Assembly (NCBI RefSeq): GCF_001543145.1
Contig: NZ_CP014160.1
Location: forward strand, 1,798,001-1,862,000
Direction: 5' to 3'
From: Aerococcus sanguinicola
GTDB lineage: Bacteria > Bacillota > Bacilli > Lactobacillales > Aerococcaceae
DNA length: 64,000 nucleotides
The position numbers and the translations under genes are program-made. Each line of letters starts with the position of its first letter. Positions within the stretch are counted from its first letter, which is position 1. Below are positions 1 through 64,000 of the stretch, piece after piece. The notes under the pieces were generated by a model. The model ran no database searches. It saw only the letters and a program-made list of their open reading frames with translations, and was not told the DNA's origin.

Positions 1-1359
1 CAGAATGTGGTCCAATTGATGACCGTCCATGCCAGTAAGGGTTTGGAATTCCCAGTCGTCTTCTATTTGAACTTATCCAAGGGCTTTAACCGTCAGGATT
101 TTCAAGCCAATGTCATTGTCAATGATAAAGTGGGCCTAGGCCTCAAGGTTAATGACCGTCAAGAGCAAATCTCCTATACCAGTGCCTTGCATAAAATGGC
201 TGGCCTTGAAGCCAAGGAAGAGAGCTTAGCAGAAGAAATGCGGAAATTGTATGTGGCCTTTACCCGGGCTGAACAAAAATTAATCTTAGTGGCGAGTGTA
301 GATGATGGTGAGAAGGCCTTGGCCAGCTGGTCCCATGCGGCAGTGGGTGAAGAACGCCTGGCCAAGAGCTATCGCTTAGGGGCCAGGAGCCCCTTGGATT
401 GGATTGGCCCGGCTATTGTCCGTCATCCGGATGTGCAGAAGGATTTTAAGGGAAGCCTAGAGGGCGCCGAGTCATTAGCGCCTAAAGATCCTTTCCATAT
501 CAAGCTAGCTTTTGTGAATGGCGAAGATTTAGTGAGAGATCGCGACCACTTTCTCCATGGGGGGCGTGAAAAAGAGAGAGTTTCAGATGAACAGGCTAGG
601 GCCAACCAGGTCTTATTAGTTCCTGAGGCAGACTACCACTACCCCTATCATCTGGCCACACAAACTGCTAGCTACCAATCGGTGAGTGAGCTCAAACGTC
701 TTTTGCAGGAACCACTCGACCATGAATTAGCGGTTTGGGAAGATGGCCAAGTCCGTCCTCGTAAGCCTGCCCGCCGATATGTGAATCCGGACTGGGAGCG
801 CCCTCATTTTATCCAAAGGGAAGAGCAGGCTGATCCCCGTGCGATTGGGTCAGCGGCCCACTTGCTTATGCAGTGGTTACCCCTTGACCAGTCGCCCAGC
901 GCCCAGGCTTTTGAAGCACTCTTTGACCGTTTGGTAGACCAGGGGGCCCTAGAAGCTTCCCTTAAGGCAGAGCTTGACTTTGACCGCTTAGCTGCTTTCT
1001 ATGAAACAGATACCGGCCGCTGGCTGCTCAGCAAAAAAGACCAATTATACCGTGAAAAGAGCTTCTCTCTCCTGATGCCAGCTAAGGAAATCTTCTACGA
1101 CCTGGAAGCTTCGGACAAGCTGCTCATACATGGGACCATCGATGCCTTCGTCGTTTTAGAGGATTCAATTGTGCTCTATGATTTTAAGACGGACCGCTTG
1201 GCCTATCTTTCCATGGACCAGCAAGCAGAACGCTTTGCGGAACGCTATCAGGTGCAAATGGATATCTATGCAAGGGCCCTCGAGAATATCTACCAGAAGC
1301 CTGTCCAAGACAAATGGATCATTGCTTTAGAAAATTTAAAGACATTTTCTTTAAAATAG
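1..1359 (+). CDS. addA: ATP-dependent helicase/nuclease subunit A, C-terminal part (AddA)
   Basis: The reading frame is open from the left edge, so this is the 3' part (about 452 codons) of a gene that starts outside the window. It begins inside UvrD-type helicase motif V (VHASKGLEFP) and continues through motif VI (LYVAFTRAEQKL). The C-terminal third is a RecB-family nuclease domain, with GTIDAFVV followed by YDFKTD supplying the acidic and lysine residues that bind the metal. AddA works with AddB in double-strand break resection before RecA loading. The absence of a C-terminal cysteine cluster fits AddA rather than AddB. addB would normally lie just upstream, outside the window. The gene ends 57 bases before a tRNA that has its own promoter. 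Confidence 0.93.
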   Translation, partial: QNVVQLMTVHASKGLEFPVVFYLNLSKGFNRQDFQANVIVNDKVGLGLKVNDRQEQISYTSALHKMAGLEAKEESLAEEMRKLYVAFTRAEQKLILVASVDDGEKALASWSHAAVGEERLAKSYRLGARSPLDWIGPAIVRHPDVQKDFKGSLEGAESLAPKDPFHIKLAFVNGEDLVRDRDHFLHGGREKERVSDEQARANQVLLVPEADYHYPYHLATQTASYQSVSELKRLLQEPLDHELAVWEDGQVRPRKPARRYVNPDWERPHFIQREEQADPRAIGSAAHLLMQWLPLDQSPSAQAFEALFDRLVDQGALEASLKAELDFDRLAAFYETDTGRWLLSKKDQLYREKSFSLLMPAKEIFYDLEASDKLLIHGTIDAFVVLEDSIVLYDFKTDRLAYLSMDQQAERFAERYQVQMDIYARALENIYQKPVQDKWIIALENLKTFSLK

Positions 1360-1361
1360 AC

Positions 1362-1391
1362 TTGTCTTCATGAAAGATTATGTGCTATAAT
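1362..1391 (+). promoter_or_regulatory. Sigma-A promoter of tRNA-Gly
   Basis: TTGTCT (1362-1367), an 18-base spacer and TATAAT (1386-1391) preceded by TGC give an extended -10 promoter about 25 bases ahead of the tRNA. Confidence 0.75.
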
Positions 1392-1416
1392 ATTCTTGTT
1401 GTTATTTATAGCACAT

Positions 1417-1487
1417 GCGGGTGTAGTTTAGTGGTAAAACAGTAGCTTCCCAAGCTATCGTCGCGAGTTCGATTCTCGTCACCCGCT
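1417..1487 (+). tRNA. tRNA-Gly(CCC)
   Basis: The cloverleaf folds with acceptor arms GCGGGTG and CACCCGC, discriminator T at 1487, and a T arm with loop TTCGATT. The anticodon stem GTAGC/GCTAT encloses the loop TTCCCAA, so the anticodon is CCC, reading GGG glycine codons. No CCA is encoded. It is a single tRNA with its own promoter and terminator. Confidence 0.92.
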
Positions 1488-1502
1488 TAATAAGACCAGT
1501 TC

Positions 1503-1530
1503 AAGTGAGGAAGCTTTCCTCACTTTTTTT
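1503..1530 (+). terminator. Rho-independent terminator after tRNA-Gly
   Basis: A perfect 10-bp stem, AAGTGAGGAA (1503-1512) with TTCCTCACTT (1516-1525), has a 3-base loop and is followed by a T run. Confidence 0.9.
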
Positions 1531-1548
1531 CATAAAAGGAGGCTTTTG

Positions 1549-2142
1549 ATGAAATATTATGCAGTGCGTAAGGGTCGAAAGACTGGCATTTATCGGTCTT
1601 GGGCAGAGTGTCAGGACCAAGTTTCAGGCTACCCGAATGCTGAATTCAAATCCTTTAAAGACAAGGCTGAAGCCGAGGCTTTCTTAGGGAAGAGTTCAAG
1701 TCATCAGTCACCTAGAGCTGAGATGGAAGCCTATGTCGATGGCTCTTACCAGCCGAGGACCAAGACTTATGGCTACGGTGGCGTGATCCTCTACCAGGGC
1801 CAGGAATTGACCTACCAGGGTGGAGGCAAAAAAGCAGAACTCCTTAAGATGCGGAATGTTTCAGGGGAAATGATTGCCGCAATGAAGGCGGTCGTCTATG
1901 CCCTCGACCAAGGGGTGGCTCACTTAGCTATCTACTATGACTATGCAGGAATTGAAAAGTGGGCGACTGGCGACTGGCAAGCTAAGAATGCCTATACCCA
2001 AGCCTATCGTGACTTTATGCAAGAGAAGGGCAAGCAGGTTCAGATTCACTTCCATAAAGTTGCTGCCCACACTGGCAACCGCTATAATGAATGGGCAGAC
2101 CAGCTGGCTAAAGCGGGTAGCCAAACGGTCCAAGAAGATTGA
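1549..2142 (+). CDS. rnhA: Ribonuclease HI with N-terminal hybrid-binding domain
   Basis: This 197-residue protein degrades the RNA strand of RNA-DNA hybrids. The first ~45 residues (MKYYAVRKGRKTGIY, then W18) are the viroplasmin-like hybrid-binding domain typical of Gram-positive RNase H1. A linker leads to the catalytic domain from about residue 58. The four acidic active-site positions are visible: D64 in EAYVDGSY, E107 in VSGEM, D131 in AIYYDYAG and D184 in NEWADQLAK, with H174 in AAHTGNR. The ATG at 1549 is chosen over the TTG just before it because AAAAGGAGG sits at proper distance. lspA follows after 13 bases, so the two are probably co-transcribed. Confidence 0.93.
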   Translation: MKYYAVRKGRKTGIYRSWAECQDQVSGYPNAEFKSFKDKAEAEAFLGKSSSHQSPRAEMEAYVDGSYQPRTKTYGYGGVILYQGQELTYQGGGKKAELLKMRNVSGEMIAAMKAVVYALDQGVAHLAIYYDYAGIEKWATGDWQAKNAYTQAYRDFMQEKGKQVQIHFHKVAAHTGNRYNEWADQLAKAGSQTVQED

Positions 2143-2155
2143 AAGGAGCTTAAAG

Positions 2156-2620
2156 ATGTGGATTGCTTGCTTAATTATTGTCTTGAGCCTAGTCCTTGAC
2201 CAAGTCGTTAAGGGGTGGACCGTGAGTCACTTGGCCCTATTTGAGAGTCAGCCCTTAATTCCTCAGGTGCTATCGCTCCAGTACATCCAAAATCGCGGTG
2301 CAGCTTGGGGGATGTTAGAAGGGCAGATGGGCTTCTTCTTTATAATCACCCTTGTGGTCGTGGCTGTCCTAGCCTATACCCTCTATAAAGAAAGAAAGCA
2401 GGCCTTTTTGCTGCGCCTAGCTCTCAGCCTAATGATCGGGGGAGCCTTGGGCAATTTTATCGACCGGATGAGACTCGGTTATGTGGTGGATATGTTCCGT
2501 TTAGACTTTATTGATTTTCCTATTTTCAATGTAGCGGATATTTGTTTGACCCTAGGCGTCTTTCTATGCGTAATTTATTTATTATTTTTTGAGGGGGATG
2601 ACCATGCTAAGCATTCATGA
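2156..2620 (+). CDS. lspA: Lipoprotein signal peptidase (signal peptidase II)
   Basis: LspA is an integral membrane aspartyl protease that removes signal peptides from prolipoproteins. Starting at the ATG after GAAAGGAGC gives 154 residues, the usual family length, with four hydrophobic helices. The catalytic aspartates are D103 in GNFIDR and D128 in FNVADIC; NRGAAWG (46-52) is the conserved loop. A longer in-frame extension upstream overlaps rnhA out of frame and is rejected. Its substrates here would include the lipoproteins at 35067, 42952 and 48173. The 3' end overlaps rluD, the common lspA-rluD arrangement of Bacilli. Confidence 0.96.
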   Translation: MWIACLIIVLSLVLDQVVKGWTVSHLALFESQPLIPQVLSLQYIQNRGAAWGMLEGQMGFFFIITLVVVAVLAYTLYKERKQAFLLRLALSLMIGGALGNFIDRMRLGYVVDMFRLDFIDFPIFNVADICLTLGVFLCVIYLLFFEGDDHAKHS

Positions 2621-3515
2621 TAAGTGGACGGTGGACCAAGACCAGGGGCGCTTGGACCGCTACCTGGCTGAAATTTACCCCCAACATAGCCGCAGTGAAA
2701 TTAAGACTTGGATTCAACAGGATGAAGTCAAGGTGAACCAAGGAGTCGTTAAGGCTTCCTATAAGCTTGAAGCTGGGGATGTCATTAGTGTAGACCTGGA
2801 CCAGGAAGACCAGGTACTCCATATAGAAGCGGAAGCCATCGATTTGGATATTATTTATGAAGATGATGCCTTCTCGGTGGTCAATAAGGCCCAGGGACAG
2901 GTTGTCCATCCTTCACCTGGCCATGAAGGAGGCACCTTGGTCAACGCCTTGGTCTACCATTGCGACCACTTATCGGACTGCGGGGAAAGTTTCCGCCCCG
3001 GGATTGTCCACCGTATTGATAAGGACACGAGCGGGCTCTTAGTGGTCGCTAAGACCAACCAGGCCCACCAAGCACTGACCCGGCAAATTCAAGATAAGAC
3101 ACTGAAGCGGGAGTACCTGGCCCTCGTTTACGGGCAAATCTTTGAACAATCTGGAACAATTGACGCTGGGATCCGCCGCCATCCCGTCCACCGCACCCGC
3201 TTTGAAGTTTCAGAAGAGGGACGGCCGGCCCGGACCCATTTTCGGCTTTTACACCAGTATAGTAGATATAGTCTCCTGGCCTTGGTTTTGGAAACGGGAC
3301 GCACCCATCAAATCCGCGTTCATTTAGACTTTATTGGTCATCCCGTCGTAGACGACCCCTTATATGCCAAGGACCACCAGCAAGACTTTTTCGATGATAA
3401 AGGCCAGCTCCTCCACGCCCGCCGCTTGACCCTCAAGCACCCTGTGACGGGGGAAGAAATGTGCTTTGAAGCCGATTTGCCCGACCACTTCCAAAAGATT
3501 TTAGGAGCTATTTAA
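2604..3515 (+). CDS. rluD: Ribosomal large subunit pseudouridine synthase, RluD/YlyB family
   Basis: This 303-residue enzyme converts uridines in 23S rRNA to pseudouridine. An N-terminal S4 RNA-binding domain (about residues 14-75) precedes the synthase domain with the signature GIVHRIDKDTSGLLVVAK, in which D139 is the catalytic aspartate. RTHQIRVH near residue 237 is a second conserved block. The ATG at 2604 lies 6 bases after GAGGGGG; an ATG at 2598 abuts that site and is less likely. The gene overlaps lspA by 17 bases, suggesting translational coupling. Which rRNA sites are modified cannot be read from the sequence. Confidence 0.93.
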   Translation: MLSIHDKWTVDQDQGRLDRYLAEIYPQHSRSEIKTWIQQDEVKVNQGVVKASYKLEAGDVISVDLDQEDQVLHIEAEAIDLDIIYEDDAFSVVNKAQGQVVHPSPGHEGGTLVNALVYHCDHLSDCGESFRPGIVHRIDKDTSGLLVVAKTNQAHQALTRQIQDKTLKREYLALVYGQIFEQSGTIDAGIRRHPVHRTRFEVSEEGRPARTHFRLLHQYSRYSLLALVLETGRTHQIRVHLDFIGHPVVDDPLYAKDHQQDFFDDKGQLLHARRLTLKHPVTGEEMCFEADLPDHFQKILGAI

Positions 3516-3528
3516 GCACTAAATTCAT

Positions 3529-3557
3529 TTTACAAGTGCCGGGATCTTTAGTAGAAT
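3529..3557 (+). promoter_or_regulatory. Sigma-A promoter of the YneF-like gene
   Basis: TTTACA (3529-3534), a 17-base spacer and TAGAAT (3552-3557) lie about 38 bases before the start codon. Confidence 0.7.
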
Positions 3558-3594
3558 GATTGAGTATAAGTTTTGCAGAGAGGAGAGAAGCAAG

Positions 3595-3816
3595 ATGACA
3601 ACAGGAATTTGGATTTTAATTGTAATTTTAGCCTTAGTTGCTGGGATTGCTATCGGTATTTATATTGCACGTCGTACGATGGACAGCTATTTTGAGAAGA
3701 ATTCACCTATCTCAGAAGATATGATCCGTCAAATGATGGCATCCATGGGACAAAAGCCTTCTGAAAAACGTGTACGCCAAATTATGAACTCAATGAAAAC
3801 AAGCCATAAAAAATAA
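3595..3816 (+). CDS. UPF0154 membrane protein, YneF-like
   Basis: This small protein of 73 residues has one N-terminal transmembrane helix (TGIWILIVILALVAGIAIGI) and a basic, methionine-rich cytoplasmic tail (ISEDMIRQMMASMGQKPSEK), which is the UPF0154/YneF pattern of Bacilli. Its function is unknown. The start at 3595 is set by GAGAGGAGAG; an upstream extension lacks a ribosome binding site and would overlap the -10 box. It has its own promoter and is followed by a strong terminator, so it is a one-gene unit. Confidence 0.88.
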   Translation: MTTGIWILIVILALVAGIAIGIYIARRTMDSYFEKNSPISEDMIRQMMASMGQKPSEKRVRQIMNSMKTSHKK

Positions 3817-3823
3817 GCATAGT

Positions 3824-3882
3824 CCGCTTGCCAGCTTCTGCTTCTATTAAGAGCATCTTAGCTGACAAGTGGGTGTTTTTTA
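3824..3882 (+). terminator. Terminator after the YneF-like gene
   Basis: A long imperfect stem joins CCGCTTGCCAGCT with AGCTGACAAGTGG, with one mismatch and one G-T pair, followed by TTTTTT. Confidence 0.75.
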
Positions 3883-3903
3883 ATTAAAGGGGGCCGGTCA
3901 CTG

Positions 3904-4557
3904 ATGTACCGTTTTTTTGTGATTTTGATTCGTTGGCTGTTGCGTGTAGTGAATGGTAAGCCGCACTATGAATTCCATCCCGACTATTCGGCCGATGAAA
4001 CCTATGTTGTGGTGAGCCCACACCGTTCTTTACTGGATCCACCGGTGATTGCAGCGGCCCTGTATCCGGATACGGTTTTCTTTTTAGCGAAAAAGGAACT
4101 CTTCGATATTCCGGTTTTTGGTTGGTTGATCCGCAAGGCGGGCATGATTCCGATCGACCGGTCCAAGCCAGGTCGGGCTGCGATGAAAGAATGCTTAAAA
4201 GAATTGAAGGCAGGCCATAATATTGGGATCTTTCCCACCGGCTCCCGTTATTCTGCAAAAATCAAGCCCGGGGCCTCCATGCTGGCTGGCATGAGTAAGA
4301 AACGACTCTTGCCGGTCGTTTACCAGGGGCCTCTAGAGGTCAAGGGGCTCTTTAGCCGGAAAGCAGAACATCGGGTGAAGGTTCGGGTCGGCGCCCCTAT
4401 CGACTTGCCCGATAAGAAACGTTTAAAGGATGAAGATCTAGAGGCCTTGGATAAGGCCATTGCGCTTGCCTTTGAAGCCACAGACGCCGCCCTTGATCCG
4501 ACCTATCACTATGACATCGAGGCGGCCAAGGCCAAGCATAAGCAGAAGAATAAATAA
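3904..4557 (+). CDS. plsC: 1-acyl-sn-glycerol-3-phosphate acyltransferase family protein (PlsC-like)
   Basis: This 217-residue LPLAT-family protein probably acylates lysophosphatidic acid in membrane phospholipid synthesis. The catalytic HX4D box is H40-RSLL-D45 in SPHRSLLDPPV. The second family block, usually FPEGTR, reads FPTGSR (110-115), so its glutamate is replaced by threonine. A third block is KPGASMLA. The first ~15 residues are hydrophobic and may associate with the membrane. It stands alone between two terminators. Assignment to the family is firm; the exact acyl acceptor is inferred. Confidence 0.87.
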   Translation: MYRFFVILIRWLLRVVNGKPHYEFHPDYSADETYVVVSPHRSLLDPPVIAAALYPDTVFFLAKKELFDIPVFGWLIRKAGMIPIDRSKPGRAAMKECLKELKAGHNIGIFPTGSRYSAKIKPGASMLAGMSKKRLLPVVYQGPLEVKGLFSRKAEHRVKVRVGAPIDLPDKKRLKDEDLEALDKAIALAFEATDAALDPTYHYDIEAAKAKHKQKNK

Positions 4558-4560
4558 GAG

Positions 4561-4595
4561 TAAGAGGCTGGGACTTAGTTTCCGGTCTCTTTTAC
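4561..4595 (+). terminator. Terminator after plsC (GAGGCTGGGA type)
   Basis: AAGAGGCTGGGA pairs over 12 bases with TTCCGGTCTCTT, including G-T pairs, followed by TT-rich sequence. The same core recurs after lepA at 46167. Confidence 0.65.
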
Positions 4596-4641
4596 TTTAT
4601 CCTGCTATTCTCAGGATAGCGCCATGAAATTCTATTTGTGT

Positions 4642-4647
4642 TATAAT
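4642..4647 (+). promoter_or_regulatory. Extended -10 element of the SNF2 gene
   Basis: TATAAT preceded by TGT; no good -35 hexamer is visible. It lies 34 bases before the chosen start. Confidence 0.55.
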
Positions 4648-4680
4648 GTATTAATAGGAATAGAATTTGGGGGAATGAGC

Positions 4681-7600
4681 ATGAAGTGGAGTATTCCGAC
4701 AAAAACCATAGCAGAAGGACGTAAACTCTCAGATGAGGGACGGGTGACTAAGGTCTATCCGGTAGAAGCAGAGAATGTTTGGCGCGCAGAAGTGATTGAT
4801 GACCAGAAATATTATGTCATCCTCGATGGTTCGGGTAAAGAAGAAGACATTTGCCAGTGTGATGAATGGTTCAAGAAGCATTTTTGTGTCCACACTGTAG
4901 CCGTTGAGCTCTTCTTGCAAGACCATTCAGTAGTCCGGGCCATGAAATTTAGCCAGCGTCCCTTGTTCTACTATCCAGCAGACCTTTACGACGAGAGCGA
5001 GACTTGTGAGCAAGTCTATCAGGAATTTTACCAACATTTTATTGAAGAAGAGACGGCTGATTATTTTGGCCCTCTATTGGTTGAAATCGAACTTTATGAT
5101 GAACAAAACATACCCTTTAGCCAGGATAATGATAGCCTCTTTTACTTGCGACTGCGGCTAGGGATTGATACGAGCTATTATGTGAACGACCTGGAGGCTT
5201 TCTTCCAAGCCTTGCTCAGTGGGGGAAGCTTCAATTTGCAGAACCATAATAATGACCAGGTCTGCTTGCGCCAGGAATGCTTTGATCCAGATATGTACGC
5301 CTTCTTGAATAGTCTAGCTGAGGATTTTTTACGGCATAAGCACTGGGAGAATACGATCGCCCATGTTCCTTCAACTAAGAAGAACCAGCAGCGGCTCTAT
5401 CTCAATGAGGAGGAGTTAATTGCCTTACTCAAGACTGATCTGATTAAACATGTCTTTATTGCTGACCAGGAGCTTGAGAATTTTAGCTTGATCGAAAATG
5501 ACCGGCCCATCCTCTATAATATTGCCTATGATGGCGAAATTTATCGCTTAAGCCAGGTTCAAGAGGCTAAGTGGTATCGGTATTACGGTTTAATTTTTAA
5601 CGGGAATGATTTTTACCATATTGAAGCGGATGATAAGTATTTCGATGCCATGTCGATCATCCAGGATAACTTTGTCTTAAATCGTTTTAAATTAGACTTT
5701 AAGCCGGAAGAAATGAAGAATTTCTTTTCCCTCTTTGGTCGCCTATTGCTGGAACACAGTCTGGTAAAGAATGTCACTGTGCTGGACTTCGCTCCTCTTC
5801 TAGATCTAGACTGCCAGCTTGAGATTGGGGCCAGCCAGGGACGGCTAGAACTGGCCCTGACCTTCCACTATGGCGACTACATGCTCTCCGATGATCCGAT
5901 TGAAACGGACCTACCTGAAGATAGGATCCTTTTACGCCAGCTAGCGGATGAATTAGACGCTGAAGCCTTCCTACGCGCTTATGGTTTTACAAAGGAAAAT
6001 TATTATTACTGTAAAGACTACGGGTCGATCGACCAGATGATGAGGGACTTGCAGCGTTTTGAACAATATCTGCCCGAAGATTGGAAGATTAGCTATACCA
6101 AGAACTTAGAGAGCTGGCAGTCCAATGATATTGAGGTTGAAGTGGTAACTGAGCAGAATAAGCAACACCGCTTCCTGACCATTGATTTTGAAACGGATGA
6201 TATCAATGAGCATGAGATTGACCGGATTATTGAACGACTCCAAGCCAATGAACGCTTCATGCAATTAGAGGATGGCCGGATTATTAATGTGAACCAGGTC
6301 TTTACGGAAGACCAGAACCGCATGCTCAAACAATTGAAGCAGCAGAATAAGCAGTGGAAGAATGGGGACCCGATCCCGATCTACCAGAGCTTGCTCTTTG
6401 CGGACCTCTTGAACAGTCAGGCGGATTTTGAAGCCTTCTATGAGGATATCATGCACCCAGACCAGGAGGACTACCGACCTAATCCACGACTGAAGACCGA
6501 GCTTTCCGATTACCAACAATATGCGGTTCAGTGGTTCAAGGTTTTAGCCAAGTATCAATTAGGTGGTCTGCTTGCTGATGAAATGGGCTTAGGCAAGACC
6601 GTTCAAACCATCGCTTTCTTATTGGATTACTTGGAAGAACATCCTTCGGGCCAGGTCCTCATTGTTGCGCCAGCTTCGGTACTCTATAACTGGTACCATG
6701 AACTTGACCGCTTTGCCCCAAGCTTGGAAGCTGTAGTGATCGATGGTTCTGCTGAGGAAAGGGAACAAATGCGCGAGGAAGGGCATGGGAAGATTTGGAT
6801 CTCATCTTATTCTTCCTACCGCAATGACCAAGTAGCCTACCAGGACTACTTCTTCGATGTTTTAATCCTGGATGAAGCCCAAGCCCTGAAGAACAATCGA
6901 ACCGTTCTTTACCAATCCTTTATGCAGCAAAAGTCTGGCTTACGGATTGCCTTGTCGGGGACACCGCTTGAAAATAACTTGCAAGAATTCTGGTCCCTCA
7001 TGCAAATTATTTTGCCCGGCCTCCTGCCTGGTCGTCGCGATTACCAGCAATTATCGGTTGACCAGATCCGTAAGCGGGTCCAACCCTTCGTTCTCAGACG
7101 GACCAAGGCGGATGTTTCCCTAGAATTACCAGAAAAACGGAGTTCCGACCGCTATGCTGGGATGACACCCGAACAGAAAAATATTTACCTGGCTTATCTT
7201 AAGGACATCCAAGAACAGTTGGCGGAAGGAAATTTCGACAGTGGGCGGACACGGATGGAAATGTTGGCGGCGATTACACGCTTGCGGCAAATTTGTTGCC
7301 ATCCCCGCTTAATCGACCCTGATTCTGAAGCAGGGTCCGGGAAGTTTGACTACTACCGCAACTTATTAGATCGGGTCCTCCAAGATGACAAGCGCGTTTT
7401 AGTCTTCTCCCAATTCACCTCCATGCTGGATATTTTGGAAGAAGATTTAAAGGCTGAAGGAGTGACCTATTTCCGCATTGACGGTCAAACCAAGAAGGGG
7501 GACCGGCAAAGTCAAGTTGACGCCTTCAACCAGGGTGAGGGCTCAGTCTTCCTCATTTCCTTACGGGCAGGGGGCGTTGGGATTAACCTGACGGGTGCGG

Positions 7601-7857
7601 ATACGGTCTTCCTCTATGACCTCTGGTGGAACCCCTCGATTGAGGAACAAGCCATTGGTCGGGCCCACCGGATTGGTCAGAAGAAGAATGTTCAAGTCTA
7701 CCGGATGATCACTGAGGGAACGATTGAACAGCGGATTGCTGAACTTCAAGAAGAAAAACGCAATCTCTTTGAACAGCTCTTCGATGAAGAAGCCAAAGAT
7801 TCCGACCGCCTTTCTATGGAAGACTTGAAGTATATTTTAGACTATGAAGAGAAATAG
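4681..7857 (+). CDS. SWIM zinc-finger SNF2-family helicase
   Basis: This 1058-residue Swi2/Snf2 ATPase is probably a DNA translocase or nucleoprotein remodeller. Near the N-terminus is a SWIM zinc finger, C58-x-C60 ... C69-x-H71 (ICQCDEWFKKHFCVHT). A long acidic middle region of the SNF2-associated type follows. The motor begins near residue 610: Walker A DEMGLGKT (K639), Walker B ILDEAQALKN (D731), then the C-terminal helicase lobe with VFSQFTSMLDIL, LISLRAGGVGINLT and the motif VI block IGRAHRIGQ. The ATG at 4681 is 7 bases after TTTGGGGG; an ATG at 4675 is too close to that site. Such genes are common single units in Firmicutes; the cellular role is not established. Confidence 0.9.
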   Translation: MKWSIPTKTIAEGRKLSDEGRVTKVYPVEAENVWRAEVIDDQKYYVILDGSGKEEDICQCDEWFKKHFCVHTVAVELFLQDHSVVRAMKFSQRPLFYYPADLYDESETCEQVYQEFYQHFIEEETADYFGPLLVEIELYDEQNIPFSQDNDSLFYLRLRLGIDTSYYVNDLEAFFQALLSGGSFNLQNHNNDQVCLRQECFDPDMYAFLNSLAEDFLRHKHWENTIAHVPSTKKNQQRLYLNEEELIALLKTDLIKHVFIADQELENFSLIENDRPILYNIAYDGEIYRLSQVQEAKWYRYYGLIFNGNDFYHIEADDKYFDAMSIIQDNFVLNRFKLDFKPEEMKNFFSLFGRLLLEHSLVKNVTVLDFAPLLDLDCQLEIGASQGRLELALTFHYGDYMLSDDPIETDLPEDRILLRQLADELDAEAFLRAYGFTKENYYYCKDYGSIDQMMRDLQRFEQYLPEDWKISYTKNLESWQSNDIEVEVVTEQNKQHRFLTIDFETDDINEHEIDRIIERLQANERFMQLEDGRIINVNQVFTEDQNRMLKQLKQQNKQWKNGDPIPIYQSLLFADLLNSQADFEAFYEDIMHPDQEDYRPNPRLKTELSDYQQYAVQWFKVLAKYQLGGLLADEMGLGKTVQTIAFLLDYLEEHPSGQVLIVAPASVLYNWYHELDRFAPSLEAVVIDGSAEEREQMREEGHGKIWISSYSSYRNDQVAYQDYFFDVLILDEAQALKNNRTVLYQSFMQQKSGLRIALSGTPLENNLQEFWSLMQIILPGLLPGRRDYQQLSVDQIRKRVQPFVLRRTKADVSLELPEKRSSDRYAGMTPEQKNIYLAYLKDIQEQLAEGNFDSGRTRMEMLAAITRLRQICCHPRLIDPDSEAGSGKFDYYRNLLDRVLQDDKRVLVFSQFTSMLDILEEDLKAEGVTYFRIDGQTKKGDRQSQVDAFNQGEGSVFLISLRAGGVGINLTGADTVFLYDLWWNPSIEEQAIGRAHRIGQKKNVQVYRMITEGTIEQRIAELQEEKRNLFEQLFDEEAKDSDRLSMEDLKYILDYEEK

Positions 7858-7866
7858 AAAAGGGAC

Positions 7867-7895
7867 TTGCCCTAAAGTTCCTCATGTGCTATAAT
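7867..7895 (+). promoter_or_regulatory. Promoter of rpsB
   Basis: TTGCCC (7867-7872), a 17-base spacer and TATAAT (7890-7895) preceded by TGC form a strong extended promoter. The transcript would begin near 7902. Confidence 0.85.
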
Positions 7896-7901
7896 CTTCT
7901 A

Positions 7902-8014
7902 GTGCCTTTAGGGCATGAAATGTCACACCCTATGGATTGGAACGCATGGTGCTCATTGAGAGTTGCGTTCAATTGAAGTAGGGGCGGAATAAAACCAAAT
8001 AGGAGGAATTTTTA
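7902..8014 (+). promoter_or_regulatory. Structured 5' leader of rpsB
   Basis: The leader is about 113 bases. It holds TAGGG (7909-7913) facing CCCTA (7928-7932), then GAACGCA (7940-7946) facing TGCGTTC (7964-7970) with an inner CTC/GAG pair. Ribosomal protein leaders often bind their own product; whether S2 acts here is inference. Confidence 0.5.
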
Positions 8015-8797
8015 ATGGCAGTTGTAAGTATGAAACAATTATTAGAAGCAGGGGTTCACTTCGGACACCAAACACGTCGCTGGAACCCAAAAATGGACCG
8101 TTACATCTTTACAGAACGTAATGGTATCTACATCATCGATTTACAACAAACAGTAAAATTAATCGATGAAGCCTACAACTATGTACGCGATCTTGCAGCA
8201 AATGATGGGGTAGTTCTCTTCGTAGGGACTAAGAAACAAGCCCAACAATCAATTGAAGATGAAGCAATTCGTTGCGGTCAATACTATGTTAACCATCGTT
8301 GGTTAGGTGGGACTTTGACTAACTGGGAAACCATCCAAAAACGTGTACGCCGCATGAAAGATATTGACCGTATGGAAGAAGACGGCACTTTCGATGTGTT
8401 ACCTAAGAAAGAAGTTCTTGAACTCGAAAAAGAACGTGAAAAATTACAAAATAACTTGGGCGGTATCGCTGACATGCCACGTATTCCAGACGTGATGTTT
8501 GTGGTAGACCCTCGTAAAGAACACATTGCAATCAAGGAAGCACACAAGTTAAATATTCCTGTGATCGCTATGGTTGATACCAACTGCGACCCAGATGAAG
8601 TAGACTATGTGATTCCTTCAAATGATGACGCTATCCGTGCGGTTAAATTAATTAGCCAAACGATTGCGGAAGCTGTTATTGAAGGACGTCAAGGCCTTGA
8701 CGAAGAAGAAGCCGCTGAAGAAGCAGCTGTATCAAACGAAGACCTTGAAGCTGTTGCAGCTAAGATGCAAGGTGAAGAAGAAGCTGACCAAGACTAA
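8015..8797 (+). CDS. rpsB: 30S ribosomal protein S2
   Basis: S2 is a structural protein of the small ribosomal subunit. The 260 residues begin [20 protein letters not shown], the universal S2 N-terminus, and include [19 protein letters not shown] and the C-terminal block [12 protein letters not shown]. The tail after about residue 225 is acidic and variable, as usual. AGGAGGA precedes the ATG. Codon use is strongly biased towards a few preferred codons, as expected for a highly expressed gene. tsf follows, but with its own promoter and a hairpin between. Confidence 0.99.
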
Positions 8798-8824
8798 TTC
8801 AGTCTCGACTTTGGACTGTAAATC

Positions 8825-8853
8825 TTGCAGTCTTTAGCAAAATAGAGTAAAAT
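8825..8853 (+). promoter_or_regulatory. Promoter of tsf
   Basis: TTGCAG (8825-8830), a 17-base spacer and TAAAAT (8848-8853) lie between rpsB and tsf, upstream of the attenuator-like hairpin. Confidence 0.65.
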
Positions 8854-8866
8854 TAGTTTGGAGTAT

Positions 8867-8928
8867 AGAGCTATCTTGTAAGGACGATCAAGCTGTGAGT
8901 AGGCTGTACTTATGAGATAGCTCTTTTT
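8867..8928 (+). terminator. Terminator/attenuator hairpin between rpsB and tsf
   Basis: AGAGCTATCTTGTAAG (8867-8882) pairs with CTTATGAGATAGCTCT (8909-8924) over about 14 of 16 positions and is followed by TTTT. It sits downstream of the tsf promoter, so it could end rpsB transcripts and also attenuate tsf. Confidence 0.7.
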
Positions 8929-8962
8929 AAAAAGATGACAATCAATCGAGGAGGATTTATAG

Positions 8963-9841
8963 ATGGCAATTACTGCAAAACAAGTTAAAGAATTACGTGA
9001 TCGAACAGGCGTTGGGATGATGGACGCTAAGAAGGCCCTCCAAGAAGTAGATGGCGATATGGATAAGGCTATCGACTACTTGCGTGAAACAGGCCAAGCT
9101 AAAGCTGCGAAAAAGGCAGGCCGTATTGCTGCTGAAGGTTTAGCTAAAGTTCTGGTTAAGGGCAATGACGCAGTGATCGTTGAATTAAACGCTGAAACTG
9201 ACTTCGTTGCTAAGAACGAAAAATTCCAAAACATGTTGAATGCAATTGCTGAAGCCCTATTAGAAGCAAAACCTAGCTCATTAGAAGATGCAATGACTAG
9301 CGTACAAGTTGACGGCACCCAACTTGATGAATACATGAGCCAAATGATTTCCGTTATTGGTGAAAACTTAAACCTACGTCGTTTCACTATTTTCTCTAAA
9401 ACAGATGGTCAACATTTCGGTCAATACTCTCACTTAGGGGGTAAGATTGCTGTTTTAGTTACTGTTGACGGTGGCGATGAAGAAGTTGCAAGCAATGTTG
9501 CGATGCACATCGGCGGGATCAACCCACAATACATCGATGAAAATTCTGTCCCTGAAGAAGTGGTTGAACACGAACGTGAAGTTCTTACTGAACAATCACT
9601 TAACGAAGGCAAACCAGAAAAAATTGTTCACAAGATGGTTGAAGGACGTCTCCGTAAATTCTTCTCAGAAATCTGCTTAGTGGACCAAGACTACCTATTA
9701 GATGGTGACCAAACAGTGGGTCAATACCTCAGCTCTAAGGGTGCTTCAGTTGTTGACTTCCGTCGCTATGAAGTTGGCGAAGGCATTGAAAAACAAGAAG
9801 AAGACTTTGCTGCTGAAGTTCAAAGTCAAATGGGTAAATAA
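8963..9841 (+). CDS. tsf: Elongation factor Ts
   Basis: EF-Ts exchanges GDP for GTP on EF-Tu. The 292-residue protein starts [20 protein letters not shown], the UBA-like N-terminal domain, followed by DAKKAL and the exchange-core motif [18 protein letters not shown] and the C-terminal [11 protein letters not shown] are also typical. GAGGAGG precedes the start. A terminator follows, separating it from pyrH-frr. Codon use is highly biased, as in rpsB. Confidence 0.99.
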
Positions 9842-9876
9842 TTAGATGTAATTCGCCGTTTTAACGGTAGCAGATG

Positions 9877-9905
9877 GGTTGGGATTTCTTTTCCCAACCT
9901 TTTTC
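9877..9905 (+). terminator. Terminator after tsf
   Basis: GGTTGGGA (9877-9884) pairs with TCCCAACC (9892-9899), followed by TTTTTT. Confidence 0.88.
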
Positions 9906-9925
9906 ATAAGGAGATTGAAAATAAA

Positions 9926-10645
9926 ATGGCAGAACCAATGTACAAGCGCGTGGTATTAAAGTTAAGTGGTGAAGCTTTGGCGGGAGACGATGGCTTTGGC
10001 ATCAATCCTGCCGTGATGAAAAAAATTGCTAGTGAAATTAAAAGCGTCCATGAGCTAGGGGTTGAAATCGCTATCGTTGTCGGCGGTGGCAATATCTGGC
10101 GTGGAGTAACCGGTGAACAAATGGGTATGGACCGGGCCCAAGCCGACCATATGGGAATGCTGGCAACGATTATGAATGCTCTAGGACTCCAAGACTGTTT
10201 ACAGAATGTGGGCGTTCCTTCCCGGGTTCAAACTTCTATTGAAATGCGGGAAGTTGCTGAACCTTATATCCGCCTACGTGCGATTCGTCACTTAGAGAAG
10301 GGGCGTGTGGTCATCTTTGCAGGGGGGACAGGGAATCCTTTCTTCTCAACAGATACCGCTTCGGCTCTGAGAGCAGCTGAGATTGAAGCCGATGTGATCT
10401 TGATGGCTAAAAACGGTGTGGATGGGGTCTATTCTGCTGACCCTCAAGTCGATACTGATGCTATCAAGTACACCGACTTAACCTACTTAGATGTGATCAA
10501 TAAGAATCTGCGTGTAATGGATTCCACGGCCTCAACCTTGAGTATGGATAATGACATTCCACTCGTCGTCTTTAACTTAAATGAACCAGGAAATATTCGC
10601 CGCGTTGTGATGGGCGAACCGATTGGTACAACTGTAAAGGGGTAG
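9926..10645 (+). CDS. pyrH: UMP kinase
   Basis: PyrH phosphorylates UMP to UDP in pyrimidine nucleotide synthesis and belongs to the amino-acid-kinase fold, distinct from eukaryotic UMP/CMP kinases. The 239 residues show VLKLSGEAL near the N-terminus, the glycine-rich [19 protein letters not shown], and [13 protein letters not shown]. The start follows AAGGAGATTG. frr begins 5 bases after the stop, so pyrH and frr form an operon; the tsf terminator lies just upstream of pyrH. Confidence 0.98.
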
Positions 10646-10650
10646 AAATT

Positions 10651-11211
10651 ATGGCAATCAATACATTAATTAAAGATACTGAAAACCGTATGAAGAAGTC
10701 TGAAGAATCCTTGCGAGGCGAACTGGCTCGGATCCGAGCTGGAGTAGCCAATGCTAGCTTACTCTCAGGCATTGAAGTGGACTACTATGGGGCGCCAACA
10801 CCGCTCCAATCCATTGCTTCAATTACCATCCCAGAAGCTCGGATGTTAGTGGTAACACCTTACGACAAATCCGCTTTGGAAAATATCGAACACGCCATCA
10901 ATGCTTCAGATATTGGTATTGCGCCAACAAATGATGGGGATAAGATCCGCCTTGTTATCCCTGCCTTGACCACAGAACGCCGCCAAGAGCTTTCTAAATT
11001 AGTAGGTAAGGACTTAGAAGATGCCAAGGTGGCTGTCCGTCATATCCGTCGTGATGCTATCGACACCATCAAAAAAGCGGAAAAAGATAGCGAAATTACG
11101 GAGGATGACCAACGTCGGATGGAAGAGGACGTGCAAAAGGTCACTGACCAAAGTATTGCTCGTTTAGAAGATATCGCTAAAGAAAAAGAAGAAGAAATTC
11201 TTAATGGCTAG
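10651..11211 (+). CDS. frr: Ribosome recycling factor
   Basis: RRF splits post-termination ribosomes together with EF-G. Its length is 186 residues, normal for the family. MKKSEESLRGELARIRAGVANASLL carries the conserved ARIRxGxAxxxLL block; YYGAPTPLQSIASI and RLVIPALTTERRQEL are the other signatures. The long helices of domain I account for the charged C-terminal half. The ribosome binding site overlaps the pyrH stop region (AAAGGGG), suggesting coupled translation. Confidence 0.98.
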   Translation: MAINTLIKDTENRMKKSEESLRGELARIRAGVANASLLSGIEVDYYGAPTPLQSIASITIPEARMLVVTPYDKSALENIEHAINASDIGIAPTNDGDKIRLVIPALTTERRQELSKLVGKDLEDAKVAVRHIRRDAIDTIKKAEKDSEITEDDQRRMEEDVQKVTDQSIARLEDIAKEKEEEILNG

Positions 11212-11226
11212 TTAGCCTCTGGAAAG

Positions 11227-11252
11227 AGTCTGGACCCGTCCAGGCTTTTTCT
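11227..11252 (+). terminator. Terminator after frr
   Basis: AGTCTGGA pairs with TCCAGGCT around a short CCCG loop, followed by TTTTT. Confidence 0.75.
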
Positions 11253-11297
11253 TTTTGGACTCTTTTAAGTAAATTTCACTTAAAAATCCAAGAATAA

Positions 11298-11326
11298 TTT
11301 TTTTTGCTGTGAATCTATGGTAAGAT
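11298..11326 (+). promoter_or_regulatory. Extended -10 promoter of uppS
   Basis: TAAGAT (11321-11326) preceded by TGG, with a poor -35 (TTTTTT at 11298-11303) at 17 bases. Confidence 0.5.
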
Positions 11327-11381
11327 AGACAAGATATAAGCGAGCAGCTTTTAATATTTTTTAGCAAAGGATGGATGATGA

Positions 11382-12119
11382 ATGACACTGGCGAAAGCAT
11401 TAAACCCGGAACTCCCGCTTCCCCAACACGTTGCCATTATTATGGACGGTAATGGACGCTGGGCAGAAGAGCGGGGGCTGAAACGGACAGAGGGTCATAA
11501 AGAAGGACTCAATGCGCTCAAGCGGACCATTGTTGCGGCTGCTAAGTTAAAAATCAAAGTGCTAACAGTTTATGCCTTTTCAACGGAAAACTGGGCCAGG
11601 CCTAAAAGAGAAGTTCAGTACCTGATGTCGCTTCCTCATTTGCTCAATCAGAAGGTGATGCCGGAATTAATGAAGAATAATGTCCGGGTCTGCCTAACGG
11701 GAAATCGTGAACATGTCCCCGACAAAACTTGGTCTTATATTGAATCAGCTGTTAAGAAAACAGCGGATAATGATGGCTTGATCTTAAACATCGCCTTTAA
11801 TTATGGCTCGCGCTTGGAGATTGTTAAAGCCTGTCAGAGCTTGGCTAAAGAGGCGGCAGAAGGCCAGCTTGATCCAGTAGACATTGATGAAGAAAGCTTC
11901 AGCCAGCACCTGCAAACGGCTTTCTTGGGTGACTTGCAAGATCCCGACCTATTAATCCGCTCGAGCGGGGAAATCCGCTTAAGCAATTACTTACTCTGGC
12001 AACTGGCCTATAGTGAATTTGTTTTTACAGATACCAAATGGCCAGACTTTGATGAAGATGTTTTCTATGCTTGCCTAGCTGAATTCCAACACCGTCAGCG
12101 TCGTTTCGGCAAAGTTTAA
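11382..12119 (+). CDS. uppS: Undecaprenyl diphosphate synthase (cis-prenyltransferase)
   Basis: UppS extends farnesyl diphosphate with isopentenyl units to make C55 undecaprenyl diphosphate, the lipid carrier for cell-wall precursors. The 245-residue protein has the diagnostic IIMDGNGRWAEERG, in which D22 is catalytic, then TEGHKEG, YAFSTENW, and the C-terminal block LIRSSGEIRLSNYLLWQ plus FTDTKWPDF. The ATG follows AAAGGA at about 10 bases. cdsA and rseP follow closely in the usual Firmicute order, suggesting one transcript. Confidence 0.97.
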   Translation: MTLAKALNPELPLPQHVAIIMDGNGRWAEERGLKRTEGHKEGLNALKRTIVAAAKLKIKVLTVYAFSTENWARPKREVQYLMSLPHLLNQKVMPELMKNNVRVCLTGNREHVPDKTWSYIESAVKKTADNDGLILNIAFNYGSRLEIVKACQSLAKEAAEGQLDPVDIDEESFSQHLQTAFLGDLQDPDLLIRSSGEIRLSNYLLWQLAYSEFVFTDTKWPDFDEDVFYACLAEFQHRQRRFGKV

Positions 12120-12136
12120 GAGAATAGGAGAGGCTT

Positions 12137-12928
12137 ATGCGATTAAGAACTCTGACAGCTCTGGTGGCGCTGGCTATTTTTATCCCCTTACTGGTTATGG
12201 GAGGCAGTGCTTTTGAATTGTTGGTGATAGCCATAGCGGGTATCACCCTCTTTGAATTACTCAGCTTATTGGCTGTCAATTTTTTTACTTTAGAAAGTTT
12301 TTTTGCTTATTTGTTGATGTATCTGGCCTTGCTTCCCCAGCACTACCTGGATTTCTTACCTGAGCAATTGGACCAGATGACCCTTTTTTATACTGGGGTT
12401 GTTATCTTTCTTTCCCTAATGGTCCACCGACCAGAGCGCTTAGATTTTAGCCTGATTGCTAAGATAACTTTGGCTGCTCTCTACGTGGGCCGGGGCTATC
12501 ATTTTTTAATTCTAGGTCGAGAAATGGGTCTTTTAGCGATTCTTTTTGTTTTGGTAATCATCTGGTCCAATGATACTTTTGCCTATTTAACGGGTCGTGC
12601 CATTGGCCGTCGTCCCTTGGCACCCGCCATTTCACCCAATAAAACGATTGAAGGCTCGATCGGGGGCATTGTTGGGGCCTTCTTGGTTTCTTTAATCTTT
12701 GACTATTTCTTTAATATTTACCAGCTCAGTTTCTTGGGGAATTTAATCTTGGTCATCCTTCTCTGCTTGGCTGGGCAAATGGGAGACTTGGTCGAGTCAT
12801 CGATCAAAAGACAGTACCATGTCAAAGATTCAGGCAAGCTATTGCCGGGGCACGGGGGCTTTTTGGACCGTTTTGATAATATCTTATTTGTCCTACCCAT
12901 TTTTTACTTTTTGATGGCCTTCTTTTAA
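12137..12928 (+). CDS. cdsA: Phosphatidate cytidylyltransferase
   Basis: CdsA makes CDP-diacylglycerol from phosphatidate and CTP in the membrane. This 263-residue protein is highly hydrophobic with several transmembrane helices. The conserved C-terminal signature spans QMGDLVESSIKR, KDSGKLLPGHGG and FLDRFDN; SPNKTIEGSIGG is the second conserved block. The start follows GGAGAGG. It lies between uppS and rseP in an envelope-biogenesis cluster. Confidence 0.97.
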   Translation: MRLRTLTALVALAIFIPLLVMGGSAFELLVIAIAGITLFELLSLLAVNFFTLESFFAYLLMYLALLPQHYLDFLPEQLDQMTLFYTGVVIFLSLMVHRPERLDFSLIAKITLAALYVGRGYHFLILGREMGLLAILFVLVIIWSNDTFAYLTGRAIGRRPLAPAISPNKTIEGSIGGIVGAFLVSLIFDYFFNIYQLSFLGNLILVILLCLAGQMGDLVESSIKRQYHVKDSGKLLPGHGGFLDRFDNILFVLPIFYFLMAFF

Positions 12929-12953
12929 GTAGACTAAGCGAAGGGAGTTTTTT

Positions 12954-14213
12954 ATGAAAACCATCATTACTTTCTTACTCATATTTTCAGTTATTGTCAT
13001 CTTCCACGAATTTGGTCACTTCTTTTTTGCTAAACGGGCGGGGATTCTCGTGCGTGAATTTGCGATAGGGATGGGGCCTAAGCTCTACCAGTACCAGGGC
13101 GAGGAAACCACCTATACGATCCGCCTCTTACCCATTGGGGGCTATGTTCGTATGGCAGGACTTGAGGAGATGGCGGACAGTGTGGAAGCGGGCATGCAGC
13201 TTTCTCTGACCTTTAATGAGGCGGGTAAAGTATCGGAACTTTCGCTAGCTGAAGAAGATCTTGCCGCTGAGGCCTTGCCGGTTGAAGTGGTCACTGCTGA
13301 TTTAGACCGCGACCTAAGTCTTCAAGCTATTCCTTATGGGGAAAGAGAAGCTCAGACTTATGTGATTGACCGGCAAGCAGACTTTGTGGAAGCGGATGGG
13401 ACCCGGCTAAAGATTGCCCCTTATGACCGGCAATTCCAGTCTGCTTCTATTCCCCAACGCTTAATGACAAATTTCGCAGGCCCCATGAATAATTTCATTT
13501 TGGGAATCCTTGCCTTTACTGTTTTAGCCTTTGTCCAAGGGGGCGTGCCCTCCTCTGAGGCTATTGTAGGTGAAGTTGTCGACGGTTCACCGGCCCAAGC
13601 GTCACATTTACAAACAGGTGATCAGATTCAGACCATTAATGGCCAGGAAGTCGCTTCCTTTGCGGACATGCAGGCCAAGGTTTCGAGTTCTGAAGGTAAG
13701 CCCTTAGAAGTGACCTATGAACGCCAGGGTCAAGAAATGACGACCCAGCTCCAACCCAAAGAAGTGGACTATAAGGGACAAAAAATCTACCAAATCGGCG
13801 TTGGCCGTTTTAAAGATAGCCGTTTCTTGGCTAAACTAACTTACGGCTTTAAGGCGAGCTGGGCCATGATTACAGGGATTCTAACTACCCTAGTAGGAAT
13901 GTTTAAGAATGGCTTTAACATCAACCAATTTGGTGGGCCGGTCTTTATGTACCAAGCGACTGGTGAAGTGGTCAACCAGGGCTGGATTGCTATTATGTCT
14001 TGGACCGCTATGTTAAGCCTCAATTTAGGGGTGGTGAACCTCTTGCCTGTCCCCGCCTTGGATGGGGGGAAGATCCTCTTCAATATTATTGAAGCGGTCC
14101 TAGGTCGCCCTGTTGACCAAAAAGTCGAAGGCATTATTAACCTGGCCGGAGCAGCTTTATTATTTATATTAATGATTGCCGTGACTTGGAATGATATTCA
14201 ACGTCTATTTTAA
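12954..14213 (+). CDS. rseP: RseP/RasP site-2 protease
   Basis: This is a 419-residue intramembrane zinc metalloprotease (M50), related to RasP and Eep, which cleave anti-sigma factors, signal-peptide remnants and peptide pheromones. The zinc motif H18-EFG-H22 lies in the first transmembrane helix. The third metal ligand is in the C-terminal LLPVPALDGG. A PDZ domain occupies about residues 205-280. A long soluble insertion separates the first helix from the GPMNNF helix. The start follows GAAGGGAG. Which substrates it cuts is unknown; the lipoprotein signal peptides in this window are plausible ones. Confidence 0.95.
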   Translation: MKTIITFLLIFSVIVIFHEFGHFFFAKRAGILVREFAIGMGPKLYQYQGEETTYTIRLLPIGGYVRMAGLEEMADSVEAGMQLSLTFNEAGKVSELSLAEEDLAAEALPVEVVTADLDRDLSLQAIPYGEREAQTYVIDRQADFVEADGTRLKIAPYDRQFQSASIPQRLMTNFAGPMNNFILGILAFTVLAFVQGGVPSSEAIVGEVVDGSPAQASHLQTGDQIQTINGQEVASFADMQAKVSSSEGKPLEVTYERQGQEMTTQLQPKEVDYKGQKIYQIGVGRFKDSRFLAKLTYGFKASWAMITGILTTLVGMFKNGFNINQFGGPVFMYQATGEVVNQGWIAIMSWTAMLSLNLGVVNLLPVPALDGGKILFNIIEAVLGRPVDQKVEGIINLAGAALLFILMIAVTWNDIQRLF

Positions 14214-14362
14214 ATGTTTATATAAGATGGAGTGAGCAGCCGATAAAATTGGCTGACTTGCCCTGACTCGATTCGAGGGTAGGAGATGGAAGTAGTTGAT
14301 GAGTGTAGCTTATCCTAGGACCAAGCGCCTACCCTTCTTTATTTTAAGAAAGGAGCGTCCTT
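14214..14362 (+). promoter_or_regulatory. polC leader with alternative hairpins
   Basis: Three pairings are visible: CAGCC with GGCTG around 14236-14254; CCCT (14261-14264) with AGGG (14276-14279); and AGGGTAGG (14276-14283) with CCTACCCT (14328-14335), the last followed by a T-rich stretch. The AGGG block can join only one partner at a time, an attenuator-like layout. No clear promoter was found. Confidence 0.45.
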
Positions 14363-17300
14363 TTGGAAGAGAAGAAAGAAGCTTTTAACCGTTTGCTTAA
14401 GCAAATTAATTTTTCTGATTCCGATTCAAATTTTCAGGCGGGTTGGATTGACCATGTGACCGTCCATACCAAGTCTCGCCTTTATCAATTTACCCTAGCT
14501 TTTCCCAAGCAATTAAAGGCTAGTCAATTTAAGGCCCTGGAAGAAGCTTTGCAAGTTGGCTTCCAGTCGATTGCTAAGGTTGACCTAGGCTTGACCTGCT
14601 CTAGGGCAGAGGACTGGGAGGCAGAGGAGGTTCTGGCTTATTGGCCCGTAGTAGTTGAACGCAGTCATATCTCTAATGGTCTCGCCCAACAGATTCTCAC
14701 CCAGCAATTGCCGACTTGGGAGGGGGGAAAGTTTATCTTAAGGGTGGACAACCCGCAAATTCAAGCCTTTTTAGAGACTAATTATTTAGAGGTCATCAAA
14801 CAGAATTACTTTGTCCTCGGTTTTTCTAACGTGCGCTTTCAAGTGATTGTGGATGAAGCGACAGCTAATGACCGCCAAGCCCAGTTTGAAGCTCGCCAGG
14901 AACAATTGGAACGCGAACAGCAGGAGCTGGCTAAGCAGGCCAGTGTCCGCCAGGCCAAGGAAGCTAAGGACAAACCCCGCCCTAGTAAATTAGCGATTGG
15001 ACGATCTGTGCCCGTAGATAAGCTCCAACCCATGCGCTCATATGTAGAGGAACAATATGGGGCTGCCATGGAAGGGGTTATTTTCGAGAAAGAAGTCCGA
15101 GAATTGAAAACGGGCCGGCGGATTTTGAATCTGAAGTTCTCTGACTATACCTCGGCTTATCTGGTCACTATGTTCTCACGCAATGATGAGGATATTGCCG
15201 TCTTTGAAGGTCTAGAAGAAGGGATGTGGGTTCGCGTCCAAGGGGAAATCCGGATGGACGACCGGTTTGCCCGCGACTATGTGCTAATGGGTCGTGACCT
15301 CGAAGTCATCACTAAGGAGGGGCGCAAGGACCAAGCGGAGGAAGGCAAGAAGCGGATTGAGCTCCACCTCCACTCCAATATGTCGGCCTTAGACGCGACC
15401 AATACCATTTCAGATTTTGCCGCCCAAGCTAAGGCCTGGGGACAGCCCGCCATTGCTGTTACGGACCACGGCAATGTCCAAGCTTTCCCTGAGGCCAGCC
15501 AGGCTGCCAAGGCCAATGATATTGCCATGATCTACGGCTTAGAAGCTAATGTTGTGGATGACGGGGTACCGATTGCCTACAACCCTCAAGATGTGGACCT
15601 GAGCGAGGCCCATTATGTAGTTTTTGACGTGGAAACGACGGGCTTGTCTGCTGCCTATAATCATATTATTGAATTAGCGGCAGTCAAAATGTACAAGGGC
15701 AATGTCGAAGAGACCTTTGAGGAATTTATTAATCCAGGCTACCCCTTGCCTGCCCATATTATTGAACTAACTAAGATTACTGACGCCATGCTACAGGGGG
15801 CAAGATCGGAAGAAGATGTAATGACAGACTTTCAAAGATTCTGTGAAGGCTGCATCCTAGTCGCCCATAATGCTTCTTTCGATATGGGCTTTATCAACAA
15901 GGCCTACAGCCGCCATGGCATGCCTGAGGCGGATAATCCTGTCATTGATACTCTGGAACTCTCACGCTTCCTCCATCCTAATATGAAGTCCCACCGACTG
16001 AATACCTTAGCCAAGCATTATAATGTTTCCTTGGAGCAACACCACCGGGCGATCTATGACTCGGAAACAACAGGAGCCTTGGCTTGGATCTTTATCAAAG
16101 AAGCGGCCAAAAATCACGATATCCACTCCCATAAGGATCTTAACCAGGATGTCGGCAAAGGGGATGCCTATAAGCACGGCCGTCCTTTCCATGTAACCAT
16201 CTTGACTAAGAACCAAGCAGGGCTCAAAGACCTCTTCAAACTCGTCTCTGCTTCCAATGTGGATTATTTCTACCGGGTGCCCCGTCTGCCCCGGTCACTC
16301 TTAGCTGACCACCGGGAGAATCTCTTGCTGGGTTCGGCCTGTTCTTCGGGCGAATTCTTCGAAGCCGTGATGCAGAAGGGCAAGGAAGAAGCCAAGCGGG
16401 TGGCAGAATTCTATGATTACCTGGAAATTATGCCTAAGGGGGTCTACAAGCCTCTGATTGAAGATAATTTAATCCACGATGAGGCAGAGCTTGAAGAAAT
16501 CATGAAAACCATTATTGAAATCGGCGAAGAGCTCGATAAGCCAGTAGTAGCAACGGGGGATGTCCACTACCTAAATCCTCAAGACAAGCTCTACCGGGAA
16601 ATTTTAATTAATTCGATTAAATCTAACCGTACCAAGTTTTTCCCCGAAGCTCACTTCCGGACGACAGACGAAATGCTCCACGACTTTGCCTTCTTAGGGG
16701 AAAATAAGGCCTACGAAATTGTGGTAGAGAATACCCACAAAATTTTTGACCAGATTGAATTTGTGGAACCCCTTAAAGATAAGCTCTATACCCCAAATAT
16801 TGATGGGGCCGAGGATGAAATCCGGGAAACTTCCTACCGCGAGGCTCATGCCCTTTATGGAGAGGACTTGCCTGAAATTATCGAGAAGCGCCTAGAAAAA
16901 GAATTGACCTCGATCATTGGTAATGGTTTCTCAGTTGTCTACTTGATTTCTGAAAAATTAGTAAAAAAATCCAATTCAGACGGCTACATTGTAGGGAGTC
17001 GGGGGTCAGTGGGCTCTTCCTTTGTCGCTACCATGTTGGGAATTACTGAGGTTAACCCCTTGGCCCCCCACTATGTTTGTCCGAATTGTTTTTACAGCCA
17101 CTTCTTTACGGACGGGAGTGTCGGCTCTGGTTTTGACTTGCCAGATAAGGATTGTCCAGAGTGTGGGCACGCCCTGAATAAAGATGGTCACGATATTCCA
17201 TTTGAAACCTTCCTAGGCTTTGCGGGGGATAAGGTACCAGATATCGACTTAAACTTCTCGGGTGAATACCAGCCCCAGGCCCATAACTTCACCAAGGTCA

Positions 17301-18661
17301 TGTTCGGGGAAGACCATGTCTACCGAGCAGGAACCATTTCTACAGTGGCTGATAAAACGGCTTATGGTTATGTCCTAGGCTATAACCAGGACCATAACTT
17401 GAACCTTAGAAAAACGGAAAAAGATTTTCTCGCTAAGCACACAACAGGGGTCAAACGGACCACTGGCCAGCACCCAGGGGGGATTATTGTTATTCCGGAA
17501 TACATGGATGTCTATGACTTTACGCCCGTCCAATACCCCGCCGATGACTTGGATTCAGAATGGAAGACCACCCACTTTGACTTCCACTCCATCCACGATA
17601 ATGTCTTGAAACTCGATATTCTAGGCCACGATGATCCGACGGTTATTCGGAAGCTGCAAGACTTATCCGGCATCGATCCAAAAGATATTCCCATGGATGA
17701 TCCCGATGTCTACAAGCTCTTCAATGGGACGGAGATCCTAGGCGTTAGTTCAGAAGATATCTTTTCCAAGACGGGGACCCTTGGGATTCCAGAATTTGGG
17801 ACCTCCTTTACCCGGTCAATGCTAGAAGCTACCCATCCCTCGACCTTTGCGGAACTCCTCCAAATTTCGGGGCTCTCCCACGGGACGGATGTTTGGCTAG
17901 GCAATGCGGAAGTCCTGGTTAGAGAGAAGGGCATGCCCCTGTCTGAAGTGATTGGTTGTCGGGACGATATCATGGTCTACCTCATCCACCAGGGGGTTCC
18001 TGAACGTGATTCTTTCCAAATTATGGAAAAGGTGCGTAAGGGCAAGGGGCTCTCGGATGAACACAAGGCCATTATGAATGAGCACCAAGTCCCCCAATGG
18101 TATATGGCGTCCTGTGAAAAAATTAAATACATGTTCCCTAAAGCTCACGCAGCAGCCTATGTAATCAATGCTATTCGGGTGGCCTGGTTCAAGGTCCACC
18201 ATCCCATTTGGTATTACTGTGCTTATCTTAGTGTCCGGGCCAATGACTTTGACCTCGTCGCCATGGCGAATGGCCTCCAGTCAACGAAGACAGCTCTCAA
18301 GGCGATCTACAGTAAAGGTAATGATGCGACGGTCAAAGACCATGCCGTTCAAGTCGTCTTAGAAATTGTCAATGAGATGTGGGAGCGGGGCTTTAACTTT
18401 AAGATGGTCGATCTTTATAAGTCCGATGCCCAAGACTTTGTGATTGAAGGGGAAGATACCTTGATTGCCCCCTTTAGAGCCATTCCGGGCTTAGGACTCA
18501 ATGTGGCCAAACAAATTGTTAAGGCTCGCCAAGAGTCCGAATTCTTGTCCAAGGAAGACCTTAAGAAGCGGGGCAAGGTCTCCCAGTCGACGATCGACTT
18601 TATGTCTGAGCAGGGCATCTTAAACGGCTTGCCAGAAGAGAACCAACTTTCTCTCTTCTAG
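14363..18661 (+). CDS. polC: DNA polymerase III PolC-type alpha subunit
   Basis: PolC is the replicative polymerase of low-GC Gram-positives, with its own 3'-5' exonuclease. The 1432 residues match the usual size of about 1440. In order: an N-terminal domain, an OB fold near 225-315, the first half of the PHP domain (ELHLHSNMSALDA), an inserted DnaQ-like exonuclease starting at FDVETTGL (D422, E424), the second PHP half, a zinc module (CPNCFYSHF ... CPECGH), and the palm with PDIDLNFSGEY carrying the catalytic aspartates. It ends QLSLF, a likely beta-clamp binding motif. Translation starts at a TTG preceded by AAAGGAG. Confidence 0.97.
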   Translation: MEEKKEAFNRLLKQINFSDSDSNFQAGWIDHVTVHTKSRLYQFTLAFPKQLKASQFKALEEALQVGFQSIAKVDLGLTCSRAEDWEAEEVLAYWPVVVERSHISNGLAQQILTQQLPTWEGGKFILRVDNPQIQAFLETNYLEVIKQNYFVLGFSNVRFQVIVDEATANDRQAQFEARQEQLEREQQELAKQASVRQAKEAKDKPRPSKLAIGRSVPVDKLQPMRSYVEEQYGAAMEGVIFEKEVRELKTGRRILNLKFSDYTSAYLVTMFSRNDEDIAVFEGLEEGMWVRVQGEIRMDDRFARDYVLMGRDLEVITKEGRKDQAEEGKKRIELHLHSNMSALDATNTISDFAAQAKAWGQPAIAVTDHGNVQAFPEASQAAKANDIAMIYGLEANVVDDGVPIAYNPQDVDLSEAHYVVFDVETTGLSAAYNHIIELAAVKMYKGNVEETFEEFINPGYPLPAHIIELTKITDAMLQGARSEEDVMTDFQRFCEGCILVAHNASFDMGFINKAYSRHGMPEADNPVIDTLELSRFLHPNMKSHRLNTLAKHYNVSLEQHHRAIYDSETTGALAWIFIKEAAKNHDIHSHKDLNQDVGKGDAYKHGRPFHVTILTKNQAGLKDLFKLVSASNVDYFYRVPRLPRSLLADHRENLLLGSACSSGEFFEAVMQKGKEEAKRVAEFYDYLEIMPKGVYKPLIEDNLIHDEAELEEIMKTIIEIGEELDKPVVATGDVHYLNPQDKLYREILINSIKSNRTKFFPEAHFRTTDEMLHDFAFLGENKAYEIVVENTHKIFDQIEFVEPLKDKLYTPNIDGAEDEIRETSYREAHALYGEDLPEIIEKRLEKELTSIIGNGFSVVYLISEKLVKKSNSDGYIVGSRGSVGSSFVATMLGITEVNPLAPHYVCPNCFYSHFFTDGSVGSGFDLPDKDCPECGHALNKDGHDIPFETFLGFAGDKVPDIDLNFSGEYQPQAHNFTKVMFGEDHVYRAGTISTVADKTAYGYVLGYNQDHNLNLRKTEKDFLAKHTTGVKRTTGQHPGGIIVIPEYMDVYDFTPVQYPADDLDSEWKTTHFDFHSIHDNVLKLDILGHDDPTVIRKLQDLSGIDPKDIPMDDPDVYKLFNGTEILGVSSEDIFSKTGTLGIPEFGTSFTRSMLEATHPSTFAELLQISGLSHGTDVWLGNAEVLVREKGMPLSEVIGCRDDIMVYLIHQGVPERDSFQIMEKVRKGKGLSDEHKAIMNEHQVPQWYMASCEKIKYMFPKAHAAAYVINAIRVAWFKVHHPIWYYCAYLSVRANDFDLVAMANGLQSTKTALKAIYSKGNDATVKDHAVQVVLEIVNEMWERGFNFKMVDLYKSDAQDFVIEGEDTLIAPFRAIPGLGLNVAKQIVKARQESEFLSKEDLKKRGKVSQSTIDFMSEQGILNGLPEENQLSLF

Positions 18662-18702
18662 GGTTCAAGCAAGCGGATTGTTCGCTTTCTTTCAAATGAT
18701 TA

Positions 18703-18711
18703 TGCTATGAT
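18703..18711 (+). promoter_or_regulatory. Extended -10 promoter of the PII-DUF1538 operon
   Basis: TGC followed by TATGAT (18706-18711); no good -35 was seen. It is the only promoter-like signal between polC and the operon. Confidence 0.5.
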
Positions 18712-18790
18712 AGTAACGTAGGTCTATTAATAAATGAAAAAGCCAATTATTGGGCTAGAATAAGAAACGTTAAGGAAAGGAGTTGTGACA

Positions 18791-19105
18791 GTGAATACAG
18801 GAAAAGAAATGCTTATGGTCATTGTAGACCGTGATACCAGTGATGAAGTGATCGAGGTAGCCCGGCAAGCCGGCGCCCAGGGAGCGACTGTGCTTCATGG
18901 CCGCGGCACGGGGCATGAGGACAAGCTATCGGCCTTCCATATCCATGTCGAACCACAAAAAGAATTGGTTATGATGGCAGTCGAAGCTGACCAAGTAGAT
19001 AGTATCAGCCAAGCCATAGCTGAAGCCTTGGACTTTAACCAACCAGGGACTGGGATCCTTTTTAGCCTACCGATCAATGAAACGACTGGATTATATGAAG
19101 GATAA
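18791..19105 (+). CDS. PII-like nitrogen regulatory family protein
   Basis: This 104-residue protein has the ferredoxin-like PII fold pattern: LMVIVDRDTSDEVIEVARQAG, the T-loop-side signature GATVLHGRGTG, KELVMMAVEADQVDSI, and the C-terminal PGTGILFSLPI. It lacks the tyrosine-bearing T-loop of classical GlnB, so uridylylation is unlikely. PII trimers bind nucleotides and gate partner proteins, often transporters. It starts an operon with a DUF1538 membrane protein (19144) and a second PII-like gene (20636). GTG at 18791 is preferred, about 8 bases after AAAGGAG; GTG at 18785 is possible. Ligand and partner are inferred only from context. Confidence 0.85.
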   Translation: MNTGKEMLMVIVDRDTSDEVIEVARQAGAQGATVLHGRGTGHEDKLSAFHIHVEPQKELVMMAVEADQVDSISQAIAEALDFNQPGTGILFSLPINETTGLYEG

Positions 19106-19143
19106 ATTTGAAAGAAAAAACATGAGAGAAAAAGGAGGACTTT

Positions 19144-20613
19144 ATGGATGTTTTAATCGATAAGTTCAAAGAGGTAGCTTTTTCTGTCATTCCGCTAGTT
19201 GTTATTGTTTTATTAATATCAATGTTTGCTGTTAACGTACCCTCTACCATGATGATGAGTTTCGTCATTGGGGCAGTATTGATTTTAGTGGGATTGACCA
19301 TCTTCCTCTTTGGCATTGAAATCGGGATGACGCCGATTGGGAACCATCTGGGGGACCATGTGGCAGGAAATCCCTCGCGAATTGCCATTGCTGTTTTGAG
19401 TTTTATTATTGGTTTTGCGGTAACGATAGCGGAACCAGACTTACTAATTCTCGGCCAGCAAATTGAAAATGCAACTTCGGGTGTCTTGCCCGGTACAGTG
19501 ACTGTAGTGGCTGTCTCTGTCGGAGTTGGTGTTATGATTGCCTTTGGGGTCTTCAGATTGTTGAAGAACTTTCCCTTGAAATATTTCTTCGCCATTGTTT
19601 ATGCTTTGATTCTTATCTTGGCTATTTTTTCCGATAATTCGGCGATTGCTATGGGCTTTGATGCCTCAGGTGCAACAACAGGAGCTTTAACGACGCCCTT
19701 TATTTTGGCCTTATCGGGAGCTCTAGCAGCTAAAGCTGGGGGCAAACAAGCAGAAGAAAACTCCTTCGGTCTAGTTGGGGCGATGTCAACTGGCCCTATT
19801 CTGGCGGTGCTTTTCTTAATCCTCTTTTCCCAAACGGACTTGCAGGCAGCTGAATCAACGGTGGAATATTCGAACAGTGTAATCGGCCCCATCCTTGCTG
19901 CAATCTGGCCGACTTTGAAAGAGTCCTTGATTGCCTTGGTTCCAATTGTTTTATTCTTTATCTTCATGAATTGGCGCTACTTTAAGTTGAAGGGCCAAGA
20001 ACTCGGCGATATCTTTAAAGGGATTATCTATACAGTTGTTGGTTTGACTATTTTCTTAGTTGGCGTTAACCAAGGTTTTATGGATATGGGCCACTTCTTA
20101 GGCCAAGCCATTGCCGAAATGGGTGATTGGTGGCTGATTATTGCTGGCTTTACCCTAGGTATGGTGGTTGTTCTAGCTGAACCTGCTGTCCACGTTCTGG
20201 GTGAGCAGGTGGAAGACATCACTGGGGGCCATATCCACAACAAGGTTCTGATGGGGGCCTTGTCTATCGGGGTTGCCCTAGCTGTAGGACTTTCTATGGT
20301 GAGAATTTTAAATAGTAATTTAGCCATCTGGCACTTCTTATTGCCAGGCTTTGGGCTAGCTATCCTCTTATCCTTTATGGTACCGAATCTCTTTACCGGG
20401 ATTGCCTTTGATGCGGGTGGGGTAGCTTCGGGCCCGATGACCGCTACCTTTATCTTGGCCTTTGCCCAGGGTGCAGCGGACTTCTTACCCAATGCCGATG
20501 CCCTGGATGCTTTCGGCGTCATAGCTTTTGTTGCTATGGTACCCGTGGTTATGGTAGAATTACTCGGCTTAGTCTTTAAGATTCAAACCAAGAAGACAGG
20601 AATTGAAGAATAG
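19144..20613 (+). CDS. DUF1538 family membrane protein (two internal repeats)
   Basis: This 489-residue integral membrane protein of unknown function has about a dozen hydrophobic segments. It is built from two homologous halves. GLTIFLFGIEIG and AEPDLLILGQQIENATSG in the first match GLTIFLVGVNQG and AEPAVHVLGEQVEDITGG in the second. Likewise FDASGATTGALTTPFILA matches FDAGGVASGPMTATFILA. Such duplication, with glycine-rich polar stretches inside membrane regions, resembles secondary transporters with re-entrant loops. PII-like genes on both sides suggest PII-gated transport. AAAGGAGG precedes the ATG. The substrate is not predictable from sequence. Confidence 0.86.
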   Translation: MDVLIDKFKEVAFSVIPLVVIVLLISMFAVNVPSTMMMSFVIGAVLILVGLTIFLFGIEIGMTPIGNHLGDHVAGNPSRIAIAVLSFIIGFAVTIAEPDLLILGQQIENATSGVLPGTVTVVAVSVGVGVMIAFGVFRLLKNFPLKYFFAIVYALILILAIFSDNSAIAMGFDASGATTGALTTPFILALSGALAAKAGGKQAEENSFGLVGAMSTGPILAVLFLILFSQTDLQAAESTVEYSNSVIGPILAAIWPTLKESLIALVPIVLFFIFMNWRYFKLKGQELGDIFKGIIYTVVGLTIFLVGVNQGFMDMGHFLGQAIAEMGDWWLIIAGFTLGMVVVLAEPAVHVLGEQVEDITGGHIHNKVLMGALSIGVALAVGLSMVRILNSNLAIWHFLLPGFGLAILLSFMVPNLFTGIAFDAGGVASGPMTATFILAFAQGAADFLPNADALDAFGVIAFVAMVPVVMVELLGLVFKIQTKKTGIEE

Positions 20614-20635
20614 AAAGGGGTTGTCAACTAGCCTA

Positions 20636-21310
20636 ATGGAAACCGTATTATTCTTAGCAGTCGTCAAGGCTGGGACCGCGAGCCAATTGATTAAAGCGGC
20701 TAAAGCAGTTGGGGCGCCAGGAGGCACAGTGATTCGTGCGGAAGGTACAATCAGCAGTCGTCTGGCCCATGCCCTCGGCTTTCACGATTCCAAACGTGAA
20801 GTCGTTTTGATTGCAGTGGATAAGTCCCTAGAAGGACGCCTCCACCAAGAATTGAATGACAAATTGAAGCTCGATCGCAAAGGTAAGGGGGTCCTCTTCT
20901 CCTTTGATATTTCTAGCTTCCAGGGCAGTAAGCAGATTAACAGCCCATTTGATGAAAGCCAGGTAGAAGCTTCCGATAGCCAGCTGATGACGGTTATTGT
21001 TGACCGGCAGATGGGCGACCAAGTGGTAGAAGTTTCCCGTGAAGCTGGTGCCCGAGGTGCAACGATCCTGCACGGGCGTGGAACAGGTGTGCATGAGACG
21101 GGCAAGGTCTTTAACTTCCCGATTGAACTTGAAAAAGAGATCGTGGTTATGGTGATCCCAAGCGCTCTCGTTCAAGAAATTTCAGATAAAATTATTACTG
21201 AAACAGACTTATGCAAACCAGGGCGCGGGATTTTGTTCACTGTGCCCGTGAATTCCAAACGTGGACTCGTTCCACCCAAGCCAGCAGACGAAGTGTCAAG
21301 TGAGCTTTAG
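20636..21310 (+). CDS. Tandem PII-like regulatory protein
   Basis: About 224 residues contain two PII-like domains in series. The first (FLAVVKAGTASQLIKAAKA, GGTVIRAEGTISS, GKGVLFSFDI) is divergent. The second (MTVIVDRQMGDQVVEVSREAG, GATILHGRGTG, GRGILFTVPV) is very close to the PII-like protein at 18791. The start is uncertain: ATG at 20636 is a little far from AAAGGGG (20614-20620), and TTG at 20621 is too close. It directly follows the DUF1538 gene. A fused pseudo-dimer could form mixed trimers with the single-domain protein; that is inference. Confidence 0.83.
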   Translation: METVLFLAVVKAGTASQLIKAAKAVGAPGGTVIRAEGTISSRLAHALGFHDSKREVVLIAVDKSLEGRLHQELNDKLKLDRKGKGVLFSFDISSFQGSKQINSPFDESQVEASDSQLMTVIVDRQMGDQVVEVSREAGARGATILHGRGTGVHETGKVFNFPIELEKEIVVMVIPSALVQEISDKIITETDLCKPGRGILFTVPVNSKRGLVPPKPADEVSSEL

Positions 21311-21320
21311 TCTAAAAACA

Positions 21321-21349
21321 TTGCTATTTGGCGCGCATCATGTTAAACT
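21321..21349 (+). promoter_or_regulatory. Promoter of the rimP-nusA operon
   Basis: TTGCTA (21321-21326), a 17-base spacer and TAAACT (21344-21349) preceded by TGT. Confidence 0.7.
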
Positions 21350-21375
21350 ATAAATGTAATTAAGGGACCAGTGAG

Positions 21376-21402
21376 GAGTGAGCGGGAACGCTCACTCTTT
21401 TT
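21376..21402 (+). terminator. Intrinsic terminator in the rimP-nusA leader
   Basis: A perfect 9-bp stem, GAGTGAGCG (21376-21384) with CGCTCACTC (21389-21397), has a GGAA loop and is followed by TTTTT. It lies between the operon promoter and rimP, so besides ending the PII operon it can act as an attenuator. Confidence 0.9.
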
Positions 21403-21427
21403 CATGAAATAGAAAGTGGGGGATTGT

Positions 21428-21901
21428 GTGGCAAGAGTCATTGATGAAGTCAGAACGTTAATCGAGCCGAAGTTAGAGGAACTCGCTTATGACTTGTTCG
21501 ACATGGAATATACAAAAGAAGGAAAGAATTGGTATCTGCGTATCTATATCGATAAGCTTGGAGGGGTCACCATTGAAGACTGTGTGACTGTTTCAGAAGT
21601 TTTATCAGAAATTTTAGACCAAGCAGATCCTGATCCAATCCCTGGCGCTTATTATCTGGAAGTTTCATCGCCCGGTGCCGAGCGTCCACTGAAGAATGAG
21701 GCGGATATCCAAGCTTCCATTGGCAAATGGGTCCACCTCAAGCTCTATCAAGCCTTTGAAGGGGCTAAGGAATGGGAAGGACGCCTCCTCCAAGCAGATG
21801 AAGAAGCTTTTACCATAGAAGTTAAAGATAAGACGCGGCGGATTGAAAAGACGATTCCGCGTCAGCTTGTGGCCTTAATTCGTTTGGCCATTGAATTTTA
21901 A
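21428..21901 (+). CDS. rimP: Ribosome maturation factor RimP
   Basis: RimP assists maturation of the 30S subunit. With GTG at 21428 the protein has 157 residues, the family norm, starting MARVIDEVRTLIEPKLEELAYDL. Typical blocks are LRIYIDKLGGVTIEDCVTVS and YYLEVSSPGAERPL. AGTGGGGG lies 6-7 bases before this GTG, favouring it over an in-frame GTG 12 bases upstream. nusA follows after 20 bases. The order rimP-nusA-ylxR-ylxQ-infB-rbfA is the standard Firmicute operon. Confidence 0.96.
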   Translation: MARVIDEVRTLIEPKLEELAYDLFDMEYTKEGKNWYLRIYIDKLGGVTIEDCVTVSEVLSEILDQADPDPIPGAYYLEVSSPGAERPLKNEADIQASIGKWVHLKLYQAFEGAKEWEGRLLQADEEAFTIEVKDKTRRIEKTIPRQLVALIRLAIEF

Positions 21902-21921
21902 TTGAGTTAAAGGGGATTAGA

Positions 21922-23259
21922 ATGGGAAAAGAATTAATTCAAGCCTTTGAAACATTGGAAAACGAAAAAGGAATTTCAAAGGAAGTTATTATTGAAGCCT
22001 TGGAAGCAGCCCTTGTTTCTGCTTACAAGCGTAATTACAAACAAGCACAGAACGTGGAAGTCCACTTCGATGAGAAGAAGGGTGAAATCAAGGTCTATGC
22101 GGTTAAAGAAGTCGTCGACCTCGTGATGGACTCAACCCTGGAAGTTTCCTTGGAAGAGGCCCACGAACGGAATACCGCTTATGAGGTGGGGGATAAGATT
22201 CGCTTCGAGGTCACCCCTAAAGACTTCGGCCGGATTGCTGCCCAAACTGCTAAACAAGTGGTTACCCAACGGATCCGTGAGGCGGAACGCAATATCATCT
22301 ATAATGAATTTATCGATTATGAAGATGATCTATTGACAGGGACTGTTGAGCGTCAAGACCGTCGCTATGTTTATATTAATCTAGGGAAGATCGAAGCGGC
22401 CTTAACACCAGAAGGTCAAATTCCAGGTGAACACTTTGAATCCCACGATCGTGTCCAAGTTTATGTGGAAAGGGTCGAAAATACGACTAAGGGCCCTCAA
22501 ATTTATGTCAGTCGCAGCCATCCTAATATGTTGAAGCGACTTTTTGAACAAGAAGTACCGGAGATTTATGATGGGACGGTTGAAATCAAGGCCATTGCCC
22601 GTGAAGCTGGAGACCGGTCCAAGATGGCTGTTTACTCTCATGACCCTAATGTGGACGCAGTCGGAACCTGCGTTGGCCCACGGGGTTCGCGTGTACAGAC
22701 CATTGTGGATGAACTTCACGGTGAGAATATGGACATTGTGGAATGGACAGAAGATCCAGCCCAATTGATCAAGAATGCCCTGAATCCAGCAGAGGTTCTA
22801 GAAGTTCACTTCGTTCCTAATGAACGCTCTTGTGTGGTCGTTGTGCCTAACCACCACCTTTCCCTAGCGATTGGGAAACGGGGGCAAAATGCCCGCTTGG
22901 CGGCTAAACTGACCAACTATAAGATTGATATTAAGTCAGAAGAAGAATTCGATGCCTTCCAAGCTTCAGAAGAGTATGAAGCGCTCTTCCATCCCGAGAT
23001 GGTTGAGGAAGAAGTGCTGGCTGAGGAAGGCACTGCGCCTGCTGAACCAGCAGAAGATGATGAGCTTTTAGCGGTTGCGGATGAAGTGGAAGCTATTGAA
23101 GAAGAAGTAGCTGCTGAGGACCTAGATGACCAAGGTCTCCGTGCTGACGATATCGAAGAAGGCAATCTTGGCCCTGACCAGATGGAAGATGCGGTAGCCG
23201 ATATCGAAAATGATAGCGAGACCTCTTATGACGACTTACAAGAGGACTTTGAAATTTAG
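21922..23259 (+). CDS. nusA: Transcription termination/antitermination factor NusA
   Basis: NusA binds RNA polymerase and affects pausing and intrinsic termination. In order: the polymerase-binding N-terminal domain (1-~125), the S1 domain ([22 protein letters not shown]), and two KH domains containing DPVGTCVGxxGSRVQ-like ([19 protein letters not shown]) and [12 protein letters not shown]. The core ends near residue 355. An acidic, low-complexity tail of about 85 residues rich in E, D and A follows, making the protein (445) longer than the roughly 370 residues common in Bacilli. It may be auto-regulated through the leader terminator at 21376. Confidence 0.97.
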
Positions 23260-23290
23260 GTCGAGCCAGTGACTTGAAGGAGGGACAGCC

Positions 23291-23593
23291 TTGAAAAAGA
23301 AAAAAATTCCCATGCGGAAATGTGTGGTCTCCAATGAACAGGTCCCTAAGAAGGACTTAGTGCGTGTGGTCCGAACACCTGAAAAGGAAGTCGCCATTGA
23401 CCCCAGCGGTAAAATGAATGGCCGCGGTGCTTATGTGAGCTTGGACTCAGACCTCGTCCAAAAAGCCTGGGACAAACATCTCCTGGACCGTCATCTCAAT
23501 GTCGATATTTCAGATGAATTCTACGAAGAATTGAAAGCCTACGTTGCCCACCAAAAGGCGCGTAAGGAATTATTTGAAAATGAAGAATTCTAA
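23291..23593 (+). CDS. ylxR: YlxR (RnpM) family RNA-binding protein
   Basis: This 100-residue basic protein carries the YlxR signature MRKCVVSNEQVPKKDLVRVVR and GRGAYVS. YlxR has been described as an RNase P modulator in Bacilli. It begins at a TTG preceded by AAGGAGGGAC, and its coding end overlaps the start of ylxQ by 14 bases. It sits at its usual place between nusA and the L7Ae-like gene. Confidence 0.92.
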   Translation: MKKKKIPMRKCVVSNEQVPKKDLVRVVRTPEKEVAIDPSGKMNGRGAYVSLDSDLVQKAWDKHLLDRHLNVDISDEFYEELKAYVAHQKARKELFENEEF

Positions 23594-23867
23594 GTTAAAC
23601 CGCCTGGGCCTAGCCCAAGTGGCGGGTAAATTGGAGAGTGGCGAAGACCAAGTGCTTAAGGCAATTCGTTCAGGCCAAGCTAAGTTGGTTTTTGTAGCCA
23701 ATGATGCCAGCCCGCGGACACAAAAAAAATTTAAAGATAAATGTTCATATTATAAGATACCTATTAACTTAGACCATGATACGCTAGCTATCAGCCAGGC
23801 ACTGGGCAAGAAACGTTCGACTTGTGCCCTAACTGATTCTGGTTTTGCCAAGGCGTTTTTGGACTAA
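23580..23867 (+). CDS. ylxQ: YlxQ, L7Ae-family RNA-binding protein
   Basis: This 95-residue member of the L7Ae/L30e family probably binds kink-turn RNA. Visible motifs are LNRLGLAQVAGKLESGEDQVLKAI, LVFVANDASPRTQKKF and a C-terminal ALGKKRSTCALTDSGFA. The ATG at 23580 lies inside the ylxR end, and an extended upstream frame is rejected because it fully overlaps ylxR. Its ribosomal or K-turn target is unknown. Confidence 0.9.
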   Translation: MKNSKLNRLGLAQVAGKLESGEDQVLKAIRSGQAKLVFVANDASPRTQKKFKDKCSYYKIPINLDHDTLAISQALGKKRSTCALTDSGFAKAFLD

Positions 23868-23899
23868 GCCTAATTAAAGTAAGTATAGGAGAGAAAAAT

Positions 23900-23911
23900 A
23901 TGAGTGCATAG
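23900..23911 (+). other. Minimal ORF (Met-Ser-Ala-stop) before infB
   Basis: AGGAGAGAAAAAT is followed by ATG AGT GCA TAG, a three-codon ORF 19 bases before the infB start. It could be a chance event or a translation-coupling device. Confidence 0.3.
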
Positions 23912-23930
23912 ATAAAGGGAAGGTGATGAC

Positions 23931-26111
23931 ATGTCAAAAAAACGTGTCTATGAGTACGCAAAAGAAAAGAACTTATCCAGTAAGGAAGTATTGAAGAAAG
24001 CCAAAGAAGCTGGCCTAGAATTCAAGAGCCATATGTCTTCAATGTCTGATGATCAAATTAAACAGCTTGACCAAGCCCTAGCGAAGAAGAAGGACCAGGA
24101 CAAGCCTGCCCAGAATACGCAAAAGGCCAAGAAAAATAACACGAATAAAGCGAAAGCAAATGACCAAGACAAGAAGGGCAAAACAAAGAAAGATCAGGCA
24201 AAAGGAAATATGAGCAAAAACAAAAATAAGAAGAAAAATCAAAATAAACGGCAGCGTAACCAGAATAAAAACAACCACAAGCATCCAAACTACAACAAAC
24301 GGAAGAAAATCCACCATGACCAACCTAAGAACAATAAGCCTAAGGAACTTCCAGAAAAAGTTGTCTTTACCGACGGGATGACAGTGGCTGAGCTGGCTAA
24401 GAAAATTAAACGCTCACCAGCTGATATCATTAAGAAGCTCTTCATGATGGGGATCATGGCCACTCAAAACGAATCCCTAGAGCGTGATGCCATTGAATTA
24501 ATCCTCGATGATTACGGCATTGAAGCCGAAGAAAAAGTAATTGTTGACCGGTCTGACTTTGACCACTACTTCGAAGAAGCAGCCAATGAAGAGGAAGACA
24601 AGCTGAAGAGCCGTCCCGCTGTTGTGACGATTATGGGTCACGTTGACCACGGGAAAACCACCTTATTGGATTACTTGCGTCAAGCCAATGTGGTTGAAGG
24701 TGAAGCCGGGGGCATTACCCAGCACATCGGGGCCTACCAGGTCAAGGCCAATGATGAATTGATTACCTTCCTCGATACCCCAGGACACGCGGCCTTCACT
24801 ACCATGCGGGCTCGTGGGGCAGACGTTACCGATATTGTTATCATTGTTGTTGCGGCAGATGATGGCGTAATGCCACAGACTGTTGAAGCGATCAACCATG
24901 CCAAAGCAGCTGATGTGCCAATCATTGTTGCTGTCAACAAGATCGATAAGCCAACTGCCAATCCTGACCGGGTGAAAAATGAGTTAATGGAATACGGCCT
25001 AGTCCCTGAAGAATGGGGCGGGGACACCATCTTTGTCAATATTTCTGCTAAGTTTGGGGAAAATATCGATGAACTATTAGAAATGATTCTACTGATCTCT
25101 GAAGTGGAAGAATATAAGGCCAACCCAGATACCTATGCTATCGGCTCTGTAATTGAAGCCCGCTTGGATGCCCATCGTGGGGCCATTGCTACGGTCTTAG
25201 TTCAAAATGGGACCCTCCATACTGGAGATGCTATTGTTGTTGGGGATACCTATGGCCGGGTTCGGACCATGGTCAATGACCAGGGCCGCCGCATCCATGA
25301 CGCCAGCCCATCTACTCCAGTCGAAATCACTGGTCTGCAAAATGCGCCTTCAGCTGGGGACCGCTTCGTTGTCTTTGAAGATGAGAAGACAGCGCGTACG
25401 GTAGGTGAAGAACGCGCTTCTCGGGCTCAAGAAGAACGTCGCCAAGCCCATACCAAGGTTACCTTGGATAATCTCTTTGATACCATTAAGGAAGGTCAAA
25501 TGAAGACCGTTAATGTGATTATCAAGGCCGACGTCCAAGGTTCAGCTGAAGCCCTAGCAGGTAGCTTGAAGAAGATCGATGTGGAAGATGTTCGCGTTGA
25601 TATTGTCCACAGTGCTGTCGGTGCGGTAAACGAAAGTGACGTGACCCTTGCTTCCGCTTCCAACGCTATCATTATTGGCTTCAACGTACGCCCAACCCCT
25701 CAAGCTAAGGCCCAAGCCCAAGCTGAAGATGTTGAAATCCGTCTCCACAATGTCATCTATAATGCCATCCAAGAGATTGAAGACGCCATGACCGGCCTCC
25801 TTGATCCTGAATACGAAGAACAAGTGACAGGTGAAGTGGTTATCCGTGAAACCTACAAGGTATCTAAAGTCGGAACCATCGGTGGGGCCTATGTCACTAA
25901 CGGTGTGATTCGTCGCTCTAGCAAGGTCCGCGTGATCCGCGATAATATTGTTATCTACGATGGTGAATTGGCTTCTCTGCGTCGTTTCAAAGACGATGTG
26001 AAAGAAGTCAGCAAGGGCTTTGAATGCGGCTTAATGATCGAAAACTATAACGATATCAAGGTTGATGATATTATTGAACCTTACGAAATGGTTGAAATTA
26101 AACGTAAATAA
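23931..26111 (+). CDS. infB: Translation initiation factor IF-2
   Basis: IF-2 brings initiator tRNA to the 30S subunit and promotes subunit joining using GTP. The 726 residues start with the N-terminal helical fold [21 protein letters not shown], then a lysine/asparagine-rich low-complexity linker (about 45-135) that includes many KN repeats. A second IF2_N segment ([13 protein letters not shown]) follows. The GTPase domain has G1 GHVDHGKT (from G236), DTPGHAAF and NKIDK. Domains II-IV complete the usual architecture. The ATG follows GGGAAGGTG. Confidence 0.98.
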
Positions 26112-26124
26112 GAGGTGAAAAATT

Positions 26125-26478
26125 ATGGCTAAGTACCGTGTGGAACGCGTTGCCCAGGAAATCCTCCGGGAAGTCAATGACATCCTGCAAAAACGGGTCA
26201 AAGATCCCCGGGTCGAAAACGTCACCATCACTGATGTTGATGTAACTGGCGACCTCCAACAAGCCACGGTTTACTATTCGACTCTAGATAAGTCCGAAAG
26301 TAAGCGAGAAGAAGTGCAAAAAGGCTTAGACAAGGCATCTGGCCTTATCCGAAGTGAAGTTGGTAAGCGCCTGCAAATTTATAAAACACCTGAATTAAGC
26401 TTTAAGCGCGATAGTTCGCTCGAATACGGTGAGCATATCGATGCCTTGTTGAATAAGATTAAAGCTGAAGACAAATAG
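26125..26478 (+). CDS. rbfA: Ribosome-binding factor A
   Basis: RbfA is a 30S maturation factor needed for 16S rRNA 5' end processing and cold adaptation. This 117-residue protein has the KH-like pattern YRVERVAQEILREVNDIL, KDPRVENVTITDVDVTGDL and PELSFKRDSSLEYGEHI. AGAGGTG precedes the ATG. It is the last gene of the nusA-infB operon, followed by a bidirectional terminator. Confidence 0.97.
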   Translation: MAKYRVERVAQEILREVNDILQKRVKDPRVENVTITDVDVTGDLQQATVYYSTLDKSESKREEVQKGLDKASGLIRSEVGKRLQIYKTPELSFKRDSSLEYGEHIDALLNKIKAEDK

Positions 26479-26503
26479 AAAAAGATTTTATTCTTTAAAT
26501 GAC

Positions 26504-26551
26504 AAAAAAGCAAGCCAGGACTGGATCCATCCAGTTCCTGGCTTGCTTTTT
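26504..26551. terminator. Bidirectional terminator between rbfA and the LLM oxidoreductase
   Basis: AAAAAGCAAGCCAGGA pairs perfectly with TCCTGGCTTGCTTTTT, with a further inner ACTGGAT/ATCCAGT palindrome, giving T runs on both strands. Confidence 0.93.
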
Positions 26552-26556
26552 AAGGT

Positions 26557-27564
26557 TTAAGCTTGGGCGAGCTGGTCGTAGATTAATTGATAGGACCGGC
26601 GCCGGGCATCTTGGTCTGCTAGAGGCGTGTAGATCATGATTTCATCAAATTGATAGCGATCTTTTTCTTCCAGCAGAATATCGCGCACTTCTTCGGCCGT
26701 TCCTTTGACGAAGATCCGTCGTTTTTCTTGTTCTTGAATAAAGTGTTCGGCCTGAGGGGATAAGTTGATAGCTGCAGCTTCTTCGGCAGATAAGATGGGG
26801 TTAAAGCGGTTTTGAGCCTGTTCGAAGCGGGCGATTTCCAAGGACTTAGCTTGGTAGTCTGCTTCTTCATGGCTGTCTGCTGCGACCACCATATAGGTCG
26901 ACATGGTTTGTGGTTCTTGGTGGAAGGCGCTTGGGCGGAAGCTTTGCCGGTAGTGGTTGAAGATATCAACCGGCGCTTTAACCCCAAAGAACTTGGCAAA
27001 GCTATAGCCCATTCCTAAACGACCACTGTGGCCCGCTGAGTCACCGCTCGAGCCTAGCATCCAAGCTTGGGGCAGGCTTTCAAGTCCCTGGGGCGAGGCT
27101 TCAATCCCTTGATAGAGAGGGTCTGTCCGGTCTTCTTCACTGATGAATTGGAGAATGGTCGCTGTTTTTTGGTAGAGATCATCCGGCCAGTTGGGGTCGC
27201 CTTGGCCCAGGGCATAGATTGCCTGACGTCCTCCGCCTGGTGCCCGTCCAATACCGAGGTCCACCCGGTCAGGAGCTAGCGTGGCTAATGATTTGAAGAC
27301 TTCAGCAATCTTCAGAGGGGAATAGTGCATGATCATGGTCCCTCCCGTCCCCACACGAATTTGTTGGCTAGCAGCAGCCACATAGGCAGCAAGGATTTCT
27401 GGAGCGGAAGAACCGTGCGTTCCTGAGCCATGGTGTTCCGCATACCAGATCCGCTGGTAGCCGATTTGGTCGAGGTACTGGGCGAGTTGGATACTGTCGG
27501 CATAGGCCTGGCTTAAGTTTTTATCCTTGGGCCGGCTAATGAGATCGAGAGCAGATAATTTCAT
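26557..27564 (-). CDS. LLM class flavin-dependent oxidoreductase
   Basis: This 335-residue protein belongs to the bacterial luciferase-like monooxygenase superfamily, which uses reduced flavin with oxygen. Family features are the N-terminal LSALDLISRPKD, IWYAEHHGSGTHGSSAPEIL with the characteristic AEHH, VGTGGTMIMHYSPLKIAE and the phosphate-contact block LGIGRAPGG. It resembles the luciferase-family group 1 proteins that lack an assigned substrate. AAGGAGG lies upstream of the ATG. It is transcribed alone, divergently from truB; TTGCTT-17-TAGAAT on the minus strand (27591-27619) is a good promoter. Confidence 0.88.
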   Translation of the reverse strand: MKLSALDLISRPKDKNLSQAYADSIQLAQYLDQIGYQRIWYAEHHGSGTHGSSAPEILAAYVAAASQQIRVGTGGTMIMHYSPLKIAEVFKSLATLAPDRVDLGIGRAPGGGRQAIYALGQGDPNWPDDLYQKTATILQFISEEDRTDPLYQGIEASPQGLESLPQAWMLGSSGDSAGHSGRLGMGYSFAKFFGVKAPVDIFNHYRQSFRPSAFHQEPQTMSTYMVVAADSHEEADYQAKSLEIARFEQAQNRFNPILSAEEAAAINLSPQAEHFIQEQEKRRIFVKGTAEEVRDILLEEKDRYQFDEIMIYTPLADQDARRRSYQLIYDQLAQA

Positions 27565-27590
27565 GTAAAGGCCTCCTTACTTTTTATTAG

Positions 27591-27619
27591 ATTCTATCAG
27601 CTTATTTGAAGGAAAGCAA
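27591..27619 (-). promoter_or_regulatory. Promoter of the LLM oxidoreductase
   Basis: On the minus strand TTGCTT, a 17-base spacer and TAGAAT preceded by TGA. Confidence 0.65.
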
Positions 27620-27645
27620 AAATTCCAGATTCCTTAGCAGATACC

Positions 27646-27674
27646 TTCAGCTTTCCAGGGGAATTTGTTATAAT
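27646..27674 (+). promoter_or_regulatory. Promoter of truB-ribF-hemW
   Basis: TATAAT (27669-27674) preceded by TGT, with TTCAGC 17 bases upstream; an extended -10 promoter. Confidence 0.65.
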
Positions 27675-27703
27675 GACTGAGATACGGAGAAGGAGGATTG
27701 TTT

Positions 27704-28615
27704 ATGGATGGGATTATTGCTTTATGGAAAGAAAAAGGCATGACCAGTCATGACTGCGTCTTTAAACTTAGAAAAATACTGAAGACTAAAAAAGTGGGAC
27801 ACACAGGAACTCTCGACCCCAATGTCGATGGGGTCTTGCCTATTTGTGTTGGTAAGGCGACTAAGCTGGTTGATTTTATGGTGGATAAGGATAAGGTCTA
27901 TCGCGGTGAAATTTGCCTAGGTTTCGCTACGGATACCCAGGACTTGGATGGCCAAGTGGTAGCTGAGAGTTTTCTGGATATGCCACTTACCGATGAGGAT
28001 TTAGCTGAAGGTTTGAGCTCACTAGAAGGTTGGATTGACCAGGTGCCACCGATGTACTCAGCGGTCAAGGTGAAGGGACGCCGCCTCTATGACTATGCCC
28101 GTGCAGGGGAGACAGTTGAGCGTCCCAAGCGCAAGGCCCGGGTCGATTATTTTGCGCAGACAGGCCCCATGACTTACAATAAAGATAAAGGACGTTTGAC
28201 CTTTCCATTTGAAGTCAAGTGCGGCAAGGGGACCTATATTCGGACCCTAGCGACGGACCTCGGCGCTTATTTCGGCCAAGAAGCGACGATGACCCAACTG
28301 ACTCGGATAGCCTCGACCCCCTTTAAAGCCAGTGATTGTTACCGTCTAGAAGAGATTAAAGCGATGATGGAAGCTGGCGACGACCAGTCCTTCCTCCATC
28401 CCCTTGATGAGCTCTTGGCCCAATATCCGATCTGGCAAGTTCCTGATCATTTAAAGAAATTGGTGGCCAATGGGGCCGTTCTGAATCAAGAAAATTTACC
28501 TACTGAATTGGCTGACAAGTTACCCGTGCGCGCTTATATCGACGGTCAGCTCAAGGCACTCTACGGCCAGCATCCAGACTTATCGGAACAAATGAAACCA
28601 TTAAAAATGTTTTAG
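27704..28615 (+). CDS. truB: tRNA pseudouridine(55) synthase
   Basis: TruB makes pseudouridine 55 in the T loop of tRNAs. The 303-residue protein has KEKGMTSHDCVFKLR and the catalytic block VGHTGTLDPNVDGVLP, with D38 as nucleophile, followed by KVYRGEICLGFATDTQD and a C-terminal PUA-like region. ATG at 27704 follows AAGGAGGA by six bases; an in-frame TTG two codons earlier is rejected. truB, ribF and hemW overlap or nearly touch and form one operon. Confidence 0.97.
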   Translation: MDGIIALWKEKGMTSHDCVFKLRKILKTKKVGHTGTLDPNVDGVLPICVGKATKLVDFMVDKDKVYRGEICLGFATDTQDLDGQVVAESFLDMPLTDEDLAEGLSSLEGWIDQVPPMYSAVKVKGRRLYDYARAGETVERPKRKARVDYFAQTGPMTYNKDKGRLTFPFEVKCGKGTYIRTLATDLGAYFGQEATMTQLTRIASTPFKASDCYRLEEIKAMMEAGDDQSFLHPLDELLAQYPIWQVPDHLKKLVANGAVLNQENLPTELADKLPVRAYIDGQLKALYGQHPDLSEQMKPLKMF

Positions 28616-28626
28616 TGAGGGATTCT

Positions 28627-29592
28627 ATGCAGACAATTAAATTACACCATCCATTCTCTAATGACCAAGTTCTAAAAGGGCCTATTGTGCTAGCACTAGG
28701 TTTCTTTGATGGGGTCCACCGGGGCCATCAGCGGGTCTTAGCGGCCGCTCGGCGTGAGGCTAGTAAGCGCCGCCTACCCCTAGTTGCTATGACTTTTGAC
28801 ATGGCGCCGAGCATCATGTATCAAGAACTCAAGCCAATTGAGGTGAAATACTTAACCACAGTTGAGGCTAAGGAGCGGCTAATGGCCCACCATGGTGTGG
28901 ACTATCTCTACCTCGTCCAGTACACTAGTCAATTTGCCTACCAAACGCCCCAAGAATTTGTTGACCACTACATGGCTGGCTTGAATGCCGCTGTTGTGGT
29001 GGCGGGTTTTGACTATACTTATGGTAAGAAGGATATTGCCAATATGCAGACACTGCCGGACTATGCCAAGGGCCGCTTTGAGATCGTTGAAGTGCCTGAA
29101 CTCGCCTTCCAAAACAAAAAGATTGGTAGTAGGCGGATCAAAACCCTTCTTGAAGAAGGCCAACTTGGAGCGGCCAACCAGGCTCTGGGCCACCCTTACT
29201 TCTTCAAGGGCACAGTAATCCATGGCGAGAAGCGGGGACGGACCCTGGGCTATCCCACGGCGAATTTAAGCTTTAGCGAGGAAGTTTTAGTCCCTGCCGT
29301 TGGGGTCTACGCTGTGGAATGTGAGCTCAACCACCATCTCTACCGGGGAATGGCATCGATTGGTTACAATGTGACTTTCGGTGACAACCGCGAACAGACG
29401 GTGGAAATTAACTTGCTAGATTTTGAAGAAGAGATCTATGGGGAAACCATGACCGTCTTCTGGCATGCTTATTTAAGGCCTGAATTAAAATTTGATTCGG
29501 CAGAAGCCTTAGTGGCCCAGCTCCACCAGGATGCCCTGGATACAGCGACTTATTTCGACCAACAGGCTTTAGAAGAAATGAATGAGGGATAA
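28627..29592 (+). CDS. ribF: Bifunctional riboflavin kinase/FAD synthetase
   Basis: RibF makes FMN and then FAD from riboflavin. The 321-residue protein has the nucleotidyltransferase motif GFFDGVHRGHQ, the block VVVAGFDYTYGKKD, SRRIKTLLEEG, and a C-terminal riboflavin kinase domain with GEKRGRTLGYPTANL and VGVYAVE. Start at ATG 28627 follows GTGAGGGA; the gene begins within 15 bases of the truB stop. truB-ribF pairing is widespread in bacteria. Confidence 0.96.
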   Translation: MQTIKLHHPFSNDQVLKGPIVLALGFFDGVHRGHQRVLAAARREASKRRLPLVAMTFDMAPSIMYQELKPIEVKYLTTVEAKERLMAHHGVDYLYLVQYTSQFAYQTPQEFVDHYMAGLNAAVVVAGFDYTYGKKDIANMQTLPDYAKGRFEIVEVPELAFQNKKIGSRRIKTLLEEGQLGAANQALGHPYFFKGTVIHGEKRGRTLGYPTANLSFSEEVLVPAVGVYAVECELNHHLYRGMASIGYNVTFGDNREQTVEINLLDFEEEIYGETMTVFWHAYLRPELKFDSAEALVAQLHQDALDTATYFDQQALEEMNEG

Positions 29593-29594
29593 GC

Positions 29595-30743
29595 TTGGCA
29601 CAATCGATTTATATCCACATTCCTTTCTGTAATCATATCTGCTACTATTGCGACTTTAACAAGGTCTTTATCGAAAACCAGCCAGTGGATGACTACATCT
29701 CTGCTTTGGGATGCGAGTACCGGGCCTTTGCCCAAGAATTAGGTCAGGAAAAAATTGAAACCATTTATGTGGGAGGTGGGACCCCTTCCAGCCTTAATGA
29801 AGCCCAGATTGAAGCGGTCTTTCAGTCTCTCTATCCTTTGATTGACTTGAGTCCAGAAGCGGAAATTTCTTTTGAAATCAATCCCAATGACATCACGGCT
29901 GACAAGTTAGCTACGCTTAAAGCACAAGGGGTTAACCGCCTGAGTATCGGGGTTCAGACCTTTAATAATGAACTCTTACGAAAAATTGGCCGTAAACACT
30001 CGGCTGAAGAAGCTGTTGCCGGTATCCGTTTGGCCCAAGATATGGGCTTTGACAACCTTTCCATGGATTTAATTTTTGCCTTGCCGAAGCAAACATTGGC
30101 TGATTTTGAAGATTCTTTACACCAGGCTTTAGAGCTAGACCTGCCCCATTATTCCATTTATTCTTTGATCTTAGAGAAGAAGACGGTCTTCTATAACTTG
30201 ATGCGCCAGGGCAAACTTCCCTTGCCTAGCCAGGATTTGGAAGCTGAGATGTTCCAAGTAGCTATTGACGCTATGGAGGGAGCAGGCCGCCGCCATTATG
30301 AAGTTTCTAATTATGGGCTGCCCGGCTATGAATCCCGGCATAACTTGGCCTATTGGGACAATGCCGAGTATTTTGGTTTTGGGGCAGGGGCTCATGGCTA
30401 TTTGAAGGGTTGGCGTTATCAAAATCATGGCCCTATCCAGCACTATCTCGAAGCTGTGGCTGACCAAGGCCATGCCATCCTTAGAAAGCAAGAATTATCC
30501 TTAGAACAGCGCATAGAAGAAGAGATGTTCCTGGGCTTAAGAGAAGCTGGTGGAGTTTCTCGGGCCCGCTTTAAGGCGGACTTTGGCATCGACCTCTACG
30601 ACTTATACCAGGATGCCATCGACCAGCTCCTAGACCAGGGCTTGATAGTCTTCGATGAGGACCATATTGCCTTAAGCCACCATGGCCTTTTCCTCGGTAA
30701 CGAGGTCTTCCAAGCCTTTCTTCTCTCCGACGAGACCGACTAG
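29595..30743 (+). CDS. hemW: HemW-type radical SAM protein (coproporphyrinogen III oxidase-like)
   Basis: This 382-residue radical SAM protein has the cluster-binding motif C12-x3-C16-x2-C19 (FCNHICYYCDF), GGGTPS, and the HemN-type C-terminal domain (FGFGAGAHGYL, EEMFLGLREAGGV). HemW is considered a heme chaperone rather than the true HemN oxidase; the lack of the extra N-terminal extension of HemN supports HemW. It starts at a TTG, preceded by GAGGG, 2 bases after ribF. Confidence 0.93.
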   Translation: MAQSIYIHIPFCNHICYYCDFNKVFIENQPVDDYISALGCEYRAFAQELGQEKIETIYVGGGTPSSLNEAQIEAVFQSLYPLIDLSPEAEISFEINPNDITADKLATLKAQGVNRLSIGVQTFNNELLRKIGRKHSAEEAVAGIRLAQDMGFDNLSMDLIFALPKQTLADFEDSLHQALELDLPHYSIYSLILEKKTVFYNLMRQGKLPLPSQDLEAEMFQVAIDAMEGAGRRHYEVSNYGLPGYESRHNLAYWDNAEYFGFGAGAHGYLKGWRYQNHGPIQHYLEAVADQGHAILRKQELSLEQRIEEEMFLGLREAGGVSRARFKADFGIDLYDLYQDAIDQLLDQGLIVFDEDHIALSHHGLFLGNEVFQAFLLSDETD

Positions 30744-30757
30744 GGCCAATCAAAATG

Positions 30758-30802
30758 AAAAAGCATCCCAGATTCTCTTTGACAGAGGTCTGGGATGCTT
30801 TT
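30758..30802. terminator. Bidirectional terminator between hemW and cstA
   Basis: AAAAGCATCCCAGA pairs with TCTGGGATGCTTTT around a loop of about 16 bases. Confidence 0.93.
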
Positions 30803-30810
30803 GCTATTGA

Positions 30811-32298
30811 TTAAATTTCTTGTTTACTAGCTTGGACATTAATCGGACGTTGGTCGTTTAAGAGGGGATCATCGGGGCTGAGTGCGGCTTTTTGGCGCTT
30901 GCCAGAGATCCAGTAGAGGGCGAAGATAAGGGCTGTGATAATGAAACCTACAATATAAGTTGTTGTTGATAGGGACATTCTAAAGCCGATTGGTTCGCTC
31001 AAGATATAAACCACTACTGCTAGTAACATGAAGAGGCTTGGAATCAGGGTGATTAAGTAATTGCGACTCTTGAGATAGAGGTAGCGGGTAGACACAAGAA
31101 GTGAAATCACAGCGGTCACTTGGTTGGCCCAGTTAAAGTAGCGCCAAAGCACTTGAAAGTCCACGAAGGTGAGGACAAAGGAAATGGCATAGAGGGGTAA
31201 GGTGATCGCAAGGATCTTTTTCATCGTATCTTGTTTAATGTTCAGGTAGTCAGCTAGGATAGCACGCAGACTGCGGAAGGCCGAAAGTCCTGACGAAAGC
31301 GGGAGGACGATGACTCCCATGATGGCTAGGGTCCCGAAGATACTACCGAGCAGGAGGTAAGAAACCTCATTGACGACAACAGATGGTGTACCTGATGCAA
31401 TCATTTCACTTAGGGTCTTACCGTCGAATAAGGTGAGGGAAGCCGCTAGCCAAATCATGGCGATGACCCCTTCAGCGATCATCATCCCATAGAAGGTATA
31501 CCGGCCTTCGCGTTCATTGGTCATCGTCCGAGAAACCATGGGTGCCTGGGTGGCGTGGAAGCCGGATAGGGCCCCACAGGAGATGGTGAAGAACATACCC
31601 GGGAAGATAGCTAATTTATCTGGGTGGAAGTTCTGCAAAGTAGCCAGGCTTAATTCAGGCATAGAGGCATGGTCGACCATGATTAAGCGCAGGCCGATTG
31701 CTGCTGTCGAAATGATTAGGATAGCACCAAACCAGGGATAGACCTTACCCAAGGCCTTATCAATCGGCAGGATCGTTGAAATAAGGTAGTAGATAAAGAT
31801 GGCAATCACAATACCGATCAGTGGGACGCCAGCAGGTAAGATTAATTTAATAAGGCTGGCAGGGGACATGACAAAGACCGTCCCGACCAGGAGAAGTAAG
31901 AGCATGGCAAAAATATTAACCACATGCTTGACAATATTTCCGAGATAACGTCCTGTCAATTCGGGGAGGTGAGCCCCATTATTACGCAGGGAAATCATCC
32001 CGATCATATAGTCATGGACAGCTCCCGCAAAGATGCAGCCAATGATAATCCAAAGATAGGCTACAGGACCGTAGAGGGCACCCATAATTGGGCCAAAAAT
32101 TGGACCCGTTCCGGCAATATTGAGCAATTCAATAATGGCATTCTTCTGTTTAGACATGGGAACAAAGTCTAAGTTATCGCGGAGGGCCTCAGCCGGTGTT
32201 GTCCGGTTGGGTTCAATCTGGAAGTTCCGCTCGACAAAGCGCCCGTAAACAAAATAGCCAAGGATCAATAGGGCAATGCCGCCTAAAAATGTAAACAT
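30811..32298 (-). CDS. cstA: CstA-family carbon starvation/pyruvate-type transporter
   Basis: This 495-residue polytopic membrane protein belongs to the CstA/BtsT family, members of which import peptides or pyruvate. Conserved blocks include VPMSKQKNAIIELLNIAGTGPIFGP, GCIFAGAVHDYMIGM, NNGAHLPELTGRYLG and CGALSGFHATQAPMVSRT. It is shorter than the roughly 700-residue enterobacterial proteins, as in other Gram-positive members. It lies directly downstream of lytR on the same strand, with a cre-like sequence before the start, resembling the btsS-btsR-btsT and LytS pyruvate circuits. Pyruvate as substrate is inference. Confidence 0.9.
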   Translation of the reverse strand: MFTFLGGIALLILGYFVYGRFVERNFQIEPNRTTPAEALRDNLDFVPMSKQKNAIIELLNIAGTGPIFGPIMGALYGPVAYLWIIIGCIFAGAVHDYMIGMISLRNNGAHLPELTGRYLGNIVKHVVNIFAMLLLLLVGTVFVMSPASLIKLILPAGVPLIGIVIAIFIYYLISTILPIDKALGKVYPWFGAILIISTAAIGLRLIMVDHASMPELSLATLQNFHPDKLAIFPGMFFTISCGALSGFHATQAPMVSRTMTNEREGRYTFYGMMIAEGVIAMIWLAASLTLFDGKTLSEMIASGTPSVVVNEVSYLLLGSIFGTLAIMGVIVLPLSSGLSAFRSLRAILADYLNIKQDTMKKILAITLPLYAISFVLTFVDFQVLWRYFNWANQVTAVISLLVSTRYLYLKSRNYLITLIPSLFMLLAVVVYILSEPIGFRMSLSTTTYIVGFIITALIFALYWISGKRQKAALSPDDPLLNDQRPINVQASKQEI

Positions 32299-32317
32299 AT
32301 AAAGTGCTCCTTTCTTA

Positions 32318-32332
32318 TGTAATCGCTTTATA
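32318..32332 (-). promoter_or_regulatory. cre-like sequence upstream of cstA
   Basis: On the minus strand TATAAAGCGATTACA matches 13 of 15 positions of the catabolite-repression consensus WTGNAANCGNWNNCW. It lies between the extended -10 box (TATCCT preceded by TGC, plus-strand 32340-32348) and the cstA start, a position where CcpA would block transcription. Confidence 0.4.
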
Positions 32333-32409
32333 TGTTGTTAGGATAGCATATTTTAAAGTTTTTTTAATCTTTTTGCCGCGAAATGACTAGGGGGACGCTT
32401 GAATTAACT

Positions 32410-32434
32410 AAATGCGCCAGTGAAATGCGGGCGC
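32410..32434. repeat. AAATGCG direct repeats and GCGCC/GGCGC hairpin upstream of cstA
   Basis: AAATGCG occurs at 32410-32416 and 32423-32429, 13 bases apart; the same stretch holds GCGCC facing GGCGC. It may be an operator for the neighbouring LytTR regulator or a weak lytR terminator; LytTR sites usually repeat about two helical turns apart, so this is uncertain. Confidence 0.3.
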
Positions 32435-32455
32435 CTGTGATCGCTTTTTTAGGAC

Positions 32456-33166
32456 TTAAAAGCCCAGCTTATCGCGGAAAATTTTCGTATAGGACCGACT
32501 GACTGGAACCTTGAGCTGGTCTAGGCTGAGCATATAAGTTTGGTTGAAATAGGGTTCGATTCGTTTGATGGCAGATAGGCGGACGATATAAGAGCGGTGG
32601 ACTTGGAGAAAATCTTGATCAGCTAGCTTTTCTGCAAAGCTCTTGAGGGTCTCTGAACTATTATAAGACTGACTACTTGTATAAAGAAGGGTATTGCCTG
32701 CTTCTGCTACAATGGCTTGGATGTCCGCTTGGTCGAGCAGGACAATGGCCTCTCCTTCCTGGACGGGAAAACGTTTGGGACTGGCTTTTGAACCAGCTTG
32801 TGGCCGCTTGGCTAGTTGATCAATCTTTTGGATACACTGCTCGATACGGTCTTCTTCGAAGGGTTTCATGATATAGTCCACGGCATCCAAGTTGAAGGCA
32901 TCCAGGGCATATTCCTGGTAGGCCGTCGCAAAGACCACTAGAGGGGGGGTGGGCATCTGCCGGATGACATCGGCAATTTTAAGGCCTGTCTCGCCTACTA
33001 ACTGCACATCTAAAAAGACTAGGTCAATCTTCTGACTCAAGAGCACTGTTAGGGCCTCTTCAACACTAGCAGCCTCTTCGATTTGCCAATCTTTGCGTTG
33101 GTTATGGATGAGGTATTGGAGTTCGTCACGGGCTAGGGGTTCATCATCAACAAGTAAAAGATGCAT
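32456..33166 (-). CDS. LytTR-type response regulator
   Basis: This 236-residue response regulator has a receiver domain (LLVDDEPLARDEL; phosphoacceptor D53 in VFLDVQLVGETG; KPFEED) and a C-terminal LytTR DNA-binding domain (about 140-236; DFLQVHRSYIVRLSAIKRIEPY and VPVSRSY). Its ATG overlaps the stop codon of the sensor kinase gene, so the pair is translationally coupled. LytTR regulators bind direct repeats near target promoters. The most likely target is the adjacent cstA. Confidence 0.93.
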   Translation of the reverse strand: MHLLLVDDEPLARDELQYLIHNQRKDWQIEEAASVEEALTVLLSQKIDLVFLDVQLVGETGLKIADVIRQMPTPPLVVFATAYQEYALDAFNLDAVDYIMKPFEEDRIEQCIQKIDQLAKRPQAGSKASPKRFPVQEGEAIVLLDQADIQAIVAEAGNTLLYTSSQSYNSSETLKSFAEKLADQDFLQVHRSYIVRLSAIKRIEPYFNQTYMLSLDQLKVPVSRSYTKIFRDKLGF

Positions 33167-34875
33167 TAGTCATTCTTCCTTTCAATTGGGATGAGGCAGC
33201 TCACTCGGGTGCCTGCCTGGGAGGTCTCGATGTCGAACTGAGCCTGGTCATTGTAGAGGGTTTTTAGACGCTGGCGGATATTGTTGAGGGCCGTTCCGTT
33301 CCCCTTGCTTGGAACACTTTCATTATTAAAGATCGCCGCTAATTTATCCTCCCCTATGCCAGAGCCATTGTCGCTGACGCTTAAGGCCAGTTCTTGGTCT
33401 TGGACCTGTACCCTGATGGTCAGAGCCTGGTCGCTCTTGTTTGCCTTATTTTCAAAGGCATGCTGGATGGCATTCTCAACTAACATTTGGAGGACAAAAG
33501 GAGGAATTAAGAGGTCCAGGCTAGCGGGATCAATCTCCTTTGAAATATGATAGCGGTCAGGGAAACGCGCTTGGATAATGGAAAGATAGGCTTGGATATG
33601 TTCCAATTCCTGGCTGATGCTAATTTTTTCATTGCGGGCCCCATTCAGATTGGCCCGGAAATAGTGGCTCAATTCAATCAGGAGTTGCCGGGCGCGGTTG
33701 GGATCTAAACGCACTAAGGAACTGATGGTGTTCATGGCATTGAAGAAGAAGTGGGGGTTGACCTGGGCTTGGAGCGACTTAATTTCAGCATCCTTCAAAA
33801 GCCGGGTGTTCTGGTCAGCAATTTTTAATTCGTATTGCATGGAGAGAATCTGGGAAAGCCCAAGGAGGATTTCTTCGATCAAGGGATTGGGTTCCGCATG
33901 GCTATTGAATTCTAGGATAAAAAGGCTGTGCAAGTCTTCCTTGACGAAGATGGGCAGGGAGAGGAAATCGCCAACTTGGATGAGCTGTCCTGGCTTGACT
34001 TGACCATGGTAGGCTTGCCAAAAATAGTTGATTTGGTCATGACTGAGGGCGAGTGACTTGGGATAGGCGTAGAGCTGGCTCTTGGGGCTATAGACGGCGA
34101 TGGCTCGGAGGTCGAAGCTCTCATAGAGTTTAAGTGAAATGATCTCTGCACTCTCTTGGGTCATTCGACTGGAGAAGTAGGGCAGAATCTTTTGGGTCAC
34201 CAGGAAAATATTCTTGGTCTGGGAAATCTTCGCCCACTCTAAGTCGCGCAAACTTTGTTGGATAACGCTCAAAAAAAGCCAGATTCCTAGACCATCCGTT
34301 ACTAGCATAGGTAGGGCAATGACTTGAAGGAGGGAATGGGCTTCCTGGCTAGAAGGAGAGAGGAGGGCAATCAGGGCCAATTGGATTAGCTCTAAGCCCA
34401 TAAGCGAGAGAGCGGCCTGGCGGACTTGGATAGCCTTGAGCGAACTGGGGAAAAACTGACCGAGATAGGCTGCTGCTAAGCCGATACAGAGGGAGGACGT
34501 CACATAGATATATGCCGTGTCCCCACCCTGGAGCCAGCGGATTAAAGCCGATAGACCAGCAATGGGCAAGCTCAGGGCAAAGCCACCAACTAGACCGGCG
34601 ATACCGATAATAACCACCCGGAAGTTAGCAATAGCAGAGCCCGCCTGGATGGACCAGGTATGAACGGGAACAATCTCCCTTGAAGCGAGGATTTCAATCC
34701 CAGAAATATTGGCAAAGACCGTGAAGGCAGCAAAGACAACCAATAAGACCAGGTAGTCTTTTTTTGATTGACGGTTGACCAGGGCCTCCTTGAAGCGGGG
34801 AATATAGAGGAGGGCGTAGGCGAGAAGAACCATCAAGCCGGCCCGCTCCATCAACAGCATAAAAAGTTCAAGCAT
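33166..34875 (-). CDS. LytS-family sensor histidine kinase
   Basis: This 569-residue sensor starts with the 5TM-5TMR_LYT membrane module (about 1-210, with RVVIIGIAGLVGGF). A GAF-like domain spans about 220-345. The catalytic part contains the His_kinase box LQAQVNPHFFFNAMNTI with H375 as phosphoacceptor, LVENAIQHAFENK as the N box and SDNGSGIGEDKL as the G box. LytS and the related BtsS of enterobacteria have been linked to extracellular pyruvate. GAGAGG precedes the ATG. Together with 32456 and cstA it forms a minus-strand cluster. Confidence 0.93.
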   Translation of the reverse strand: MLELFMLLMERAGLMVLLAYALLYIPRFKEALVNRQSKKDYLVLLVVFAAFTVFANISGIEILASREIVPVHTWSIQAGSAIANFRVVIIGIAGLVGGFALSLPIAGLSALIRWLQGGDTAYIYVTSSLCIGLAAAYLGQFFPSSLKAIQVRQAALSLMGLELIQLALIALLSPSSQEAHSLLQVIALPMLVTDGLGIWLFLSVIQQSLRDLEWAKISQTKNIFLVTQKILPYFSSRMTQESAEIISLKLYESFDLRAIAVYSPKSQLYAYPKSLALSHDQINYFWQAYHGQVKPGQLIQVGDFLSLPIFVKEDLHSLFILEFNSHAEPNPLIEEILLGLSQILSMQYELKIADQNTRLLKDAEIKSLQAQVNPHFFFNAMNTISSLVRLDPNRARQLLIELSHYFRANLNGARNEKISISQELEHIQAYLSIIQARFPDRYHISKEIDPASLDLLIPPFVLQMLVENAIQHAFENKANKSDQALTIRVQVQDQELALSVSDNGSGIGEDKLAAIFNNESVPSKGNGTALNNIRQRLKTLYNDQAQFDIETSQAGTRVSCLIPIERKND

Positions 34876-34983
34876 TTAACGAGCCTCTCTTCATGAAAAA
34901 ATAGTTGGGTTGAGCAGTTATATACACATTGGTCGTTTTTCTTTAACTACTGCTAAGTTTAACAGATTCTCCCAAAAGCGACT

Positions 34984-35003
34984 AGAGGCTTAAGATTGCC
35001 TCT
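34984..35003. repeat. Inverted repeat at the metQ promoter
   Basis: AGAGGC (34984-34989) faces GCCTCT (34998-35003), just abutting the -35 element of the metQ promoter. It is a possible repressor operator. Confidence 0.35.
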
Positions 35004-35030
35004 TACAATTTTTGATTTTGTCATTATAAT
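35003..35030 (+). promoter_or_regulatory. Promoter of metQ-like gene
   Basis: TTACAA (35003-35008), a 16-base spacer and TATAAT (35025-35030). Confidence 0.65.
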
Positions 35031-35066
35031 AAGAATAAAGTGTTTTTATTAGAAAGGAATGATTAG

Positions 35067-35918
35067 ATGATAAGAAAAGGATGGCGATTGGTCCTCCTGG
35101 TCTCCTTGGTCTTCTTATTAGGAGCCTGCCAGGGACAGAAGGGGCAACAGAAGGTATTAATTGGTTCTAAGGCTTCGGATGCTGAAATCTGGCGCTATAT
35201 TGCTAAGTCGGATGCAGCTAAGGAGGCTGGTTTTGAGATTGAGGTTAAAGATTTTGTCGAAGGTCCAGTTCTCAATACAGCGACGGCTGAAGGAGAGGTT
35301 GATGTCAATGCCTTCCAGAATTTTGCCTACATGAATAGCTTCAACCAAGAACAAGGCGACTCCCTTGAAGCCCTGGGATCGACATATTTTGAACCCATGG
35401 GCTTGTATTCCGCTAAATTGGACAAGTTGGAAGACCTGGACCAAGGGGCTCATATCGGCTTAGCTGACTATCCTTCTGACCAGTCCCGGGCCTTGCTCTT
35501 GCTTCAAGCAGCGGGCTTAATTGAGTTAACAGATGAAGAGAAGAGCCTCTACAGTGTGGATGATATCCAAGCCAACCCCAAACAATTAAATTTTGACGTG
35601 ATGAATGAGAATACCCTACCACGCAGCTTGACTGACCTAGATGCGGCCTGCATCGGGAACACGATTGCTATGGAAGCAGGCTTGGACCTAGAAGAGGATA
35701 CGATCTATAAGGAAAGTGTCAATGACGATACTCTGGGCAGCGTCAATATCCTTGCGGTTGCCAAGGACCATCCCAATAAAGAAGCCCTTAAAAAACTTCT
35801 CGACCTCTACCATTCAGAGGATGTTCAAAATTTTGTTAAGGAAAAATTTAAAGGGACTAAACAGCCGGTTAAATTAGACCAGGAAGAAATTCAAGCAGCC
35901 AGTCAATACGAGAAGTAA
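35067..35918 (+). CDS. MetQ/NlpA-family substrate-binding lipoprotein
   Basis: This 283-residue lipoprotein has a signal peptide ending in the lipobox LLGA-C21. It belongs to the NlpA family of binding proteins for methionine and related compounds: VLIGSKASDAEIWRYIAKS, NAFQNFAYMNSFNQEQG and LPRSLTDLDAACIGNTIAMEAGL fit the family. No MetN ATPase or MetI permease gene lies nearby, so it must work with components encoded elsewhere or as a spare specificity subunit. Neither an S-box nor a T-box was seen upstream; control may use the inverted repeat at 34984. Methionine as ligand is uncertain. Confidence 0.88.
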   Translation: MIRKGWRLVLLVSLVFLLGACQGQKGQQKVLIGSKASDAEIWRYIAKSDAAKEAGFEIEVKDFVEGPVLNTATAEGEVDVNAFQNFAYMNSFNQEQGDSLEALGSTYFEPMGLYSAKLDKLEDLDQGAHIGLADYPSDQSRALLLLQAAGLIELTDEEKSLYSVDDIQANPKQLNFDVMNENTLPRSLTDLDAACIGNTIAMEAGLDLEEDTIYKESVNDDTLGSVNILAVAKDHPNKEALKKLLDLYHSEDVQNFVKEKFKGTKQPVKLDQEEIQAASQYEK

Positions 35919-35930
35919 GAGGCACTAACC

Positions 35931-35963
35931 AAAAGTCATGTTCAATTTGTTCATGGCTTTTTT
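35931..35963 (+). terminator. Terminator after the metQ-like gene
   Basis: AAAAGTCATG pairs with CATGGCTTTT, followed by further T. Confidence 0.85.
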
Positions 35964-36089
35964 ATTTAAAATGGGCATCCCTTAACCTTTGAAACTAGGA
36001 CTCTTTAGCCTAAGCAAATACTTTAGATCTTTGACCCAGTGCGCATATAATTTCTCTAGTTAAAAGATCAAAAAAATGTTTGACTATTG

Positions 36090-36118
36090 TTGACATTCAT
36101 TTCTGAACATGATATATT
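36090..36118 (+). promoter_or_regulatory. Promoter of the hrcA-grpE-dnaK operon
   Basis: TTGACA (36090-36095), 17 bases and TATATT (36113-36118): a near-consensus sigma-A promoter just ahead of the CIRCE element. Confidence 0.9.
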
Positions 36119-36125
36119 ATATGTG

Positions 36126-36152
36126 TTAGCAGTTGAAGTCGCCAAGTGCTAA
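36126..36152 (+). promoter_or_regulatory. CIRCE operator (HrcA binding site)
   Basis: TTAGCAGTT, nine bases, AAGTGCTAA. This is the classic inverted repeat with one mispaired position relative to the TTAGCACTC/GAGTGCTAA consensus. It overlaps the expected transcription start, allowing HrcA to repress its own operon. Confidence 0.95.
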
Positions 36153-36164
36153 AGAGGTGAGAAC

Positions 36165-37226
36165 ATGTTAACAGAAAGACAAATGCTGATCTTGCAGGCA
36201 GTGATCGATGCTCACGCGTCCCTTGCTGAGCCAGTGGGGTCCAAGGCCTTAGCCGGTGATCCCCACATTAATGCAAGTTCAGCGACTATCCGTAATGAGA
36301 TGAGTTATTTGGAGAAACTTGGCTTGTTAACGAAGATGCATTCGTCTTCAGGGCGGGTGCCGACTGAGTCAGGCTACCGCTATTATATCAATTATATTTT
36401 GCCCCGTTATGGGGGACTAATTGATCGCGGTCTAAGTCGAGACCAGGCTGAGCGGGTTGAAGAGATTTTTGCTTCGCCCTATACCCAGTTGGCCGACATC
36501 ATTGCTCGGTCAACGGAGGCAATGGCTGAACTGACAAGTTACGTTGCGATTGCTTTGGGCCCCCAAGTGACCCACCATCGCTTAGCTGCCTTTCGGATTG
36601 TTGGCATGACACCACACAAGGCAATGGCGATTCTCATTACTGACCAAGAAGCTGTTGAAAATCAAGTCTTCACGATTCCTGAAGGATTGGACGAAGGGGC
36701 GCTTGACCAACTTGTTCATTTGGTGAATGAAGAGCTAGTGGGACTGCCGCTCTATGAAGTCGTCCTGCGTTTGCGCCAAGACTATATCCACTATTTGGAT
36801 CGTTCAGTCCAACATTTACTTGAGAAAGAGCTACTCATTCAAAGCCTGCTGATGAAATTAAATGAAGAGAGGCTCAATATACAAGGCACGGATAAGTTTT
36901 ATCAAACATTATCGGAAAAAGAAGAGATTGATCAAATCTTAAATCTTAATGCCTTATTGAGCGACCAAGATGTGGTTACCCAGTTAATCGAGGAACCTCA
37001 AACCGGTATTCAGATTCGCATCGGCAAGGAATTAGAAGATAAGCGACTCAAGCATATGAGTTTAATGACTTCAACAATTGGTGAAGAAGATCCTGCTAAT
37101 CAGATTACATTTGCGATTCTCGGTCCAGAAACCATGTCTTATTTGCAGGTTGCTCAGCTTTTTAATGGGATGCGATCTGCCATTCGCAGGTATTTGGACG
37201 AGAGCAATGAATTAAGACAAAATTAA
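36165..37226 (+). CDS. hrcA: Heat-inducible transcription repressor HrcA
   Basis: HrcA represses class I heat-shock genes by binding CIRCE, with GroEL assisting its folding. The 353 residues start with a winged-helix domain (LTERQMLILQAVIDAHASLAEPVGSKAL; ASSATIRNEMSYLEKLGLL), followed by HSSSGRVPTESGYRYYI. The C-terminal dimerisation part holds IRIGKELE and the GPETMSYLQVAQLFNGMR block. AGAGGTG precedes the ATG. It is first in hrcA-grpE-dnaK-(dnaJ), under a perfect promoter and CIRCE. Confidence 0.98.
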   Translation: MLTERQMLILQAVIDAHASLAEPVGSKALAGDPHINASSATIRNEMSYLEKLGLLTKMHSSSGRVPTESGYRYYINYILPRYGGLIDRGLSRDQAERVEEIFASPYTQLADIIARSTEAMAELTSYVAIALGPQVTHHRLAAFRIVGMTPHKAMAILITDQEAVENQVFTIPEGLDEGALDQLVHLVNEELVGLPLYEVVLRLRQDYIHYLDRSVQHLLEKELLIQSLLMKLNEERLNIQGTDKFYQTLSEKEEIDQILNLNALLSDQDVVTQLIEEPQTGIQIRIGKELEDKRLKHMSLMTSTIGEEDPANQITFAILGPETMSYLQVAQLFNGMRSAIRRYLDESNELRQN

Positions 37227-37244
37227 AAAGGAGGCTTTACTCAA

Positions 37245-37814
37245 GTGTCAGATCAGGAAAAAGATTTCGAAACAAAAGAAGAAAAAGAGAAAGTTTCTAA
37301 TGAAGAAGTCGACGAACAAACTGAAACAAATGAAGAAAATATAGAAAAAGAAGAAAGTCAAGCAGATCCGGTGGCTGAATTGGAAGATAAGATCGCGCAA
37401 AAAGATGATCAAATCTTACGTTTATCTGCTGAAATTAAAAATATCCAGCGCCGAAATGCTAATGAAAGACAAGATGCGGCCAAGTACCGGTCACAAAGTT
37501 TGGCCCAAGCTATTCTTCCTTCCCTAGATAATTTGGAACGCGCCTTAGCCATTGAAGCTGATGACGAAGCGTCCAATAATCTGAAGAAGGGGGTTGAGAT
37601 GGTCCACCAAAGCTTGCTTGAAGCCTTGAAGGCAGAAGGGGTTGAGGTAATCGATCCAGTCGGTGAAGCCTTTGACCCGAACTTCCACCAATCCGTTTCT
37701 TCTGTGCCTGCTGAAGAAGGCCAGGAAGCAGAAGAAATTGTTGAAGTTTACCAAAAAGGTTATGTCTTAAAGGACCGCGTCTTAAGACCCGCAATGGTTA
37801 TCATTGCACAATAA
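37245..37814 (+). CDS. grpE: Nucleotide exchange factor GrpE
   Basis: GrpE releases ADP from DnaK. The 189-residue protein has a very acidic, disordered N-terminus of about 60 residues, then the coiled-coil (EDKIAQKDDQILRLSAEIKNIQRR) and the beta-wing domain with LDNLERALA, GVEMVHQSLLEALKAEGVE and the C-terminal GYVLKDRVLRPAMVII signature. It begins with GTG preceded by AAAAAGGAGG and follows hrcA by 18 bases. Confidence 0.98.
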   Translation: MSDQEKDFETKEEKEKVSNEEVDEQTETNEENIEKEESQADPVAELEDKIAQKDDQILRLSAEIKNIQRRNANERQDAAKYRSQSLAQAILPSLDNLERALAIEADDEASNNLKKGVEMVHQSLLEALKAEGVEVIDPVGEAFDPNFHQSVSSVPAEEGQEAEEIVEVYQKGYVLKDRVLRPAMVIIAQ

Positions 37815-37869
37815 AAAAAGACTAATGTTCACGCTACAGAGCGAATAATCGAAGAAAAGGAGATTTTAA

Positions 37870-39696
<1,827 letters not shown>

Positions 39697-39712
39697 TTAA
39701 GTTCGAGTTTAT

Positions 39713-39743
39713 CCCCTGTTCTGCGCCAAGGGCAGGGGGTTTT
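39713..39743 (+). terminator. Hairpin between dnaK and dnaJ
   Basis: CCCCTG (39713-39718) faces CAGGGG (39733-39738), followed by TTTTCTTTT. It is probably a partial terminator, since no clear dnaJ promoter was found. Confidence 0.6.
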
Positions 39744-39788
39744 CTTTTGAAAGTTAACGGATAAGAAGATGAGATAGGAGGGAAGCGC

Positions 39789-40958
39789 GTGGCAACACAA
39801 CGTGATTATTATGATATTCTAGGCGTTTCTAAGGACGCTAGCCAAGCAGAAATAAAAAAAGCTTACCGCAAGCTATCTAAAAAATACCACCCTGATATTA
39901 GCGACGCCTCCGATGCTGAGGAAAAATTTAAAGAAATTACGGAAGCTTATGAAGTCTTGAGTGATGAACAGAAGCGGTCTCAGTATGATCAGTTTGGCCA
40001 TGCCGGGGCTCAAGGTGGCTTTGGCGGCTTCGGTGGTGGCCAAGGTAGCTATCAATCTTATACGGGCTCCGACTTTGAAGATATCTTCTCCCAATTCTTT
40101 GGTGGAGGATCGAGCTTCGGCGGCTTCGGTGGTTTCTCATCTGGCCATGCTCGCAATCCGAATGCGCCTCGCCAAGGGGATGACTTGCAGTACACCATCG
40201 ACTTAAGCTTTAAGGAAGCCGTCTTTGGGGTTGAAAAGACCATTAAGTATAAGCGCGAGGAAGAGTGTCATGTTTGTAATGGTAAGGGGGCTAAGCCTGG
40301 TACGGCAGCCAAACGCTGTCAGCAATGTAACGGGAGCGGGGTTGTCAACCAAACTCGTGACACGCCATTCGGCAGGATGCAGACCCAAACGACTTGCCCT
40401 AACTGTGATGGAGAAGGGGAAGTTATTGAACACAAATGTGATCACTGCCATGGCTCTGGCCGTGAAACCGTTACCCACACCGTTAAGGTTAATATTCCTG
40501 CCGGTGTGGATGATGGCCAAAGCATGCGCCTAGCTGACCAAGGGAACGCTGGTTATAACCGAGGACCTAAAGGCGACCTTTATGTTGTCTTTAGGGTTCA
40601 AGAGAGTGATATCTTTGACCGCCGGGGCGCTGATATTTACTTTGAATACCCCATTAATTTCGCTCAAGCTGCTCTCGGCGATGAGGTAGAAATTCCAACT
40701 GTCCACGGCAAGGTGAAGATGAAGATCCCAGCAGGAACTCAGTCCGGGGATAACTTCCGCTTGCGGGGCAAGGGGGTCGCTAAGATTAATTCCAATTCAA
40801 CCGGTGACCAACATGTCACAGTCAAGGTTGTCACACCGAAAAATCTTAACGACAAACAAAAAGAAGCACTCCGTCAATTTGCTGAGGCTTCAGGTGATAA
40901 TGTGACGGAAGAAGAACAAAATTTCTTTGAAAAATTGAAAAACCGTTTTAAAGATTAA
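39789..40958 (+). CDS. dnaJ: Chaperone protein DnaJ (Hsp40)
   Basis: DnaJ stimulates the DnaK ATPase and hands over substrates. The 389-residue type I protein has the J domain with HPD in KKYHPDIS, a G/F-rich region (about 75-120), and four zinc repeats: [24 protein letters not shown] and CDHCHGSG. The C-terminal substrate-binding domains follow. It starts with GTG after GGAGGGAAGC. It ends the chaperone operon. Confidence 0.98.
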
Positions 40959-40976
40959 GACTTTAAAGCAGGGAAG

Positions 40977-41027
40977 AAACTACTCGCTAGATTTAGCTCC
41001 ATCGCTAAGTCTGGTGGGTAGTTTTTC
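40977..41027 (+). terminator. Terminator after dnaJ
   Basis: AAACTAC and GTAGTTT close an extended imperfect stem, with inner GCTAGA/TCTGG-type pairing, followed by TTTT. Confidence 0.7.
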
Positions 41028-41092
41028 TTTGTGCTTTCATTTCCAAACTATAGGTTCAGCTTTTTCGATCAAGCCTTAACGAAAATTAATAG

Positions 41093-41121
41093 TTTAAAAG
41101 ATAATAAGGTTGTATTATGAT
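41093..41121 (+). promoter_or_regulatory. Promoter of the ABC importer operon
   Basis: TTTAAA (41093-41098), 17 bases and TATGAT (41116-41121). Confidence 0.55.
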
Positions 41122-41163
41122 AGAGTCAATTACATATGATTAAATTTTAAAGGAGGTCGAGTG

Positions 41164-42189
41164 ATGGCAGAAGAAATTAACGAAGAATCCCTCAGTCAAT
41201 TGACTGAGGACGACCTAAAAGATTTAGAGGCTAGGCCTAAGAGTCAAGCAGAGAAAAATTGGAACCGCCTAGTCTGTTTCTTTCCGGCCCTAGCTTCTTT
41301 GCTTCATTTACTGGAGTACCTGTACCTGCCTAACCATCCCGGCAACACCAATACCTATCTCTATGCCGGCTTTTTAGGGGTTTTTCTGGTCTATTTTTTA
41401 TTGCGAGCCATTTGGGCACAAATCAGTGACCAGCAATTCAGAAGATGGCGGAAGGGGGCGCCTTTCCAAAGTTTAATTTTTATCCTTTTGATGGTCTACG
41501 ACATCTTAACTTTGAAGACCGCGACTTTACTCTTACCTTATTTTCCCTGGGCTGATAAGATTTTTAATGCCATGATTGGGGATGCGTCATTCTTAGTTGA
41601 ATCTGCCCTAGCCTCCATTAGCCTACTCTTTCAAGGTTTTATTATTGGGGCCGTCTTAGGCGTGCTGACGGGTATCTTCTCTGGTTATAACAAAAAAATT
41701 AATTATTGGATTTCTCCCTTTGTGACGGTGATTGGATCGATTCCCACGACTACCTGGATTCCTATTGTCATGGTCCTAGCCGCTTCCTTACAAAAAGGGG
41801 CCATGTTTATTATCGCTTTGGGTGTTTTCTTTGCCTTGCATAATGCCACTTTCTCTGGGGTAAATCAGATCGATAAGGCCTACTATGCAGTGGCTAAAAC
41901 GCTAGGTGCGAGTCAAAGGCAGCTGATTAGCTCAGTTACACTCCCAGCTATGTTGCCAACCGTTTTTTCTGGTTTAGTCCAAGGGATGTCCACGGCCTGT
42001 ACCTCCCTGATTGTCGCGGAGATGATGGGGGTTGAGTCTGGCTTGGGCTTCTACATTACCTGGCAGAAGAATTGGGCCGAATACGATAAGATGTACGCGG
42101 GTATTATTGTCATCTGTCTTTTATTCCTAGCGGTTCATTTTATCCTCAATTGGCTTTCTGATCGCACGTTAAAATGGAAGGAGGATTAG
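41164..42189 (+). CDS. ABC transporter permease (SsuC/TauC-like)
   Basis: This 341-residue inner-membrane permease belongs to the nitrate/sulfonate/bicarbonate (NitT/TauT) group. A charged N-terminal stretch of about 35 residues precedes the first helix. The binding-protein-dependent transport signature is present as AKTLGASQRQLISSVTLPAMLPTVFSGL, the EAA loop that contacts the ATPase, and SIPTTTWIPIVMVLA is another family block. The ATG follows AAAGGAGG. The ATPase gene begins directly after its stop codon, so the genes are coupled. The substrate is unknown. Confidence 0.9.
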   Translation: MAEEINEESLSQLTEDDLKDLEARPKSQAEKNWNRLVCFFPALASLLHLLEYLYLPNHPGNTNTYLYAGFLGVFLVYFLLRAIWAQISDQQFRRWRKGAPFQSLIFILLMVYDILTLKTATLLLPYFPWADKIFNAMIGDASFLVESALASISLLFQGFIIGAVLGVLTGIFSGYNKKINYWISPFVTVIGSIPTTTWIPIVMVLAASLQKGAMFIIALGVFFALHNATFSGVNQIDKAYYAVAKTLGASQRQLISSVTLPAMLPTVFSGLVQGMSTACTSLIVAEMMGVESGLGFYITWQKNWAEYDKMYAGIIVICLLFLAVHFILNWLSDRTLKWKED

Positions 42190-42927
42190 ATGACACAGTT
42201 AAATTTAGAGCATGTTTACAAGGCCTTTCCTAAAACGGAAGGAGGCATCCAAGTCGTCTTAGAAGATATTAATTTCGAAGCTAGCGACCAGGAATTTGTT
42301 TGTATCGTCGGCCCCTCAGGCTGTGGTAAGTCAACCTTACTGAATATGATCGCGGGCTTAACGCCTACAACTAAGGGACGGATCAGCTTGAATGACCAAG
42401 TAGTTGAAGATACAGATCCTAACCGGGGCATGGTCTTTCAAAATCCCACTTTATTTCCTTGGCGAACCGTCGAAGAAAACATTAGATATTCTCAAGACAT
42501 GAAAAAACAAGTGGACCAAACGGAAATCGACCGTATCATTCACTTGATCGGATTGGAGGCTTACAAGCACTATTATCCCCACCAGTTGTCAGGGGGCATG
42601 GCCCAAAGAGTTAGTCTAGCGCGCACCATGATCAACCAGCCGGAAGTCTTTCTCTTAGATGAGCCTCTGGGGGCTTTGGATGCCTTTACTAGAGCTAGTC
42701 TCCAGGATGAATTGATCAGCTTATGGCAGTCCAGTGACAATTTAATGATCATGGTGACCCATGATGTGGAAGAAGCAGTTTATATGGCGACACGTGTGGT
42801 TATTATGCAGCCTCATCCTGGACGCTTCAGCCAGATTGTGGATATTGACCTCGACTACCCTCGTCGCCGAACTAGCCAAGCCTTTATTAATTACCGCAAT
42901 GATATCTTACAAGCTTTAGATTTTTAA
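42190..42927 (+). CDS. ABC transporter ATP-binding protein (NitT/TauT type)
   Basis: This 245-residue ATPase drives the importer encoded by its neighbours. Walker A is GPSGCGKST, the Q-loop VFQNPTLFPWRTV, the signature LSGGMAQRVSLA, Walker B VFLLDEPLGALD and the H-loop MVTHDVEEA. All motifs are intact. ATG immediately follows the permease stop (TAGATG), and GGAGGA inside the permease end is its ribosome binding site. The binding-protein gene follows after 24 bases. Confidence 0.95.
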   Translation: MTQLNLEHVYKAFPKTEGGIQVVLEDINFEASDQEFVCIVGPSGCGKSTLLNMIAGLTPTTKGRISLNDQVVEDTDPNRGMVFQNPTLFPWRTVEENIRYSQDMKKQVDQTEIDRIIHLIGLEAYKHYYPHQLSGGMAQRVSLARTMINQPEVFLLDEPLGALDAFTRASLQDELISLWQSSDNLMIMVTHDVEEAVYMATRVVIMQPHPGRFSQIVDIDLDYPRRRTSQAFINYRNDILQALDF

Positions 42928-42951
42928 GTAGATGGAAAGGAAGAGTTTTCA

Positions 42952-44094
42952 ATGAAACGTTCAATGAAACAATGGTTAACACTGGGCCTATGTGGGCTGG
43001 CCTTAGCTGGCTGTAACACCTCCGTCAACCAGAGCCAATCTGCCAGTCAAGAGGCGAATGGGGAGAGTCAGGCGGCTGACTCACAAGTCCAAACAGGAGG
43101 AGCTGAAGCTGGAGGCGGCACGGAAGCTGTCGCCCTCGAACCGGTTAATGTCGATGATGAAGAGGCTTGGAAACAAGAGCCAGCTTATGGGAAAACCATC
43201 AAAGTGATTAACTCAACAGGTTGCACGGCTCCCGTTAATGTGGCTGAATTGAAAGGCTATTTCGATGAAGAAGGCTTAGATGTTGAAGTGGTGAAGAGCC
43301 AGCAAACAACGATCGATGCTGTGGGCACGGGTCAGGTGGCACTTGGGGCCGGCTTAATTACTCCAACTTTAATTCCGATTATCAATGGCGTGAATGCCCA
43401 ATATTTAGGGCCCATGCATACCGGCTGTAAAGGCCTCTATGTAGCTGCTGATTCTAAAGCGGAATCTTCTGCCGACCTGGCGGATTCTAAGATAGGGATC
43501 CACGGTGGTTTGGGCGAATCCGACCACAATGTTGGTTTGCGTTTCTTCTTAAATTCTGGTGTAGATACTGATTCTATCGACTGGGTCAGTACAGATTCCA
43601 GTGCCTCCCCTCAAGCTATTGCCAATGGGGAATTAGATGGCGCCATCTTCGATGAGAACGTGGCGGATCCTTTTGTTAAGAACGGAACACTCAAAGAGCT
43701 CGATTCCACGACGGACACGCCCGAATTCAAAGATGAAGTGTGCTGTGCCTATTATATTAATAAGGACTTCGCTAGAGAAAATCCAATCACTGCTAAGCGT
43801 CTAGCCCGTGCCTTATACAAGGCTAATGCTTGGGCCGAAGAGGATTCAGATGCCTATATCAACTATCTCTTTGAAGAAGACCTCTTAACAGGTGATGAAG
43901 AAATTTCATATGACTTTATCGATTCGCTAGATTACCATCCGACCCAAGACCAAATGTCTGATACAGTCAAAGAAATCGTCGCGGACTACCAAGAACTCGG
44001 TATTGTCGACCAATCCTTAAATCCCGATGACTTGTACAATCAACTCTATGCACCAGTTGGCTTTGACATTCAAGACTTTGTTGGTCATAATTAA
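42952..44094 (+). CDS. NMT1-like substrate-binding lipoprotein with extra cysteines
   Basis: This 380-residue solute-binding protein has a signal peptide and lipobox LALAG-C21, a Ser/Gln/Gly-rich linker to about residue 70, and an NMT1/SsuA-like domain (KVINSTGCTAPVNVAELKGYFDEEG). Unlike typical sulfonate-binding proteins it carries C91 (STGCTAP), C159 (MHTGCKG) and the pair C264-C265 (EVCCAYY). These may form disulfides or bind a metal or cofactor. It completes a permease-ATPase-binding protein operon. The ligand cannot be named. Confidence 0.88.
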   Translation: MKRSMKQWLTLGLCGLALAGCNTSVNQSQSASQEANGESQAADSQVQTGGAEAGGGTEAVALEPVNVDDEEAWKQEPAYGKTIKVINSTGCTAPVNVAELKGYFDEEGLDVEVVKSQQTTIDAVGTGQVALGAGLITPTLIPIINGVNAQYLGPMHTGCKGLYVAADSKAESSADLADSKIGIHGGLGESDHNVGLRFFLNSGVDTDSIDWVSTDSSASPQAIANGELDGAIFDENVADPFVKNGTLKELDSTTDTPEFKDEVCCAYYINKDFARENPITAKRLARALYKANAWAEEDSDAYINYLFEEDLLTGDEEISYDFIDSLDYHPTQDQMSDTVKEIVADYQELGIVDQSLNPDDLYNQLYAPVGFDIQDFVGHN

Positions 44095-44123
44095 GCTGCG
44101 TTAAGCCTAGAGTAAAAATATTT

Positions 44124-44200
44124 TAGCTTCGGACCCTCAAAAAGCTTGGACGAGTTAAAAACTTGCTAAGCCATTTCTAAGCGGGCCGAAGCTTTCTTAT
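44124..44200 (+). terminator. Terminator after the ABC importer operon
   Basis: AGCTTCGGACC faces GGGCCGAAGCT across a large loop, followed by TTCTTATTTT. Confidence 0.65.
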
Positions 44201-44234
44201 TTTATACAAAACATCGAAGAAGTAAAGACAAAGC

Positions 44235-44264
44235 TTGCCTAATCCTATCTCTTTACATTAAAAT
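44235..44264 (+). promoter_or_regulatory. Promoter of lepA
   Basis: TTGCCT (44235-44240), 18 bases and TAAAAT (44259-44264). Confidence 0.6.
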
Positions 44265-44313
44265 AGAGAATAGATCATTAACGAACAATGCTTATAAGGA
44301 TGTGAATATTTAG

Positions 44314-46152
44314 GTGTCAAATCAATTAGATATCCAAAAGTTAAAAGAAAGGCAAGAGCGGATTCGAAACTTCTCAATCGTGGCCCATATTGACCACGGC
44401 AAGTCGACCTTGGCTGACCGTATTCTCCAGCAGACGGGGACTGTTTCCGACCGTGAAATGCACGACCAGCTCCTCGACTCCATGGACCTAGAACAGGAGC
44501 GGGGCATTACCATTAAATTAAATGCGGTGGAGTTAGAATACCAGGCCAATGATGGGGAGACATATATCTTCCACCTGATTGATACGCCAGGACACGTCGA
44601 TTTCTCCTATGAGGTTTCACGGAGTCTAGCAGCTTGTGAAGGGGCTATCCTGGTGGTTGATGCAGCCCAAGGGATTGAGGCGCAGACCTTGGCCAATGTC
44701 TATCTGGCCTTAGAGAATGACTTGGAATTATTGCCTGTGATTAATAAAATTGACCTACCAGCTGCCGATCCAGAGCGGGTCCGCACAGAAATCGAAGATG
44801 TGATCGGGCTGGATGCTAGTGAAGCAGTCTTGGCCAGTGCCAAGGCAGGAATTGGGATTCCAGAAATTCTTGAACAGATCGTCCATGATATCCCAGCCCC
44901 GCAAGGCGACTTGGAGGGACCTGTTCAAGCTTTAATCTTTGACTCAGTTTATGATGCCTATAAAGGCGTTATTTTAAGTATCCGCGTCCAAAATGGGATT
45001 ATCCAAAAGGGCGATACCATCCAACTGATGAGCAATGGTAAAGAATTCGATGTGACGGAACTAGGGATTATGTCCCCTCAACCGATTCCAAGAGATTATT
45101 TAATGGCCGGCGATGTGGGTTACCTAGCCGCCAGCATCAAGACCATCCAAGATACCCAGGTGGGGGACACAGTTACTTTGGCTTCTAATCCAGCTTCTGA
45201 ACCCTTACCAGGCTACCGGGAGATGCAACCCATGGTGTATTGTGGACTCTATCCTGTCGATTCTTCGGAATATGTTGACTTGCGGGAAGCACTAGAGAAA
45301 CTTCACTTAAACGACGCCTCCCTGGAGTTTGAAGCAGAAAGTTCGACCGCGCTCGGTTTTGGTTACCGGTGTGGCTTCCTCGGCCTCCTGCATATGGATG
45401 TTACCCAGGAGCGTTTAGAACGCGACTTTGGCCTGGACTTGATTATGACGGCACCCTCCGTTATCTACCAGGCCTATAAGACGGATGGCGAGGTCGTTCA
45501 AGTGTCCAATCCATCGGAAATGCCAGATAATACGGAAGTGGACCATGTTGAAGAACCCTATGTCCGGGCTGAAATTATGGTTCCTCAATCCTTCGTTGGC
45601 GCAGTCATGGAACTCTGCCAGCGCAAGCGGGGTGAATTTGTGACCATGAACTATCTTGATGATATCCGGGTTACGGTGATCTATGACATGCCCCTAGCCG
45701 AAGTCATCTATGACTTCTTCGATAAATTAAAATCGAATACCAAGGGCTATGCTTCCCTTGACTATGAAATTACAGGCTACCGGCCAAGTCAATTGGTTAA
45801 ATTAGACGTCCTCTTAAACGGCGAAGTGGTCGATGCGCTTTCGATTATTGTCCACAAAGACTTTGCCTATGAGCGTGGTCGCCAGCTCGTCAGCAAGTTG
45901 AAAGAAGTTATTCCGCGTCAACAATTTGAAATTCCCATCCAAGCCGCCATTGGCAACAAGATCATTTCGCGGACCAATATCAAGGCCCTCCGCAAGAACG
46001 TGCTCTCGAAATGCTATGGTGGGGATGTTTCTCGGAAACGCAAACTGCTGGAAAAACAAAAGGAAGGGAAGAAGCGCATGAAGGCCATTGGTTCAGTGGA
46101 AGTGCCACAAGAAGCCTTCCTTGCCATTCTCAATATGGATGACGATGCCTAA
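44314..46152 (+). CDS. lepA: Elongation factor 4 (LepA)
   Basis: LepA is a ribosome-associated GTPase linked to back-translocation or initiation. The 612-residue protein has G1 [17 protein letters not shown] and NKIDLP, the EF-G-like domains, and the LepA-specific C-terminus ending [20 protein letters not shown]. It starts at a GTG with a modest AAGGA upstream. It forms a single-gene unit ended by a GAGGCTGGGA-type terminator. Confidence 0.98.
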
Positions 46153-46166
46153 GTCTTGTCGACTTG

Positions 46167-46197
46167 GAGGCTGGGACAAAAGTTCCGGCCTCTTTTT
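46167..46197 (+). terminator. Terminator after lepA (GAGGCTGGGA type)
   Basis: GAGGCTGGGA (46167-46176) pairs with TTCCGGCCTC (46183-46192), followed by TTTTT. It shares its core with the terminator after plsC. Confidence 0.88.
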
Positions 46198-46227
46198 AAA
46201 AAGCGAACATTTTTCAAAAACGTGTTC

Positions 46228-46378
46228 CAAAAGTCAGGCCTGACATCCACTTCACGAACTATGTCCAATCGTTTACCAACGATTTCCCATAGTTCGTGGA
46301 CAGTTGCTATAGCTGTTCGAAGCGCAGCGAGTTACAGATATAGTATGCGTTAGCTGGTTCAGGCCTGATCGACTTTTG
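46228..46378. repeat. Nested palindromic intergenic element
   Basis: The ~300-base gap between lepA and the next gene holds no credible coding region. The outer arms CAAAAGTCAGGCCTGA (46228-46243) and TCAGGCCTGA-TCG-ACTTTTG (46359-46378) are inverted copies. Inside lie CACGAACTATG (46253-46263) with CATAGTTCGTG (46288-46298), and ATCGTT (46268-46273) with AACGAT (46278-46283). GAAC...GTTC flanks at 46205-46227. This looks like a dispersed non-coding palindrome; copy number cannot be judged here. Confidence 0.6.
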
Positions 46379-46397
46379 TCACACTCTCTTTGTTAAT

Positions 46398-46426
46398 TTT
46401 ATGTCAAATTTCTCCTGTGTTAGAAT
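46398..46426 (+). promoter_or_regulatory. Extended -10 promoter of the MBL hydrolase gene
   Basis: TAGAAT (46421-46426) preceded by TGT, with weak TTTATG at 46398-46403. Confidence 0.5.
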
Positions 46427-46455
46427 AAGCTAAAAGATAGAAAAGAGGTTGTCAT

Positions 46456-47097
46456 ATGCAAATCAAAACGTTAACAGTTGGGGCACTCCAGGCAAATTGT
46501 TATATCATCAACCAGGAAGACTCGACCAAGGCCCTTTTATTAGACCCGGGAGCTGAGCCTGATCGGATTATCGCTTATTTAGAAGATCAAGGCTTAGAAG
46601 TAGAAGCCATCTTACTCACCCATGGCCACTGTGACCATATTGGGGCTTTGGAGGCCATTAGAGACTATAGCCAGGCGTCTGTCTATATCCATCCTGCTGA
46701 CCAGGACTACTTGCTTTCTCCTGAGAAGAACTTATCAGGTCTCGGTTTTGCTTCCCAAGTCCTGACCTGCCGGCCAGCTGAAGAGACTTATCAAGAAGGC
46801 AAGACCTACCATTTAGCGGACTTTAGCTTTGAAGTCTTCCATACCCCAGGCCATACGCCGGGCGGGGTCTCCCTTTATTTTGAAGAAGAGGGCGTCCTTT
46901 TCTCTGGAGATACCCTCTTTCGTCATTCTATTGGTCGGACAGACTTAATCGGTGGGGATACAGCAACTATTCTTAAAAGCATCATCCAAAAACTCTTCGC
47001 CCTCCCCGAAAATACACGGGTATTCCCAGGTCATATGGGGGAGACAACAATTGCTGAAGAAAAAAATCATAATCCCTTTTTCCAACTACCCAATTAA
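46456..47097 (+). CDS. Metallo-beta-lactamase-fold hydrolase, glyoxalase II-like (YqgX family)
   Basis: This 213-residue protein has the two-metal site H56-x-H58-x-D60-H61 (LTHGHCDHIG), FHTPGHTPGG with the next histidine, and FSGDTLF with the bridging aspartate. It is shorter than classical glyoxalase II and lacks its C-terminal domain, as in YqgX/YcbL-type enzymes. A role in hydrolysing thioesters such as S-lactoyl thiols is inferred. AAAAGAGG precedes the ATG. It stands alone. Confidence 0.88.
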   Translation: MQIKTLTVGALQANCYIINQEDSTKALLLDPGAEPDRIIAYLEDQGLEVEAILLTHGHCDHIGALEAIRDYSQASVYIHPADQDYLLSPEKNLSGLGFASQVLTCRPAEETYQEGKTYHLADFSFEVFHTPGHTPGGVSLYFEEEGVLFSGDTLFRHSIGRTDLIGGDTATILKSIIQKLFALPENTRVFPGHMGETTIAEEKNHNPFFQLPN

Positions 47098-47107
47098 GAG
47101 ATTTTAC

Positions 47108-47136
47108 TTACAATTTAGCCTGGGCTAGGTTATAAT
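47108..47136 (+). promoter_or_regulatory. Promoter of phoU
   Basis: TTACAA (47108-47113), 17 bases and TATAAT (47131-47136). Confidence 0.75.
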
Positions 47137-47183
47137 TAAATTAGAAAATAATGCTTAATATTACAACCTGGAGGGATTATACA

Positions 47184-47852
47184 ATGTCCATTAGAAAAAC
47201 ATTTGATAACCAATTACATGAACTGAGCGAACTCTTTAAAAGCATGGGAGACCTAACCCTTCAAGCGATCGAACATTCAAGTGATGCCTTACTCGATCAC
47301 AAGGTTGTCATTTCCCAGCAAGTTATTGAAAATGATGATGAGATCAACGAATACGAGTTTAAAATTGAGCGGGACTGCTATCGCTTAATTGCCCTGCAAC
47401 AACCCGTTGCCAATGATTTACGGATGATTGCTTCGATCTTAAAAGCAACCTCAGACTTAGAACGGATGGGCGACCATGCTGTATCCATCGCTAAGTCTTC
47501 CCTAGTCATTGCTGACTCCCAGCGCTTGCCAGCTATTGAAGAAAAAATTCGCGAAATGTCAGTTAAAGTAGAGGCTATGGTTAGAGATGCCATCGCTGCC
47601 TTCTTTGCTAAAGATGCTAAAGCAGCTAAGGAAATTGCGGAAAGAGACCATGAAGTCGATGCCCTCTACAAGCAAGTCCACAATGATATCGTTGATGAAA
47701 TCACAGCAGGGGACAATGCAGACCTTAGCGAAAGCGCAGCTGCTTATCTCTCTGTTGCTTCAAACTATGAACGTTTAGGGGACTACACCACCAATATTTG
47801 TGAACGCGTCCTTTATATGGAAGATGGCAACATGGTGGATCTGAACGCCTAG
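47184..47852 (+). CDS. phoU: PhoU-family phosphate regulatory protein
   Basis: PhoU proteins are cytoplasmic three-helix-bundle repeats that modulate Pst phosphate uptake and Pho signalling. This 222-residue protein has two PhoU repeats with the metal-binding pattern (AIEHSSDALLD, QQPVANDLRMIASILKATSDLERMGDHAVSIA in the first; YLSVASNYERLGDYTTNICERV in the second). ATG at 47184 follows CTGGAGGGA; the ORF extension upstream overlaps the promoter. No pst genes are adjacent, so it is an orphan in this window. Confidence 0.92.
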   Translation: MSIRKTFDNQLHELSELFKSMGDLTLQAIEHSSDALLDHKVVISQQVIENDDEINEYEFKIERDCYRLIALQQPVANDLRMIASILKATSDLERMGDHAVSIAKSSLVIADSQRLPAIEEKIREMSVKVEAMVRDAIAAFFAKDAKAAKEIAERDHEVDALYKQVHNDIVDEITAGDNADLSESAAAYLSVASNYERLGDYTTNICERVLYMEDGNMVDLNA

Positions 47853-47870
47853 TCTCTTCTATTTAGAGAA

Positions 47871-47899
47871 GTCAGCCTGGAAAGAGGCTGGCTTTTTTT
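47871..47899 (+). terminator. Terminator after phoU
   Basis: GTCAGCCT pairs with AGGCTGGC around GGAAAG, followed by TTTTTTT. Confidence 0.88.
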
Positions 47900-47902
47900 C
47901 TT

Positions 47903-48010
47903 GTTTACCATTCAGATGAAGTCAAAGATTTCATTGATGAGGAATTTGGAGGAAGGAAGCCATCCATTTACTTATCAAGAGAAGAGCTTAATCAAGTCTT
48001 AGGACTTTAA
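47903..48010 (+). pseudogene. Coding fragment of 35 codons, gene remnant
   Basis: Between the phoU terminator and the next promoter, one frame reads as protein-like sequence (YHSDEVKDFIDEEFGG, then KPSIYLSREELNQVLGL) before a TAA. It has no start codon with a ribosome binding site. It is followed by its own hairpin terminator (48030), which suggests the 3' end of a gene whose front was lost. The parent family was not recognised. The rest of this 320-base gap holds only the two terminators and a promoter. Confidence 0.4.
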
Positions 48011-48029
48011 GATTAATCAATCTATCTTG

Positions 48030-48057
48030 CCACTAGCTATCTAGCTGGTGGTTTTCT
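48030..48057 (+). terminator. Terminator after the gene remnant
   Basis: CCACTAGC (48030-48037) pairs with GCTGGTGG (48044-48051), followed by TTTTC. Confidence 0.75.
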
Positions 48058-48102
48058 TTAGCTTAAGGGAGATTTTCATTTAGGGATTTTAGACCTTCAA
48101 GC

Positions 48103-48131
48103 TTAACAAGTCATAAAAATTAGTTTAGAAT
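48103..48131 (+). promoter_or_regulatory. Promoter of the DUF4430 lipoprotein-sortase pair
   Basis: TTAACA (48103-48108), 17 bases and TAGAAT (48126-48131). Confidence 0.7.
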
Positions 48132-48172
48132 AAACTTAGCTAAGGAAATTTTCACAGAAAAGGTGGAAAGCA

Positions 48173-48541
48173 TTGAAAAAAGGATTATGGAGCTTCTTCT
48201 TGGGCTTGCTTATGATCGCTGGCTTGGGGGCTTGCCAACAAAACGTTAAGCCCCAGGAAGATTTGACCATCCAAGTCTATGTGGATGGCAAGCTGGTGGA
48301 AGATAAAAGCATGCCCCAAGAAGAAGTCATTGGGGAAACTTTGCTCGATGTCATGGCTGATCATTTTGAGCTTGAAACGGACAGCCACTATATCCAAGCG
48401 ATCAATGGCTACCGGGAAGATCCCCAAGCTAAGCGCTGGTGGCGCTACGAATTAAACCAAGAATCGAGCGATATCCCCTTAGACCAGGTGCAGATCGAAA
48501 GAGGCGACCAGGTCGTCTGGAAACTTGATAAGATAAGCTAG
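48173..48541 (+). CDS. DUF4430 domain lipoprotein
   Basis: This 122-residue lipoprotein has a hydrophobic signal and lipobox LGA-C21. The mature part fits DUF4430, a small beta-rich domain related to the C-terminal domain of intrinsic factor/transcobalamin: GETLLDVMADHF, INGYREDPQAKRWWRYELN, and the closing VQIERGDQVVWKL. Such domains are common on Gram-positive surfaces, sometimes near cobalamin or sortase genes. It starts at a TTG after AAAGGTGG. The broken sortase-like gene follows after 50 bases, so the two may be linked. No function is established. Confidence 0.82.
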   Translation: MKKGLWSFFLGLLMIAGLGACQQNVKPQEDLTIQVYVDGKLVEDKSMPQEEVIGETLLDVMADHFELETDSHYIQAINGYREDPQAKRWWRYELNQESSDIPLDQVQIERGDQVVWKLDKIS

Positions 48542-48591
48542 CTGGTCCTCCGTCTAAGGATGATGGGCTAGTTTAGAAAGGAAGAAAAACC

Positions 48592-49287
48592 ATGAAAAGA
48601 ATGACACATTATCTGGCAGCCCTAAGTCTGGCAGCCCTTATTCTCAGCGCTTGTTCGGCGGAGAAGGCGCCCGTCAAGGAAGCCCATGAGGCAGCAAGCA
48701 GTCAAAGCAGCCAGGAACTTGCTTCCTCTTAAGCAGAGGCTAAGGCTAGTGCGGAAGAGGTCGCCGCTGCTAAAGAGCGGATTAAGGGCTTAAATTCGGT
48801 GATTCCTGTGATTGGAGCAGTGGCTTATCCAGATGCTGACATTTACGTGCCTATTTTCGACGGTTTAACCGAAGAAAATATGTTGCACGGGGCCTCGACT
48901 TTCTTCCCCGGCGAACAAAAATTAGGCCAGGGAAATTATCCCATTACCAGTCATAATATGAATTACTTTGGAGAAAACCTTCTCCTTACGCCTATCTTGG
49001 ACAAGACCAAGATGGGAGATTCGATCTATGTGACTGACTTAGATAAAATTTATCGTTTCGAGGTCGACTTTAATGAGGTGGTTCCAGAAACACGGGTGGA
49101 CTTGGTTGATCCTAAGACTGACCAGGCTATGTTGACCCTGATGACCTGTACCAAGGCTTTAGGGGATGACCCCAACCGTAAGATTGTCCAAGCCAAGCTA
49201 GTCGATACCATTGACTTTGACCAAGCTGATCCAAAGACTTTGGACCTTTTCAAGGGTGAATACCGTGACGTGGAACATATCTACTAA
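48592..49287 (+). pseudogene. Sortase with lipoprotein signal, interrupted by an in-frame TAA
   Basis: From ATG 48592 (after AAAGGAAG) the frame encodes a lipoprotein-type signal (ALILSA-C21), then a Ser/Ala-rich linker, and hits TAA at 48730-48732. The same frame continues without shift to 49287 and encodes a sortase domain: His in ITSHNMN (codon at 48952), the TLMTC cysteine motif (Cys codon at 49147) and Arg in DPNRKIVQAKL (codon at 49177). Restoring one codon would give a 231-residue protein. Restart at GTG 48799 is possible (ORF of 162 residues). A lipobox in place of the usual type II membrane anchor is unusual for a sortase. Confidence 0.75.
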
Positions 49288-49305
49288 GCAAAAATTAACA
49301 AAGTA

Positions 49306-49353
49306 AAATAAGCGACCCTTCCTCTGCTAGTGAGGAAGGGTCGCTTATTTTTT
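49306..49353. terminator. Bidirectional terminator between sortase remnant and OYE gene
   Basis: AAATAAGCGACCCTTCCTC pairs with GAGGAAGGGTCGCTTATTT around a 6-base loop; T runs on both strands. Confidence 0.95.
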
Positions 49354-49359
49354 AGGTTT

Positions 49360-50583
49360 TTATTTGTATTCTTTGAAGTAAGAGGTGGGTGTTTGTTCAG
49401 CAAGTTCGCGCAAGCGGTCGCGAGATTCTTGGGGGAGGGAGCCGCCGAAGTCCATAAATTCAACCAGGTCTTTGAATGCCCGGTGAGGGATCTTCAGGTC
49501 ATCGAGTTCTTCAACTGCGAAGCCCAGGTCAATCTCATCTTCTCGGCCAGCCTCCAACTTGGTCACGAAATCAGGTTCGGTGACAAAGACGGAAGACAGG
49601 CCTACCATATCCGCATATTGGAAGGCTTCAAGGGCCTTGTCAGGGCTATTGATTCCACCGGTTGCAATGACGGGCACACGGCCATTAACATGGTTGTAAA
49701 CCGCTTCATTAACAAACTGGCCTTCGTATTTGCCAGCGCGGACCTTTTCTTTATAGATATCATGTCCCCAGCTGGCGATGGCATAGTATTGAAGGTCAGC
49801 GACATCGAGCAAGCGGTCGAAATAATCGTTAAATTCTTCAACCGTATAGCCAATTTGGCTGCCCCGGGTTTCTTCTGGCGTGCCACGGAAGCCAAGAATG
49901 AAGTCTGTAGCTCCTTCTTCTTCAATCACCTTTTGGCAAGCAGCTGTGACTTCAACCCCGAAGCGGGCCCGGTTTTCGATGGATTGGGGACCATATTGAT
50001 CGTCTCTCTGGTTGGAGAAGGGGGAGAAGAATTGTTGGGGGAGGAGACGTTGGGCATTAGAAATTTCCACCCCGGCAAAGCCTGCTTGAATAGCTCGGCG
50101 GGTGGCAGCGGCATACTGGGCAATGACATGGTCAATCTTGCGCTGGCTCATAGGATAGACGGTATGTTCGACCGGTGTCTTCAGTTCCATCCGGCTAGGC
50201 CCATAGACCACATGGTAGTCCTGGAGGGCAATCTTGGCGAAGCGGCCAGCATGGGTGAGCTGTAAGATTGCCTTAGCGCCGTCTTTTTGCATGCTTTCAG
50301 CTAATTTGGACAAGCCATAGATGAAGCGGTCATCACGGACGCTGGGGCCGTATTCGAAGAGTTGGGCATAGTCTTCAATATAGGCAGCAGTCGTCACTTG
50401 CAGGGGAGCGGATTGCGACCGTCTCTCAGCGTAGAAGAGGTCTTCATCGGTCACGAAGCCCTCTCTTGACGATGAATTGGTGGTGAGGGGGTTGAGGGTA
50501 AAGCGGTTTGCTAGTTCAATTCCATTAGGGAGTTTAACCGGCTCAAAAAGGGCCTGGTATTTGGCAGTTGTTTGTTTGGACAT
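49360..50583 (-). CDS. NADH-dependent flavin oxidoreductase, old yellow enzyme family
   Basis: This 407-residue FMN-binding TIM-barrel reductase probably reduces activated double bonds. Family blocks are FEPVKLPNGIELANRFTLNP, ILQLTHAGRFA, and FFSPFSNQRDDQYG. The position that in OYE carries the substrate-binding His-x-x-His/Asn reads EISNAQRLL, so those residues are replaced, as in some Firmicute YqiG-like proteins. The C-terminal 4Fe-4S/FAD part of 2,4-dienoyl-CoA reductases is absent. ATG at 50583 follows AGGAGG; an extended start upstream is rejected. TATAAT preceded by TGC on the minus strand (50613-50621) is the likely promoter. Confidence 0.88.
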   Translation of the reverse strand: MSKQTTAKYQALFEPVKLPNGIELANRFTLNPLTTNSSSREGFVTDEDLFYAERRSQSAPLQVTTAAYIEDYAQLFEYGPSVRDDRFIYGLSKLAESMQKDGAKAILQLTHAGRFAKIALQDYHVVYGPSRMELKTPVEHTVYPMSQRKIDHVIAQYAAATRRAIQAGFAGVEISNAQRLLPQQFFSPFSNQRDDQYGPQSIENRARFGVEVTAACQKVIEEEGATDFILGFRGTPEETRGSQIGYTVEEFNDYFDRLLDVADLQYYAIASWGHDIYKEKVRAGKYEGQFVNEAVYNHVNGRVPVIATGGINSPDKALEAFQYADMVGLSSVFVTEPDFVTKLEAGREDEIDLGFAVEELDDLKIPHRAFKDLVEFMDFGGSLPQESRDRLRELAEQTPTSYFKEYK

Positions 50584-50701
50584 CTGATTTCCTCCTATCA
50601 TATTTATTACCGATTATAGCATATTTTTTTAGTTTAAAAAACTTTTAAAAAAGGCGTGCATTTTTTAGGGCATTCGACTATTATAGTTAGTGCTGAGTAG
50701 G

Positions 50702-50875
50702 AGGGGCAAACCTTTAAGTTAAGAGATTTCAGTGATGCAGATTGATAGCTCGGCGTTAGATCATGCCGGTCAGAGCTCTGCATGATTAAGCTTGCGCCCC
50801 AATGAAGCAATGGGCTTTAAGGATCGAAACGAGCGCTTAGTTGAGCTGGTTCATGCCCAAATGATAACTTAGCAG
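50702..50875 (+). promoter_or_regulatory. Structured leader of trkA-trkH
   Basis: This gene-free stretch contains a long-range helix TAAGTTA (50715-50721) with TAACTTA (50865-50871), a stem ATCATGC (50760-50766) with GCATGAT (50780-50786), and GGGGC (50702-50706) able to face GCCCC (50796-50800). TGGGC (50811-50815) can face GCCCA (50855-50859). The closing helix ends 4 bases before the trkA ATG. A c-di-AMP riboswitch would fit the gene, but the ydaO consensus was not found; the class is unassigned. Confidence 0.5.
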
Positions 50876-52276
50876 ATGAATGATAAAGAGAAAGAAGCGA
50901 AGTTAAGTCAAATGAAAATATCAATTGTGGGGGCTGGAGCAGTTGGCTCCGCCTTATGCGAGGACCTTTCAAGTAAACAGTATGATGTGACACTGATTGA
51001 AAAAGATGCTCATAAATTAGAAGACTTGCTTGCCAACTACGATATTATGGGAGTCTTGGGAAATGCAGCGACCATCAGCGTCTTAGAAGAAGCCAATATT
51101 AAAGACTGCGATGTCTTTATTGCAGTGACCAATTATGATGAAATCAACCTAATGGCTTCAATCGTTGCCAAGGAATTAGGGGCCAAGTATACCATTGCCC
51201 GGGTGTCTAATCCGGAATATACGGATTATCTGAACTTCTCTAATGGCAAACTTGGGATTGACCTCATCGTGAATCCTGAGCTGGAAGCTGCGACTGAAAT
51301 GCTCAATAACCTAGACTATCCCTCTGCTTTTAGCGTGGAGTCCTTCTTCAGGGGCCGGGCACATCTGATTAGTTTGGATGTGAGCGAGGGCAGCCAGATT
51401 GATGGCTTGGCTCTTAGCCAGTTAGGAGCGGTCTTTGACCATATTGATAAGATCTTGATCTGCGTGGTGGAACGCCAGGGCGAAATCTTTATTCCTTATG
51501 GGGACTTCGTGATTCGGGCCAATGACCGGGTCTATGTGACAGGAGATTCCCAGCAATTGCGCGAATTTTATAAGGTCCTAGGTGGGTCGACCAAGAAGAT
51601 CCGCTCGACCATGATTGTGGGTGCCTCCAATATCGCCTTCCACCTGGTGCCAAAACTCATCCAAAGAAAGATTGCGGTTAAGGTGATTGAGCGCAAGGAG
51701 GAAAAGGCCCTCCGCCTAGCTGCTGAGAATGAAGAAGCAGTGGTTATTGTCGGCGACGGGACCCATCCAGACCTATTATTTGAAGAATATTTGGAGAATT
51801 TTGATGCCCTCATTACCCTGACGGGGATTGACGAAGAAAATATTGTTCTCAGTATCCTGGCCAAGCGTCTTGGTATCGGTAAGACCCTGACTAAGATGGA
51901 CCGGGTGGCCTTGATCGAATATACTGGTCTGATGGACCTGGAGACCGTAGTGATCCCCCACCAGCTCTTCGCGGACCGTATTATCCACCTGGTTCGCTCC
52001 TTTGTACGTTCCTATGGGTCTAATATTGAGAAGTTCTACCGCATTGCCAATAACCAGGTAGAAGCTATTGAGTTCACAGTGGCTTCGGATTCGCGCTTGG
52101 TCGGTAAGTCCTTAATTGAAATTAACCTGGTCGACAATGTGATGATCGGGTCGATTTTCCGCCAGGGACAAATTATTATCCCGAGCGGCCATGACCAGTT
52201 ACAGGCTGGCGACCGCTTGATTATTGTCGCCTACCAACGTGATATCTCCGACCTGGATGACATTCTAAGGGGGTAG
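50876..52276 (+). CDS. trkA: Trk/Ktr-type potassium uptake protein TrkA
   Basis: TrkA is the cytoplasmic gating ring of the TrkH potassium channel. The 466-residue protein has two RCK halves. The first starts MKISIVGAGAVGSALCEDL with the NAD(H)-binding GxGxxG and an acidic residue after VTLIEKD; the second starts MIVGASNIAFHLV, where the glycine motif is degenerate. Each half ends in an RCK_C domain (for example DRVYVTGDSQQLREF and DRLIIVAYQRDI). No strong ribosome binding site is visible; ATG at 50912, matching the usual family N-terminus, is an alternative start. trkH follows after 3 bases. Confidence 0.92.
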   Translation: MNDKEKEAKLSQMKISIVGAGAVGSALCEDLSSKQYDVTLIEKDAHKLEDLLANYDIMGVLGNAATISVLEEANIKDCDVFIAVTNYDEINLMASIVAKELGAKYTIARVSNPEYTDYLNFSNGKLGIDLIVNPELEAATEMLNNLDYPSAFSVESFFRGRAHLISLDVSEGSQIDGLALSQLGAVFDHIDKILICVVERQGEIFIPYGDFVIRANDRVYVTGDSQQLREFYKVLGGSTKKIRSTMIVGASNIAFHLVPKLIQRKIAVKVIERKEEKALRLAAENEEAVVIVGDGTHPDLLFEEYLENFDALITLTGIDEENIVLSILAKRLGIGKTLTKMDRVALIEYTGLMDLETVVIPHQLFADRIIHLVRSFVRSYGSNIEKFYRIANNQVEAIEFTVASDSRLVGKSLIEINLVDNVMIGSIFRQGQIIIPSGHDQLQAGDRLIIVAYQRDISDLDDILRG

Positions 52277-52279
52277 GGC

Positions 52280-53728
52280 ATGAATACACGTGTAATTGTC
52301 CATACCCTAGGCCGGATACTCGCCGTCTGCGGTTTCCTCATGTTGCTGCCTGTCTTAGTGGCTCTCTTCTACCAGGAAGGTTGGGATAATGTCCTCGCCT
52401 TTCTAGGGCCAGCTCTTTTCCTGATGTTGGCTGGAGGGCTGATGGGGCGGCGCAAGTTGTCGAATCTAGCGATTTATACCAAGGAATCTATGTTGGTGGT
52501 CGCCTTGTCTTGGATCATTATGAGCTTCTTTGGGGGCCTGCCCTTTATTTTTACTGGCAGCATGGATTCGCTCTTCGATGCCTTCTTTGAGACCGTGAGT
52601 GGTTTTACCACGACGGGGGCCAGTATCCTGACCGATGTCGAATCACTCGACCATTCAGTCCTCTTCTGGCGGTCCTTTACCCACTTTATTGGCGGAATGG
52701 GGATCCTGGTCTTTGTTCTAGCCGCCTTGCCCCGTGTTGACCGCCGGGCAGGTAAGATCATGAGTGCTGAGGTTCCGGGACCCAGCTTCGGTAAAATCGT
52801 TCCCCGCTTATCTTTTTCCGCCCGGATCCTCTACGCCTTGTACTTCGTCTTCTTCCTCGTCTTAATTCTGGCCTTGGTCCTAGCTGGGATGCCGGTCTTT
52901 GACGCCATCCTCCATGCCTTTGGGACGGCCGGAACAGGGGGCTTCGGGATTAAGGCGACCAGTGTTGCTTATTATGACTCCAGTCTGATCAATTATATTT
53001 TAACGGCAGGCATGTTAATTTTCGGGGTCAACTTTAATCTCTACTTCCTTTTCTTTATCCAAAGAGACCGCCGGGCTTTTAAAAATGAGGAGTTAAGAAA
53101 TTACCTCTTGATTGTAGCTGGAGCGACGGCCTTGATTATTTGGAATATTAAAGATCAAACGGCTGGCCTCGGTCAGGCCCTCGAAGAAGCCTTGTTTACT
53201 GTTGCTTCGGTGATTTCCACAACCGGATTTTCCATTAATGACTTTAACCAATGGCCAGAATTCTCTAAAGTGATCTTACTTTTATTAATGTTTGTCGGGG
53301 GCTGTGCCGGCTCAACGGCGGGTGGTCTCAAGGTTTCGCGTCTGACCATCTTATGGAAGAGCTTCTTAGCTAATACCAAGCGAATCATCCATCCTAACCA
53401 GGCCGTCGCCTCACGGATGGAAGGCAAGCAAGTGGACACGGCTTGGTTGACGACCGTCAAGAATTATTTTGTGACCTATGTCCTGCTCTTTGTCTTCTTT
53501 GTTCTTCTGGTCGCCCCTTCCATGGGTGACTTAGAGACCATCCTATCAGCTGTCGCGACGGCCTATAACAATGTCGGACCCGGCCTAGGAGAAGTCGGGC
53601 CAGCTGAGAGCTTTGCCCAATTAAGTGATTGGAACAAGCTAGTCCTATCCTTCGCTATGCTCTTTGGTCGCTTAGAGATCTATCCGATGCTCCTGCTCTT
53701 CTCCAAGCACACCTGGCAAAAAATCTAA
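52280..53728 (+). CDS. trkH: TrkH-family potassium uptake protein
   Basis: TrkH is the membrane pore of the TrkAH system. The 482-residue protein consists of four pseudo-repeats, each with a pore loop: VSGFTTTGASI, FGTAGTGGFGI, VISTTGFSIND and YNNVGPGLGEVG, where the conserved glycines form the potassium filter. MFVGGCAGSTAGGLK is another TrkH hallmark. It begins 3 bases after trkA (GGGGGTAG serves as ribosome binding site), so the pair forms an operon. Confidence 0.96.
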   Translation: MNTRVIVHTLGRILAVCGFLMLLPVLVALFYQEGWDNVLAFLGPALFLMLAGGLMGRRKLSNLAIYTKESMLVVALSWIIMSFFGGLPFIFTGSMDSLFDAFFETVSGFTTTGASILTDVESLDHSVLFWRSFTHFIGGMGILVFVLAALPRVDRRAGKIMSAEVPGPSFGKIVPRLSFSARILYALYFVFFLVLILALVLAGMPVFDAILHAFGTAGTGGFGIKATSVAYYDSSLINYILTAGMLIFGVNFNLYFLFFIQRDRRAFKNEELRNYLLIVAGATALIIWNIKDQTAGLGQALEEALFTVASVISTTGFSINDFNQWPEFSKVILLLLMFVGGCAGSTAGGLKVSRLTILWKSFLANTKRIIHPNQAVASRMEGKQVDTAWLTTVKNYFVTYVLLFVFFVLLVAPSMGDLETILSAVATAYNNVGPGLGEVGPAESFAQLSDWNKLVLSFAMLFGRLEIYPMLLLFSKHTWQKI

Positions 53729-53757
53729 TTGACAGGATCGGGCAAAATCGCTAAACT
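53729..53757 (+). promoter_or_regulatory. Promoter directly after trkH, ahead of the pyrD leader
   Basis: TTGACA (53729-53734), 17 bases and TAAACT (53752-53757), a near-consensus promoter that starts immediately after the trkH stop. Confidence 0.75.
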
Positions 53758-53772
53758 ATAAAAAGAAATAAA

Positions 53773-53833
53773 AAGAGGAGGGACCCATCAAATGACAGAA
53801 GAAATGCTTACTTTTGACGGGATCCCTCTTTTT
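53773..53833 (+). terminator. First terminator-like hairpin of the pyrD leader
   Basis: AAGAGGAGGGACCC (53773-53786) pairs with GGGATCCCTCTTTTT (53819-53833) with a bulge, followed by T. The 5' arm contains the ribosome binding site of the small ORF at 53792. Confidence 0.65.
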
Positions 53834-53875
53834 ATAGGCAAAGTATTTGCTTTAGAACCTTCCTATTTCATTTAG
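53792..53875 (+). CDS. Short ORF (27 codons) in the pyrD leader
   Basis: ATG at 53792 follows AGAGGAGGGA by 8 bases and encodes MTEEMLTFDGIPLFIGKVFA and seven more residues to a TAG. It lies downstream of a good promoter. The ribosome binding site is inside the 5' arm of the first hairpin and the stop is inside the second hairpin, so translation would affect both structures. It may be a leader peptide or a small protein. No homolog is known to me. Confidence 0.4.
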   Translation: MTEEMLTFDGIPLFIGKVFALEPSYFI

Positions 53876-53888
53876 GGGGTTCTTTTTT
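53854..53888 (+). terminator. Second terminator hairpin before pyrD
   Basis: AGAACC (53854-53859) pairs with GGTTCT (53878-53883), extended by CC/GG inside, followed by TTTTT. Confidence 0.75.
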
Positions 53889-53915
53889 ATAATTTATGAT
53901 TAGGAGGACTTATCA

Positions 53916-54848
53916 ATGGCTGTACCAAGTCAAATTCATCACTTTCATTTTTCTAATTGTCTTATGAACGCTTCGGGTGTTTCCTGTGAAAGGAAGGAAG
54001 AACTTGCTGCATTGGATGACTCAGCAGCGGGGACCTTCATCACTAAAACGGCTACCCTGGAAGCGCGGGAGGGAAATCCCCAGCCGCGAGTGGAGACTTT
54101 TGCCTTAGGGAGCATTAATTCCTCCGGCCTGCCCAACCAAGGCTTGCCTTACTACCTCCAAGCCCTAGCAGACTTCCAAGCGGCTAAACCGGATAAAACT
54201 TATTTCCTCTCTGTTACTGAACTGGAAGAAGAGAAAATCTACAAAATCTTAGAAGAGGTCGAAGCGAGTGACTTCAAGGGACTCGTGGAATTAAACCTAT
54301 CCTGTCCCAATGTTATCGGGAAGCCGCAGATTGCCTATGATTTTGAAACAACTGACCGGATCTTAAAACGGGTCTTTTCTTTCTTTACCAAGTCCCTAGG
54401 GGTTAAGCTGCCCCCATTCTTTGATCCCAGTCACTTTGACCAGATGGCGGATATCCTCAACGCCTATCCCTTGGCCTACGTTAACTGCATTAATTCGGTG
54501 GGCAATGGTCTCGTGATCCATGACGAGCAGGTCGTGATTAAACCCAAGCAAGGTTTTGGTGGGATCGGTGGCGAAACCATTAAGGAAACAGCCCTAGCCA
54601 ATGTCCATGCCTTCTACCAACGCTTGCGGCCAGAGATCGCTATTATCGGGACTGGCGGCGTATGCGATGGTCGAGATGTCTTTGAGCATATCCTTTGCGG
54701 AGCCAGCATGGTTGGGGTAGGGACGACCCTCTATGAAGAAGGGGAAGGCTGTTTTGCGAGCCTGACAGAAGAGCTCGAAGCCATCATGAAGGAAAAAGGT
54801 TACCAGTCCATTGAAGACTTCCGTGGTAAATTAAAATATATGGATTAA
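53916..54848 (+). CDS. pyrD: Dihydroorotate dehydrogenase, class 1A (fumarate type)
   Basis: PyrD oxidises dihydroorotate to orotate in pyrimidine synthesis. The 310-residue protein is of the soluble class 1A: the catalytic base is C130 in [13 protein letters not shown], rather than the serine of class 2. [17 protein letters not shown] and [10 protein letters not shown] contribute FMN and substrate contacts. No electron-transfer subunit (PyrK) is adjacent, consistent with fumarate as acceptor. It stands apart from other pyr genes, behind a leader with two hairpins. TTAGGAGG precedes the ATG. Confidence 0.95.
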
Positions 54849-54850
54849 TT

Positions 54851-54884
54851 AAAAAAGCTGTGCAAGTCAAAGCGCAGCTTTTTT
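54851..54884. terminator. Bidirectional terminator after pyrD
   Basis: AAAAAAGCTG pairs with CAGCTTTTTT, with inner GC/GC. Confidence 0.9.
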
Positions 54885-54896
54885 AGATGGAAAAAT

Positions 54897-55763
54897 TTAG
54901 GCCTGGTCTTTAATCCGCGCCATAGTTTGGCGGACGGATTGGAGGTAGATGCCGCCAAATTTATAGAGATGGAGGGCTTGGAAGTAGAGTTTGTAGAATT
55001 CTAGGCGTTGCTGGGCACCGGGAGCTAGGGGATAGGCATCATTATAGGCTTGGTAGAAGTCAGGACTAAAGCCGCCAAAAACCAGGCTGACCCCTAAGTC
55101 GAATTCCCGGTCCCCATAAAAGCAGGCCGGGTCAAAAAGAACCGGTTGGCCGTTTTGGTCAAACATATAATTACCTGCCCAGAGGTCACCGTGGAGGAGG
55201 GAAGGGCTTGAGCTATGCTGGTCTAAAGTCTCGCTAATTATTTCAAGGACCCTCTGATAGTTGGCTTGGTCTTCTGGCTGCCAGAGCCCTTTTTGGCTGA
55301 TGGCTTGTTCGAGGGGGATCAAGCGCTGGTCGATAAAGAAGTCTTTCCAAGCATCCCTCCAAGTGTTTTCAAAGCGGATATCGCCTCCCTGGTAGGGGAG
55401 ATCGAAGCCGAATTGATGGCGGTCAGAGTGACTCTGGTGGAGCTTGGCCAGCATCTGGCCGAGATCCGCTTGCTGGCCTTGTCCTTCATGGATAAATTCT
55501 AGAATGAGGTAGGCGTCCGGGCCTAATTCGCCATGGGCAATGACTTCCGGCACGCGGACCCCGGCCTCAGCCATGGCTTTTAAACCAGCGATTTCAGCCT
55601 TATAGAAATCTTCTCGGCGGTTAGCTTGCACTAAGAGAAAATAGTCGCCTTGGCTGGTTTGAACCCGGTAGGCCTGGTTGACGTCACCACCTGTTACGGG
55701 GGTGAGCTTTTGGATAGCGTCTAATGGCAATTGGGCAATTTGTTGGTCAGTTAATGCATACAT
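54897..55763 (-). CDS. Fructosamine kinase family protein
   Basis: This 288-residue protein belongs to the fructosamine-3-kinase family, within the aminoglycoside-phosphotransferase fold. These enzymes phosphorylate ketoamines on glycated proteins or amino acids. TPVTGGDVNQAYRV is the nucleotide loop; HGDLWAGN (191-198) is the catalytic loop with D193, and D211 in FDPACFYGDREFD binds metal. AGGAGG lies upstream of the ATG. TTGAGC-17-TAGAAT on the minus strand (55801-55829) is a probable promoter. Substrate is inferred from family only. Confidence 0.9.
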   Translation of the reverse strand: MYALTDQQIAQLPLDAIQKLTPVTGGDVNQAYRVQTSQGDYFLLVQANRREDFYKAEIAGLKAMAEAGVRVPEVIAHGELGPDAYLILEFIHEGQGQQADLGQMLAKLHQSHSDRHQFGFDLPYQGGDIRFENTWRDAWKDFFIDQRLIPLEQAISQKGLWQPEDQANYQRVLEIISETLDQHSSSPSLLHGDLWAGNYMFDQNGQPVLFDPACFYGDREFDLGVSLVFGGFSPDFYQAYNDAYPLAPGAQQRLEFYKLYFQALHLYKFGGIYLQSVRQTMARIKDQA

Positions 55764-55800
55764 GCTTATCCTCCTAAATCTTTAGTCGCTTACAATGTCT

Positions 55801-55829
55801 ATTCTAGTGGTTTTTGGAGGAAAGCTCAA
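55801..55829 (-). promoter_or_regulatory. Promoter of the fructosamine kinase-like gene
   Basis: On the minus strand TTGAGC, a 17-base spacer and TAGAAT. Confidence 0.6.
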
Positions 55830-55859
55830 AAGCTAGGATTAGTTTCAAGCAGGGATCTT

Positions 55860-55868
55860 TGTTATAAT
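55860..55868 (+). promoter_or_regulatory. Extended -10 promoter of the MoxR-VWA operon
   Basis: TGT directly before TATAAT (55863-55868); the -35 region is poor. Confidence 0.6.
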
Positions 55869-55907
55869 AGAAGAAGATGAAATGAAACACAAGAAAGGTG
55901 GATGTCG

Positions 55908-57107
55908 ATGGCAGACCGAGTGCCGGGGCTGACTTATCGAGCAGTCTTTAAAGGAATTAATTTATTGCTTCAAGAAGATTCAAATATTGTAACAGACATT
56001 GTGGGACACGGGGGGATTGGTAAGTCCCAGCTCGTGCGTGAACTCGCCGCTGCGAATGACTTTCCCTTCTTTGAAATTACCTGTTCGCTCTTACAGCCTG
56101 GGGACCTAACTATGCCGGTGCCTAAGGAAGACCGAATCGATTACTATCTCAACCCGCAAGTCCAAGGGGCGGTCGATGCAGCTGAGGCCAATCCGGATAA
56201 AAAAGTCATCCTCTTCCTCGATGAATTTAACCGGCCGATCGCTATGGTCCAAGGCGAACTGATGAACCTGGTCCTCCAACGCAATCTTATGGGGATCGAC
56301 CTGCCAGACAATGTGGTTATTATTACGGCGGAAAATCCGTCTTCTGATGTTGAAGGCTTTGAAGGCTCTTCCTATGCGACCAATGCCCGGGATATGGCTA
56401 TTAATGACCGGACCATGCGGATTCGGATGGGAACGACTTTAGACCAGTGGCTGGAATCTTTTGCCCAAGCTGACCATCCTAAGCGGCCAGGGCATTCCAT
56501 GATCCATCCGCTCATCCGGGACTTCCTCCAAGCAGAAGGCCGGCAATACTTCATTGTGATTGATGAGACCCGGGATAAGAATCCGACCCCTCGTGCTTAT
56601 GAACGCTTATCGGAACTCTTCTATAATTATGAAGGGGCAGGCTATGACTTGCTTGATTTAGCGGATGATGACCTCTTGGCCTTCCTCGTTGAAGGGATTG
56701 ACGGCTGTATCGGTGAAGAAGCCGGTCAAGTCTTCCTCTCCTACCTCCAAACCCACCAGGGCGACTTTATCAAGGCAGCGGAAGTGGTTGAAGCGGAAGG
56801 CCCCCACTTGGATGCTTCTATCCTAGACCGCTACCAAGCTATGGAGGCCATCCGCAAGAAGCGGGTGATTGAAGACCTGACTGCCTATCTTCTGGACCAT
56901 GAGGATTTATTGACCGACCAGGACCTGCTTAACCGCTACCTGGATCTCTTCTTGGCAACGGAAGCAGATGAGGTCTATAGCCTGGTCAAGCGCTTGACCG
57001 AAGCCGAAGCGGCCTCAGCTTTGGGACGCTTGAACCAAGCTCTCTCGAATTTTGACGCTTATGTGGACCGGGCCTTTGAGATCACTATGGCTGTATCGAA
57101 GAAATAA
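55908..57107 (+). CDS. MoxR-family AAA ATPase
   Basis: This 399-residue AAA+ ATPase has Walker A GHGGIGKS (33-40), Walker B VILFLDEFNR (D105, E106), and sensor-type TAENPSSD. MoxR ATPases act with VWA-domain partners as chaperones that activate or insert metal or cofactor in other proteins. The C-terminal ~150 residues form an acidic helical extension. ATG at 55908 is 6 bases after AAAGGTGG; ATG 55902 abuts the site. A VWA protein gene follows after 19 bases. Its client is unknown. Confidence 0.88.
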   Translation: MADRVPGLTYRAVFKGINLLLQEDSNIVTDIVGHGGIGKSQLVRELAAANDFPFFEITCSLLQPGDLTMPVPKEDRIDYYLNPQVQGAVDAAEANPDKKVILFLDEFNRPIAMVQGELMNLVLQRNLMGIDLPDNVVIITAENPSSDVEGFEGSSYATNARDMAINDRTMRIRMGTTLDQWLESFAQADHPKRPGHSMIHPLIRDFLQAEGRQYFIVIDETRDKNPTPRAYERLSELFYNYEGAGYDLLDLADDDLLAFLVEGIDGCIGEEAGQVFLSYLQTHQGDFIKAAEVVEAEGPHLDASILDRYQAMEAIRKKRVIEDLTAYLLDHEDLLTDQDLLNRYLDLFLATEADEVYSLVKRLTEAEAASALGRLNQALSNFDAYVDRAFEITMAVSKK

Positions 57108-57126
57108 TTAGGGAAAGGAGACCTGT

Positions 57127-58698
57127 ATGGACGGAATCAAGACAGATAAAAGTCGGGATGAATTGTTGGCTTTAATGGGTTCTAGCCAGCAGGGCCTCGC
57201 TATCGATAATATTGATGACCGCTATTTCCGCTTGCGGATCGCCTTCATTATTTATATGAATTTTGGGGCGGATGAAGACTACCAGACTTTTTCTGACCTC
57301 ATGCACGAATTCATTGGCCTCTTAACGGCCTCTCTAATGACGGACCGCAGCTACAGTGGGGCTAACGATAGCCTCTTCGCGGGTATTATTTACCGCTTGG
57401 ACCGGCAGATGAGTAAGACCCTAGCTAAGCCCATGAACTTATCCTTTGAGGGCTTACGCTTTACACTCACGATCAACCCTATCCTTTTCTTCATGTATTA
57501 TGAGAGTCCTAAGCAAATGTTAGCGGGGATCCGTCAGATTTGCTACCACATAATTTTTAATCATATGACCGATTATGACTGGGCCTTTCAAGAGACGGAG
57601 GATGCCAAGGTCATGAGCGTGGCAATGGAAACAGAGATTAACCAGTACATCCAAGACCTTCCCAGTCACGCCGTTTCCCTGCCTGGTTTAAGAAAGAAGC
57701 TCGATGTCCGCCTGCAGGAGAAGAAGGGGACTCTCTATTATTACCAAGAGATGAAGAAAATCGCTAATGATCCCTCCCATCCTAGCCACAACCGGACCTT
57801 ATCGACCTTCGAGAAGATGAAGGGGTCGGGGCAGATGGACGACCTATATAGTCAGCTAGCGGGTAATTTTGATGAAGACAAGCTCTCGGACTTGCGCATT
57901 GATTCTGCCGAGCAGCTAAACGACGAAATGAAGAAGAATTTCTCCATGCAGCAGGTCATCCCCCAGGGTAAGAATAACGACCTCCATCGTAAGATCATCA
58001 ATGGCCTGGTTCGTAAGGCCTATGATGACTTGACCGATGAGATGCGGGAACACTTGTCGGGCCAATTATCAGAAAAGGTTAAGCCGATGAATAAGTCACG
58101 GGCCATCAATTGGAAGGAGATTATCCAGAGGGGCGAGGGTGCGACTCCCGTTCCTTACCGCCTGTCTAAGAACCGGATGAACCGACGGCAGCCCTTCCGC
58201 ATCGACTTACCTGGCCGGGTCTTGGATACCGCAACAACCCTGATTGTTTTTGTTGACACCTCCGCCTCGCAAAATGAGGAAGCCCTAGCTTATAGCCTAG
58301 GTGAACTGGCCAATATCCAAAAGACTTTGGGCAACCAGGTCTGGTTAGTCCAAGTCGATACCAAGGTGGTGAAGGCTGAACGTTTGACCCATCAGACCCT
58401 ATCCCAGTTTTCTTTTGAAGGGCGGGGTGGGACGAGCTTTGCACCCGCCTTTGACTGGCTCCATGACCATGGCTTTAACGACCATAATTCGGTTGCTGTC
58501 TACTTTACAGACGGTTACGGGGATGATGGTTTCGACCGCTATGGCTACCATAACATGTACTGGATCTTGACCCAGGCTGATCCTCAAGAAGAGAACCCCT
58601 TGTCGACCGAAAGCTATGGCAAGATTCTCTACTTGCGTCAAAGTGAAGCCTACAATAATCAATTGATGCAAAACCGTCTGCGCCAAACCCATGATTAG
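57127..58698 (+). CDS. VWA-like domain protein with degenerate metallopeptidase region (DUF2201-like)
   Basis: This 523-residue protein has an N-terminal part like the putative metallopeptidase domain of DUF2201 and a C-terminal VWA-like domain with MIDAS residues D377-T-S379-A-S381 (FVDTSAS), then GGTSFAPAF and YFTDGYGDDG. In the first part the zinc motif HExxHxxxxH reads QICYHIIFNH: the first His-Glu pair is replaced by Gln-Ile (137-138), so peptidase activity is unlikely. Its MoxR partner lies upstream. GGAAAGGAG precedes the ATG. Confidence 0.85.
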   Translation: MDGIKTDKSRDELLALMGSSQQGLAIDNIDDRYFRLRIAFIIYMNFGADEDYQTFSDLMHEFIGLLTASLMTDRSYSGANDSLFAGIIYRLDRQMSKTLAKPMNLSFEGLRFTLTINPILFFMYYESPKQMLAGIRQICYHIIFNHMTDYDWAFQETEDAKVMSVAMETEINQYIQDLPSHAVSLPGLRKKLDVRLQEKKGTLYYYQEMKKIANDPSHPSHNRTLSTFEKMKGSGQMDDLYSQLAGNFDEDKLSDLRIDSAEQLNDEMKKNFSMQQVIPQGKNNDLHRKIINGLVRKAYDDLTDEMREHLSGQLSEKVKPMNKSRAINWKEIIQRGEGATPVPYRLSKNRMNRRQPFRIDLPGRVLDTATTLIVFVDTSASQNEEALAYSLGELANIQKTLGNQVWLVQVDTKVVKAERLTHQTLSQFSFEGRGGTSFAPAFDWLHDHGFNDHNSVAVYFTDGYGDDGFDRYGYHNMYWILTQADPQEENPLSTESYGKILYLRQSEAYNNQLMQNRLRQTHD

Positions 58699-58711
58699 AA
58701 GGAGGAGGCTT

Positions 58712-59179
58712 ATGTCGCAAACACATGACCTGAAAAAAGCGCTAATCCGGGTGCAATTTGGGGATTACTTGCCCTTGGTTCAATCCTTCAGCTATCCGGA
58801 ATTAGAGGCCCTAGAAATTGAACCTCACTTTAACTTTTCGGAGATTTCGGATGAAGCGGCTTTCTATATGGTCGCGCAAGGCTATCTCGACCACTGGGAG
58901 TCCAGCTACCAGAAGGAGAGTCTCGTCCGGAAGGGAAACCTCTATCGTCAGGAACATCGAGTAGTCGATGAAGTGGAAGATGACTTCCTAGAGGCCGTAT
59001 GGCAAGCCTATGTCCAAGTCAAAGAGGCGGCCCAAAGCCAAGCTTCAAGGGTTTCCCAGTCGAGTATTACCCGGCATGGGAGCCAGGAATCGATCTGGGA
59101 ACAACTCATGCGTGATGGCGTTCCCGAACTCAAACAGAAAGTAAGCCAGTACAAGGCTCGCTATGGTTTAGATGATTAG
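58712..59179 (+). CDS. Hypothetical protein of the MoxR-VWA operon
   Basis: This 155-residue protein was not recognised. It is charged and soluble, without signal peptide or membrane segment. The first half has regularly spaced aromatics (FGDYLPLVQSFSYPELEALE); a Gln/Ser-rich stretch near 110-125 leads to a charged C-terminal helix. ATG at 58712 follows AAGGAGGAGG. It sits 13 bases after the VWA gene and 17 before the thiamine-binding-like gene, so it is almost certainly part of the same transcript. Confidence 0.8.
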   Translation: MSQTHDLKKALIRVQFGDYLPLVQSFSYPELEALEIEPHFNFSEISDEAAFYMVAQGYLDHWESSYQKESLVRKGNLYRQEHRVVDEVEDDFLEAVWQAYVQVKEAAQSQASRVSQSSITRHGSQESIWEQLMRDGVPELKQKVSQYKARYGLDD

Positions 59180-59196
59180 GAAAGGAGCTTTTGAAT

Positions 59197-59523
59197 ATGT
59201 CACAATTAAATACCCTATGTGCGCTCGCTATTGCCCCTTACGGACAAGGTGACCACCTGTCACAATATGTCATCCAAGCGGTGAAGGTGATCCAAGATTC
59301 AGGACTGTCTTACCAGACCCACGCGATGACGACCGAAATTGAAGGGGATTTGGATGAAGTGATGGCGGTGGTGACCAAGGCAGCTAAGGTCTTGGCTGAA
59401 AATGGCATCCGCACCGAAATTAGCTTCCGAGCTGATATCCGCCCAGGCCGAGAAAATGCCTTTGAACAGAAGAAGGCCAGCCTAGCCCGGGAAGAGAAAA
59501 AATTGGCTGATAAAGAAGATTAA
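59197..59523 (+). CDS. YqgV/MTH1187 family thiamine-binding protein (DUF77)
   Basis: This 108-residue protein has a ferredoxin-like fold family pattern: LCALAIAPYGQGDHLSQYV, SGLSYQTHAMTTEIEGDLDEVMAVV and a C-terminal RADIRPGRENAFEQK. Relatives bind thiamine or similar compounds. ATG at 59197 follows AAAGGAG; an in-frame TTG two codons earlier is too close. It is the last gene of the MoxR-VWA operon; its link to a MoxR ATPase is unexplained and notable. Confidence 0.88.
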   Translation: MSQLNTLCALAIAPYGQGDHLSQYVIQAVKVIQDSGLSYQTHAMTTEIEGDLDEVMAVVTKAAKVLAENGIRTEISFRADIRPGRENAFEQKKASLAREEKKLADKED

Positions 59524-59566
59524 AAAAAGATTGGCTCCAGATAAAAAACTGGAGTCAATCTTTTTT
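59523..59566. terminator. Bidirectional terminator after the MoxR-VWA operon
   Basis: AAAAAAGATTGGCTCCAG pairs with CTGGAGTCAATCTTTTTT with one G-T type mismatch. Confidence 0.93.
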
Positions 59567-59574
59567 AGCGAAGC

Positions 59575-60699
59575 TTATAAATCAGAGGCACGGAAGGCTT
59601 CGGCTAGGGAGACTTGGCTAGGGATGCCGACTTTCTGGAAGGCTTTGTCGAGGGCCTTGTACATGGCCTCAAAATACTCGACTTCCATATTGGATCCCAT
59701 GTGGGCAATCCGCAAGATGCGTTCACCGAGAGGGCCGTCGCCATTAGCGATTAAGAGGCCTTCTTCTTTAACTGCTGCCATGACGTCAAAACTGCTAAAG
59801 CCTTCAGGAAGGAGTACAGCTGTTAGGGTATTGGCAGGATGGTCTTTGGCATAGAGTTCAAAACCTGCTTCTTGGAAAAGCTGCCGGGTGTTATCAGCCC
59901 ATTTGGCGTGCTTAGCGGCGAAGTCATGGGAGAGGGTTTGGTCTAAGGCAGCGTCCATGGCATAGACTAAGTTCTCGCTCATGGTATAAGGAAAATCGAA
60001 ATGGTCATTGTCAAAATTAAGATAGGACTTAAAGTTGGAATAGAACGAAGGGATGGGACTTTGCCGCTGGTCGAGCCGGTCCAAGGCCTTTTGAGACAAT
60101 GTTACGGTACCAATGCCAACCGGGGCAGAGAAGCATTTTTGACTGCCGCCGAGCAGGACGTCCACTTGGGCGCGGTCAAAGTCGATAGCTTCGCCTCCGA
60201 TTCCAGAGACGGAGTCCACAATGGATAAGATGCCATAGCGGTGGAGCAAGTTTCCGATGCCGTGGATGTCATTAGAAATCCCGGTAGGCGTTTCACAATG
60301 GACAAAAGTAGCCACTTGGAAATCAGAGTCCTTTTCTAAGAAGGCTTCCAATTCATCAAGTTTAATGCCGTGCCGCCAGTCTTGTTCGAAGAGGACCGGC
60401 CGACCACCGACAAAACGCACGAAGTCCGCAAAGCCGGCGCCATAGACCCCATTGGAGAGGACTAAGACCCGGTCACCCGCTTCAACCATGGAAAAGATGG
60501 CCGCTTCTAAAGTGATAAGGGCTTCGCCTATCATGAAGAAGGAAGGGGCATCCGTCTGTAGGACTTGCGAAACTTTCTTTTCCACTTGGCGCTGGTAGTT
60601 GGTGTAGTCATGGTCAAGGTCAGTATTCGTCTTCGACTGGGCAAAGGCTTTGAGGACCTTGTCAGTCACATGGGAAGGACCTGGACTAAGGTTTAACAT
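59575..60699 (-). CDS. Class V aminotransferase (alanine-glyoxylate aminotransferase family)
   Basis: This 374-residue PLP enzyme has fold-type I features: LSPGPSHVTDKV at the N-terminus, D162 in VDSVSGIGG to hold the pyridine nitrogen, and K188 in LLGGSQKCF as the Schiff-base lysine. The family includes alanine-glyoxylate and serine-pyruvate aminotransferases; the specific amino donor is not determinable. ATG at 60699 follows GAAAGGAAG; an ATG at 60732 lies inside a minus-strand -10 box (TATAAT, 60731-60736). A broken SDR gene lies upstream on the same strand. Confidence 0.88.
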   Translation of the reverse strand: MLNLSPGPSHVTDKVLKAFAQSKTNTDLDHDYTNYQRQVEKKVSQVLQTDAPSFFMIGEALITLEAAIFSMVEAGDRVLVLSNGVYGAGFADFVRFVGGRPVLFEQDWRHGIKLDELEAFLEKDSDFQVATFVHCETPTGISNDIHGIGNLLHRYGILSIVDSVSGIGGEAIDFDRAQVDVLLGGSQKCFSAPVGIGTVTLSQKALDRLDQRQSPIPSFYSNFKSYLNFDNDHFDFPYTMSENLVYAMDAALDQTLSHDFAAKHAKWADNTRQLFQEAGFELYAKDHPANTLTAVLLPEGFSSFDVMAAVKEEGLLIANGDGPLGERILRIAHMGSNMEVEYFEAMYKALDKAFQKVGIPSQVSLAEAFRASDL

Positions 60700-60744
60700 G
60701 GTAAAACTTCCTTTCAAAATCATTTTATTCATTATAATACAATT

Positions 60745-61506
60745 CTAATCTTTTGCCCACCGGTTGGGTAATTGCGGGTCGAGAAGTTCAAATTCGCGGC
60801 TGTCTAGGTTTACCTTAGCTAAGACTTTGTCGCTCTTAATCAGCTGGTCTAGGAAGGCAGCAATCTCATCCGCTTCATTGTAACGTTTCCAAACATCATC
60901 AGCTGTCAGGCTCTCGTCCTGGGAGGCCACATTAATGAAAGCGGTGTTGACAGCAGCCGGCGCTAAAATTTTGACTTGGACTGCTGCCTCTTGGTTATGG
61001 AGATAGCGGCCAATATTTTCGGAAAAGGCGCTGATATAGAACTTCATCGGACTGTAGAAGGGGGAAGATTCCATCAGCTCATAGCCTGCCACTGAAGAAA
61101 CATTGACCAGGCAAGCTCCCTCGACGGCCTGGTAATCGCGCAAGTAATACTGGCTGAGCAGGGTAGGGGCTAGCATATCCACCTTCATCAGCTCTAATAT
61201 TTCTTCACTCGTCTGGCTGAGGAAGTCCTTACTATTAGAGAAGCCCGCATTGTTGATCTAACACTTAATGTGATAAGCTTTAGTCTTTTGGTAAAAAGTT
61301 TCTAGTTCTCCAATCTGACTTAAGTCCTGGACCAAGTAATCCACCTTGATTCCAGTGAATTCTTCTTCAAATTCCTTCTTTAGGGCAGCCAGCCGGTCTT
61401 CGCGGCGGGCAACCAAGATGAGGTTCTCCCCTTGGCTAGCAGCCAAACGCGCATAAGCTTGACCGATCCCTGAACTGGCACCTGTAATTAATGTATACTC
61501 TTGCAT
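60745..61506 (-). pseudogene. Short-chain dehydrogenase (SDR), interrupted by an in-frame TAG
   Basis: The 254-codon frame encodes a classical [17 protein letters not shown] binds NAD(P), NNAG follows, the catalytic serine is in NVSSVAG and the Tyr-Lys pair in FYSPMKFY. It is broken by TAG at plus-strand 61258-61260, exactly between KC and INNAG, where family members have a hydrophobic residue (for example Leu). The frame is intact on both sides. AAGGAGG precedes the ATG at 61506; a promoter with TATACT lies upstream. The lesion is a single nonsense change, so recent decay, a sequencing error or readthrough are all possible. Confidence 0.85.
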
Positions 61507-61682
61507 TCGTCATCCTCCTTTGCCTCCAGTATAACATGGAAAGGTTTTCAATTCAGAGTTTAACTATTTATGAAGGGCAAATTAGTTTAATTGCTTTCGG
61601 GGTTTAATCCGATATAAGCAAGTGTATATATTTGCACATTCTGTACATTTTCTCAGATAGCAAAATTAATTACAAAAAGCCC

Positions 61683-61711
61683 TTGCCTTTCGATTGGAAA
61701 TTAGGTAGAAT
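61683..61711 (+). promoter_or_regulatory. Promoter of tRNA-Ala
   Basis: TTGCCT (61683-61688), 17 bases and TAGAAT (61706-61711). Confidence 0.75.
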
Positions 61712-61723
61712 GGTCTTATTGAC

Positions 61724-61796
61724 GGGGGCGTAGCTCAGTTGGGAGAGCGCTACACTGGCAGTGTAGAGGTCGTCGGTTCGAGCCCGATCGTCTCCA
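61724..61796 (+). tRNA. tRNA-Ala(GGC)
   Basis: The cloverleaf has acceptor arms GGGGGCG and CGTCTCC with the G3-U70 pair that marks alanine tRNAs, D arm GCTC/GAGC, anticodon stem CTACA/TGTAG with loop CTGGCAG (anticodon GGC), T arm GTCGG/CCGAT and discriminator A at 61796. No CCA is encoded. A second G-T pair occurs in the acceptor stem. Confidence 0.93.
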
Positions 61797-61832
61797 TAAG
61801 ATAATCCTATAAATGTTGATGTATTAACGTTT

Positions 61833-61876
61833 AAAGCGGGAAGATAGCAATTTATTGTGTGATCTTCCCGCTTTTT
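61833..61876 (+). terminator. Terminator after tRNA-Ala
   Basis: AAAGCGGGAAGAT pairs with ATCTTCCCGCTTT, followed by TT. Confidence 0.88.
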
Positions 61877-61940
61877 GTTATATAACGATGTTAAATATTA
61901 TCAATCAACTTTTAAAGTCTGAAAAATACGAAGTACTAAG

Positions 61941-61984
61941 AAGCAGCGCTCCAGGAAAAAATTTAACCTGGAGCGCTGCTTTTA
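61941..61984. terminator. Bidirectional terminator of the small membrane protein
   Basis: AAGCAGCGCTCCAGG pairs perfectly with CCTGGAGCGCTGCTT. Confidence 0.93.
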
Positions 61985-61987
61985 GCA

Positions 61988-62236
61988 TTAGGCTCTTGAC
62001 GAGAAATATTTCCATATGTTTAAGAAGAAAATCAGCAGCAGAAGGTAGCGGATAACATCAAAGATGCGCAAGAAGAAGTTTTCATAGCTGACGGGTGAGA
62101 AGAGGTAGATGACCAGTAAGACTACTAGGCAAAAACAGATGCTCAGTGTCATCCCTACAAACATAGAAGAAGTACGAATGGATTGCTTAAGCTTAAAGCA
62201 CTCTAAAAAATATTCTTTTACATCATCAATATGCAT
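61988..62236 (-). CDS. Small membrane protein, unknown
   Basis: This 82-residue protein was not recognised. It has two hydrophobic segments (about residues 25-47 and 60-75) separated by a short loop, and an amphipathic, charged N-terminus (MHIDDVKEYFLECFKLK). AAGGTGG precedes the ATG. TTTCAG-17-TATAAT on the minus strand (62272-62300) is a good promoter and a strong terminator follows, which supports a real gene. Confidence 0.65.
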   Translation of the reverse strand: MHIDDVKEYFLECFKLKQSIRTSSMFVGMTLSICFCLVVLLVIYLFSPVSYENFFLRIFDVIRYLLLLIFFLNIWKYFSSRA

Positions 62237-62271
62237 TTGTCATCCACCTTATATGTCTAAATTTTAGCCTT

Positions 62272-62300
62272 ATTATACCGCAAAGTCCTTCTGACTGAAA
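62272..62300 (-). promoter_or_regulatory. Promoter of the small membrane protein
   Basis: On the minus strand TTTCAG, 17 bases and TATAAT. Confidence 0.6.
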
Positions 62301-62383
62301 GTATTTTCATCTAATTGTCTTTTAATCTAAGGCTTTTATTCTATTCAGGAGTGATTAATGACAGTTTAGGAAGTAATAAGTTT

Positions 62384-62412
62384 TTAATTATAAAATGTAG
62401 TATACTTATATT
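62384..62412 (+). promoter_or_regulatory. Promoter of the surface protein gene
   Basis: TTAATT (62384-62389), 17 bases and TATATT (62407-62412); an alternative -10 is TATACT at 62401. Confidence 0.5.
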
Positions 62413-62432
62413 ATGAATAAGGAGGAGATTAT

Positions 62433-64000
62433 ATGAAGAATAAAGAAACACTCTCATTTCGTAAAGTTAATCTTGGCCTCGCTTCTGTAGCTCTTGCTGG
62501 CTTCCTCGCAGCTAACCCGCAAGTGGTTGAAGCGACTGGAACAGCTGATACAGGCGCTGCGACTGCCACCACAACGGCGGGAACTGCAGAACCCACAACT
62601 GCTCCAAGTGCTGATGCTAGCAATGCAGGCTACCAAATCCAAGATCCTCAAGAAGCTGAGAAAACTTTAGAACTCGTCCGCAACACTCGTAATACTTATT
62701 ATGACGATGAAACAGTTCCTTTTGCAGGCACTTCACTGAAAGACTACGTGACTAAGCAAGGCCTGACCAAGGAACAGTATATTAATGACATCCGCTATGA
62801 CCGGATGAATGAAAAGGATGCCTATATCCGGGCAGAAGAAACAGCCATCCATGGTAAGCTTGACCATAAGGGACCAGATGGCGTAAGTGAGCCCCAATAC
62901 CATAATAGTAATGCTTGGGGTGAAAATCTGAGCTTTGGTCGCAATTCTGTCGAAGCAGATTTTGAAGCTTGGACCACTGCAGAATTGCCTGCCTTGAAGT
63001 CGGCTAATGGGAAATTCACAGGGGAAAATGGTCACCTTTATCAAATCTTAAATCCATTTAATATTTCCTTCGGTTATGGTAGATTCTCAAAAAATGCTCC
63101 AGGTGTCGATGCTTCTAAATACAAGAACGCATATGATCCAATCAGCGCTCTGACCTTATCTATGAAACCTGGCGATACCGATTATCCAGCTGGTAAACTT
63201 GAAAAAGAGAAAAAAACTGAGCCTATTCCTTTTGAAGTGGAAAGAATTGAAGATTCAACACTTGAAAAAGGTAAAAATATCGTTAAACAAGAAGGTGAGG
63301 ATGGTTTAAGAGATTCGACGGGTGTTGTTATTCGTCAACCGAAAAATAAAATCATTTTAGTTGGTACTAAGGAACCTGAAAAAACAACGACACCTGTTAC
63401 ACCGGGCCCTCAACCAGAGCCAATACCTGAACCAACTCCAACGCCAGAACCAAGCCCAACACCAAAATTAGAACCAACTCCAGGACCAAATACACAACCA
63501 AATCAAGAACCGAAACAGGATCCACAAGCAACTGACCCAGCTAATGAAGGCCCAATAGCTACAACGACACCGCTTGAGGAACCAGATCAGAAGCCGGACC
63601 CAAGCCAACCAACTGGTCCAGTTAACACCCAGCCAACAAATACTAACACACCAAACACGGATCCAAAGAAGGAAAGCCCAAGTCGACCTGTAGTTAAACC
63701 AACCTCTACAAGTCCAAGTGCACCAAGTAAACCTTCTTCTACGTCCCCTAGTGCGGTAGCTCCTATGAACACAGAGCCTACAGAAGTTAATCCTTCCGCT
63801 GTTGCTCCAAGTCAAGACAAAGACCCAGTAGCGCCAGTAGAAGACCAAACGCCTGTAAGTGCAGTTAAGCCAGGTCAGTCACTTGCTAAGCCTGGAAAAC
63901 AGGAAACTAAGCCAGGGAAAGTCTCTGCTCTTGTACCTAAGGAAGCCAAGCAAGGTCAAGCTCAGGCTAGCCAAGTTAAATCCCAATCAGCGCATTCTGT
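62433..64000 (+). CDS. Cell-wall surface protein with CAP and G5 domains (3' end outside the window)
   Basis: The frame is open to the right edge (522 codons seen). An FRK-type secretion signal (LSFRKVNLGLASVALAGF), akin to YSIRK, gives export. A Thr/Ala-rich region follows, then a CAP/SCP-like domain (about 75-245; RAEETAIHGKLDH, NAWGENLSFG, HLYQILNP), a G5-like domain (262-313; IPFEVERIEDSTLEKG), and a long Pro/Thr/Ser-rich stalk with PEPTPTPEPSP-type repeats. An LPXTG anchor is expected downstream but not seen. AAGGAGGAG precedes the ATG. Adhesion or wall attachment is inferred. Confidence 0.85.
   Translation, partial: MKNKETLSFRKVNLGLASVALAGFLAANPQVVEATGTADTGAATATTTAGTAEPTTAPSADASNAGYQIQDPQEAEKTLELVRNTRNTYYDDETVPFAGTSLKDYVTKQGLTKEQYINDIRYDRMNEKDAYIRAEETAIHGKLDHKGPDGVSEPQYHNSNAWGENLSFGRNSVEADFEAWTTAELPALKSANGKFTGENGHLYQILNPFNISFGYGRFSKNAPGVDASKYKNAYDPISALTLSMKPGDTDYPAGKLEKEKKTEPIPFEVERIEDSTLEKGKNIVKQEGEDGLRDSTGVVIRQPKNKIILVGTKEPEKTTTPVTPGPQPEPIPEPTPTPEPSPTPKLEPTPGPNTQPNQEPKQDPQATDPANEGPIATTTPLEEPDQKPDPSQPTGPVNTQPTNTNTPNTDPKKESPSRPVVKPTSTSPSAPSKPSSTSPSAVAPMNTEPTEVNPSAVAPSQDKDPVAPVEDQTPVSAVKPGQSLAKPGKQETKPGKVSALVPKEAKQGQAQASQVKSQSAHS

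Follow-up and report, generated by a model that had tools for sequence, protein, structure and literature searches.

A DUF1538 membrane protein beside single and tandem PII-like genes in Aerococcus sanguinicola: a candidate PII-gated cation/proton antiporter

PII control is known for ammonium and bicarbonate transport; could it also act on the DUF1538 membrane protein whose gene, in Aerococcus sanguinicola, lies between two genes for PII-like proteins? The window, that is, the whole stretch of DNA that was analysed, comprises 64,000 nucleotides of contig NZ_CP014160.1, and an earlier note on it had described the three genes as adjacent and co-directional and read them as a candidate PII-gated transporter. 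All three do lie side by side on the + strand, with the following features:

18785..19105, + strand: single-domain PII-like gene (C-type), 106 aa from GTG 18785
18794-19099, + strand: P-II domain match in the single gene (profile A2, E 2.3e-37)
19144..20613, + strand: DUF1538 membrane protein, 489 aa (PF07556, 409.8 bits)
19198..19821, + strand: DUF1538 half 1 (UmpA-like position), PF07556 match
19945..20574, + strand: DUF1538 half 2 (UmpB-like position), PF07556 match
20603..21310, + strand: tandem PII-like gene, ORF of 235 aa from TTG 20603
20639..20935, + strand: first tandem PII domain (N-type; profile A2, E 3.6e-29)
20966..21268, + strand: second tandem PII domain (C-type; profile A2, E 1.2e-35)
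21376..21403, + strand: terminator-like hairpin and T run, 3' of the operon (terminator scan)

The single and DUF1538 genes are separated by 38 bp, and the DUF1538 and tandem genes overlap by 11 nt if the latter begins at TTG 20603. Start codons should be read with caution here. For the single gene, GTG 18791 appears more probable than GTG 18785, since AAAGGAG (18776-18782) precedes it at a Shine–Dalgarno spacing of 8, and for the tandem gene both TTG 20603 and ATG 20636 (224 aa; the sole ATG near the gene start) are candidates, neither being proven. The hairpin is weak when taken alone, because the region held 5 such sites against 3.0 (sd 1.9) in shuffled sequences.

The membrane protein matches Pfam PF07556 over two stretches, well above the cut-off of 22.6 bits, and its separate halves score 200 and 222 bits. 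It had been described as of unknown function; the DUF1538 assignment stands, but the function of the family is not wholly unknown, as a DUF1538 pair, UmpAB of Halomonas zhaodongensis, has measured Na+(Li+,K+)/H+ antiport, seen in E. coli with umpA and umpB alone expressed, according to the sections of the paper at hand (PMC5484666). As far as those sections go, the two systems share the Pfam family and two homologous seven-helix halves, and differ in that the halves are separate genes there and one protein accompanied by PII genes here. The window protein also falls short of both NCBIfam equivalogs, with 171.3 bits for UmpA (NF041627, cut-off 490) and 138.3 bits for UmpB (NF041628, cut-off 500).

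The repeat of the two halves, first noticed as recurring motifs, is borne out as homology (hhalign E 5.2e-36, 26% identity, 232 columns). Glu97 and Asp173 in half 1, and Glu346 and Asp423 in half 2, are invariant in 80 aligned DUF1538 sequences. Twelve helices had been proposed; 14 fit better. The 14-helix model puts a mean of 17.6 Lys+Arg inside and 3.1 outside, with an inside excess in 80/80 sequences, compared with 11.2 and 9.5 (52/80) for 12 helices, and with 14.1 and 6.6 (80/80) for a 13-helix model in which the second FDxxG segment is re-entrant. Reasonably good positive-inside counts were also obtained with two 13-helix models. The re-entrant model conflicts with the PII domains that are fused to DUF1538 in other loci, because its C-terminus would lie outside, whereas the 14-helix model places the C-terminus in the cytoplasm. 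The best-fitting model would thus have two times seven helices in inverted topology, with both ends cytoplasmic. DUF1538 profiles matched no solved structure (E<=1, also E<=10), and when 80 DUF1538 proteins were compared with Pfam, any further family was limited to four members at most, with weak matches throughout.

Is the neighbourhood more than an accident of one genome? Conserved co-occurrence of DUF1538 and PII-like genes had been set beforehand as the point on which the proposal could fail, and it passed strongly. In a draw of Bacillota, with the host's own genome left out, 99 of 100 genomes with DUF1538 carry a member of this PII-like family (E<=1e-20), against none of those without DUF1538; at the looser E<=1e-3, a match appears in 27 genomes without DUF1538, the best at 2.8e-14 (G148). 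(The Fisher test used a total of 299, one too many given the omitted genome, which is immaterial at the p-values found.) In Spirochaetota, the count is 40/40, though spirochaetes with three-domain PII proteins give weak top matches (E about 1e-5 to 1e-16); the adjacency of these proteins to DUF1538 was checked at 17 loci. The partnership extends to one Caldisericia assembly (L090) and to alphaproteobacterial plasmids, umpA-umpB-PII being present on the 2 examined of 3 records found. Exceptions are few: the genome of L061 and genome G155 have DUF1538 without any PII-like match, G489 has a tandem PII gene with no DUF1538 detected, and a few genomes carry such a PII gene apart from DUF1538. That the partnership is not due to chance is strongly supported.

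A survey of neighbours, which the earlier note had suggested, agrees. As the best 80 of 586 among the matches listed, the named loci resemble the query; in 79 of these 80, a PII domain is fused to DUF1538 or is encoded on the same strand no more than 250 bp away, which is more than chance would give. In 17 of these best 80 of 586, the PII domain is fused C-terminally to DUF1538, which adds evidence of direct coupling between the two proteins. One should bear in mind that the relatives' loci were the 30 best-scoring from a search in which 51/100 genomes had DUF1538, that L136-L155 entered the set because of their PII matches, that L002 repeats L001 and was left out of counts, that L039, L103, L104, L047, and L053 are cut by contig ends, and that L120 and L154 (one genome, G589) were counted as PII-less, the tandem gene there being in an overlapping longer frame. 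Among 70 flanking ORFs chosen from 200 picked around 51 loci, no other Pfam family occurred in more than three. Three loci of the fused type (L048, L050, L052) have a gene for histidine biosynthesis upstream.

The PII-gated reading is thus partly supported: genetic coupling through co-occurrence, adjacency, and C-terminal fusion holds, and the classical GlnK T-loop mechanism is not directly transferable. We regard as evenly balanced the proposal that an UmpAB-type cation/H+ antiporter is gated by a dedicated three-domain PII assembly, possibly a heterotrimeric ring. On this view, the DUF1538 protein would be a secondary transporter of the UmpAB type that most likely moves Na+ and/or K+ against protons, and it would have a regulator of its own: the domain of the single gene and the two of the tandem gene, three PII-like domains in all. 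These would form one ring against the cytoplasmic side of the membrane protein; a small effector (our guess is an adenine nucleotide, possibly c-di-AMP) would bind one or more subunit clefts, and its binding would dock or release the ring and so close or open ion exchange. We infer the antiport by homology with UmpAB, as we infer the docking of PII on DUF1538, the ring, the ligand, and the direction of control. Several observations weigh against this explanation: UmpAB antiport in E. coli needed umpA and umpB only, in the parts of that work at hand; the NCBIfam cut-offs are far off; no classical ligand signature is present; and DUF1538 occurs without PII in the L061 genome and G155.

Sets of three PII domains recur in different forms: single plus tandem genes in the window, fused plus tandem in 15 named loci (best 80 of 586), and one three-domain protein in 17 spirochaete loci and in L108. 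Five further Aerococcaceae genomes (six with that of the window) have exactly one single and one tandem PII gene, and some keep this set even where the two genes are unlinked. A tentative extension is that an asymmetric ring of three unlike PII domains controls DUF1538 antiporters and was reached more than once, as single plus tandem (Aerococcaceae), as fused plus tandem (clostridia, some spirochaetes), and as a three-domain chain (spirochaetes), with clefts that diverged into sensing and non-sensing sites; a trimeric switch that is normally symmetric would so have turned into an asymmetric gate with several inputs, suited to a transporter built of inverted repeats.

The single protein could instead form a homotrimer and the tandem protein a trimer of tandems, each answering to a different signal and with no mixed ring, an arrangement that we find possible, if somewhat doubtful. 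The family does not require three domains, since the tandem gene stands alone beside DUF1538 in 57 named loci (best 80 of 586) and some systems have a lone single PII gene beside split or full DUF1538 genes; the unlinked genes of some Aerococcaceae likewise favour separate assemblies. The retention of the set in the six Aerococcaceae genomes, and its recurrence as fused plus tandem and as three-domain chains, argue for a mixed ring instead, as do the fused domains, which keep the T-loop Arg (17/17) and have lost the B-loop motif (0/17), as if completed by partner domains.

What does the transporter carry? By homology with UmpAB, the window protein most likely exchanges Na+ and/or K+ for H+. 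It is rather unlikely that full-length DUF1538 proteins carry something else (for example, bicarbonate, ammonium, or an organic ion), with UmpAB antiport a special case or side activity and PII still acting as the gate. UmpAB is the one DUF1538 pair characterised, the UmpA and UmpB cut-offs are not reached here, and no riboswitch, for a cation or otherwise, was found at gathering scores immediately ahead of DUF1538 in the 71 named loci scanned (from the best 80 of 586; the scan left out L047, L049-L053, L059, L074, and L101), all of which would suit another substrate. RNA matches elsewhere in the loci comprised four T-boxes, SECIS, tmRNA, tRNA, a c-di-GMP riboswitch, a group II intron, and a fluoride riboswitch; a riboswitch search of window positions 18000-22000 gave none at E<=1. 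Against another substrate, the four invariant acidic residues would fit cation or proton binding, and one machine-learning paper, in the passage at hand, names DUF1538 among pH-adaptation genes (PMC13255231). Passages of the literature on DUF1538 contained no link to PII, nor did the main text of the UmpAB paper in the portions available (PMC5484666).

The PII-like proteins themselves deserve a closer look. The single and tandem proteins score 42.2 and 45.5 bits against Pfam P-II (PF00543, cut-off 25), the first tandem domain having no P-II match of its own in the genome-wide Pfam search, and their profile finds classical PII first among solved structures (9p1x_H, E 9.6e-7). They do not belong to the classical GlnB/GlnK class: the uridylylation motif and the C-terminal PII signature are each present in 0/335 PII-like domains. 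The second tandem domain had been called very similar to the single protein; at 44% identity (27% for the first domain), the relationship holds, and "related" is the better word. Nor does the single gene look like a product of duplication inside this operon. A tree of 88 chosen domains and 105 columns, poorly resolved with 41/85 inner branches open, groups it with the second-tandem and single domains of Aerococcaceae and not with its own tandem's second domain, so the duplication looks older than the present operon. The N-type domains form a group (SH-aLRT 97); the C group leaves out three C domains and two singles, and the triples include long branches that come together.

These proteins might be constitutive subunits for assembly or stability that bind no regulatory ligand, which we consider unlikely. 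The missing classical signatures, and a T-loop Arg in just 32/126 N-type domains, would be expected of such subunits. C-type domains, by contrast, keep that Arg in 113/123 and the B-loop GxGIxF in 88/123, which suggests that a binding cleft has been retained, and UmpAB works in E. coli without a PII partner of its own, as far as the available sections of that report tell.

GlnK-AmtB is the classical case of PII gating of a channel, and it resembles the present operon in Pfam P-II membership and in a PII gene beside a membrane transporter gene. Its T-loop mechanism is not simply transferable, because the uridylylation motif is absent throughout and the host genome has no AmtB (PF00909; the same search was positive in 14/14 controls); the window proteins moreover have a short T-loop, and their regulator is single plus tandem. 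The operon holds the sole P-II matches of the host genome, and ordinary nitrogen signalling was rejected because neither AmtB nor a further P-II protein is present. That the PII proteins are mere neighbours acting elsewhere (in nitrogen metabolism or transcription) is highly improbable: in two phyla the genes co-occur almost without exception, they stay adjacent while the gene context varies, they can be fused into one polypeptide, and the host has no AmtB. The few unlinked PII genes and the tandem of G489 would speak for it.

SbtB-SbtA, a PII-like regulator with a cyanobacterial bicarbonate transporter, also pairs a dedicated PII-like protein with a secondary transporter; the transporter family is another, SbtB chains match profile A2 weakly (E 0.76-0.86), and we know of no tandem or fused PII in that system. 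The PstA/DarA receptors of Bacillota have a PII-like fold and are tied to potassium physiology via c-di-AMP; they belong to another Pfam family (PF06153), which has no match in the host genome or among the Pfam matches of the three operon proteins. The host genome has one diadenylate cyclase. BB0017, a YitT/DUF2179 protein, carries a PII-like domain C-terminal to its membrane part, as the fused DUF1538 proteins do, and has four predicted helices from another membrane family, according to the passages at hand (PMC6516651); the single PII protein scores 15.2 bits against DUF2179, below the cut-off of 22.8.

If the preferred reading of a PII-gated antiporter is true, a dedicated partner family would bring the exchange of monovalent cations for protons under PII control, beyond the known cases of ammonium and bicarbonate, and DUF1538 would gain a likely regulator. 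For genes next to DUF1538 that carry the annotation "P-II family nitrogen regulator", there would be a better working hypothesis than nitrogen control, and the natural three-domain PII proteins would allow a trimeric switch to be dissected one binding cleft at a time. An antiporter with its own PII sensors may let cells tune their ion balance, in a partnership kept in very different bacteria.

The three genes described in the earlier note are present in that order, all on the + strand:

18785..19105, + strand, single PII-like gene
19144..20613, + strand, gene for a 489-aa DUF1538 (PF07556) membrane protein
20603..21310, + strand, tandem PII-like gene, with two PII-like domains

The window (C1:1798001-1862000) lies in a single-contig genome of 2.03 Mb, and the operon sits between what we take, from ORF reading, to be a polC-like gene and the rimP-nusA-ylxR-infB cluster. 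The likely start codons are GTG at 18791 for the single PII-like gene and ATG at 20636 for the tandem one. A list without records near the window puts Facklamia lactis and Aerococcus species closest among the named sources of related DUF1538 proteins, which points to Aerococcaceae, probably Aerococcus, as the host.

DUF1538 and PII-like domains occur in the same genomes. Of 299 Bacillota genomes drawn, 101 encode DUF1538 (the window's genome among them), and the PII-like domain profile A2 matched at E<=1e-20 in 99 of the other 100; the sole exception (G155) has a DUF1538 match that is itself weak (best E 9.4e-23). No Bacillota genome in the draw that lacks DUF1538 has an A2 match at E<=1e-20 (best 2.8e-14, in G148), and 27 of them have some match at E<=1e-3. 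Among 198 Spirochaetota genomes, 40 have DUF1538 above the cut-off (a 41st match, spanning 37 positions, falls under it), and each of the 40 also contains a PII-like match at E<=1e-3, in some cases a weak one. A PII-like match without DUF1538 occurs in two Spirochaetota genomes, G489 (1.1e-22) and G494 (1.4e-4); the former carries a tandem PII gene (locus L155). DUF1538 is also found in three alphaproteobacterial plasmid records, and in both of the two examined, a gene annotated "P-II family nitrogen regulator" comes after a pair of DUF1538 genes.

The association extends to gene order. A PII domain is fused to DUF1538, or lies <=250 bp away on the same strand, in 79 of 80 named loci (the best 80 of 586, and thus akin to the query), and in 17 of these 80 it forms the C-terminal part of the DUF1538 polypeptide. 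The remaining locus, L061, has no PII beside DUF1538 or elsewhere in its genome. Among loci of relatives, PII is fused or nearby in 27/30, the exceptions (L005, L006, and L009) coming from one genus whose other DUF1538 copy adjoins a tandem gene; for spirochaete loci L116-L135, the count is 20/20 by reading and 19/20 by script. No other family recurred in more than three of the 70 flanking ORFs scanned. Given neighborhood, co-occurrence, and fusion together, it is close to certain that the PII-like proteins are partners of DUF1538.

Gene layouts vary. Two tandem PII genes lie beside or near one DUF1538 gene in L057 (5001-8001) and L089 (1750-5381). In two relatives from another family of the order (L021 and L028), DUF1538 is split between two half-size genes and one single PII gene comes after them, much as in an umpA-umpB-PII arrangement. 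The DUF1538 matches in two other relatives (G058 and G054) contain in-frame stops, which suggests decaying copies, and a fluoride riboswitch downstream of the operon in L111 (7705-7774) probably belongs to the next gene.

Each half of the DUF1538 protein matches PF07556, and a half-to-half alignment spans 232 columns at 26% identity (E 5.2e-36). Topology models, with helix limits set by hand from the hydropathy profile, were compared by counting Lys+Arg inside and outside in 80 sequences. The protein had been described as 12-helix-type; that model, with both FDxxG segments re-entrant, gives means of 11.2 inside versus 9.5 outside (inside excess in 52/80), whereas 14 helices give a clearer 17.6 versus 3.1 (80/80). 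Thirteen helices with only the first FDxxG segment re-entrant and the N-terminus outside give 13.1 versus 7.6 (73/80). With only the second re-entrant, the values are 14.1 versus 6.6 (80/80), but the C-terminus would then lie outside, an implausible place for a fused PII domain. Seven helices per half would make the halves inverted and both termini cytoplasmic; seven are also predicted for each of the half-size proteins UmpA and UmpB of Halomonas zhaodongensis (PMC5484666). Glu97, Asp173, Glu346, and Asp423 are invariant across the 80 aligned sequences. In a wider set scored with simple patterns, both motif pairs were found in 102 of 150 full-length proteins, the strongest departure being in the spirochaete group with three PII domains. 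A sequence search of solved structures with DUF1538 found none.

The proposal of a PII-gated transporter is largely upheld; the substrate, described as unknown, is less so than claimed. UmpA and UmpB of Halomonas zhaodongensis are reported to form a heterodimer and, when co-expressed, to act as a Na+(Li+,K+)/H+ antiporter (PMC5484666), and a table of pH-adaptation genes includes DUF1538 (PMC13255231). From the activity of this one homologous pair, we infer cation/proton antiport for the transporter encoded here. The term "PII" is absent from the main text of the UmpAB paper. Three further papers mention DUF1538 once each, in citing that work, and the sole "PII" string in them is part of a motif. 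We found no published DUF1538-PII coupling in the literature searched, a scope outside which most subscription papers fall. From general PII biology, the PII proteins would dock on the cytoplasmic side of the transporter as a ring of three responding to an adenine nucleotide. With umpA and umpB as the only genes expressed, activity was reported in E. coli (PMC5484666), which makes a braking or modulating role for the PII proteins likelier than that of an essential subunit.

Both PII-like proteins pass the Pfam P-II cut-off, and neither the uridylylation motif nor the classical PII C-terminal signature occurs in any of 335 PII-like domains. Neither AmtB nor PstA is encoded in the window's genome, nor is any P-II outside the operon (14 controls: AmtB in 14, P-II in 13); one diadenylate cyclase is. 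In a tree, the N-type domains (first in the tandem; 27, plus the first domain of clostridial L108) group at SH-aLRT 97. A C group (support 85) takes in the majority of second domains from tandems, the singles of Aerococcaceae, and 10/10 fused domains sampled; two singles and three C domains lie elsewhere in the tree. Judged by crude patterns, 113/123 C, 17/17 fused, 8/10 single, and 32/126 N domains carry the T-loop Arg, and 88/123 C, 0/17 fused, and 20/126 N domains carry the B-loop GxGIxF. This unequal loss suggests different roles for the domain types within a mixed assembly.

Sets of three PII domains recur. A2 matches in the window's genome comprise one single and one tandem protein and nothing further, and five more Aerococcaceae genomes, picked for odd adjacency or kinship rather than at random, have exactly one of each, partly unlinked. 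A fused domain accompanies a tandem in 15 named loci (best 80 of 586), two more fused loci ending at a contig edge. One protein has all three domains in 17 spirochaete loci picked for PII matches and in L108; in Spirochaetota loci L136-L152 these proteins (~370-470 codons, as open frames) adjoin a long DUF1538 protein, and their three domains have diverged from one another. The domain tree would fit three or more origins for such sets without proving them. Three domains are not a general rule: the tandem is the only PII gene beside DUF1538 in 57 of the 80 named loci (best 80 of 586), and single-PII systems exist; tandem-only systems might form rings from three chains. Going by the literature searched, what is new for the DUF1538 family is its conserved PII coupling, together with the way sets of three unlike PII domains keep recurring in it.
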